Origin: a virus
Length of the DNA stretch: 31,177 nt
Virus record (IMG/VR): IMGVR_UViG_3300042549_004935
Span: 1 to 31,177 of that record
Direction: 5' to 3' (one strand)
Below are positions 1 through 31,177 of the stretch, in pieces. The notes under the pieces are model-generated. The model was not told where the DNA came from. It made no database searches and saw only the letters and a program-made list of their open reading frames with translations. Numbering within the stretch: position 1 is the stretch's first letter; the number at the start of each line of letters is the position of its first letter. The position numbers and the translations under genes were made by a program.

Positions 1-167
1 GTTTGGTGTCCAAAAACGTCATCTATCACACTTTGTGTATGACCATCTAATTTTAATGCTAATTCAAGAGCATCTTTGATTGCGTAACGGTAAGTACAAT
101 GTTTAGTGTCAATAGTTACAATTGCACTTTGTCTTTCCTCGTTTGTTCTGTCAATAATAATTTTCAT
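1..167 (-). CDS. Small hypothetical protein, cut by the window start (copy of 30964-31158)
   Basis: The reading frame starts at ATG 167 and runs off base 1 after 55 codons. It is the same gene as the complete 64-codon copy at 30964-31158, with one amino-acid difference (Ser here, Gly there, in the stretch ERQ[S/G]AIV) caused by the two-base mismatch; the neighbouring Gln codon changes silently. It has the shared A-rich leader (CTAAATAACTATG on the minus strand). I do not recognise the family. It should be counted once if the genome is circular. Confidence 0.7.
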   Translation of the reverse strand, partial: MKIIIDRTNEERQSAIVTIDTKHCTYRYAIKDALELALKLDGHTQSVIDDVFGHQ

Positions 168-186
168 AGTTATTTAGTTTTTAATT
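1..186. repeat. Terminal direct repeat, left copy (matches 30992-31177)
   Basis: Aligning the first 186 bases to the last 186 gives identity everywhere except two adjacent bases (128-129 TT here, 31119-31120 CC at the right end). The simplest reading is a circular or circularly permuted phage genome whose contig ends overlap, with the mismatch reflecting population variation. A true recent duplication of one small gene is less likely, because both copies run exactly to the contig ends. Confidence 0.85.
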
Positions 187-318
187 TTTACAACATTTAC
201 AACCTCTACTTGCATGACCTTTCATCTTCTCTTTAGGAGTCCATACCCCAACGTAGATTAGAAAGAATATGGGTATGCACATTAGCATACATAATACAAC
301 ATTACCTATTGTTTCCAT
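181..318 (-). CDS. Tiny membrane protein with Cys-rich basic tail (45 aa)
   Basis: The frame opens at ATG 318 and ends at TAA 181, giving 45 residues. Residues about 5-25 (NVVLCMLMCIPIFF and following) form one hydrophobic segment, followed by a basic tail ending in KCCKN. A single-span inner-membrane peptide with its C-terminus inside is inferred from the positive tail. Its stop codon lies inside the shared leader of the gene to its left, and its own start has a shortened version of that leader (CTAAATAAATG). No function can be assigned. Size and neighbours fit the accessory micro-protein block of the leftward arm. Confidence 0.6.
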   Translation of the reverse strand: METIGNVVLCMLMCIPIFFLIYVGVWTPKEKMKGHASRGCKCCKN

Positions 319-322
319 TTAT

Positions 323-526
323 TTAGTCCCACCCTTCGCCTTTCGCGTCGTCGTCTGCGTCGTCCCATTCTTGACAATCGAAGCATTTTTTTATTTCTCC
401 GTCGTCGTCGATTAGCTCGTAGGCTTCTTCGTACGTTTTAAGTTTTTGATCCTGAAGAACAGCGTTCACGCGTTCGTCAAGTTCCGCGCTTTCGCAGGTT
501 GGGCAAAAGATTAATTCGCTTTTCAT
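323..526 (-). CDS. Small acidic double-CxxC protein (67 aa)
   Basis: This short protein has one CPTC pair near the N-terminus (C8, C11) and one CFDC pair (C48, C51), separated by an acidic helical stretch. That spacing is that of a single zinc ribbon or zinc knuckle. The C-terminal tail is very rich in Asp and Glu. The start ATG at 526 overlaps the stop of the DnaA-like gene upstream as ATGA, so the two are probably translationally coupled. A metal-binding accessory role is inference; I cannot name a family. Confidence 0.75.
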   Translation of the reverse strand: MKSELIFCPTCESAELDERVNAVLQDQKLKTYEEAYELIDDDGEIKKCFDCQEWDDADDDAKGEGWD

Positions 527-1056
527 TTTCTTTTTAGTTGTTTTTTAAGTTTGATTTCTTTTTGATGTTCTAAATGCTCGACAAACTTAGTGAAAAATTT
601 CATTGGTTTAGCATAACCCATTTCGTCTAAAATAAAACAGATGCGTTCAACGGTTGCGCGAAACTCTCGGTCGGTTTCAATATGTCCCGCCACCTGGCGA
701 ATGCCGTGTATAACCGTCGCGTGATCCTTGCCGTAGTGTTTGCCTATTGAATCAAGACTAAGTAAGTAACACAAGCGCACAATAAAGAAAATGATTTGTC
801 GTGCGTTGACGATTTCGCGCTTGCGTGTTATCATGTACAACTTTTGCGATTCGATACCAAGAACGGAACACGTCACGTCTTCAAGTGCTGACCAAAACAT
901 TTCTCTTTCGTTCTCCAGTTCTTGTTGAATCTTGATTTGTTCCGTCGTCAATCGTTCGTAGCGAGGCGTTAGCATCAACCACAATGTTTCGAAGCGTTCC
1001 ATGTGACGGAAGGGAATCATGTCGATTAGTTCTTGTCTTATTTGTTCGTTAGTCAT
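523..1056 (-). CDS. DnaA domain-IV-like DNA-binding protein, probable replication initiator or regulator
   Basis: The C-terminal half closely resembles the DNA-binding domain of bacterial DnaA. A basic helix with TRKREIVNARQ (residues 77-87) is followed by the helix-turn-helix and the signature-like GKDHATVIHGIR (109-120). In DnaA this region grips DnaA boxes in the major groove. The N-terminal 60 residues are helical and charged. There is no AAA+ ATPase domain and no Walker motif, so it is not a complete DnaA (177 residues against about 450). It may mark the phage origin, recruit host replication proteins, or act as a repressor. I chose ATG 1056 over TTG 1071 because it has an A-rich leader and a 4-base gap from the upstream gene. 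Confidence 0.85.
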   Translation of the reverse strand: MTNEQIRQELIDMIPFRHMERFETLWLMLTPRYERLTTEQIKIQQELENEREMFWSALEDVTCSVLGIESQKLYMITRKREIVNARQIIFFIVRLCYLLSLDSIGKHYGKDHATVIHGIRQVAGHIETDREFRATVERICFILDEMGYAKPMKFFTKFVEHLEHQKEIKLKKQLKRK

Positions 1057-1060
1057 TTTG

Positions 1061-1264
1061 TTAATTATCAAAGATTTCTATTGCGTTGCTTGTGTTCTTG
1101 TCAACGATTAAGGCAATTACTTTTCCTTCTTCACCTTTTATCGCAGCGTCTCCAGTTCCAAAATGAATGTGACCGCTTAATTTATCATTTTCCACTATGT
1201 AAATAACAACGTCGGTATTCGGTTCGTACTCGCTTAAAAATTCAATTAGTTCTTTTGCGTTCAT
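1061..1264 (-). CDS. Small hypothetical protein (67 aa)
   Basis: A 67-residue soluble protein starting MNAKELIEFLSEYEPNTDVV. A helix then a beta strand (VVIYIVEN) and a Gly-rich turn suggest a small alpha-beta fold. The opening, KELIE.L followed by an acidic proline turn and a hydrophobic strand, resembles small proteins seen in many tailed phages that have no known role. It lies in a tightly packed leftward operon, 2 bases from the gene upstream and 4 from the DnaA-like gene downstream. No catalytic motif is visible. Confidence 0.7.
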   Translation of the reverse strand: MNAKELIEFLSEYEPNTDVVIYIVENDKLSGHIHFGTGDAAIKGEEGKVIALIVDKNTSNAIEIFDN

Positions 1265-1266
1265 TT

Positions 1267-1626
1267 TTATTTGTCATTAATTTGAAAACCTGCTATTTGA
1301 TTGTAGTAAATCTTTTGCCAAGATTCAATATCGTAATCTTCGAAATTAAAATCAGAAGGCAACTCGTCAATTGGTTTAACAAAAAATACAACATCTGCAT
1401 CTTGCCCAAAATCATCAAGATCCATGTGCAATAATTCACATTTAATTGTTTCAATAATTTCATATTCTTTATCTTCTTCATTCCATTTTTTTAATTCAAC
1501 CCATACGAATCTTTCAATTTCAATATCAGCTCCTCTACTTAATCTAAATAAATTATTTGATTCTATGTACACAAAACCTTGTTCTATTAGATTTTGCAAT
1601 TGATTTATTTTATCTTGAATTTTCAT
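1267..1626 (-). CDS. Hypothetical acidic protein (119 aa)
   Basis: The start is ATG 1626 (MKIQDKINQLQNLI). A longer frame from TTG 1710 would overlap the upstream gene by over 80 bases and has no leader. The protein opens with an amphipathic helix and continues with alternating beta strands rich in Asp, Glu and aromatics. The gene is clearly more AT-rich than its neighbours, with AAA, ATT and GAT codons dominating, suggesting separate acquisition. No family recognised. Confidence 0.7.
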   Translation of the reverse strand: MKIQDKINQLQNLIEQGFVYIESNNLFRLSRGADIEIERFVWVELKKWNEEDKEYEIIETIKCELLHMDLDDFGQDADVVFFVKPIDELPSDFNFEDYDIESWQKIYYNQIAGFQINDK

Positions 1627-1628
1627 AA

Positions 1629-1868
1629 TTAATCGTTTTCTTCGTTTATTAATTTGGTTGGTGTAAAGGTTGAAAAAACTTCTTCGCGTGAAAGACCTGT
1701 GTGAAGGCAAATGTTGTTGAAGTCTTTTATTCTCATTCGCTCTGGATGCGTAACGTAAAGTCGTGCCGTTGGATCGCTGATGCGTAACGCTGTCTTAAAG
1801 TTCTGCATCGTCTTGAAGTTTATCTTGACAAGGCGACCGAATGGCGTTTTATAGATTGCTTTATTCAT
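1629..1868 (-). CDS. Small basic hypothetical protein (79 aa)
   Basis: The protein is 79 residues, basic in the N-terminal half (KTPFGRLVKINFKTMQNFK) and with a helix-turn-helix-like stretch near CLHTGLSREEVFSTF (about 54-68). That could be a small DNA-binding domain, but the match is too weak to assert. Its ATG overlaps the upstream stop as ATGA, and its own stop lies 2 bases from the next start, so it is part of a coupled operon with the genes at 1865-2254 and 1267-1626. Confidence 0.65.
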   Translation of the reverse strand: MNKAIYKTPFGRLVKINFKTMQNFKTALRISDPTARLYVTHPERMRIKDFNNICLHTGLSREEVFSTFTPTKLINEEND

Positions 1869-2254
1869 AACTTGAAAAGAGATTTCACCACGCGTTGAAT
1901 GAAGGTAAGTTGTCTTTTCTTCGCTTTCATTGTTGGCGCGTTGGTGGTGGTTGTTTGTTTTGGTTGGCAGAACAATGTCTTTTGTTTGGCAACAGGCGTT
2001 CCCTTCATTATTCTATTGTAATTTATTTTTTCTATTTCAAATAATTGGTAACGTTCCGTGTGAATGCGTTCAACCGCTTTGAACGTTCCGTCTTTTTCCG
2101 TCCAGTATAAACCCGCGTTTTTCAACGGGGTCATGTAACCGTTAGAACTACTCATTAAACGCAACGCTTCCGTAGGTGTTTTTCCAGTATTAATTAAGCT
2201 GCAAAATTCACGAACTCGATTAATGTCAAATGCTTTTCTTGTTTTTGTTTTCAT
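1865..2254 (-). CDS. Basic hypothetical protein (129 aa)
   Basis: A 129-residue, strongly basic protein. The first 60 residues contain a helical stretch (INRVREFCSLINTGKTPTEA) that could be a DNA-contacting helix-turn-helix. The C-terminal third is low in complexity, with Thr- and Lys-rich sequence and a final basic helix. It is the first gene after the inverted repeat at 2294-2338, so it may be read from a new transcript or by read-through. Nucleic-acid binding is inferred from charge only. Confidence 0.6.
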   Translation of the reverse strand: MKTKTRKAFDINRVREFCSLINTGKTPTEALRLMSSSNGYMTPLKNAGLYWTEKDGTFKAVERIHTERYQLFEIEKINYNRIMKGTPVAKQKTLFCQPKQTTTTNAPTMKAKKRQLTFIQRVVKSLFKL

Positions 2255-2293
2255 TTTATTGTGTTTTGATTGTTTGTTTTATTATTCATTAAG

Positions 2294-2338
2294 TGTCATA
2301 AAAGGGCATTATGTCTGATATAACACCCTTTTATAACA
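2294..2338. terminator. Inverted repeat: terminator or operator between SSB-like gene and 1865-2254
   Basis: The arms ATAAAAGGG (2298-2306) and CCCTTTTAT (2326-2334) are perfect complements. They extend through one mismatch to TGT/ACA, giving 12 pairs around a 19-base loop. The hairpin sits in a 94-base gap downstream of the SSB-like gene. On the minus strand the right part is A/T-rich but lacks a clean T run, so it could be a weak terminator or a protein-binding palindrome. Confidence 0.5.
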
Positions 2339-2348
2339 TCTTATTAAT

Positions 2349-3011
2349 TTAGAACGGCATATCGTCTGTGTCGTCCGTTGAAGTTGTTGGTTGAACCAAA
2401 CCGCTTTGTTCTAGCATCTTCTTGGCGTTGTTCATTTGATCCGCAGCTTTGTCTAGTCGGTCGCTGAATTGCTGCGAAGAACTAACTTTATTCTGCAACC
2501 ATTCCGGTAGCATCTTAAAACGTAAGTCGAAATCTTCGCTGTCGAAGTCAAGAACGAAAGAAGCGTTCACCTGTGGTGGACAAGTCATTCCTTTGACAAG
2601 TGGTGACGCTCCTTTTAAGTCTGCATAGACACGCCCTGTGTTCGCTGTGCGGTGCATTACTGACACCATTGCTTCTTTCCCTATCATTGTTCCGACGTTA
2701 AACTTTGCAGCGTCTGAATCGCTTAACGCTTCGCCTAGCCAGTTTTGAACGAAGGCACGAAGTGCGCTCTTTTCGTGCATCGACAAGGTGAAGTCGCGAC
2801 CAATTGAGAACGGTTGTTCGCCTTTGCCGAAGTCGGCGGTTTCAAGTGGTAGTTCAAACACTAAGCGAACTTTGTCGACAAGTCTGTCTTCGCCTTGAAA
2901 GGTGTCGGGAACTGTTCCGATGTGAATGATTTGATAGCAGCGTGCTACGTGCGTTCCTGCGGGTACTGTTTGACCCCCGCCGTTGTTTGTTTGTTGGGCA
3001 ATAATGCTCAT
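2349..3011 (-). CDS. Single-stranded DNA-binding-like protein with acidic tip
   Basis: This 220-residue protein starts MSIIAQQTNNGGG and continues GTHVARCYQIIHIGT, a beta-rich opening I associate with SSB-like proteins of Bacteroidota phages. The last residues, TDDTDDMPF, match the acidic tail of SSB proteins (DDDIPF in the classic case), which binds partner replication proteins. It probably coats ssDNA during phage replication. I chose ATG 3011 because its leader (AAATAAACAACAACAACATG) is nearly the same as that of the 7960 gene. The frame is open for a further 46 codons to ATG 3149, so a longer form is possible. Confidence 0.75.
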   Translation of the reverse strand: MSIIAQQTNNGGGQTVPAGTHVARCYQIIHIGTVPDTFQGEDRLVDKVRLVFELPLETADFGKGEQPFSIGRDFTLSMHEKSALRAFVQNWLGEALSDSDAAKFNVGTMIGKEAMVSVMHRTANTGRVYADLKGASPLVKGMTCPPQVNASFVLDFDSEDFDLRFKMLPEWLQNKVSSSQQFSDRLDKAADQMNNAKKMLEQSGLVQPTTSTDDTDDMPF

Positions 3012-3149
3012 GTTGTTGTTGTTTATTTGATGATTAAATGAATTTAGATATTGTTCGAACTTTATAGCGAGTTCGTGGTCGCTTTGGATATGTCGCAACT
3101 GGCTGTCGTGAATATCTGATTGCTCGTTGATTCGTTTGAAGTACCCCAT
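3012..3149 (-). other. In-frame open stretch upstream of the SSB-like gene (possible N-terminal extension)
   Basis: Between the stop at 3150-3152 and the chosen SSB start lie 46 sense codons in the same frame, beginning ATG directly after TAA. Third positions are often C or G, as in neighbouring genes, so this does not look like random spacer. It could be a genuine extension, a leader read only from 3149, or the remnant of a fusion with the upstream gene, which uses the same frame. Confidence 0.35.
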
Positions 3150-3440
3150 TTAGATATGGTCGTCGAATATGTTCACGTCAAAGCTGAAACTGATTCCGTC
3201 CTTTTCTAACGTCACGAAGTCAAGGTCGAATTCAGGATCGTCGCTGCGAAAGAACCGACCGCGCAAGTTGATTGTGTACATATTGTCGAGGTCGTCGATG
3301 AAGACGAGGTGTTGTTTTTCATCTACTTCAAACCAACCCGTTTGGTCGTCGTTGTAGTTGTTAGCAATGGCTTTGATTCGTTCGTTCAACGTGCGTATAT
3401 CGTCGTCGCTGAAGCAGTAAGTGATTTTCGGACAGTACAT
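3150..3440 (-). CDS. Acidic hypothetical protein (96 aa)
   Basis: Starts at ATG 3440 (MYCPKITYCFSDDD), preceded by the leader TAAAATCAAAACT; the longer frame uses TTG 3473 and enters the upstream coding stretch. The protein is acidic with alternating strands (HLVFIDDLDNMYTINL) and ends IFDDHI. It may be a small beta-sheet protein. Its stop is directly followed by an in-frame ATG that leads into the SSB-like gene. I cannot name a function. Confidence 0.65.
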   Translation of the reverse strand: MYCPKITYCFSDDDIRTLNERIKAIANNYNDDQTGWFEVDEKQHLVFIDDLDNMYTINLRGRFFRSDDPEFDLDFVTLEKDGISFSFDVNIFDDHI

Positions 3441-3450
3441 AGTTTTGATT

Positions 3451-3586
3451 TTAGTTGTTGCAAATGTATTCAATTAAGTTGTCGTTCCAACGCAATTCAG
3501 AAAGTTTATGACATTTCTCGATGTTCTCGCTTATCTCGTTGTGTGTTAGCTTGTATGCGTTCGCTGAAGAATAAACACAAACAAAA
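3451..3586 (-). pseudogene. Orphan coding-like tail (about 44 codons) without its own start
   Basis: After the TAG of the 3587-3817 gene, the frame one base further on stays open for 44 codons to TAA 3451 and reads like normal coding sequence here (GAG, AGC, AAC, ATC codons; NEISENIEKCHKLSELRWND). Its stop sits just before the leader of the next gene, exactly where a gene should end. No ATG, GTG or TTG opens it; the only ATG in frame is 3810, inside the other gene. Either a +1 recoding event at ATC-TAG-T, an indel (an AAAA run is nearby), or a decayed gene would explain it. Confidence 0.4.
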
Positions 3587-3817
3587 CTAGATTTCTTTTG
3601 TTGGTGGTTCTGGTAAGTTTTTCCAATGCGCTGAATCAAGAGTGTAGAGTACTCGTTCAAGTTCGTCAATTCTCTTTTGACAAGTTGAATCCCAATCCAG
3701 TGTTCCATTTCTCTTATCGCCCCAATAATTTTGGGCGATGATAACAGCTTCTTTGAGTTGAACAAATTCTTCTGCAAATAGCCAAGGGGTTTTGTAGTAA
3801 TTGCTTTCATGTTTCAT
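3587..3817 (-). CDS. Hypothetical protein (76 aa)
   Basis: ATG 3817 opens a 76-residue frame with aromatic-rich N-terminus (YYKTPWLFAEEF) and a central amphipathic helix (TCQKRIDELERVLYTLD). The overlapping frame from 3810 is in another register and has a less convincing N-terminal half, so I take this one as real. It ends PPTKEI-TAG and may be joined by frameshift to the orphan tail at 3451-3586. Function unknown. Confidence 0.6.
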   Translation of the reverse strand: MKHESNYYKTPWLFAEEFVQLKEAVIIAQNYWGDKRNGTLDWDSTCQKRIDELERVLYTLDSAHWKNLPEPPTKEI

Positions 3818-3831
3818 TTGATTTGTTGGTT

Positions 3832-4002
3832 TTAGATTTCTTTTGATAAGATTATTTCTTCGCGTGGTATGGCTGTCTTGATGCGGTCGTAAGCGCGCAC
3901 CGCTTCGTCGTAGTCGTTGTAGCTCATATGAAACTCTCCGTTTACTTTTAAGACGTAGTACATATCTGTCAACGTCGTCTTTTGAATTAGTTCTACTTTC
4001 AT
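3832..4002 (-). CDS. Small hypothetical protein (56 aa)
   Basis: A frame from ATG 4002 to TAA 3832 gives 56 residues: a beta hairpin-like N-terminus (MYYVLKVNGEFHMSY) and a helix (DYDEAVRAYDRIKT). The start overlaps the stop of the upstream membrane peptide as ATGA, strong support for a real coupled gene. This strand-strand-helix pattern resembles tiny phage proteins of unknown role. Confidence 0.65.
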   Translation of the reverse strand: MKVELIQKTTLTDMYYVLKVNGEFHMSYNDYDEAVRAYDRIKTAIPREEIILSKEI

Positions 4003-4112
4003 TTTGTGTAGTGATTTGGTTGTTGTTCTAGTTGTCTTGTTTGTTCGTCAATCGTTCCTGCGATTAACATTGCTCCGAATAGAAGCGCGATGTAGAGTAG
4101 TGTTTTTTTCAT
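3999..4112 (-). CDS. Tiny signal-anchored or membrane peptide (37 aa)
   Basis: ATG 4112 to TGA 3999 encodes 37 residues. KK at positions 2-3 precede a hydrophobic run (LLYIALLFGAMLIAG, residues 5-19), then a polar tail rich in Gln. This is an N-terminal membrane anchor or uncleaved signal; there is no lipobox Cys. The stop overlaps the next start (ATGA). Likely an inner-membrane micro-protein of the early leftward operon; role unknown. Confidence 0.6.
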   Translation of the reverse strand: MKKTLLYIALLFGAMLIAGTIDEQTRQLEQQPNHYTK

Positions 4113-4116
4113 TTTG

Positions 4117-4257
4117 TTATTTTTTGGTGTAAATTTTTAAGATTAGTTCGCAATACTTTTTGTCCTTACAAATTGGAGTTTGTGTTATTTCAGAAATATA
4201 ATGAGCCAACTCAATGCTACTCATTATATTCAATTCCTGCTCCGTCTTATATTCCAT
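4117..4257 (-). CDS. Small hypothetical protein (46 aa)
   Basis: ATG 4257 to TAA 4117 gives 46 residues, mostly helical (TEQELNIMSSIELAHYISE) with two Cys (about 30 and 36) and a basic end. It overlaps the end of the upstream gene by 11 bases, and its stop is followed by a short A-rich leader (AAATAACAAAATG) for the next gene, which supports it. AT-rich codons set it apart from the GC3-richer genes to the left. No function recognised. Confidence 0.55.
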   Translation of the reverse strand: MEYKTEQELNIMSSIELAHYISEITQTPICKDKKYCELILKIYTKK

Positions 4258-4438
4258 ATCCTGAAGGTGTAACGTCTTCAATAATGTACTGCTTTAATGT
4301 TGCAGTCTTAGACTTTAAAACTTCAATTGCTTCTAAGTTAATTGCATTGTCTACGATAGTTGAAGCATCTTTGCTTGCTTGTGCGAAGAAAGCGTTGAAC
4401 TCTGCTAAGATTTGTTCGTTTGTGTTCGTTGTGTTCAT
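4247..4438 (-). CDS. First gene of the leftward arm, small helical protein (63 aa)
   Basis: The 63-residue protein is almost entirely helical (NEQILAEFNAFFAQASKDAS, then EAIEVLKSKTATLKQYI), suggesting a small coiled-coil or helical hairpin. It is the first gene after the predicted leftward promoter at 4474-4503, so it should be among the earliest and most strongly expressed leftward products. An early host-takeover or regulatory role is only inferred from position. Confidence 0.65.
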   Translation of the reverse strand: MNTTNTNEQILAEFNAFFAQASKDASTIVDNAINLEAIEVLKSKTATLKQYIIEDVTPSGYGI

Positions 4439-4452
4439 TTTGTTTATCTTTG
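4420..4452 (+). promoter_or_regulatory. Candidate rightward promoter facing the VRR-NUC gene
   Basis: TTTG (4420-4423), a 21-base spacer and TATCTTTG (4445-4452) fit the Bacteroidota promoter pattern on the plus strand. The start would fall near 4459, about 90 bases before ATG 4549. It overlaps the start of the first leftward gene, so the divergent promoters would be back to back. A weaker alternative is TATTTTTC at 4517-4524 with TTTG at 4491-4494. Confidence 0.35.
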
Positions 4453-4473
4453 GTGTTGTTGTTAATTGTTTGA

Positions 4474-4503
4474 CAAATATATGCTAAACTTTTGAATACA
4501 CAA
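4474..4503 (-). promoter_or_regulatory. Leftward promoter, Bacteroidota type
   Basis: On the minus strand TATATTTG (4474-4481) matches the Bacteroidota -7 consensus TAnnTTTG. A TTG (4501-4503) lies 19 bases upstream, within the usual -33 spacing. Transcription would start near 4467, leaving a leader of about 30 bases before ATG 4438. It would drive the whole leftward arm. Confidence 0.55.
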
Positions 4504-4548
4504 TAAAAAAATGAATTATTTTTCGTAAAAATATCTAACATATTGAAA

Positions 4549-4953
4549 ATGAACGTGAAAACTTTTAAGAAAACTTATAAAAAAAGTGTTGTAAAGCGTA
4601 AAACAACGCCCGAATCTGAATCGAACCAACAAGAAATTGTAATAAAATACCTACGTTTAGCATATCCCGACGCGCTTTATTGCGCTTCCGCAGGTGGTAT
4701 GAGAACGAGTTACTTGCAAGCGATCAAGATGAAGCGCACCGGTTACGTGAAAGGGTTTCCCGACCTATTCATTTACGAACCACGCGGATCGTTCTTCGGT
4801 CTTGCAATAGAAATGAAGAAAGAAAAAGGGGGTGTCGCATCACCAGAACAAAAGCGGTGGCAGGAACAATTAAGAAACAGGGGGTATTGTTCTTATATTT
4901 GTAAAGGTAGCGAGGAAGCAATGAAGATAATAGACGAATATTTTAATGAGTGA
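4549..4953 (+). CDS. VRR-NUC domain nuclease
   Basis: The 134-residue protein carries the VRR-NUC layout of the PD-(D/E)XK nuclease superfamily: an early Glu/Gln helix (ESNQQEIVIKYL, 24-35), the core KGFPDLFIY (68-76) with metal-binding Asp72, the ExK pair in AIEMKKEKG (Glu88, Lys90), and a downstream SPEQKRW helix (Gln101). Stand-alone VRR-NUC proteins in phages act as structure-selective or junction-cutting DNases, useful before packaging. The basic N-terminal 20 residues may bind DNA. I prefer ATG 4549 over TTG 4543. Its stop overlaps the next start as GTGA. Confidence 0.9.
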   Translation: MNVKTFKKTYKKSVVKRKTTPESESNQQEIVIKYLRLAYPDALYCASAGGMRTSYLQAIKMKRTGYVKGFPDLFIYEPRGSFFGLAIEMKKEKGGVASPEQKRWQEQLRNRGYCSYICKGSEEAMKIIDEYFNE

Positions 4954-5450
4954 CACTTGACAAATACATAGAAGGACATTACAAAAAGTTCAAAGAACTA
5001 GCGAAGAACATTTCGCGAGGCGAAGACTATTACGAAGACTTGCTTCACGATTCTTTGCTGTCTATGTTTGGTTCAAAGCATATCGAGAACCTAATCGACA
5101 CGGGCGACTTTGAGTTCTATTTGATTCGTGTCATGTACTTAGCCGTTAACAGCCCAACGTCGCCTTTTTACCGTCAAACGATTGCATGGAATAGAAATAG
5201 ACGCGACTTTAAAGAATACGCGCACGAAGTCGACAAGACGTGGTTAGGCGCACGCATGACAAACGAGCAACTGGATATTCTTATTAGCCGGTTAACCGAG
5301 TTTGAACGCTTAATCTTTCAGGAATACATATTCGAAGGATTCACCTACCGAGAATTTTCCAAACAAACAGGAATACCAACGGTATTTTTATACCGCACAA
5401 TAGATTCTATAAAAACTAAAATAAGAGCAAATGTTATTCGCAAAAAGTAA
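4950..5450 (+). CDS. Sigma-70-like (ECF-type) transcription factor
   Basis: The protein is 166 residues. Residues about 23-66 (YYEDLLHDSLL... FEFYLIRVMYLA) look like sigma region 2, and residues 107-160 (LDILISRLTEFERLIFQEYI, then FTYREFSKQTGIPTVFLYRT) form a region 4 helix-turn-helix that would read a -33/-35 element. A phage sigma could redirect host RNA polymerase to the late structural operon. The start is GTG 4950, overlapping the VRR-NUC stop (GTGA); the nearby ATG 4946 is out of frame and stops at once. A non-sigma helix-turn-helix regulator is the alternative. Confidence 0.7.
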   Translation: MTLDKYIEGHYKKFKELAKNISRGEDYYEDLLHDSLLSMFGSKHIENLIDTGDFEFYLIRVMYLAVNSPTSPFYRQTIAWNRNRRDFKEYAHEVDKTWLGARMTNEQLDILISRLTEFERLIFQEYIFEGFTYREFSKQTGIPTVFLYRTIDSIKTKIRANVIRKK

Positions 5451-5871
5451 CGAGTACAAAAGACGACTTGAAATATGTCGCACCTGTAAATTCTTCGAAC
5501 CTTCAACGCAAAGCTGTGGACCATTGATCGTGGGTGACGAAGTAGAAACCGAAGTATTGTTTCGCAAGAAGTCAATCAAGTTGTGCGGTTGTGTGATGCC
5601 GATAAAAGCAAAGTTAGCTTTCGCTTCTTGTCCAGCGTCAAAATGGAACGGTGTCTTGTCGTTAGAAGAACAAATTGAGTTCAAACGATTCTTGCTCGAT
5701 ATGAAGGCGCAAGGACGTCTTGAGCAGAAAGATATGCTTAAGTTCTATTCGTTCAAGGATAAAGCCACAGGAGCGTTCAACGAGCGTTCAACGTGTCCTC
5801 CGTGTGTAAAGAAAGACATCAATACGTTTCTCGATTCGATGAAGGACGTCGACGTTGATTTGAACAATTAG
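5431..5871 (+). CDS. Cys-rich putative zinc-binding protein (146 aa)
   Basis: The N-terminal half holds a CRTCKFFEP motif (C16, C19), then CGP, then a KLCGCVMPIK motif and a further Cys in ASCPASKW, a typical four-to-six Cys zinc site. A CPPC pair appears near residue 123. The second half is helical and charged. The gene starts inside the end of the sigma-like gene (20-base overlap). Proteins of this look are widespread in Bacteroidota phages without known role. The hairpin at 5942-6004 follows it and may end this transcript. Confidence 0.7.
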   Translation: MLFAKSNEYKRRLEICRTCKFFEPSTQSCGPLIVGDEVETEVLFRKKSIKLCGCVMPIKAKLAFASCPASKWNGVLSLEEQIEFKRFLLDMKAQGRLEQKDMLKFYSFKDKATGAFNERSTCPPCVKKDINTFLDSMKDVDVDLNN

Positions 5872-5911
5872 AAACTCAAAACTTGTTAGGCAACCTTTGA
5901 AAGTACAAACG

Positions 5912-5919
5912 TATATTTG
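5912..5919 (+). promoter_or_regulatory. Candidate -7 promoter element
   Basis: TATATTTG on the plus strand is a full match to the Bacteroidota -7 element, at the start of the long non-coding stretch. The nearest TTG upstream (5883-5885) is 26 bases away, longer than usual, so the call is weak. If used, transcription would begin near 5926 and run through the hairpins below. Confidence 0.3.
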
Positions 5920-5941
5920 TATAGTCAAGCATTTTAGTTAT

Positions 5942-6004
5942 TGCCCCCTTTTGTTTTTGCTTGACGGCTATAAACAATTGGGGGTATATTTTTTAAGTAA
6001 ATGA
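5942..6004 (+). terminator. G/C-clamped hairpin followed by a T run
   Basis: CCCCC (5944-5948) pairs with GGGGG (5990-5994), extended outward by G-T and T-A pairs and inward, past a TT/TT internal loop, by TTG/CAA. The right arm is followed by TATATTTTTT. This looks like an intrinsic terminator for the VRR-NUC/sigma/Cys-rich transcript, or an attenuator if transcription begins at the element at 5912. The 31-base apical loop is unusually large for a plain terminator. Confidence 0.5.
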
Positions 6005-6235
6005 AACAAACTGGATAAGAACACAAACCACCTTCGTAAGTCACAGCGAAGTAACCAATGACTACACTTGCAAAACATCAATGCTTGGAACGTGCAACTG
6101 CCCTTTTAAGGGCGAGAGTAATCTTTTTGGGGGAGCTTTTTCTTTTGTTCTTTCTTTATAGTGCTTACACGTTTTCTTTGTTCTTTTCTTTTCTTTGCAT
6201 ATTTAGTGACCTTCTAATAAATTTAATAACATACA

Positions 6236-6436
6236 ATGACATACATCGTAAGAGCGAAATACAAAGGTGACATTCTTTGGAATGCAGAATTTAAAACACA
6301 CGAACAAGCATTTGATTACTTTTATGCACACGCACAATATATGTGTAAAACAGCAGGTAAAGATTACGCTTTTACTTATGACAAAGATAATCCTTGTGTC
6401 AGATTGAAAGAAATTGAAATAATCGAAAATAAATGA
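6236..6436 (+). CDS. Small hypothetical protein (66 aa)
   Basis: A 66-residue alpha-beta protein with an N-terminal strand (YIVRAKYKGDILW), a helix (HEQAFDYFYAHAQYMCK) and two further strands. This is the typical layout of tiny phage proteins with an unknown role. It is the first gene after the non-coding stretch, with an A/T-rich leader, and its stop overlaps the next start as ATGA. Gene composition is AT-rich. Confidence 0.65.
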   Translation: MTYIVRAKYKGDILWNAEFKTHEQAFDYFYAHAQYMCKTAGKDYAFTYDKDNPCVRLKEIEIIENK

Positions 6437-6786
6437 TAATCATTCCAGCACAATTAGAATCAGTAGGTACGCGAAAAGACAAAACGCTCAAACTAACCTT
6501 TGGAACAAATGAACTTTCACCTGCTCAAGCGTCCGAACTATTCACAATAGCAAATCAGTTCGGTTATCTTGCCTTCAAGGACGAAGACTTCAAACGCGAA
6601 GAACTGGATGCGGTAGAAAGTCTTAAGAGCGAGTTAGAAGATACGTTAAAGAAACCTTCACAAAGATTGAGAGGTGTTCTATTCAGACTATTCGAGCAAG
6701 ACAACGACGGGTTCAAGACGTTCTCGAAATACTACGACTCACGAATGGAACAACTTATTAACCACTACAAAGGAAAATTAGGGTAG
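6433..6786 (+). CDS. Conserved phage-type hypothetical protein (117 aa)
   Basis: It opens with a strand-rich segment (IIIPAQLESVGTRKDKTLKL), then LSPAQASELFTIANQFGYL, and ends with the helical KPSQRLRGVLFRLFEQ and a segment ending SRMEQLINHYKGKL. I recognise this arrangement as a conserved protein near the packaging/head genes of many tailed phages of Bacteroidota and Proteobacteria, but its role is not established. It may act in head assembly or as an early regulator. ATGA overlap with the gene before. Confidence 0.7.
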   Translation: MIIIPAQLESVGTRKDKTLKLTFGTNELSPAQASELFTIANQFGYLAFKDEDFKREELDAVESLKSELEDTLKKPSQRLRGVLFRLFEQDNDGFKTFSKYYDSRMEQLINHYKGKLG

Positions 6787-6826
6787 TTCTTATATTTACA
6801 TTGTAAGATACAATTACTTTCAACAA

Positions 6827-7096
6827 ATGCCATTCGAAAAAGGACAAAGCGGAAACCCGAAAGGAAAACCAAAAGGAGCTGTTTCACACAAGGTCGAAAT
6901 GTGGAATCAGTTAGGCGACTACGTTGTGACACAAGGAGCGGAAAGAGCCATGTCGGTACTTCATTCAATGGACGACGAAGACTATCTTCATCACTACCTT
7001 GCAATGCTCGAATACTTCAAACCGAAACAGGCGAGAACAGTTCACGCAGGCGACAGCGAAGCACCAGTACAAATAATCATCAACGACAAGCTGTGA
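6827..7096 (+). CDS. DUF5681-like small protein, possible terminase small-subunit relative
   Basis: The first 20 residues contain the motif FEKGQSGNPKGKPKGA, the hallmark of a short basic domain found next to phage terminase genes and on some terminase small subunits. The rest (30-70) is helical. A DNA-recognition part in packaging is plausible: the large terminase at 26725-28035 has no other obvious small partner in the window. The great distance to that gene and its opposite strand are odd. Its stop overlaps the next start as GTGA. Confidence 0.6.
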   Translation: MPFEKGQSGNPKGKPKGAVSHKVEMWNQLGDYVVTQGAERAMSVLHSMDDEDYLHHYLAMLEYFKPKQARTVHAGDSEAPVQIIINDKL

Positions 7097-7338
7097 GCAA
7101 AGCAACACTAACCTTCGACCTTAACGACAGCGACGATCGTATGGAGTTTGATCGCATGATGAAGGCGCGCGATATGGCAATGTTGTTATGGGAAATCGAC
7201 ATGAACGGATACCGCAAGTTTACCAAGTACAACGACAGGCAGGAAGCAGCGTATCAGGAAGGCATCGAAGAAGTATTCGAATACTTTCGAGCTTTACTCA
7301 GTCACCACGAAATCTACATTGAACAATTGATTGTATAA
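7093..7338 (+). CDS. Conserved small phage protein (81 aa)
   Basis: I start it at GTG 7093, which overlaps the previous stop (GTGA). The frame is open further left to 6901, but that part lies entirely inside the DUF5681-like gene and reads as nonsense. The protein is acidic and helical: ATLTFDLNDSDDRMEFDRMM is followed by KARDMAMLLWEID. Proteins of this type sit beside terminase and portal genes in many Bacteroidota phages. Function unknown. Confidence 0.7.
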   Translation: MSKATLTFDLNDSDDRMEFDRMMKARDMAMLLWEIDMNGYRKFTKYNDRQEAAYQEGIEEVFEYFRALLSHHEIYIEQLIV

Positions 7339-7367
7339 CGCGCCAAAACGCGCAAAAAAAACAAGTA

Positions 7368-7544
7368 ATGGCGGATATAACAATGTGCAAAGGCATTAAC
7401 TGCAACCAAACAAACACGTGCTACCGGTATCTCGCGAAGGCGAACCCCTACTCGCAAAGTTACTTCAGCGAATCACCAATGAAGGACGGCGACTGCGAAA
7501 TGTTTTGGGACACGCGAGAAATCAAATCGCACCCGAACGGGTAA
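7368..7544 (+). CDS. Small Cys-rich protein (58 aa)
   Basis: ATG 7368 to TAA 7542 gives 58 residues. Four Cys (C7, C12, C18, C43) around a Tyr-rich segment suggest one zinc site: MCKGINC, CYRYLAK, and DCEMFW near the end. Composition and codon use (GCG, AAC, GAC) match neighbouring genes. The A-rich leader CAAAAAAAACAAGTA precedes it. Similar CxxxxC micro-proteins occur beside phage packaging genes; the role is unknown. Confidence 0.65.
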   Translation: MADITMCKGINCNQTNTCYRYLAKANPYSQSYFSESPMKDGDCEMFWDTREIKSHPNG

Positions 7545-7603
7545 AGCAATATGCAAAAAGAACATAATCGTAACCTAGCGGGTACGAATTAACCGTAGTT
7601 GAA

Positions 7604-7624
7604 TTGTCAGCACAAACCTGACAA
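7604..7624. promoter_or_regulatory. Perfect 7-bp inverted repeat, operator or hairpin
   Basis: TTGTCAG (7604-7610) and CTGACAA (7618-7624) are exact complements around the 7-base loop CACAAAC. No T run follows, so it is not a clear terminator. Together with the repeat at 7674-7701, which shares the TGTCA core, it suggests a protein-binding region in this 217-base gap before the late genes. Confidence 0.45.
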
Positions 7625-7673
7625 AACAGATACACAAACAAAAGACAGGACAAGACAATTAGTGGCAAATGTT

Positions 7674-7701
7674 TGTCACAATTATTTGAAAAACTGTGAC
7701 A
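7674..7701. promoter_or_regulatory. Second perfect inverted repeat, TGTCACA / TGTGACA
   Basis: TGTCACA (7674-7680) and TGTGACA (7695-7701) form a perfect palindrome with a 14-base A/T-rich spacer. It resembles a dimeric helix-turn-helix or CRP-like operator and lies about 60 bases before the next gene. The shared TGTCA core with 7604-7624 makes chance less likely. Upstream, 7545-7603 holds nothing else I recognise. Confidence 0.45.
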
Positions 7702-7761
7702 CTTTCGCAAGTATAGGAGATTTTTGCGACAAAGAACAACGAAATAACAATACAATAAGGA

Positions 7762-7917
7762 ATGAGTGAAAACAAATTAAACTTCTTGCGGTCGCAGATT
7801 GCAATGTTTCATCCAGAATGGACGAAGGAACAAGTACACATGGAAGCCATACGCATTTACAACGAAGCGAACACTATCGACGACGACGACGAAGGATGTT
7901 TGTATTGTGGTTCGTAG
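7762..7917 (+). CDS. Small acidic protein ending in a CxxC (51 aa)
   Basis: ATG 7762 to TAG 7915 encodes 51 residues: a helical, aromatic first half (FLRSQIAMFHPEWTKEQVHM), an acidic DDDDE run and a final CLYCGS. The single CxxC could form a metal site in a dimer. It precedes the tail assembly chaperone by 42 bases, whose leader begins right after it. Unknown function. Confidence 0.6.
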   Translation: MSENKLNFLRSQIAMFHPEWTKEQVHMEAIRIYNEANTIDDDDEGCLYCGS

Positions 7918-7959
7918 TCAACAAAACAATTGATATTGTAGAAAATAAACAACAAACAA

Positions 7960-8544
7960 ATGAGCATCAAAGTAAGTATACCCGCAGACTATTCTTCGAT
8001 AAGCGTGAAGCAATACGTTGACTACCACAGCGCGAAGAACGACATCGACAAGTTGGTTAGCATCAGCAACCTACTGAAGGAACAAGCGGAACAAATTCCT
8101 TTCCAACACTTGCCGACCTTAATACAAGCGTTCGAAGGAACATTGCAAAACGAATCAGCGAAGTTCTTTGAAACGATTACAATCAAAGACAAGGACTTCG
8201 GTTTCATTCCCGACCTTTACTCAATCAGCATGGGTGAATACGCGGACATAAGCACCTGGGCTGCGGACGTGTCGACGAACATGGTGAAGATAATGGGAAC
8301 GCTTTACCGACCTATCGACAAGCGCGTGGGTTCGAAGTACACAATAGTACCGCACAACAAGGCAACGCGCGAGCAGGTGCAACACTACGTCGAGCAAATG
8401 ACACTCGAACAATTCAACGGCGCGCTGCTTTTTTTTTCGACTTTGCTCAACGAACTAAGCAACACTTCGCTAGATTATTTGGAGACAGAGGTGAAGAAGT
8501 TGACGACGGAGCTGACGGAGCAATTGAAGACCGAGACAACTTAA
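7960..8544 (+). CDS. Tail assembly chaperone, short form (gpG-like)
   Basis: The 194-residue zero-frame product begins MSIKVSIPADYSSISVKQY, has a helical core with a conserved-looking FIPDLYSISMGEYADI stretch, and ends in Lys/Thr/Glu-rich helix. It contains a run of nine T (8429-8437) read CTT-TTT-TTT-TCG, from which the -1 frame stays open to 8718. This is the hallmark of lambda G/GT-type chaperones, which hold the tape measure and recruit tail-tube protein. The leader AAATAAACAACAAACAAATG is strong. Unusually, the tape-measure gene is not next door but starts at 15507. Confidence 0.8.
   Translation: MSIKVSIPADYSSISVKQYVDYHSAKNDIDKLVSISNLLKEQAEQIPFQHLPTLIQAFEGTLQNESAKFFETITIKDKDFGFIPDLYSISMGEYADISTWAADVSTNMVKIMGTLYRPIDKRVGSKYTIVPHNKATREQVQHYVEQMTLEQFNGALLFFSTLLNELSNTSLDYLETEVKKLTTELTEQLKTETT
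8429..8438 (+). promoter_or_regulatory. -1 ribosomal slippery site (T9)
   Basis: Codons CTT TTT TTT TCG sit over nine consecutive T, so both the P- and A-site tRNAs can re-pair one base back. The -1 frame entered here has no stop until 8718-8720, while the zero frame ends at 8544. The slip falls near residue 159 of the short form. Confidence 0.7.
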
Positions 8545-8720
8545 ACCAAGTGTTAGGACGCTACGGTTGGTACCACTTGTTCATGGAAGCGTGCGGGCGC
8601 GACATAACTAAATTGGACGCAATTACGGAAAAAAGCGCGTGGGAAATATTTACATTTATGACTTACCTAATAGATTACAATTATGTCGAACGTACAAAGC
8701 TACAACGCGCTCATAGATAG
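8436..8720 (+). CDS. Tail assembly chaperone, -1 frameshift extension (T domain)
   Basis: After a -1 slip at the T run, translation would add 94 residues, giving a fusion of about 253. The extension begins FDFAQRTKQHFARLFGDRG, has an acidic linker, then a compact segment with LGRYGWYHLFMEA and WEIFTFMTYL, closing with YVERTKLQRAHR. No ATG opens this frame before about residue 50. In gpGT-type proteins the T domain binds the tail-tube protein. It overlaps the next gene by 38 bases. Confidence 0.7.
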   Translation, partial: FDFAQRTKQHFARLFGDRGEEVDDGADGAIEDRDNLNQVLGRYGWYHLFMEACGRDITKLDAITEKSAWEIFTFMTYLIDYNYVERTKLQRAHR

Positions 8721-10779
8721 ATTCCACGCATTCGCGTCAGGACACTTTATTCTCAAAAGATTTTCACACGGACAGATTGAAGTTTCTGACTTAGAGAAGT
8801 TTGGTGAATATCCGTTCATGCATGTAGTTCCGTCTAACGTTAGCTACGCGAAAGGAACGAAGACATTCTCTTTTCAGATTGTCCTTGCCGACTTACCACG
8901 CGACAAAGAAGATAAACCCGAATACCAACGCGAAGTATTAAGCGACCTTCAACGCATAGCTGAAGATTTGGTTGCGGAAATAACCAACCACCGCGTTTTG
9001 TTTGGTGACTTAATCACGGTACAAAACGTTTCGTTAGAACCATTCCTCGAAGAGTTTCAACACACGTTAACCGGTTGGACGATTAGTCTTGACTTACTCG
9101 TTCCGTATTATTGGGACGCATGCAGTATTCCCGCCGAATGGAACGACTTCTTCGAAAGCGGAAGCGGTGGCACGGGTTCAATCTTAACATTTATCGATTC
9201 AATCAATCGAGATGCAAACGGAAACGTTAGTCTTGTGAACGATGAAGAAACGCCAGAACCAAACTACTACTACGGAACGAACGACGAAGGGGTGCGCGGT
9301 TGGTACTTACTCGAAGCAGGCGGTGGTCTAACGTGCGAAACAATAGGCGACTGCGAAACTATCATAAACATCGAAGCAGCCATTGACGCACTCGAAGAAG
9401 AAATTCTTTTGAAGGCTGACATCACAAGCATAAGCGCGGTTGGTTTCTCGAATGACTACAACGACCTCGACAACCTTCCGACCATACCCGCAGCGCAAGT
9501 CAATTCAGACTGGAATGCAGTTAGTGGAGTGGCCGAGATATTAAACAAGCCAACGATACCAACAACGCTTCCGCCAAGTGGCGCAGCGGGCGGAGACTTG
9601 CAGGGCACTTATCCTAATCCAACAGTACATAGAGTTCATGGAGTGGACTTTCAAAGTGGCGCACCTGCGGTTGACGATACTTGGATATACGTTAGCACTC
9701 CATTAGGTCCACAACCTTTTCAATGGCAGCACAGCAAATTAAAGACTTCTCAAGTTCAGAATGATTCAACCGTAACAGGAACAAACGCAGATGATGCGTT
9801 AGAACATTTAGATAGTAGCAAAGTTCCAACAACGCGAACAATAAGCACAACAGCACCTTTAAGCGGTGGCGGTGATTTGTCAGCGAATAGAACGCTGTCT
9901 ATTCCGCAAGCGACAACAAGCGTTGACGGCTATCTTAGTGCAACGGATTGGACTACGTTCAACGGCAAGCAGGCGGCACTTGGATTCACTCCCGAAAACA
10001 CAGCGAACAAACAGAACTCGTTAGCAGTTGACGGCACAGGAGTAAAATTCCCAACTGTTGACGCTGTGAATGCTTTGTCATTTATTGACAAGGGAAAGAG
10101 AATGGTATCTTTCTTTACGGACTTTTTAACTAACGCAACATTAGACGGAGCGCAATCATTTGCATCGGGTGGCTCATTGGGTTTAATTGTAGGAGCACAG
10201 ATTCCTAACAGAACAAATCAACAAGGGGTTGCATTTTTTCAAACGAATACAGCAGCAACCAATTACATCAATTATTGTAGCAGCTCGGGAGCGGCACAAC
10301 TTTGGTTTGGTGGTGGTGCATGGAACTACGAGGCACTAATTAACATTAACACTTTAAGCACTGCACTTGAAAGGTACAGAATGATTTTTGGCTTTGGTTC
10401 AGTCATTTCAAATAGCTCAGAAACAAACGGAGTGTTTATCACATACGATGAAGGAGGCACGGCAAACGGAACAACAGCAAGTGCTAACTGGCAATGCGTA
10501 ACGGTAGACAACTCAGTGCGTACACTTACCACATCAACGACGGCAGTAACGGCATCGGCTTGGAATAAATTAAGAATTGAGATTAACGCTGCCGGAACAT
10601 CGGTTACATTTTACGTTAATGGTACAGCTATCGCAACGCATCAAACAAACATTCCGCTTGCATCAAATAGCAGATATGTTCTTATGAAAACGGGTGTAGC
10701 AAAAACAATAGGCATCACAACGAGAGGTTTTTATTGCGACTATATCGGTTATGAAAATATCTTAACAACAGCACGATGA
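8683..10779 (+). CDS. Tail protein with fibre-like repeats and lectin-like C-terminus (698 aa)
   Basis: Residues 1-150 form a structural domain (GHFILKRFSHGQIEVSDLEK; FSFQIVLADLPRDKE) that I associate with Bacteroidota siphophage tail proteins. A Gly/Ser linker follows, then fibre-type modules: GGDLQGTYPNPTV near 306 and TTAPLSGGGDLSANRTLSI with DGYLSATDWTTFNGKQ near 385-430. Residues 471-698 look like a jelly-roll/LamG-type domain (RMIFGFGS... LRIEINAAGTSVTFYVNGTA) that could bind host glycans. A tail-bound receptor-binding protein is inferred. The later half is more AT-rich. Its stop overlaps the next small gene as ATGA. Confidence 0.7.
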   Translation: MSNVQSYNALIDRFHAFASGHFILKRFSHGQIEVSDLEKFGEYPFMHVVPSNVSYAKGTKTFSFQIVLADLPRDKEDKPEYQREVLSDLQRIAEDLVAEITNHRVLFGDLITVQNVSLEPFLEEFQHTLTGWTISLDLLVPYYWDACSIPAEWNDFFESGSGGTGSILTFIDSINRDANGNVSLVNDEETPEPNYYYGTNDEGVRGWYLLEAGGGLTCETIGDCETIINIEAAIDALEEEILLKADITSISAVGFSNDYNDLDNLPTIPAAQVNSDWNAVSGVAEILNKPTIPTTLPPSGAAGGDLQGTYPNPTVHRVHGVDFQSGAPAVDDTWIYVSTPLGPQPFQWQHSKLKTSQVQNDSTVTGTNADDALEHLDSSKVPTTRTISTTAPLSGGGDLSANRTLSIPQATTSVDGYLSATDWTTFNGKQAALGFTPENTANKQNSLAVDGTGVKFPTVDAVNALSFIDKGKRMVSFFTDFLTNATLDGAQSFASGGSLGLIVGAQIPNRTNQQGVAFFQTNTAATNYINYCSSSGAAQLWFGGGAWNYEALININTLSTALERYRMIFGFGSVISNSSETNGVFITYDEGGTANGTTASANWQCVTVDNSVRTLTTSTTAVTASAWNKLRIEINAAGTSVTFYVNGTAIATHQTNIPLASNSRYVLMKTGVAKTIGITTRGFYCDYIGYENILTTAR

Positions 10780-10901
10780 TAATTACAAAATATAGAATGA
10801 TTACCGAGAACGGTTACATTGAAACACTCGACAAAAAAGAAGCTGCGAAGTGGGGTAACTACGAAATGATAACAGAAGAAGTTCCCGACGACAATGGCTA
10901 A
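10776..10901 (+). CDS. Tiny hypothetical protein (41 aa)
   Basis: ATG 10776 overlaps the fibre-like gene stop as ATGA, and its TAA at 10899 overlaps the next gene by 8 bases. The 41 residues (ITKYRMITENGYIETLDKKE, then an acidic end) form a likely strand-turn-helix. This exact tiling between two structural genes supports a real gene, though no function can be named. Confidence 0.55.
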   Translation: MIITKYRMITENGYIETLDKKEAAKWGNYEMITEEVPDDNG

Positions 10902-11436
10902 CGAACAGAGCGCACCCAACTTCTTCGCTGTCGTGAACGACATGGCTAAACGCTTTGTCGAATTGATGCAATCCGACTATCGCATGAAGCGAAAGGTAGG
11001 GCGCAACTACACGAATGCGGTTGCAAGTGGAACGCTCGAAAAGTCGCTTGCCTACCGGTTGCAAATCAAAGGACAATCGATAAACATTTCGGTCTTTGCG
11101 AAGGGCAAGGCGTCGCAGTATTTCCTAGCTCGCGAGAACGGAAGAAGACCAAACGCGACACCGCCACCTGTGAGCGCAATTCTTGACTGGATGCGAATCA
11201 AACCTATCAAGTTACGGGACAAGGAAAGCGGTAAATTTAAGAAGCCAACGGAAACACTCAAGAAACAAGTTGCCTTTATGATTGCTCGCAAGATAGGACG
11301 CGACGGTATCAAGGGTTGGAAAGCGTTCGACTACGCATACGAAAACATTTGGGACGAATACGAAGCGAAGGTAATCGAGGCATACGGAAAGGACTTTAAC
11401 GCTTCAATAGAAAATCAATTTAACGATATACAATAA
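10894..11436 (+). CDS. Putative HK97-gp10-like neck or tail-completion protein (180 aa)
   Basis: A 180-residue basic protein with an N-terminal helix (NFFAVVNDMAKRFVELMQ), a central strand-rich region (INISVFAKGKASQYFLAREN) and the motif GRRPNATPPPVSAILDWM. An open platform followed by PP and a tryptophan helix is typical of HK97 gp10-like head-tail completion proteins. It lies among tail genes, which fits. An unrelated tail assembly protein is the alternative. Its last base overlaps the ATG of the next gene. Confidence 0.6.
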   Translation: MANEQSAPNFFAVVNDMAKRFVELMQSDYRMKRKVGRNYTNAVASGTLEKSLAYRLQIKGQSINISVFAKGKASQYFLARENGRRPNATPPPVSAILDWMRIKPIKLRDKESGKFKKPTETLKKQVAFMIARKIGRDGIKGWKAFDYAYENIWDEYEAKVIEAYGKDFNASIENQFNDIQ

Positions 11437-12674
11437 TGGCAATTACAATAGACGACCAACCATACCAATACACTCCAATCGGACAACGATTGATGCTCGT
11501 TGCATCTTCGACCAACGTAGCGAACGCAGGCTTTCGTTTTGTGTTCGACTTCGGTTCGTTCCAAGTCAACGTACAACCCAACGCAAGTAGTGTAGGAATC
11601 TTAGACCTCGCGCCTATCTTCCGCGAATCGTTATTTCACGAACCTTCTTTAATTACAACAAGTTTAGACGCTGAAGATAAAAGCGTCGCGTTCATTTCTT
11701 GCACGATAAAAGAAGGTTGGCTCGTTGACGGAGTGTTCACGGTAAGCGGTACCGGAATGGCTGACATTCAAGACCTGTCCGCTTTCCTTGCTGAATATCA
11801 AGTGAGCGACGGTTACAGACCAAACCCGAACACACGCTACGCGCTCGACGGCATTACAAAATATTTAATGAGTGAAAGAAATGTAGACACGCACAAATGG
11901 AGCGAAGCGGCAGCGCGTGGTTTGTCAAGCGACTACGTGTACATTCCTACTCGCGTGGCTGACTATGGTCTTTTGTACGCCCCTTCAGCAACTATGATTC
12001 TACAAGATAACGATTTCGACATAGTGGTTTTTTCTTCGTACGACGACAGCGACGTTTTGATTGACACGCAGTTCTTGACGTTGGACAGCGACCCTTCAAT
12101 CGTTAACGTAATTGGTGCGTTTTACGGCAACATAGATTTAGCAGGTTTATTAGATTTAACAGGTGCAAAATACTACACTATACAAATTGGAAAAGAAACT
12201 GCGTTCCCTATTTACACGCCTGCTTCACGCGTGTATTGTTTCTACATTGTTCCTGACGATTGTCGTTTTGACAACGTTCGTTTGGGTTGGACGAACACTG
12301 TTGGCGGTGTGGATTACTTCAACTTCACAAAGAAGTCGGAGTTGTCGTTCAACTACGATCGTAAGCAATATCAAAAAGTAGTTGGTTCTTACAACACAGC
12401 TTCATTCAGTTTCAACAGCTACGACAGAGGAGCAACCGACCGGTACGTTACAACGACGAAAGGACTACAAATTAATAGCGACTGGGTGTCGGTTGGTGAA
12501 TTCAATCTACTTCAAACGCTTTGTCGTTCGAACGACGTGTACATAATCAACGACGACGGCACGATGACACCTGTTTTAGTCGACACGCAGAACTTCGTTA
12601 TCAAGGACGAAAGATATTCAAAACTTTACAACGTTACTTTGAATCTTAAATATTCTCAACCTGTTGGCTTATGA
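11436..12674 (+). CDS. Tail tip or baseplate structural protein (412 aa)
   Basis: Beta-rich throughout, with a start YQYTPIGQRLMLVASST, a central aromatic segment around FPIYTPASRVYCFYIVPDD, then the block VRLGWTNTVGGVDYFNF followed by KKSELSFNYDRKQYQKVVG. I associate this block with distal-tail proteins of Bacteroidota siphophages. It is immediately followed (ATGA overlap) by the large baseplate-type gene, and the pair probably forms the tail tip. No enzyme motif visible. Confidence 0.65.
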   Translation: MAITIDDQPYQYTPIGQRLMLVASSTNVANAGFRFVFDFGSFQVNVQPNASSVGILDLAPIFRESLFHEPSLITTSLDAEDKSVAFISCTIKEGWLVDGVFTVSGTGMADIQDLSAFLAEYQVSDGYRPNPNTRYALDGITKYLMSERNVDTHKWSEAAARGLSSDYVYIPTRVADYGLLYAPSATMILQDNDFDIVVFSSYDDSDVLIDTQFLTLDSDPSIVNVIGAFYGNIDLAGLLDLTGAKYYTIQIGKETAFPIYTPASRVYCFYIVPDDCRFDNVRLGWTNTVGGVDYFNFTKKSELSFNYDRKQYQKVVGSYNTASFSFNSYDRGATDRYVTTTKGLQINSDWVSVGEFNLLQTLCRSNDVYIINDDGTMTPVLVDTQNFVIKDERYSKLYNVTLNLKYSQPVGL

Positions 12675-15322
12675 TGAACCAAGTGATACTAACGCTAACG
12701 GATAGCAACGGCAACAGCGCGATTCTCGACCTTTACGAGAACGAGAAAATGCACCTCAACTACAAGTTCACGGACATTACCGACTTCGCTTCTGTTGGCA
12801 ATTACTCACAAGAATTTCGTGTTCCTGCAAGTGCAACGAATGTAGACTTCTTCGGTGCTATCTTCAACGTAAATTTCGACGGTTGGTTTGACTTTCGCAA
12901 GAAGGTTGAAGCGGTGTTGACTGTTAACACGATACCCATTGCAAGCGGTCACATTCAAGTTAAGAAGTTGTATTGGCAAACGGGCAAGTTGTTTGAATTC
13001 GAAGTTGTGTTTTTTGGTGAAGTACCAAACTTAGCGCGTCTACTCAACGAGAAAAAGTTGAAGGACATTGAGAGCATCGTTGCAGGCGACTTGGACTACG
13101 ACTTACTTCACGCAAACGTTGAAACACCACCTAACGAACACACGATATTAACGCTTTGCGACAAGTGGAATCTGACAGCGAACAATCCAGAAGGACAGCC
13201 AATTTATTGGCAGGATCAACCGTGGTACGAACCTTCGCAACCACTTTACGTTGGACACTTAACGCCTGCGGTAAAGGCGCAATACTTGTTCGACCAGATA
13301 ATGAACGACGCGGGCTTGCAATACACAAGCGACAATCTTGCGGGCTGTTTAGATAACGTCTACGTTCCATTCGTCAACGGACAATATTTGAATAGTTCGT
13401 TGGGGTTAAATGATAATGCAAGTACGTTGGCGTATGCAACAAATCAAACGTTTACATTTACACCAACAAATAACATTAAAAATCTTTATGCTCCATTAAC
13501 CGAATACGAAGACGCGGGCAACGACTGGAGTGGTGGTATTTATACCGCGCCTTTTAGTGGTCAATTTACTTTTCGAATTTGGGCAAACGGAACGGCAACT
13601 TCTTCAGGAAGCAACTATGTAACCGATTTAATTTTAAGTTATTTCTATTATGTAAACGATGTATTTGTAGATTCTACGTTTAGCAATTTTGTAGACAATT
13701 CAAATTTATATTCACACACTTTCTTAAAAGATAATACAGTTACTCTTTCGTTAAACGCAGGAGATACTTTGAAAATAAAAATTGAAGGTGTTGGTGGGGT
13801 TTATAACACTTCAACATTTGACATTGCATTTGTGGGTAACGGAGCGAATGATTACACAGGAACGGGCGTTGAGTTAGTAAGCGTTGGAACGGCGTTGACA
13901 GGCGACACTTGCGTAATGCAATTCAACGCTCCCGACATGAAACAAATAGATTTTATTACGTCGATTCAAAAAATGTTTAACCTCGTTTTCGTGGCCGACA
14001 AGACGCTTCCGAACACGCTTCGGATTGAACCAATGGTTGAGTACATCGCAAGCGGTAACACGTTAGACTGGTCGCAGAAATTAGACTTGTCGAAAGATAT
14101 TATGTATTCACCAACGACCGACCTTCAAAAGTCTAAGTTCTCTTTCACCTACACAGAAGACGGCGACTATTTCAATTCAATCTACAAAGACAACGGACGC
14201 ATCTACGGACGTTATGAAGTAACGGAATCAGATTTCGAAGTAATCAACGAGTTCGCAACAGGCGAAGAAAAAGTTGAGTTAGCATTCGCGTCCACACCTT
14301 CAGCACCTGTGGAAAATACGAACGTCGTTGTTCCTGTTTTTCTTAACGGCGAAGGTCAATTCGTTCAACCGAAACCGCGCATCCTGTATTACTTCGCCGA
14401 CTTCTTCGTGAATATGTACGATGAAGTTTCAGATAGCGTTATTGTTACGGCTGTAAAGTGTTTGAACAATTACTCGACAATGAACGCAACGGTAAGCGAC
14501 AAGGACTTAAACTTCGCTCCCGAAGTACCTATTCACACAATCATTGCGAACCCATACGAGAACCTTTACAACCGTTGGTGGCGTAACTACTACCGAGAGT
14601 TATTCGACGGTCAGGCGCGCATCTTAGAAGGAATGTTTGCACTAACGCTCAACGACGTTTTCACGTTTCAATTTAGCGACAAGATATGGATTATCGATTC
14701 TTGGTGGCGCGTTCTTGAAATCAACGGCTACGTTGTGGGTGAGCAAGACTTAACTAAAGTGAAACTCATTCGCGTACTCGACATCGACAACGGCTGCGAC
14801 CTTTTACCCGTGTCCGCTAACTTAGACCAGTCTTTAAATTGGGAAACACCGAACGGCGACCCTGCGACAATAACGCAAGAATGTTGTTTGCGTTTCGGCT
14901 ACAATTGGAACATAGCAAAGAACGATTGTTTCTCGCAGCCTAACGGCGGCACGCGTTCCTTCATTACGCAACAAGTTCCTTCGTTAGCACCAACGCGATT
15001 CGGTGCGCCTGTGAGCTTCAACGGTTCAATCACGCAACCAGTTAGAACAATAACGACTGACTACGTTGTAACGAATTTCGACAGAATGATTTTCGCAGAT
15101 ACAACGAGCAACGGCATAACTATTTACTTGCCTTCTGCAACAACAACGGCAGGACGTGAATTGATTATTCAACGCGTTGTTTCGGGGGCTAATCCACTAA
15201 CGGTACAAGCATACACAGGAGAAACGGTTGAGGGCAGCGGAAGCGTTACGTTGAGCGCAGCAGGTGACACAATAACAATTATATCAAATGGAACAGACTT
15301 CAAAGGAACTTCTACAAAATAA
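12671..15322 (+). CDS. Large baseplate/tail-hub-like protein (883 aa) with inserted jelly-roll module
   Basis: Residues 1-235 read as a conserved N-terminal tail domain (TDFASVGNYSQEFRVPAS; LFEFEVVFFGEVPNLARLL). Residues about 237-400 are an AT-rich beta module with a C1q/TNF-like opening (GIYTAPFSGQFTFRIW). The hub-like part resumes at about 405 (FNAPDMKQIDFITSIQKMFN). The last 100 residues (DYVVTNFDRMIFADTTSNGI) form a small beta tip domain seen at the ends of phage fibre proteins. It is probably the tail hub plus host contact. The start ATG 12671 gives an ATGA overlap. Confidence 0.7.
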   Translation: MMNQVILTLTDSNGNSAILDLYENEKMHLNYKFTDITDFASVGNYSQEFRVPASATNVDFFGAIFNVNFDGWFDFRKKVEAVLTVNTIPIASGHIQVKKLYWQTGKLFEFEVVFFGEVPNLARLLNEKKLKDIESIVAGDLDYDLLHANVETPPNEHTILTLCDKWNLTANNPEGQPIYWQDQPWYEPSQPLYVGHLTPAVKAQYLFDQIMNDAGLQYTSDNLAGCLDNVYVPFVNGQYLNSSLGLNDNASTLAYATNQTFTFTPTNNIKNLYAPLTEYEDAGNDWSGGIYTAPFSGQFTFRIWANGTATSSGSNYVTDLILSYFYYVNDVFVDSTFSNFVDNSNLYSHTFLKDNTVTLSLNAGDTLKIKIEGVGGVYNTSTFDIAFVGNGANDYTGTGVELVSVGTALTGDTCVMQFNAPDMKQIDFITSIQKMFNLVFVADKTLPNTLRIEPMVEYIASGNTLDWSQKLDLSKDIMYSPTTDLQKSKFSFTYTEDGDYFNSIYKDNGRIYGRYEVTESDFEVINEFATGEEKVELAFASTPSAPVENTNVVVPVFLNGEGQFVQPKPRILYYFADFFVNMYDEVSDSVIVTAVKCLNNYSTMNATVSDKDLNFAPEVPIHTIIANPYENLYNRWWRNYYRELFDGQARILEGMFALTLNDVFTFQFSDKIWIIDSWWRVLEINGYVVGEQDLTKVKLIRVLDIDNGCDLLPVSANLDQSLNWETPNGDPATITQECCLRFGYNWNIAKNDCFSQPNGGTRSFITQQVPSLAPTRFGAPVSFNGSITQPVRTITTDYVVTNFDRMIFADTTSNGITIYLPSATTTAGRELIIQRVVSGANPLTVQAYTGETVEGSGSVTLSAAGDTITIISNGTDFKGTSTK

Positions 15323-15506
15323 GGCAGGCGCAATGGTCGCCTGTTTAGAGTTCATAAAACTAAACGTTAAAAGCGAAAGCAACTACGGACGCATAGCGAA
15401 CGGCAAACGCAAGCTGAAAATGTGGAAACATTACGCATGGAGAACAACGCTAATTTCCGCAAACGTAGCCTTTTGGATATTTATATTTTATAAACTACTA
15501 TTCTAA
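15288..15506 (+). CDS. Small membrane protein between baseplate and tape-measure genes (72 aa)
   Basis: Starting at ATG 15288, inside the end of the baseplate gene, the 72-residue protein has a helical start (QTSKELLQNKAGAMVACLEF), a basic middle (GRIANGKRKLKMWKHY) and a C-terminal transmembrane segment (SANVAFWIFIFYKLLF). ATG 15333 is an alternative without overlap. Its TAA abuts the next ATG (TAAATG). It may sit in the host membrane and help DNA entry or be expressed late; this is speculation. Confidence 0.6.
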   Translation: MEQTSKELLQNKAGAMVACLEFIKLNVKSESNYGRIANGKRKLKMWKHYAWRTTLISANVAFWIFIFYKLLF

Positions 15507-17861
15507 ATGGCTAATACAATAGACTTCAATGTTAACAGTAATGCGGTAACGGTATTAAACCAAACCACAGTTGCTGCTGAAAATACGGCGAAAGGATTTA
15601 CAAGCGCGAAGGCTGAATTGCGCGCGTTGCAACAACAGTTGTTAACGATGGATCAAAGTAGCGCGGAGTTTAAGAAAGCTTCCGCGCGTGCTGCTGAATT
15701 GAAGGACAACATTTCCGACTTATCTGCGGAGATTAACGCAAATGCAGGTAACGCTTTCGAAGGTCTTTCGAACAACGTTGGTTTGTTTGGTTCACGTTTG
15801 ATGTCGCTCGACTTAAAAGGAGCAGGGCAAGCGTTAACAAACATGGGCGGCGCTGTAAAAAATATAAATTTCGCAACTGTAAAAGAGGAACTTGGCGGAA
15901 TGATTAAAGGCGTTTGGAATTTGGCCAAAGCTTTACTTGCTAATCCAATATTCTTGCTTGTAGGAGTTATTGCAGCGATCGCAATGAATTGGGATGCGCT
16001 GGTTAAGCTATGGAACACAAGCGATATTGAAAAATTAAAACAAGCACAAGCGGCGCTTGAAGGACAAAACAAAGCTATCAATGAACAGATAGCACTTGAA
16101 AAGGCACGCGGTAAATATGGGGAAGAAACATATTACCGACAAACGCAAATATTGCGTAATGAGATTGAAATATTCAAGCTCAAAGAAAAGCAAATGGAAC
16201 TTGAAGGGGAAAGTGAAGAGGCACAAAAAGCAAATGAGGAAAGACAAAAAAAAGTTCTTGACTTAAAAAAATTACAAGTTGAAGCGGATGGAAAAATATA
16301 TCAAGCAGTTGAAAATGCCAAAGGTGCGTTAGATCCAGTTATTGCTTTACAACAGAAAAAAACAGATGCGGCAAAAGAGGAACTTGGCGCATTGGAATTA
16401 ATCAAACAACGCCAACAAGATCAGAGCGCGGATATTCAAACCATGACTGGCGAAATGGGCAAATACCAAGCGTTGTTAGGGAAGGAAAAAACGTTGAGAG
16501 ATAAATTGCAAGGATTGGTTGAACGCGGTATTATGACACGTGGCCAAGCAATGCAAATGGAAGCGCAAGCCGGTAATTCACAGAACAAGTCAAAGCAAAT
16601 TCAGCAAGATATAAACAAACTGATCCAAGATAAAATTGCTGGAATTGATGGTGAAATAAAGGGAATTGGTTTAGCCAATGGCGGTTATGCGGAACAGATG
16701 CGAATATTGCAAGAGGCGGCAAATAAAAAGATGGATGCCGTTAAAAGCGAAGAACAAATTGCAGCTGAGAAAGAAACAGAAAGAAAAAAAGAAGAAGCGG
16801 CGGCGGAGTCAAAACGTAAAAGAGATCAACGCGCGGCGGATGCAGAATCAAAGCGAAAAGAGATTCAACAACAAACGCTTGAGATCCATAAACAAATTGA
16901 TGAATACAATAGAAAGAATTTATCTGATAAGGATAAAGAACTTTTTTTACTTGATGAAAAATATAAAAAAGAACGTAAGATTTTAGAGCAAAGTGCGGAA
17001 GGTAAAAAGTTATTACTTCAATACGACGAACAATATTTAATTGCAAAACAAGAGCTTGAAGCAAAGTATGAAAAGATTGCAAATGAAAAACGTATTGCCC
17101 AAGCGGATGCTGAATTTGCCTTACTTCAAGAGCTTGAAACAGATCAACAAACGAAAGAAGTTAATGCGCTTATTGCATCTTATGAAGCAAAATTCCTTGT
17201 TGCAAAGGACAATGCCGATCTGGAAAAACAACTAACAGAACAATTTGAAATTGACAAGAATGCGATTGTAAAAAAATATCGCGACAAGCAGAATGAAGAG
17301 AACGCCATTGCCGCGGCAAAAGAACTAGAAGACACTAAAAAATCGGAAGCGGAAATATCAGCAGCAAAACAAGCAGCGCAAGACTTCAGACTGAAGCAAT
17401 TAGGCGACTCATTCGCAGCACTTGGAGCGTTAAACGACGCGTTCACAAAGAAGGGACAACAACAATCGAAGAAACAATTTCAGATTCAAAAAGCGTTGAA
17501 TCTCGCGTCGGCTGTAGTCGATACTTACGGTGGTATCAACAAGGCGTTGAACGACAAGACAATGCCTTCAACAACGGCTCGTATTATACAAGCGTCAATC
17601 GTTGGCGCAATGGGACTGGCTAACGTAATAAAAATATCAAAGACGGAATACGGAAACGCAAGCGCACCTTCGGGAACATCACCAAGCGCGGGCGGTGGTG
17701 GCGACGGTGGCACAACAGCTCCTTCACCTGCGAACTTCGCCTTCTTGCAAAACCAACCCAACCAACAACCACCGCTTCAGGCGTACGTCGTAGGAACGCA
17801 GGTGTCGAGCAATTTAGAAGCGCAACAATTAATTCAAAATCAATCTCGCTTAGGCGGTTAA
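15507..17861 (+). CDS. Tape measure protein (784 aa)
   Basis: Long helical protein. Residues 20-80 are coiled coil (KAELRALQQQLLTMDQ), 143-161 a transmembrane-like segment (LLANPIFLLVGVIAAIAM), about 170-620 a Lys/Glu/Gln-rich coiled coil, and the end a Gly/Ala/Pro-rich tail. This is the tape-measure layout: it sets tail length and enters the cell envelope at injection. At roughly 1.5 A per residue the tail would be near 118 nm. The middle (about 16030-17380) is much more AT-rich, with GAT in place of GAC and several GATC sites, suggesting recombination. Confidence 0.85.
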   Translation: MANTIDFNVNSNAVTVLNQTTVAAENTAKGFTSAKAELRALQQQLLTMDQSSAEFKKASARAAELKDNISDLSAEINANAGNAFEGLSNNVGLFGSRLMSLDLKGAGQALTNMGGAVKNINFATVKEELGGMIKGVWNLAKALLANPIFLLVGVIAAIAMNWDALVKLWNTSDIEKLKQAQAALEGQNKAINEQIALEKARGKYGEETYYRQTQILRNEIEIFKLKEKQMELEGESEEAQKANEERQKKVLDLKKLQVEADGKIYQAVENAKGALDPVIALQQKKTDAAKEELGALELIKQRQQDQSADIQTMTGEMGKYQALLGKEKTLRDKLQGLVERGIMTRGQAMQMEAQAGNSQNKSKQIQQDINKLIQDKIAGIDGEIKGIGLANGGYAEQMRILQEAANKKMDAVKSEEQIAAEKETERKKEEAAAESKRKRDQRAADAESKRKEIQQQTLEIHKQIDEYNRKNLSDKDKELFLLDEKYKKERKILEQSAEGKKLLLQYDEQYLIAKQELEAKYEKIANEKRIAQADAEFALLQELETDQQTKEVNALIASYEAKFLVAKDNADLEKQLTEQFEIDKNAIVKKYRDKQNEENAIAAAKELEDTKKSEAEISAAKQAAQDFRLKQLGDSFAALGALNDAFTKKGQQQSKKQFQIQKALNLASAVVDTYGGINKALNDKTMPSTTARIIQASIVGAMGLANVIKISKTEYGNASAPSGTSPSAGGGGDGGTTAPSPANFAFLQNQPNQQPPLQAYVVGTQVSSNLEAQQLIQNQSRLGG

Positions 17862-17871
17862 AAAAAACAAT

Positions 17872-18459
17872 ATGAAAAAAATTAAAGTTATTGAATACGG
17901 AATCGACGACGCTGGTCTGTTAGGCGTGTTCGCAATTTCCGTAGTTGAACAACCCGCAATCGGTGTTGACTTTGTAGCACTAAGCGAACAACACAGCGTG
18001 AAGTTCAAAGAAGATTTCAGAGGTCTTTTGTACGGAGCGTTACTTATTCCCGACCAACTCATTTACAGACGCGACGACAAGACCGAAGAAGAATACTACG
18101 TTAAGTATTCGAAGGACACCATTCGCGCCATTGCTTACAATTACTTGAAGCAAAACATGACCAACAACGCAACGGTTGAACACGCGAAAACTGTTGAAGG
18201 TGTGTCGCTTGTCGAGACGTGGATAATCGAAGGCGAGAACGACAAGTCTAAAAACTTTGGCTTCGACCTACCGGAAGGAACGTGGTTCGGTTGCATGAAG
18301 GTCGAGAACGACGAAGTGAAGCAACAGATCCAAAACAAAGAAGTTCTTGGTTTCTCAATCGAAGGAAACTTTGCCGTTGAGAAAGAAATGTACATGAGTA
18401 AGCACGACGAATTTGCTGCCATTCTTGACGAAATAAACGAACTTCTAAAAGGCGAATAA
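17872..18459 (+). CDS. XkdF-like prohead maturation protease
   Basis: The 195-residue protein contains the run GLLYGALLIPDQLIYRR (about 49-65), then YVKYSKDTIRAIAYNYLK, TVEHAKTVEGVSLVETWIIE with a conserved-looking His, DKSKNFGFDLPEGTW and NKEVLGFSIEGNFAVEKE. This pattern matches the XkdF (PBSX) putative serine protease domain, used as a head maturation protease. Placement directly before scaffold and capsid genes fits. Short spacing after the tape-measure gene suggests one transcript. Confidence 0.8.
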   Translation: MKKIKVIEYGIDDAGLLGVFAISVVEQPAIGVDFVALSEQHSVKFKEDFRGLLYGALLIPDQLIYRRDDKTEEEYYVKYSKDTIRAIAYNYLKQNMTNNATVEHAKTVEGVSLVETWIIEGENDKSKNFGFDLPEGTWFGCMKVENDEVKQQIQNKEVLGFSIEGNFAVEKEMYMSKHDEFAAILDEINELLKGE

Positions 18460-18460
18460 G

Positions 18461-18637
18461 ATGAATATTGAAACGGGTGGGTTTCTGAAGTTGGAACTAT
18501 TCAACGACGACGCTAACCTGTTTCTTCTTGCACTCACAAAGATTACAAAAGAAGGTGCTGCAATGGGTTTTAAGACGTATGGATTGAACGAACAGGAAGT
18601 GAAGGTACTGAATGACATTCTCGAAAATTTAGGATAA
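18461..18637 (+). CDS. Small hypothetical protein (58 aa)
   Basis: ATG 18461 directly follows the protease stop. The 58 residues begin MNIETGGFLKLELFNDDANL and form two helices, the last one NEQEVKVLNDILENLG. It lies between protease and scaffold genes, so a minor head-assembly role is possible but not shown. The strong hairpin at 18641-18664 begins right after its stop. Confidence 0.6.
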   Translation: MNIETGGFLKLELFNDDANLFLLALTKITKEGAAMGFKTYGLNEQEVKVLNDILENLG

Positions 18638-18640
18638 AAA

Positions 18641-18664
18641 AACGGGGGTAACTACTCCCCCGTT
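18641..18664. terminator. Strong G/C hairpin between protease and scaffold genes
   Basis: AACGGGGG (18641-18648) and CCCCCGTT (18657-18664) pair perfectly around TAACTACT. On the plus strand an A run precedes and no T run follows, so it may be a partial terminator or an mRNA-processing or stabilising hairpin upstream of the capsid genes. On the minus strand it would be a canonical terminator, with the T run downstream. Confidence 0.6.
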
Positions 18665-18761
18665 CAAACCTAAAATCAAAATGTAATCAATGAAAAATCG
18701 AATTACGAAACAAATCTACGACATTTTATATCTAATCATCAAACAAACAATTAACAGAATT

Positions 18762-19319
18762 ATGAATTTACGAGAAAAAGTAAACGCACTATTCGCGAAA
18801 CACAACGTATCACTCACAGCGGAAGAAACCGTTGTTGACGTGAAGCAAATGGTTGAGGCGATTCTTGCAGACGGAACGAGTATCTACTCGGACAGCGACA
18901 CTTGGGCTACTGGTGTTCGTGTATTAACAAAGGACGCAGACGGCAATGAAGTCGTTGTTGCGGACGGAGAATACACAACAGCAGAAGGCGTTATTGTAGT
19001 CGTTGCAGACGGACTACTTGTTGAACTTAAGCCAATGGTTGAAGAAGAACCAGAGGTTGAAGTTGAAGAAGAAAAACAGTCTACGGACGAATCACTAAGC
19101 AAAGAGGTTGAAGGACTTCTTTCGTTGGTTGCTAAGTTGGAAAGCGAACTTTCAGAAGCTAAAAAAGCGAATGAGAATCTTTCTAGCGAAGTAACAAAAT
19201 TAAGCGCACAGCCTGCTGCGACTTCTATCAAAGAAGTAAAGCAAGCAAAACAAACACCTTCTAAGCCATACCACAAAATGAGCGCAGAAGAACGTTTCTT
19301 ATTCAATCTTAAAAAATAA
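18762..19319 (+). CDS. Putative capsid scaffold protein (185 aa)
   Basis: I start it at ATG 18762 (MNLREKVNALFAKHN), with an A-rich leader; ATG 18690 would add 24 odd residues. Residues about 35-95 hold an ILADGTSIYSDSDTWATGV / VVVADGEYTTAEGVIVVVA unit that I associate with Bacteroidota phage head proteins. Residues 95-165 are acidic then coiled coil (VAKLESELSEAKKANENL), ending in a basic tail, as in scaffolding proteins that plug the inner capsid surface. It sits just before the major capsid gene. Confidence 0.7.
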   Translation: MNLREKVNALFAKHNVSLTAEETVVDVKQMVEAILADGTSIYSDSDTWATGVRVLTKDADGNEVVVADGEYTTAEGVIVVVADGLLVELKPMVEEEPEVEVEEEKQSTDESLSKEVEGLLSLVAKLESELSEAKKANENLSSEVTKLSAQPAATSIKEVKQAKQTPSKPYHKMSAEERFLFNLKK

Positions 19320-19339
19320 AAAAAAACAAACAATAAAAA

Positions 19340-20242
19340 ATGGCTACTACAACAAGTTTGACCACCACGTATGCTGGTCGCGAAGCAGCAGGATATATCC
19401 GCGCTGCGTTTTTAAGCAACGAATCGCTTACTGCGGTTACAATCAAAGAGAATATCGAATACAAGCAAGTTGTTCGTCGTCTAGTTGACGAAGTAACTTT
19501 CGCAAATGCTACTTGCGACTTTACAGCAACAGGAACGGTAACACTTTCTGAGCGTATCTTAACACTTGAAAAATTCCAAGTACATCGTCAACTTTGCAAG
19601 AAAGATTTCTTAATCGATTGGGAAGCGCGTTCAGAGCAGAACGGAGAGCTTCACGCTTCTTTGAGTGATGCTTTAATTGCTAACGTAATGGCGGGTGTTG
19701 CAGCACGCAACGAGGTATTGATATGGCAGGGTGTTAACGCTAACGCTGGTGAGTACGCAGGTTTCGAAACTTTGTTCTTAGCTGACGCTGCTGTTCTTGA
19801 CGTTGATGCTCCAGAAGCAATCACTTCTGCAAACGTTATCGAAGAAATGGGTAAACTTGTTCTAACCCTTCCAACACGCGTTCGTCGTGCAACTGAAAAG
19901 CCTGTAATCGCAGTTTCTTCAAACGTTGCTGAGGCATACAGAAGCGCAATTCTTGGTCTTGGTGGTGGATACTACCTTTATCAAGGAGAATCAGTTGTAA
20001 TGAACTGGCAGGGTCAATACGACGTTATTGAGTGCCCAGGAATGAGCGACGACACAATGGCGTTTTACCAAAAGAGCAACCTTTGGTTCGGTACTAACTT
20101 ACTTGACCAATGGAACAACGTTGCTGTTTTAGATATGTACCAATACGACCTTTCTGACAACGTTCGTTTCGCAGCTTCTTTCTTCGCAGGTGTTCAGTAC
20201 GGTTTCGGTGACGAGATTGCATTCTACCAATACACTGCCTAA
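19340..20242 (+). CDS. Major capsid protein (HK97-type fold likely)
   Basis: A 300-residue protein with N-terminal TTTSLTTTYAGREAAGYI, a long central region (GVAARNEVLIWQGVNANAGE, FETLFLADAAVLDVD), then PTRVRRATEKPVIAVSSNVAEA and an aromatic C-terminus (VRFAASFFAGVQYGFGDEI). Length, the late P-domain-like strand and helix pattern, and position after protease and scaffold point to the major capsid. It is followed by a clear terminator. Codon use favours abundant-tRNA codons (CTT, CGT, GCT) more than its neighbours, consistent with very high expression. Confidence 0.85.
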   Translation: MATTTSLTTTYAGREAAGYIRAAFLSNESLTAVTIKENIEYKQVVRRLVDEVTFANATCDFTATGTVTLSERILTLEKFQVHRQLCKKDFLIDWEARSEQNGELHASLSDALIANVMAGVAARNEVLIWQGVNANAGEYAGFETLFLADAAVLDVDAPEAITSANVIEEMGKLVLTLPTRVRRATEKPVIAVSSNVAEAYRSAILGLGGGYYLYQGESVVMNWQGQYDVIECPGMSDDTMAFYQKSNLWFGTNLLDQWNNVAVLDMYQYDLSDNVRFAASFFAGVQYGFGDEIAFYQYTA

Positions 20243-20269
20243 TCAATACCATTCTAACCCTTGCATAAT

Positions 20270-20300
20270 AGAGGTAGCGGCTAAACACCGCTCCTCTTTT
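20270..20300 (+). terminator. Intrinsic terminator after the major capsid gene
   Basis: AGAGG-T-AGCGG (20270-20280) pairs with CCGCT-CCTCT (20288-20297), one bulged T, 7-base loop CTAAACA, followed by TTTT. With the hairpin at 20849 it frames a strong capsid transcript. Confidence 0.75.
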
Positions 20301-20322
20301 GTGCTAATAAAAACATACAAAT

Positions 20323-20835
20323 ATGGCAAATTGCGAGTTAACGACGGGCATCTTACTTGAGTGCAAAGATGCGATTGGTGGAATTAAGCAAATCGTTCTT
20401 GCGGATTGGTCTGTAGTAAATCTTGACACGGTTACAATTAACGCAACAACGGAAATCGTTACAGCGTTACCCGTTGAAGATTTTTACGGATACCAACTTC
20501 CAACGCAAACAGGATCGTTCGAAGAAACAATAAACTTCAACCGCGACGCAGGTACAATTTTCTACACGCAAACGGTAAACGTTATGTTGCAGAAATTAAC
20601 CGCTGCAAAGCGTTTAGAATTACAAGGTGTCGCGACAAGTCGCGTGGTCGTTTTTGTAAACGATACAAACAACAATTGGTGGGCTGTTGGTCTTGAATAC
20701 GGAGCAGACCTTTCCACTTCAACAGCTGCGACTGGAACGGTTTTGGGTGACGCAAATGGTTTTACACTCGCGTTCGTTCACGAATCACCGAAGCGCGCTT
20801 ACTTGTTAGCGGCTGCACCTTCACCGATTCTTTAA
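20323..20835 (+). CDS. Structural protein, candidate tail tube or head decoration (170 aa)
   Basis: Beta-rich, starting ANCELTTGILLECKDAIGG, with QTGSFEETINFNRDAGTIFY in the middle and GTVLGDANGFTLAFVHESP near the end. I associate this start (CxLTTG...CKD..GGIKQ) with an abundant structural protein of Bacteroidota siphophages, often thought to be the tail tube. Own terminators on both sides suggest high expression. A head decoration protein is the alternative, given its place next to the capsid gene. Confidence 0.65.
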   Translation: MANCELTTGILLECKDAIGGIKQIVLADWSVVNLDTVTINATTEIVTALPVEDFYGYQLPTQTGSFEETINFNRDAGTIFYTQTVNVMLQKLTAAKRLELQGVATSRVVVFVNDTNNNWWAVGLEYGADLSTSTAATGTVLGDANGFTLAFVHESPKRAYLLAAAPSPIL

Positions 20836-20848
20836 TAAAAACTTTTAC

Positions 20849-20877
20849 ACACATAGGGACAAAGCGTCCCTACGTGT
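20849..20877 (+). terminator. Intrinsic terminator-like hairpin after the 20323 gene
   Basis: ACAC-A-TAGGGAC (20849-20860) pairs with GTCCCTA-C-GTGT (20866-20877), a single mismatch and loop AAAGC. TGTAATTTT follows. Eleven pairs make it the most stable hairpin in the head module. Confidence 0.7.
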
Positions 20878-20907
20878 TGTAATTTTAACGTAAAGGGAAA
20901 AGATAGA

Positions 20908-21291
20908 ATGGTTTATCTCAACACAAATACAGCGAATCAATACGCGTGGCTTTCGTTAGATGAAGGACGTGCCTATTTCAACGTTGCCTTTACTCATTAT
21001 CTTCTTGTCATGACTTACGAAATGACAGGTGAACAACTCGCGCAAGTGGTCGAAGTAATAAACGAGAACGAACGCGTAACTAAAATAAGACTTACAACCG
21101 TTGGTTTGGTCGATGCAGGACGTTATCATTACGAAGTGTACGGACAAAACAGCAGCAGCAATATAGACCCAACCAACGCTTCCGTCGTTGGTTTGATTGA
21201 GAAAGGGTTAATGATTTTACAAGACGGAACAATTTTCTTTGACGTTTCTTCGCCAACGATTCCCGTTGACGTAATTTATACAGGTGCATAA
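20908..21291 (+). CDS. Small structural-type protein (127 aa)
   Basis: The 127-residue protein is beta-rich: a strand pair with THYLLVMTYEMTGEQLAQVV, then KIRLTTVGLVDAGRYHYEVY, and an end FFDVSSPTIPVDVIYTGA. Immunoglobulin-like spacing of strands (RYHYEVYGQNSSS) suggests a surface or connector protein. It lies between the abundant structural gene and the portal. I cannot name a family. The portal ATG lies one base after its stop. Confidence 0.55.
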   Translation: MVYLNTNTANQYAWLSLDEGRAYFNVAFTHYLLVMTYEMTGEQLAQVVEVINENERVTKIRLTTVGLVDAGRYHYEVYGQNSSSNIDPTNASVVGLIEKGLMILQDGTIFFDVSSPTIPVDVIYTGA

Positions 21292-21292
21292 C

Positions 21293-22996
21293 ATGGAGAA
21301 CAATATACAAGCAATTAATCTTTCAGCTTACCAACCAGTTGAAGCAATCGAGAAAGAGAATCGCGCGGGTTGGATTGACTACGGTTTCAACAACTTATTC
21401 CCGCAGCACCTTATAACGCTTTACTACAACAGCCCTATTCATAACGCGTTGACGAACTCAATTGCATACATGATTGAGGGCAAAGGTACCGGTACGATTC
21501 TAGACAACGCATTGCAAGGAATTGCTTTCGACTTAAAATTGCAAGGTTCATTTTGTGCTGAAGTAATATGGTCGTTGGACTTCACTCGCATTGTACAAAT
21601 CAACCACTTGCCTTTTGAAAATTGTCGTTTAGCTTACGACAAAGAAGAAGATGATATTACAGGAATTTTCTATTCAAAAGATTGGGCGAACACACGAAGC
21701 AAAAAAGGTAAACCCGAATTTATTCCCGCGTTCAATCCTTCAATAGCGCAAGAACAACCGCGTCAAGTTATTTACGCGCACGGAATGATGGCAGGTTCTT
21801 CGTACTACGCGAAGCCTGACTACTTCGGTGCGTTGAATTACGTTGAGTTGTCCTATCAAATGGGAATGTACCACGTCAACAATATCTTGAATGGTTTATT
21901 TCCTTCATTCATTATTAACTTCTTAAACGGAATACCACAGAAAGAAGAACGCGAAGCTATTCGTCGTGAGTGGGAAACAAGATTGAGTGGCGCAAGTAAC
22001 GCGGGCAAGTTCTTAATGACATTTAACGAAGATCCTGCACGCGCTCCACAAATCGAATCGTTTCCACTTAGTGACGCAGACAAGCAATATCAATTTTTAA
22101 GTGAAGAAACAGCGAAGCAAATCATGGTCGGACACCGCGTTGTGTCGCCATTGATTCACGGAATCAGAGATACAACAGGGTTCGGTTCGAACAAAGATGA
22201 AATGGTTGTTGGTTTGGAGATATTCAACAACCAAGTTATTAAGCCATATCAAAGAATCATTGAACGTGTTTTCACTCCGATTTTAGGAGAAATAAATATC
22301 GAAATGAATTCGCCTTTTGACGACGAAGTTGTTGTTGTTCAACCAACGGTGCAAACTGCTGAATTAAAAAAAAAAGTAGTTGCTGCTGAGAACAAGATAA
22401 GCGCAGAAGATAGCGCGTTGTGGTTGGCTTATCTTAAAGAGAAAGCGGAATACGTCAACGAAGAAGAATGGGAGTTAATTTCCGACGAAGAAGTAACAGC
22501 ACCAGACGAAGAAGAAAACTACCGCACCGAGTTTATGAGTGTTCGTGGTTATTCAAACCCCGACGAAGCTAGCAAAGAACTCGATACTGGTCTTTATAAA
22601 GTACGTTACTACTACTCAAAGAATTTCACATACAAAGACGGAGAAATTGTAACGCGTGACTTCTGTCAAGAAATGGTTGCACTATCAAAAGAAGGGGCAT
22701 TGTTTCGTTACGAAGACATTCAGGATATGAGCGATGCAGGGGTGAACGGACAGTTTGCACCTTCAGGAAGTTCAAGTTATAATTTGTTCATTTTTAAGGG
22801 CGGTGTCTATTGCCGCCACGCGTGGTTTAGAAAAGTATTCGTACGCAAAAGAGAGAAAGGACGTTTCCTTCCAAACGACGGATTGAAGAACGACCGAGTT
22901 GTGACGGGCGGTGTTGCAAACGAATTATTTCCAAAAGGACAAGAAGCGGTTCGTCCTAACGATATGCCCAACAGAGCATCACTAAAATATAAATAA
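21293..22996 (+). CDS. Portal protein with extra C-terminal domain (567 aa)
   Basis: Residues 1-345 match phage portal design: GWIDYGFNNLFPQHLITLYY then SPIHNALTNSIAYMIEGKG at the start, a central ELSYQMGMYHVNNILNGLF, and the tunnel/clip region around EEREAIRREWETRLSG and VGHRVVSPLIHGIRDTTGFG. A Glu-rich linker follows. Residues about 415-567 (YKVRYYYSKNFT; FIFKGGVYCRHAWFRKVFV) form a separate domain of the sort found at the end of minor head proteins. ATG 21293 is preferred over GTG 21284, which overlaps the previous stop. Probable portal-minor-head fusion. Confidence 0.8.
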   Translation: MENNIQAINLSAYQPVEAIEKENRAGWIDYGFNNLFPQHLITLYYNSPIHNALTNSIAYMIEGKGTGTILDNALQGIAFDLKLQGSFCAEVIWSLDFTRIVQINHLPFENCRLAYDKEEDDITGIFYSKDWANTRSKKGKPEFIPAFNPSIAQEQPRQVIYAHGMMAGSSYYAKPDYFGALNYVELSYQMGMYHVNNILNGLFPSFIINFLNGIPQKEEREAIRREWETRLSGASNAGKFLMTFNEDPARAPQIESFPLSDADKQYQFLSEETAKQIMVGHRVVSPLIHGIRDTTGFGSNKDEMVVGLEIFNNQVIKPYQRIIERVFTPILGEINIEMNSPFDDEVVVVQPTVQTAELKKKVVAAENKISAEDSALWLAYLKEKAEYVNEEEWELISDEEVTAPDEEENYRTEFMSVRGYSNPDEASKELDTGLYKVRYYYSKNFTYKDGEIVTRDFCQEMVALSKEGALFRYEDIQDMSDAGVNGQFAPSGSSSYNLFIFKGGVYCRHAWFRKVFVRKREKGRFLPNDGLKNDRVVTGGVANELFPKGQEAVRPNDMPNRASLKYK

Positions 22997-23004
22997 AAAC
23001 TACA

Positions 23005-23577
23005 ATGGCACTACAACCCGAAGTTCTACTCATTGACGAAAACTACATAAAAAAATACAGTTGGATTAACGGCTCGGTTGATCCATTGCTTATGTACCCT
23101 GCTATCTATTTGTCACAGGACAAGTACGCACAACTGTATCTTGGAACTGACCTTTACAACCGCATCAAAGAAGACGTTGTGAACGACGACATCACAGGCG
23201 CATACGCAACCCTTCTTGACAATTACTTGCGTCGAATGATTATGTGGTGGACGATGTACGAAGTGTTGCCGCATTTGTACGTTAAAACGGATAACGGAAG
23301 TCTTGTTATTCGCACAAGCGAAGACACTCAACCAATAAGTCAAACCGACTTACAAAACTACCGCGATCAAGCGCGTCAACAAGCGATGTTTTACACGCAG
23401 CGAATGGTTGACTTTTTGTGTCAGAACAGCGCAGACTTTCCCGAATACACAACGAACACAACAAATCAAATATGGTCACAAACAAATGTCTATCCGTCGA
23501 ACGCTTTCGAGATTAGTTCAGGACGCGACAGACGACCTTACGAATATCGCAGACCAGGGTTAGGATGGATTAGATAA
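23005..23577 (+). CDS. Head-tail connector/adaptor-like protein (190 aa)
   Basis: Begins ALQPEVLLIDENYIKKYSW, then YPAIYLSQDKYAQLYLGTD and a helical middle with NYLRRMIMWWTMYEVLPHL, with a later helix around QARQQAMFYTQRMVDFLCQ, and a Tyr/Arg/Pro-rich tail. A helical bundle with this opening next to a portal gene fits a DUF6712-like or gp6-type connector forming the ring under the portal. It begins 8 bases after the portal stop. Confidence 0.7.
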   Translation: MALQPEVLLIDENYIKKYSWINGSVDPLLMYPAIYLSQDKYAQLYLGTDLYNRIKEDVVNDDITGAYATLLDNYLRRMIMWWTMYEVLPHLYVKTDNGSLVIRTSEDTQPISQTDLQNYRDQARQQAMFYTQRMVDFLCQNSADFPEYTTNTTNQIWSQTNVYPSNAFEISSGRDRRPYEYRRPGLGWIR

Positions 23578-23591
23578 CTAAAAAAAAACAC

Positions 23592-23708
23592 ATGGCTACA
23601 AGGGGACGAAAGAAAGACATGGTAAAACAAAAGATTTACGAAGAGAAATTTCGTAAGTATCTAATCAAAAAAGAAAAACAAATAAAGAAGTTGAGCAATG
23701 AAAATTAA
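23592..23708 (+). CDS. Tiny, very basic protein (38 aa)
   Basis: ATG 23592 to TAA 23706 gives 38 residues, nearly half of them Lys or Arg (MATRGRKKDMVKQKIYEEKF). A disordered basic start and a helical rest suggest nucleic-acid binding or packaging help. It overlaps the endolysin start by 11 bases. Short, but codon use and tight tiling support it. Confidence 0.5.
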   Translation: MATRGRKKDMVKQKIYEEKFRKYLIKKEKQIKKLSNEN

Positions 23709-24144
23709 CGCAGAAGGTTACGCACTAATAAAGAAGTTTGAAGGTTGTCGATTGAAGGCGTACAAGTGTCCTGCTAATGTTTGGACTATTGGCTTCGGAA
23801 ATACTTTCTACGAAAACGGCGACCGCGTGAAAGAAGGCGACGTAATCACGCAGCAACGCGCAGACGAGTTAGCAAAGTTTATCATTGACCAGTTCGCCGT
23901 TTCGATTGCTCCGTTCATTTTGCAACCGCTCAACGAGAATCAATTTAGCGCGTGTGTTTCACTTGCGTACAACATCGGAACAGGTGGGTTCAAACGTTCG
24001 TCGGTATTCAAGAAACTAAACGTGAACCCAACAGACCCAACAATAGCTAATTCATTTCGTTTGTGGAACAAGGGCGGTGGTGTTGTTTTGAAAGGTCTTG
24101 TTCGTCGTCGTGAAGCTGAGATACAATTATATTTTAAAGCATAA
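23698..24144 (+). CDS. Endolysin, GH24 T4-lysozyme-type muramidase
   Basis: The 148-residue protein shows the GH24 catalytic spacing Glu15-x8-Cys24-x5-Thr30 within KKFEGCRLKAYKCPANVWTI, the same spacing as Glu11/Asp20/Thr26 in T4 lysozyme. Cys replaces Asp, as is seen in several phage members. GFGNTFY and NENQFSACVSLAYNIGTGGF are the further conserved blocks. It cuts the MurNAc-GlcNAc bond of peptidoglycan. No signal peptide or SAR segment, so it should rely on the holin candidates just downstream. Confidence 0.9.
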   Translation: MKINAEGYALIKKFEGCRLKAYKCPANVWTIGFGNTFYENGDRVKEGDVITQQRADELAKFIIDQFAVSIAPFILQPLNENQFSACVSLAYNIGTGGFKRSSVFKKLNVNPTDPTIANSFRLWNKGGGVVLKGLVRRREAEIQLYFKA

Positions 24145-24161
24145 CGACAATTATATTTTAA
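24123..24161. repeat. 15-bp direct repeat at the endolysin end
   Basis: ACAATTATATTTTAA occurs at 24123-24137, encoding the last residues of the endolysin, and again at 24147-24161, in the leader of the next gene. The 24-base offset suggests a small tandem duplication. Confidence 0.6.
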
Positions 24162-24164
24162 GTC

Positions 24165-24413
24165 ATGAACGCAGAAAACGAGATTCAATTGATACACGAA
24201 GAACTTCAAAATATGAATAAGAAGATAGACCGAATCTATCATGTTCTTATAGGTGACGACGAAATGAAAATTGAAGGTCTTGTAAGTAAGGTTCAAAAGC
24301 ACGACAAGTACATAAGCAACCAACGTTTACAGGTTGCTCGTTTGGGTGGTATCGCAACCGCTGCTGGTGTGGTTGGTGGTTTAATTGTTCAACTAATAAT
24401 AAAAATGATATGA
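24165..24413 (+). CDS. Membrane-anchored helical protein, XhlA-like lysis candidate (82 aa)
   Basis: Residues 1-60 are charged coiled coil (QLIHEELQNMNKKIDRIYHV; KVQKHDKYISNQRL); residues 61-80 form one transmembrane helix (GIATAAGVVGGLIVQLIIKM). This is the layout of haemolysin XhlA-type accessory holins. Position between the endolysin and a two-span protein supports a lysis role. ATGA overlap with the next gene. A membrane-linked tail or structural protein is less likely. Confidence 0.6.
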   Translation: MNAENEIQLIHEELQNMNKKIDRIYHVLIGDDEMKIEGLVSKVQKHDKYISNQRLQVARLGGIATAAGVVGGLIVQLIIKMI

Positions 24414-24676
24414 AAGACTGGTTTCAAAGTTTGTTAAGTAATTGTTCGAAGGTTTCTTCGAAGCGTATAATTGCTATATTTGTTGTAACAAATTTGATTC
24501 TTTTAAGTTACATCGCCACGTTTTCTGAATATGACTGTCCAATTGCAATGTACGACACGCTCGCATTGTTAACAGCAGGTTTGTTCGGTGGTACTGTGAT
24601 TGAAAAGTTCACTAAAAAAACAAAGAATGGCAAGGGAACTAACGACAGCGAGAACAATAGCAGCGGAAATTTGTAG
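24410..24676 (+). CDS. Holin candidate, two transmembrane segments (88 aa)
   Basis: Two hydrophobic helices are separated by a short loop with Asp/Cys: about 20-38 (IIAIFVVTNLILLSYIATF) and about 48-62 (TLALLTAGLFGGTVI), flanked by KR and EKFTKKTK basic ends. Class II holins have this size and topology. It is coupled (ATGA) to the preceding coiled-coil protein and overlaps the metallophosphoesterase start by 50 bases. It would form lesions letting the endolysin reach the wall. Confidence 0.7.
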   Translation: MKDWFQSLLSNCSKVSSKRIIAIFVVTNLILLSYIATFSEYDCPIAMYDTLALLTAGLFGGTVIEKFTKKTKNGKGTNDSENNSSGNL

Positions 24677-25628
24677 TAAGTTTTCAGAAACTCCTTCGCT
24701 CACGTTAGCGAAAAAATTGTTTACTGAATATCCTGAAGTCTATAAAAACATCGAAGCGGCACGAAGTGTTATTCGTTTGATTCGTGGAAAGAATGGCGAC
24801 TTCAATAGAAAAGTAACAACAGATAAAAAGTTGTTTGAAGAAAAGCCACGACCATTGAATCCTTTCGCGCTTCCGAAGTCATACGCGAAAAAAAGAAGAC
24901 ACGTTGAATTAACCGGTACGAAGTTCTTGATTCTTTGCGATTTGCATTTTCCATACCAAGACAACGAAGCTATTGAATGCGCGATAAATGAAGGTATCAA
25001 ACAAGGCTGTGATTCAATTATCTTGAACGGTGACGCGTTAGATTGCCACATGATTAGCGACTTTGTTAAAGATCCGCGCAAGCGTAAATTCAAAGACGAA
25101 CTTTATTCAATCCGTCAATTTCTTGCGTCGCTTAGACACACGTTCCCAACAGCAAACATTTACTACAAAGAAGGCAACCACGAAGAACGCTACTGGCGTT
25201 ACATGAGAATCAAAGCACCCGAACTATTCGACATCGACGCGTTTGATTTTCCAACGCTTACCCATTGCGACAAGCATAACGTTAAATGGATTGACGGAAA
25301 AAGCAAATTGAATATCGGTAAACTTTCAATCTTTCACGGACACGAGTTCGGCAAACAATTCCTTCCTTCTGTCAACGTGGCGCGTGGGTTGTTCATGAAG
25401 ACAAAGGTGAGCGCGATGTGCGGACACCACCACCAAACAGCGGAACACAACGAGCGCGACGCTAACGGTAAGTTTATTACTTGTTGGGGCGTAGGTTGTT
25501 TGAGCGAGCTTAGTCCCGACTACAATCCGTATTCAAAATATAATCACGGGTTCGCTATTGTGAGTAAAGGAAAAAATGGTTACTTTAGCGTCAACAATTA
25601 CCGAATACATGAAGGTAATATTTTATAA
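24627..25628 (+). CDS. Calcineurin-like metallophosphoesterase (333 aa)
   Basis: All signature motifs are present: DLH (105-107), NGDALD (134-139), GNHE (183-186), HGH (237-239) and GHHH (266-269), which bind the two-metal centre. The first 90 residues are helical with a winged-helix-like feel (EVYKNIEAARSVIRLIRG). The family includes DNases (SbcD/Mre11), phosphatases and cyclic-nucleotide phosphodiesterases; the substrate here is unknown. ATG 24627 lies inside the holin gene; the frame extends to TTG 24600. Lying within the lysis cassette is unexpected for a replication nuclease. Confidence 0.85.
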   Translation: MARELTTARTIAAEICSKFSETPSLTLAKKLFTEYPEVYKNIEAARSVIRLIRGKNGDFNRKVTTDKKLFEEKPRPLNPFALPKSYAKKRRHVELTGTKFLILCDLHFPYQDNEAIECAINEGIKQGCDSIILNGDALDCHMISDFVKDPRKRKFKDELYSIRQFLASLRHTFPTANIYYKEGNHEERYWRYMRIKAPELFDIDAFDFPTLTHCDKHNVKWIDGKSKLNIGKLSIFHGHEFGKQFLPSVNVARGLFMKTKVSAMCGHHHQTAEHNERDANGKFITCWGVGCLSELSPDYNPYSKYNHGFAIVSKGKNGYFSVNNYRIHEGNIL

Positions 25629-25645
25629 ACCTAAAAAAAACGACT

Positions 25646-25759
25646 ATGATTATTGCAATTATTTTTCTTTTCAGCGCGCTAGTTAGCGTGTTGTGGGTTC
25701 GAGGCATCGACAAGATGGCTAGCGAACACCCAGACTACGACGGAACTGACTTTATCTAA
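25646..25759 (+). CDS. Tiny membrane protein (37 aa)
   Basis: ATG 25646 to TAA 25757 encodes 37 residues. Positions 2-18 (IIAIIFLFSALVSVLWV) are one membrane helix, followed by an acidic tail with EHPDYDGTDF. Placed between the phosphoesterase and the spanin-like gene, it may be a lysis accessory or antiholin-like peptide; this is inference. Spacing and A-rich leader are normal. Confidence 0.6.
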   Translation: MIIAIIFLFSALVSVLWVRGIDKMASEHPDYDGTDFI

Positions 25760-25766
25760 ACGCACA

Positions 25767-26348
25767 ATGGACAAAAGAGAATACCAACCCGACGCACTTA
25801 TTGTTATAATTGCAACATCTGTTTTTTGGATGCTTGTTTGTTTAGCTTTTTGGAACTTCAACCCGAAGATTCAAACAGAAATACAGATACAAAAACAAGA
25901 CAGTATCATTTATTACAACAGCGGCGAATACGACCGCTTGTTGCAGGAAGAAATTGATTTATACGGAACATACAGAAGATATGAAGACGCTCAACTTACA
26001 GCCAAAGAAACCTATCGCACTCGTCGTGATACTATTCTTGTTCTCGATACTATTTATAAAGTTGATGTTATCCGTTTAGTCAACTCATGCGACAGCGTTA
26101 TTGCTTCCGATTCGTTGGTAATTGACAATTTACAGGAACAAATAAACATCAAGGACGAAAAGACCAACAACTTGGAAGAAACGGTTGTTGCTTATGAACA
26201 AAAAACTAACTTGTTGAGCGAACAAATTAACACTTTAGATGCTGAAAAGAAAAAGTTAGACAAACAAAAAAAGCGCAGAAACCGCGCCTTAGTTGTTAGT
26301 TCGTCCGTCGCTATTTTGTCGACGTTTGTTCTGTCAATTTTACTTTAG
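25767..26348 (+). CDS. Spanin-like protein with membrane helices at both ends (193 aa)
   Basis: A transmembrane helix at 10-30 (ALIVIIATSVFWMLVCLAFW) is followed by about 140 residues of charged coiled coil (IDNLQEQINIKDEKTNNLEE; LLSEQINTLDAEKKKLDKQK) and a second hydrophobic helix at the end (ALVVSSSVAILSTFVLSILL). This suits a periplasm-spanning lysis protein linking inner and outer membranes. A tail-cell contact protein is the alternative. Its end overlaps the convergent gene by 38 bases. Confidence 0.6.
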   Translation: MDKREYQPDALIVIIATSVFWMLVCLAFWNFNPKIQTEIQIQKQDSIIYYNSGEYDRLLQEEIDLYGTYRRYEDAQLTAKETYRTRRDTILVLDTIYKVDVIRLVNSCDSVIASDSLVIDNLQEQINIKDEKTNNLEETVVAYEQKTNLLSEQINTLDAEKKKLDKQKKRRNRALVVSSSVAILSTFVLSILL

Positions 26349-26496
26349 ATTCAGGAACGTAAAACTTCATTGAGAACTGGATTGCTTCACTTAAAAAAGT
26401 GTTGCGACTATTTTCACCTCGTTTTTCGTCAATCTCGTTCCACAGGTCTTTGTGTAAGTAGACACAGATTCCTTTCTTAGTTTTGCTCTCTGGCAT
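26311..26496 (-). CDS. Ribbon-helix-helix (CopG/Arc-like) DNA-binding protein (61 aa)
   Basis: The core KGICVYLHKDLWNEIDEK followed by SRNTFLSEAIQFSMKF fits the ribbon (one strand) and two helices of CopG/Arc repressors, which bind DNA as dimers. It is the last gene of the leftward arm and its stop lies inside the end of the rightward spanin-like gene. The tail KVKLTEQTSTK is probably disordered. A regulator of the terminase or lysis region is possible. Confidence 0.65.
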   Translation of the reverse strand: MPESKTKKGICVYLHKDLWNEIDEKRGENSRNTFLSEAIQFSMKFYVPESKVKLTEQTSTK

Positions 26497-26701
26497 CTTC
26501 GTTGTTTTTAGTCATCATTGTTCCAATCATTAACGCTAAGTAGATTTTCTCTTTTGCGTTCAAGTCTTTGCGTTGTGAAAGCTCCAGAAGGATATCTCCG
26601 AGAATCTTTCCTTGTTGAAAGTAGGTTGCGATTGAATTAACGATTTCTCGTTCGCGCTCGTATGTCATTTTGAGCGTTTCGTAAAGTGGTGTGTTTTTCA
26701 T
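26477..26701 (-). CDS. Small helical hypothetical protein (74 aa)
   Basis: The 74-residue protein is helical (ETLKMTYEREREIVNSIATY; LSQRKDLNAKEKIYLALMIG). It overlaps the RHH gene by 20 bases and lies 23 bases after the terminase stop. That pairing suggests a toxin-antitoxin-like or regulatory couple with the RHH protein, but nothing in its sequence resembles a known toxin. Start ATG 26701 has an A/T-rich leader. Confidence 0.55.
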   Translation of the reverse strand: MKNTPLYETLKMTYEREREIVNSIATYFQQGKILGDILLELSQRKDLNAKEKIYLALMIGTMMTKNNEDAREQN

Positions 26702-26724
26702 TATGCTAAATTATTAAATTGTTT

Positions 26725-28035
26725 TTATCCGACAACATATTGTCCATAACTTGGATTAAGTTCGAAGTACATACGCATCATTATCGCGTCGGCAACGTCA
26801 GGCGAAATACCTTCGCGGTTCTTGATAACGTCCTTCGGTGTTACTTGAAGTTTACCGTCCACGTCTGCGCGGTGTCGTTTAATCATTTCGAGCTCACGAA
26901 TGATTTGTTCTTTGCGCGTACTGGATAGAATCGTTACCTTGTTTTCTTCGACGTACTGAGCAAGTTTGTAGTAACATTCGCTTTTGAGATTTTGGTATTG
27001 TGGGTGTTTTGGTTTAGATCCGTTTTGAAAACCTACGCATTTAAGATAGTCAACCGCTCCCGCGCCGATTCCGTCTTCATCTGCGATAACATTTTGCAAA
27101 AGAATCGAGTGGTCTTTCATGACAACGCGAATCTTATTCACAACTTCGTCAATGGCTGCTCTATTGAGTTCAATTATATCGATGATAGTTAGCCCTTCCC
27201 AAACGCAAATGATTGTCCTGTCCTTACCGAAACGCGCAATATCGGCTGTGATATACTTCTTGCCTTCATTGATTACTTCGTTCCTAAACATTCGAAGTAA
27301 GTTCTCCGTTTGAAACAACTTGTCGCTGTCGTCGTCGAACTCCCAGTTCCCTTCGAGTAGTCTTTTGCGGTCGTATTCGGGAAGGCGTCGGAGCGATTCA
27401 ATATAAGCAACAGGAAGGAAGGGGTTGTCCTGCGGTAACGCTTGCACAAATGCGCGGTGTGAAGGTAGTTCGTTGCGGTTGTTCTTCATGTAAAACTCAT
27501 TGTACAACCAACCCTTCGACGGATTGCACGAAAGAAAACCTTTAGGAATTAACCCAAACTCGTTCAACTTATAACGGCATCTGGAGTGAACGATGCTGAC
27601 CGCCTTTTCTGTTACTTCGGAACACTCGTCAATGAAGTAGTCTGTTATTTCTAACGAACCAAGACTATTGAAGTTAACGTCCGAAGGGTAGGCAAATAAG
27701 TCTTTCAAAACAATTTCGCTTCCGTTGAAGAACTTAATCACGTTGGATTGTCCGTTGAAGGTGTAGTGTTTATTCGCTATCAATCCAAATTCTTCAGCCG
27801 TTTCAAAGAACGTGTTTAACGTCGTCTTTTTAAGCGTATCTAATTTGCTACGTCCAATAAGCGAACGTGTCCCTGCGTACTTCAAACGGCGTTGAATCTG
27901 CCACATACAACCGAACTTAGTCTTTCCACCCCCTGCCGCGCCACCGTATAACAATTGCTCAACGATGCTATCGGTGTTCAAATAGTTTAACGCTTCAATT
28001 TGACGCGGTAGGTAGGTTGGTTTATACGGGTTCAT
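26725..28035 (-). CDS. Terminase large subunit
   Basis: The N-terminal ATPase has Walker A GGAAGGGKT (31-39), Walker B YFIDE (133-137, Asp136-Glu137) and a coupling motif LSCNP (168-172). The C-terminal nuclease has TADIARFGKD (263-272, Asp265), NVIADEDGIGAG (315-326, Asp319/Asp321) and SPDVADAIMM (411-420, Asp413/Asp416), an RNase H-like metal site. At 436 residues it is a normal size. It packages DNA into the prohead. It is the only head-related gene on this strand, far from portal and capsid. Confidence 0.95.
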   Translation of the reverse strand: MNPYKPTYLPRQIEALNYLNTDSIVEQLLYGGAAGGGKTKFGCMWQIQRRLKYAGTRSLIGRSKLDTLKKTTLNTFFETAEEFGLIANKHYTFNGQSNVIKFFNGSEIVLKDLFAYPSDVNFNSLGSLEITDYFIDECSEVTEKAVSIVHSRCRYKLNEFGLIPKGFLSCNPSKGWLYNEFYMKNNRNELPSHRAFVQALPQDNPFLPVAYIESLRRLPEYDRKRLLEGNWEFDDDSDKLFQTENLLRMFRNEVINEGKKYITADIARFGKDRTIICVWEGLTIIDIIELNRAAIDEVVNKIRVVMKDHSILLQNVIADEDGIGAGAVDYLKCVGFQNGSKPKHPQYQNLKSECYYKLAQYVEENKVTILSSTRKEQIIRELEMIKRHRADVDGKLQVTPKDVIKNREGISPDVADAIMMRMYFELNPSYGQYVVG

Positions 28036-28186
28036 TTAAATTAATCATTGCGTAAGAAATTGGGAATTGATGATATATTTTTTCGCCTATCATACATTCC
28101 CAATAGTCGTCACATAAACACATTTTTTCACATTGAATAATGTATTCAGATGCAGTAATAGGGTGAATAAATTTATACTTTCTCAT
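28022..28186 (-). CDS. Small Cys-rich protein (54 aa)
   Basis: The 54 residues run from ATG 28186 (ATGA overlap with the stop of the gene upstream) to TAA 28022 inside the terminase start (14-base overlap). Four Cys (C19, C23, C25, C31) cluster in QCEKMCLCDDYWEC, a likely zinc site. Perfect tiling between two larger genes supports it, though it is more AT-rich than they are. Unknown role. Confidence 0.6.
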   Translation of the reverse strand: MRKYKFIHPITASEYIIQCEKMCLCDDYWECMIGEKIYHQFPISYAMINLNEPV

Positions 28187-28938
28187 TGTTTACTTAGATA
28201 TAATTTGTACAACTCACGCATTCCTTCGAATTGAATCGATTCCTTCAATAGCTGTCGTTTGCGGTCACTCATTCTTTCGACCATTGGTTTGTTCAGCTGT
28301 TGTTCGAAATAGACGTTCTTTCTTGCCTTCGCTTTGCATAGCTTGTATTCTTCGTCCGTAAACGTGTCTGCGGTAATGTAGTTCGCCTCTTCGAGCCAAC
28401 GCATAAGCGACACCGCACGAATCTCAATGACCGTATATTTTCCTTTCTTATAACTTGCAATATCTTCGGCTAACATCCTTCGCCAGCTATCATCGTTTAC
28501 CGCCATTTCTTTTTCCTTTAATTGTTTAGATTCCTCTTCTTTTGATTCCGCGATTTCACGCTGTATTTGTAGATTCGCCTTGTCCCGATGTGGTTTGTAG
28601 TGCGTCAACACGTCACCAATAAACACTACGCTCAACGCTCCGAAGTGTTCGCATTTCTTTGACAGTTCGTTTGCCGCGTTCAATTCAAACGCTAAATTGA
28701 AATGTTCGAAAGTAACCCAACGAAAGTGTTTGCCTATGAACTCGTGCAACATTTGCAACAGTTGCGCTTCCGGTAACGCGATGCCATACATAGCGCAAAC
28801 CTTAGAGCATAACTTAACGAACGCAGGTAGTTCGTAATCGGCAACGAACGCGCTTTCACGTTCCGCACGATCAACCCTTTGTGTAGTTGTGAGCGTCGTT
28901 GTAGATGCGCTGCGCAGCGTCTGAATCGAATTTTCCAT
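28183..28938 (-). CDS. Probable replication-associated protein (251 aa)
   Basis: After a Ser/Thr-rich start the protein is helical: LPAFVKLCSKVCAMYGIALP, a segment with EFIGKHFRWVTFEHFNLAFE, then a highly charged coiled coil (LQIQREIAESKEEESKQLKE) and a helical end. I associate the first domain with Bacteroidota phage proteins lying beside replication initiators, perhaps helicase loaders, but no ATPase motif is visible. The start ATG 28938 overlaps the upstream gene by 68 bases; no other start exists until residue 49. Confidence 0.55.
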   Translation of the reverse strand: MENSIQTLRSASTTTLTTTQRVDRAERESAFVADYELPAFVKLCSKVCAMYGIALPEAQLLQMLHEFIGKHFRWVTFEHFNLAFELNAANELSKKCEHFGALSVVFIGDVLTHYKPHRDKANLQIQREIAESKEEESKQLKEKEMAVNDDSWRRMLAEDIASYKKGKYTVIEIRAVSLMRWLEEANYITADTFTDEEYKLCKAKARKNVYFEQQLNKPMVERMSDRKRQLLKESIQFEGMRELYKLYLSKQ

Positions 28939-29269
28939 TTTTGATTTTAGTGTTTTGGTTTGTAGTTACAAAGGTAGATAAGTCCCACTTCCGCACGGCA
29001 GCCTTCCAATCTTTCATTTGATTGCGTCCGACCTTCCAACCGTTCGCTTCGTAGTGTGCATGAAATTTCTCGGTAAATGCAAGCGCGTCTTTGTCGCTTA
29101 GTTTTTCGCAGGCGTAGTCGTATATTTCAACAACGGTAGGTTTGACGAACGAAGGCTTCTTTTCTTTTGTTGGTGCTGGAAGTTGAGCGGGTTGCGTTTG
29201 CGCGTTCAATAGTTGTTGAACCTGCGCTTCGAGAATTTCAATTCTCTTTTTGAGTTGTAGTATTAGCAT
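28871..29269 (-). CDS. Replication-protein-like DNA-binding domain (132 aa)
   Basis: An N-terminal coiled coil (LILQLKKRIEILEAQVQQLL) and a Pro-rich linker lead to PSFVKPTVVEIYDYACEKLS and the motif GWKVGRNQMKDWKAAVRKWD (77-96). That motif is frequent at the end of phage replication initiators and DnaD-like proteins. It probably works with the overlapping gene downstream, like a split initiator. The start overlaps the previous gene, whose final codons hold a GGAGG. Confidence 0.7.
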   Translation of the reverse strand: MLILQLKKRIEILEAQVQQLLNAQTQPAQLPAPTKEKKPSFVKPTVVEIYDYACEKLSDKDALAFTEKFHAHYEANGWKVGRNQMKDWKAAVRKWDLSTFVTTNQNTKIKNGKFDSDAAQRIYNDAHNYTKG

Positions 29270-29523
29270 TTTGTACCTCCGTAAGTTTCGTTATAGTAGT
29301 CCTCAAATGACTTTTGCTCCACCTTAAATTCATCACCCATATCTTCTACTCTACTACTAAACCAAGTTTCTTCGTGTTGCTCCTTCATCATTTGCTTTGC
29401 TTGGTTTTCAATTTCTATTTTTCTTTTGTCGAACTCTAATATGCTTATTCCTTCAACATCATACTCATATTCAAGTTTATCGAGTTGTTCAACGAACCAT
29501 TCAACCGCAGTTTGTTTACTCAT
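29263..29523 (-). CDS. Micro-protein paralogue A (86 aa)
   Basis: One of four related proteins in this block. It has the shared start (SKQTAVEWFVEQL), the shared middle (ENQAKQMMKEQ) and the shared end (EDYYNETYGGTK), with a Cys as last residue. The rest is acidic and helical. The final codons read ACGGAGGTACAAAATG, so its C-terminus also carries a Shine-Dalgarno-like site for the next gene. The family is small, acidic and helical; its function is unknown to me. Confidence 0.75.
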   Translation of the reverse strand: MSKQTAVEWFVEQLDKLEYEYDVEGISILEFDKRKIEIENQAKQMMKEQHEETWFSSRVEDMGDEFKVEQKSFEDYYNETYGGTKC

Positions 29524-29759
29524 TTTGTTCCTCCATAAGTTTCGTTGTAAAAATCTTCAAATTGAATTTCAAATATTTTTCTTAATTTTTCATTGGTAGT
29601 AACATTATCTAAAGCAGCTTCTTTCATCTGCTCCTTCTCCATTTGCTTGGCTTGGTCAATAATACTTTTACTATTCATTTCTTTAACTTCAGTAGTATTA
29701 TTACGTATTTTGAATAATTGCTCTACAAGATAATCAACCGCAGTTTCTTTCTTTTCCAT
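29520..29759 (-). CDS. Micro-protein paralogue B (79 aa)
   Basis: Shares EKKETAVDYLVEQL at the start, IIDQAKQMEKEQMKEAA in the middle and EDFYNETYGGTK at the end with paralogues A, C and D. Between the shared blocks the sequence differs greatly. Its stop overlaps paralogue A by 4 bases, and it is preceded by the repeated leader CTAAATAACTATG. Closest to A in its ending. Confidence 0.75.
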   Translation of the reverse strand: MEKKETAVDYLVEQLFKIRNNTTEVKEMNSKSIIDQAKQMEKEQMKEAALDNVTTNEKLRKIFEIQFEDFYNETYGGTK

Positions 29760-29772
29760 AGTTATTTAGTTT

Positions 29773-29976
29773 TTAAAGTTTTTCTATTTCTTGTTTTACT
29801 TCTTGCCAATACTTTTTTAACACTCCTGTTGTTGTGCCTTCTAAAAGTCCTGTGTTAATTATCTCATCTACTGCTATCAAGGCACATTGCTTAGCTCCTT
29901 CAGAATCACATACATCTGTCCAATGATGTACCGTCATTCTTTTTAATAATTCCTTTGCTTTTTCTTTTGGTGTCAT
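29773..29976 (-). CDS. Small helical phage protein (67 aa)
   Basis: It opens TPKEKAKELLKRMTVHHW, has SEGAKQCALIAVDEIINTGL in the middle and ends KKYWQEVKQEIEKL. The pattern KEKAxEL, then CALIAVDEI, then YWQEVKxEIEKL is one I recognise from flavobacterial phages and prophages, with no known function. It carries the repeated leader (slightly altered, AATTATG) and lies between paralogues B and the membrane peptide at 29996. Confidence 0.7.
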   Translation of the reverse strand: MTPKEKAKELLKRMTVHHWTDVCDSEGAKQCALIAVDEIINTGLLEGTTTGVLKKYWQEVKQEIEKL

Positions 29977-29995
29977 AATTATTTAGTTTTAGAGT

Positions 29996-30091
29996 TTAAT
30001 ATTTGTTCTTTGTGTTCTCCCTAATAAGTCTTAATTCAATAATCATTATGACTTGTAATAAGGTTGGCACCCAAAAATAAATGTGTTCCAT
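29996..30091 (-). CDS. Tiny membrane peptide (31 aa)
   Basis: ATG 30091 follows the repeated leader exactly (CTAAATAACTATG), and the frame ends at TAA 29996. Residues 4-20 (IYFWVPTLLQVIMIIEL) are hydrophobic, then a basic tail. The conserved leader is the main reason to believe it. It resembles the 45-residue membrane peptide at 181-318 in layout only. Confidence 0.5.
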   Translation of the reverse strand: MEHIYFWVPTLLQVIMIIELRLIRENTKNKY

Positions 30092-30097
30092 AGTTAT

Positions 30098-30457
30098 TTA
30101 GTTTTTAATTTCTAACTCCTCACCCGCAAAAACAAAGTATAAATTTTGAAGTTGGTGAACATATTCAAGTTTAATTTTCATCCATTCGGGAATATCCCCG
30201 TCTAAATAAAATTTACCTCTTTCATTAGTTGATAACACTCTTATAGCGGATGCTATTTCCATATTTCCTAATGTGAAATTATAATGAATACCTTTGGTTA
30301 TAAACCCAAATTTCAACAACCATTCTTCGGTTAGTGGGATTGGTTTACACCAAATTCTTTCAGCAACCCAAACTGCTTCAATAGTGTTTGGATTAACTTG
30401 TTTTGTTGCTCCATTTTCATCATACCAATTGCCAATCCTCATTTCATTTACTTTCAT
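30098..30457 (-). CDS. Conserved phage hypothetical protein (119 aa)
   Basis: Opens KVNEMRIGNWYDENGATKQV, contains PIPLTEEWLLKFGF (about 40-53) and closes with LEYVHQLQNLYFVFAGEELE. The pattern NELRIGN, IPLTEEWLLKFGF, VHQLQNLYFxxxGEEL is one I recognise from many Bacteroidota phages and prophages; its function is unknown. AT-rich like the block around it. Has the repeated leader before ATG 30457. Confidence 0.8.
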   Translation of the reverse strand: MKVNEMRIGNWYDENGATKQVNPNTIEAVWVAERIWCKPIPLTEEWLLKFGFITKGIHYNFTLGNMEIASAIRVLSTNERGKFYLDGDIPEWMKIKLEYVHQLQNLYFVFAGEELEIKN

Positions 30458-30463
30458 AGTTAT

Positions 30464-30745
30464 TTAGTTTTTAGTTTGTCCGTAAGTTTCTCCGTAAGTT
30501 TCATTGTAGTAATCTTCTGCTTCTTTTCTAAAAGATTTATTTTTATAATAGTTTAAATTATGGGTATCTGTAGCAAACTCAATCATCTGCTCCTTCTCCA
30601 TTTGCTTGGCTACCTCCTCTCTTTCACATAAACAATCAATTAGGTTAGCATTTTTCTCATCACCTGCTTTTCTCATAACTTCGGATAATGCTTTAAACTC
30701 TTGAAACAATAATGTGACTGCTGTTTGTTTTTTTTCTGTATTCAT
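30464..30745 (-). CDS. Micro-protein paralogue C (93 aa)
   Basis: Shared blocks: NTEKKQTAVTLLFQEF, EEVAKQMEKEQMIEFA and an end with a doubled motif, YYNETYGETYGQTKN. The doubling at DNA level is a short tandem repeat (GAAACTTACGGA unit). The middle has two Cys (CLC). Its last codons run into the repeated leader of the next gene, so stop and leader are combined. The longest of the four. Confidence 0.75.
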   Translation of the reverse strand: MNTEKKQTAVTLLFQEFKALSEVMRKAGDEKNANLIDCLCEREEVAKQMEKEQMIEFATDTHNLNYYKNKSFRKEAEDYYNETYGETYGQTKN

Positions 30746-30751
30746 AGTTAT

Positions 30752-30961
30752 TTAATTTTTAGTTTTTCCGTAAGTTTCGTTGTAGTATTGTTCTGCATTT
30801 GTAGACTCACCATATATGCTATGACCTTCAATGTAAGAATCCGTAATATGCTCCTTTTCCATTTGCTTGGCTTGTTCAAATAGTGGTTCAGAGTTCATAA
30901 GAGAGTACCTCTCCTTTAATTGTTGCTCTAATAATTCAACCGCAGTTTGTTTCTTTTCCAT
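30752..30961 (-). CDS. Micro-protein paralogue D (69 aa)
   Basis: The shortest of the family: EKKQTAVELLEQQLKER, then FEQAKQMEKEHITDSY, then AEQYYNETYGKTKN. The spacing between the shared blocks is reduced compared with A-C. It has the repeated leader at 30959 and its own stop within the leader-like tail upstream of paralogue C. Acidic and helical, probably soluble. Confidence 0.75.
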   Translation of the reverse strand: MEKKQTAVELLEQQLKERYSLMNSEPLFEQAKQMEKEHITDSYIEGHSIYGESTNAEQYYNETYGKTKN

Positions 30962-30963
30962 AG

Positions 30964-31158
30964 TTATTTAGTTTCAGATTTAAATTCATGTGTTTGGTGT
31001 CCAAAAACGTCATCTATCACACTTTGTGTATGACCATCTAATTTTAATGCTAATTCAAGAGCATCTTTGATTGCGTAACGGTAAGTACAATGTTTAGTGT
31101 CAATAGTTACAATTGCACCCTGTCTTTCCTCGTTTGTTCTGTCAATAATAATTTTCAT
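30964..31158 (-). CDS. Small hypothetical protein (64 aa), complete copy
   Basis: The full version of the gene truncated at 1-167. Strand-rich start (KIIIDRTNEERQGAIVTID), then a helix ending KDALELALKLDGHTQ and a polar tail. The stop is 2 bases before the ATG of paralogue D. On a circular map it directly follows the membrane peptide at 181-318. No family recognised. Confidence 0.7.
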   Translation of the reverse strand: MKIIIDRTNEERQGAIVTIDTKHCTYRYAIKDALELALKLDGHTQSVIDDVFGHQTHEFKSETK

Positions 31159-31177
31159 AGTTATTTAGTTTTTAATT
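30992..31177. repeat. Terminal direct repeat, right copy (matches 1-186)
   Basis: Right-hand copy of the contig-end overlap; see the left copy. Differences only at 31119-31120 (CC against TT). Confidence 0.85.

What the first reader, a model, noticed from the sequence alone, without database searches (positions are those of the whole stretch)
5872..6235. Long hairpin-rich non-coding stretch with an extreme pyrimidine tract
In a genome that is otherwise tightly packed, 364 bases hold a promoter-like TATATTTG, a G5/C5 hairpin with T run, at least three further inverted repeats, and about 80 bases of nearly pure pyrimidine broken by GGGGGAG. It separates early regulators (sigma-like) from the late genes. 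A regulatory RNA, an attenuated leader, or a replication/packaging signal would all fit.
Basis: partly seen in the sequence, partly recalled or inferred. Interest (0 to 1): 0.6.

Follow-up and report, generated by a model that had tools for sequence, protein, structure and literature searches.

The report
Swappable structured RNA locus in phages
The stretch is real and evolution has kept its RNA folds: a promoter fires straight into an RNA pseudoknot that looks like a transcription stop, and what follows is one of three unrelated, frequently exchanged RNA segments present in every close relative found, which suggests a fast-swapping RNA control element whose exact job is still unknown.

Summary
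The promoter TATATTTG (5912-5919) predicts a start at 5924. That is the first base of an interleaved two-helix element (P1 5924-5931/5958-5965; P2 5943-5956/5972-5985) ending in U6, a terminator-like pseudoknot. In 40 distinct relatives, 99.9% of P1/P2 cells pair and 7 of 20 pairs show compensatory change; sliding the partner gives only 41-53% paired. Downstream lies one of three unrelated modules. A (window) is about 240 nt with a U-rich tract. B is a ~330-nt structured RNA after the same pseudoknot. C is a ~480-nt structured RNA on the opposite strand with its own promoter and pseudoknot. Every clade member with enough flank carries exactly one. Types are scattered at random on the sigma-gene tree (32 changes; shuffles 34.2), while neighbouring genes track it. 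Distant relatives (orfA 32-45%) lack the locus. No Rfam family matches credibly. Best reading: a clade-specific, rapidly exchanged RNA cassette led by a promoter-proximal pseudoknot attenuator. Replication or packaging is not supported. Whether module A's ORF at 6058 is translated is unresolved. Function is inferred, not shown.

The parts
5912..5919 (+). promoter -7 element TATATTTG (Bacteroidota type TANNTTTG); predicted +1 at 5924
   Evidence: sequence; conserved in the 50 A/B leader sequences (TAT[ACT]TTTG in all but two) and in type C; -7 rule with G at -5 from PMC6847099. The -33 element is weak in the window.
5924..5931 (+). P1 5' strand GTCAAGCA, at the predicted 5' end of the RNA
   Evidence: pairs with 5958-5965; 4 of 8 pairs with compensatory change, 99.7% of cells paired
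5958..5965 (+). P1 3' strand TGCTTGAC, inside the loop of P2
5943..5956 (+). P2 5' strand GCCCCC-TT-TTGTTT
   Evidence: pairs with 5972-5985 across a U.U/U.U mismatch; 12 pairs, 100% of cells paired, 3 compensatory
5972..5985 (+). P2 3' strand AAACAA-TT-GGGGGT
5989..5994 (+). U6 run after P2: intrinsic-terminator-like end of the leader; types A and B diverge right after it
   Evidence: sequence; blastn breakpoint at 5995 in the type B loci; terminator function inferred
5996..6235 (+). type A module (swappable segment)
   Evidence: replaced by an unrelated module in types B and C
6032..6051 (+). hairpin CTTCGT/GCGAAG, invariant
   Evidence: never varies, so neutral on structure
6058..6270 (+). 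ORF MTTLAKHQCLERATALLRAR + hydrophobic tail; translation uncertain
   Evidence: third-position bias (48 of 85 changes; 39 synonymous vs 25.9 expected, p=0.001), but frame not kept past codon ~22 in many relatives and start codon lost in L059
6099..6114 (+). hairpin TGCCCT-TTTA-AGGGCG with compensatory changes
   Evidence: 4 of 6 pairs changed on both sides in relatives; L058 keeps the stem as GCTTC/GAAGC
6129..6197 (+). GGGGGAG plus U-rich pyrimidine tract, type A only
   Evidence: 84% pyrimidine over 6136-6197; absent from types B and C

Best explanation
The gap is one allele of a clade-specific, frequently exchanged RNA cassette. Strongly supported: a Bacteroidota-type promoter whose predicted start lies on the first base of a 5'-terminal two-helix element (P1 interleaved with P2) ending in a U-run, followed by one of three mutually exclusive RNA modules. 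Inferred: the leader works as a promoter-proximal attenuator. P1 folds first as RNA emerges (-10.3 kcal/mol). The stronger P2 then forms (-21.2) and stops many transcripts at the U-run, giving a ~70-nt RNA with its 5' end locked in a helix. Read-through yields the longer RNA with the module and, in types A and B, the downstream operon. The modules are the exchangeable functional part (regulatory RNA, or leader of the adjacent small gene); their rapid exchange suggests diversifying selection.
For: Covariation of P1 and P2 with clean slide controls (sequences). P1 and P2 share no nucleotide. A layout of TATATTTG, P1, P2 and U-run recurs in type C with unrelated sequence. Folding order. Predicted +1 at 5924 from the -7 rule (PMC6847099). 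Exactly one module in every clade locus with enough flank. B and C structured, with 6 and 9 compensatory pairs. Type distribution unlinked from the sigma tree (32 vs 34.2 shuffled) while hjr (6 clusters), orfA and orf117 stay linked (0/300). L022 (B) and L023 (C) share an identical sigma gene and are 98.8-99.8% identical for ~6.8 kb, ending inside orfA. Type C has its own conserved TATCTTTAG promoter-like site before orf117. No other TATNTTTG on the + strand between 5919 and 24475.
Against: No expression data: the start site, termination and read-through are all predicted. P2 to U-run spacing is 3-4 nt in the window, which is not ideal for an intrinsic terminator. In type C the unit points away from the late genes, so it does not control them in all relatives. 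Distant relatives do without it. Module A is only weakly structured, and its ORF may be translated. Random type distribution could come from neutral recombination at a hotspot; orf117 presence is also random on the tree.
Confidence: 0.5

Rival explanations
1. Trans-acting RNA cassette: the whole unit makes a stable non-coding RNA (pseudoknot as 5' cap, module as body) that acts on host or rival-phage targets, such as RNA immunity or counter-defence; the alleles are exchanged under frequency-dependent selection.
For: Three unrelated but always-present alleles with near-random distribution; B and C large and highly conserved; type C is a stand-alone, opposite-strand unit.
Against: No target, no defence or anti-defence match (PADLOC none); modules run directly into ORFs without an obvious terminator; no expression data.
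Confidence: 0.25
2. Module A is mainly a short gene: a small hydrophobic protein (MTTLAIHQCLDRATALLRAR + F/L-rich tail from 6058) behind an attenuated 5' UTR; the pyrimidine tract is its membrane-segment code.
For: Third-position bias in the first 20 codons; all 43 copies open for at least 33 codons.
Against: Pyrimidine tracts cannot hold stop codons, so openness is trivial; the frame past codon ~22 is not kept in subtype A1; ATG lost in L059; L058 keeps the hairpin but changes LLR to SYE.
Confidence: 0.3
3. Lambda-like late-gene switch: late promoter plus terminator, opened late by a phage antiterminator (orfA or another early protein).
For: Position after the early regulators; promoter immediately followed by a terminator-like element; only candidate + strand TATNTTTG promoter before the late genes in the window.
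Against: Type C phages drive orf117 from a plain promoter-like site with the RNA unit inverted; orfA relatives exist without the locus; no antiterminator domain in orfA.
Confidence: 0.2
4. Replication origin or packaging (pac/cos) site marked by the pyrimidine tract.
For: Most pyrimidine-rich 60-nt stretch of the + strand; intergenic.
Against: Tract absent from types B and C; conservation pattern is RNA-helix pairing on one strand; terminase genes are ~20 kb away.
Confidence: 0.03

Closest known systems
Lambdoid late-gene leader (pR'-tR' with Q antitermination; PMC6606751)
   Same: promoter followed at once by a terminator-like element, between early regulators and late genes (types A and B)
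   Different: pseudoknot instead of a plain terminator; inverted in type C; no Q homologue; pausing element and Q-binding site not identified
HK022 putRNA (PMC9378689)
   Same: ~70-nt structured RNA starting at the transcript's 5' end, just downstream of a phage promoter
   Different: put has two stem-loops and acts against termination through RNA polymerase; here two interleaved helices end in a U-run; no sequence relation tested or seen
Rfam RF02932 Betaproteobacteria-1 RNA
   Same: type B module (not the window) aligns at 31.2 bits, sharing GUCGGG, ACGGCAG and CUGUGGGA stretches
   Different: below the 49.4-bit cut-off; an equally strong hit of the window to animal mir-96 (30.9 bits) shows such scores arise spuriously; other host phylum
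Large structured RNAs of bacteria and phages (GOLLD, ROOL; PMC12286853, abstract only)
   Same: large conserved RNA without a settled function; occurrence in phages is from general knowledge
   Different: no Rfam match; smaller; three unrelated exchangeable versions at one site; 5' pseudoknot at the promoter

Membership tests
Intrinsic terminator / promoter-proximal attenuator | conserved hairpin followed by a U-run | tested here: met
   P2 100% paired in 40 sequences plus U6-7. The standard scan misses it because it allows loops of at most 8.
Intrinsic terminator / promoter-proximal attenuator | transcription actually stops there | not testable with these tools
   needs Term-seq or in vitro transcription
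Attenuator with mutually exclusive folds | terminator and antiterminator share nucleotides | tested here: inconclusive
   A/B: P1 and P2 are disjoint (pseudoknot-compatible), apart from a 2-bp local alternative. C: the P1 3' strand also pairs in an extended P2 hairpin with matching changes.
Lambdoid Q-type late switch | leader lies upstream of the late operon | tested here: not met
   true for types A and B, but in type C the unit is inverted
Lambdoid Q-type late switch | dedicated antiterminator protein encoded upstream | tested here: inconclusive
   orfA has no recognised domain
HK022 putRNA | two tandem stem-loops at the 5' end of the transcript | tested here: not met
   two interleaved helices
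HK022 putRNA | antitermination through RNA polymerase | not testable with these tools
   needs biochemistry
Rfam families (all 4227) | score at or above the gathering cut-off | tested here: not met
   window, type B, type C
Small hydrophobic protein gene | codon-position-dependent substitutions | tested here: met
   first 20 codons only, p=0.001
Small hydrophobic protein gene | reading frame kept across relatives | tested here: not met
   kept in subtype A2, not in A1

The most novel reading that the evidence does not exclude
A phage RNA-allele system: one genomic slot always filled by exactly one of three unrelated structured RNAs, each launched by a promoter firing straight into a 5' pseudoknot. 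The RNAs are exchanged faster than the flanking genes because selection favours rare types (RNA-based immunity, incompatibility or counter-defence).
Probability: 0.2. Interest if true: 0.85.

Novelty: new variant of a known kind. Interest (0 to 1): 0.62.

Why it matters
If right, a Bacteroidota phage clade carries an RNA element whose identity changes almost independently of its neighbours, a pattern usually seen for immunity or defence-related protein genes rather than RNAs. The promoter-to-pseudoknot layout, reached by two unrelated sequences, gives a small, directly testable transcription-control module in a phylum whose phage regulation is poorly known. Types B and C add two large structured RNAs absent from Rfam.

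Tried and rejected
Rfam at gathering and relaxed thresholds: only sub-threshold hits. The animal mir-96 hit is clearly spurious, so RF02932 for type B was kept only as a weak lead; its motif was not found outside this clade in viral contigs or in genome contigs. blastn of window, B and C regions against 50,697 phage records: no match. Sigma-like protein in named phages: none. Packaging or replication signal: rejected, tract not shared. Type B reading frame: rejected, broken by indels and often without ATG. The protein after B and C (ORF77): confident model but no informative fold match. Terminase search in bacterial genomes: nothing. Relatives in GTDB genomes could not be drawn for a virus record. 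Covariance models were not built, since only sequence already held or unreachable genomes could have been searched with them.

Full report
Setting. The window is a 31,177-base virus record of a Bacteroidota siphophage: its terminase is 49% identical to that of Flavobacterium phage 11b, with portal, tape-measure and tail genes. The gap lies after a Holliday-junction-resolvase-like gene, a sigma-like gene (phrog_1740) and orfA, and before orf66/orf117 and the + strand structural genes.

What is in the gap. The signal is local. TATATTTG (5912-5919) fits the Bacteroidota -7 element TANNTTTG, whose G sits at -5 (PMC6847099), so +1 is predicted at 5924. That base opens P1, GTCAAGCA (5924-5931), which pairs with TGCTTGAC (5958-5965). 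P2, GCCCCC-TT-TTGTTT (5943-5956), pairs with AAACAA-TT-GGGGGT (5972-5985), and U6 follows. The helices share no base and are interleaved. Read as nested hairpins, P1 forms first (-10.3 kcal/mol) and is then displaced by P2 (-21.2), or both coexist as a pseudoknot (the energy model has no pseudoknots).

Covariation. Eighty relatives were fetched through the sigma-like protein. On 40 distinct leaders, 99.9% of P1/P2 cells are standard pairs and 7 of 20 pairs change on both sides (e.g. GUCAAGCA/UGCUUGAC, GUCAAACCU/AGGUUUGAC, GCCAAGCA/UGCUUGGC). Shifting partners by 1-3 columns leaves 41-53% paired and at most one such pair. Sequences are related, so counts are not independent events, but the slide control keeps relatedness.

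Three exchangeable modules. Downstream of the leader the gap is not one homologous sequence. Type A (window) has a CTTCG hairpin, a covarying GCYCUUUUAAGRGC hairpin and the U-rich tract. Type B keeps promoter and pseudoknot to base 5995 and then has an unrelated ~330-nt RNA with 83 consensus pairs, 6 compensatory. Type C lies on the opposite strand, with its own TATATTTG, its own interleaved pair (UACUCGUUAA/UUAACGAGUA changing to UACUCGAUU/AAUCGAGUA; UUGCCCC/GGGGCAA), a U-run and a ~480-nt structured RNA with 9 compensatory pairs outside the leader. In type C the P1 3' strand can also pair within a longer P2 hairpin, with matching changes, which hints at alternating folds. Type C carries a separate conserved TATCTTTAG promoter-like site before orf117.

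Distribution. All clade loci with enough downstream sequence carry exactly one module; two loci from one contig also show an inverted duplication. Exact-pattern scans of IMG/VR found A, B and C only in this clade (contexts; a few short contigs lack some of the marker genes). Relatives with orfA at 32-45% identity have ORFs directly after orfA, with no such gap. On a tree of 81 sigma genes the type changes 32 times, against 34.2 in shuffles, while hjr (6 clusters), orfA N-terminus and orf117 clusters follow the tree (0 of 300 shuffles as low). L022 (B) and L023 (C) are 98.8-99.8% identical over about 6.8 kb up to the end of orfA and then carry unrelated modules. Exchange is therefore frequent; whether it is selected or merely a recombination hotspot is not settled, since orf117 presence is also random on the tree.

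Coding question. The ORF at 6058 has 48 of 85 inferred changes at third positions and more synonymous changes than expected (39 vs 25.9, p=0.001). But the frame is lost after codon ~22 in subtype A1, one copy lacks the ATG, L058 keeps the hairpin while changing the amino acids, and an open frame through a pyrimidine tract is trivial. Both a short peptide and an RNA role remain possible.

Mechanism. Strongly supported: paired helices, conserved promoter motif, module exchange. Inferred: start site, termination, attenuation, function of modules. The attenuator reading is preferred because a promoter followed within ~70 nt by a conserved hairpin plus U-run has arisen in two unrelated sequences. 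A lambda-like late switch explains A and B but not C. A trans-acting RNA explains type C and the allele pattern but has no target. Replication or packaging is not supported.

Known families. No Rfam family reaches its cut-off. RF02932 for type B (31.2 bits) is treated as a weak lead because a spurious mir-96 hit scores alike. HK022 put (PMC9378689) and Q leaders (PMC6606751) are functional analogies only.

Noticed in passing
L001:3881-4105 (-) and type B loci such as L022:7380-7607: A 75-84 aa protein (ORF77) sits directly 3' of the RNA in 17/17 type C and 11/23 type B loci but 0/41 type A. AlphaFold gives helix + small beta sheet (pLDDT 86) without informative matches.
   Followed up: partly
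L044:3862-3886 compared with window 6180-6206: The 3' end of type A's tract (TTTTCTTTGCATATTTAG) matches the 3' end of ORF77 in L044 (type B), so module A may have replaced or eroded ORF77.
   Followed up: no
L061 and L068, pyrimidine tract: Several neighbouring C positions are G in the U-rich tract (clustered C-to-G differences), hard to explain by ordinary drift (alignment).
   Followed up: no
L018:7067-7160: Type B module resembles Rfam RF02932 Betaproteobacteria-1 below cut-off, with matching loop motifs.
   Followed up: partly
L032 / L097: Contig with an inverted second copy of orfA-leader-module; may be an assembly chimera.
   Followed up: no
window 5431-5871: orfA is a cysteine-rich (possibly zinc-binding) protein of unknown function found well beyond this clade; it could be a regulator.
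   Followed up: partly
window 16182-16241 and 16766-16825: Purine tracts (83-85% purine) inside the tape-measure gene, as extreme as the pyrimidine tract of the finding.
   Followed up: no
L062 (contig 61,462 bp): About twice the genome length of its relatives; looks like a doubled circular genome (not tested).
   Followed up: no
pseudoknot, base after P1 3' strand (CGRC), window 5965-5968: The purine in CGRC matches the P1 purine/pyrimidine pair (G with G-C, A with A-U), hinting at a base triple or small alternative hairpin.
   Followed up: partly
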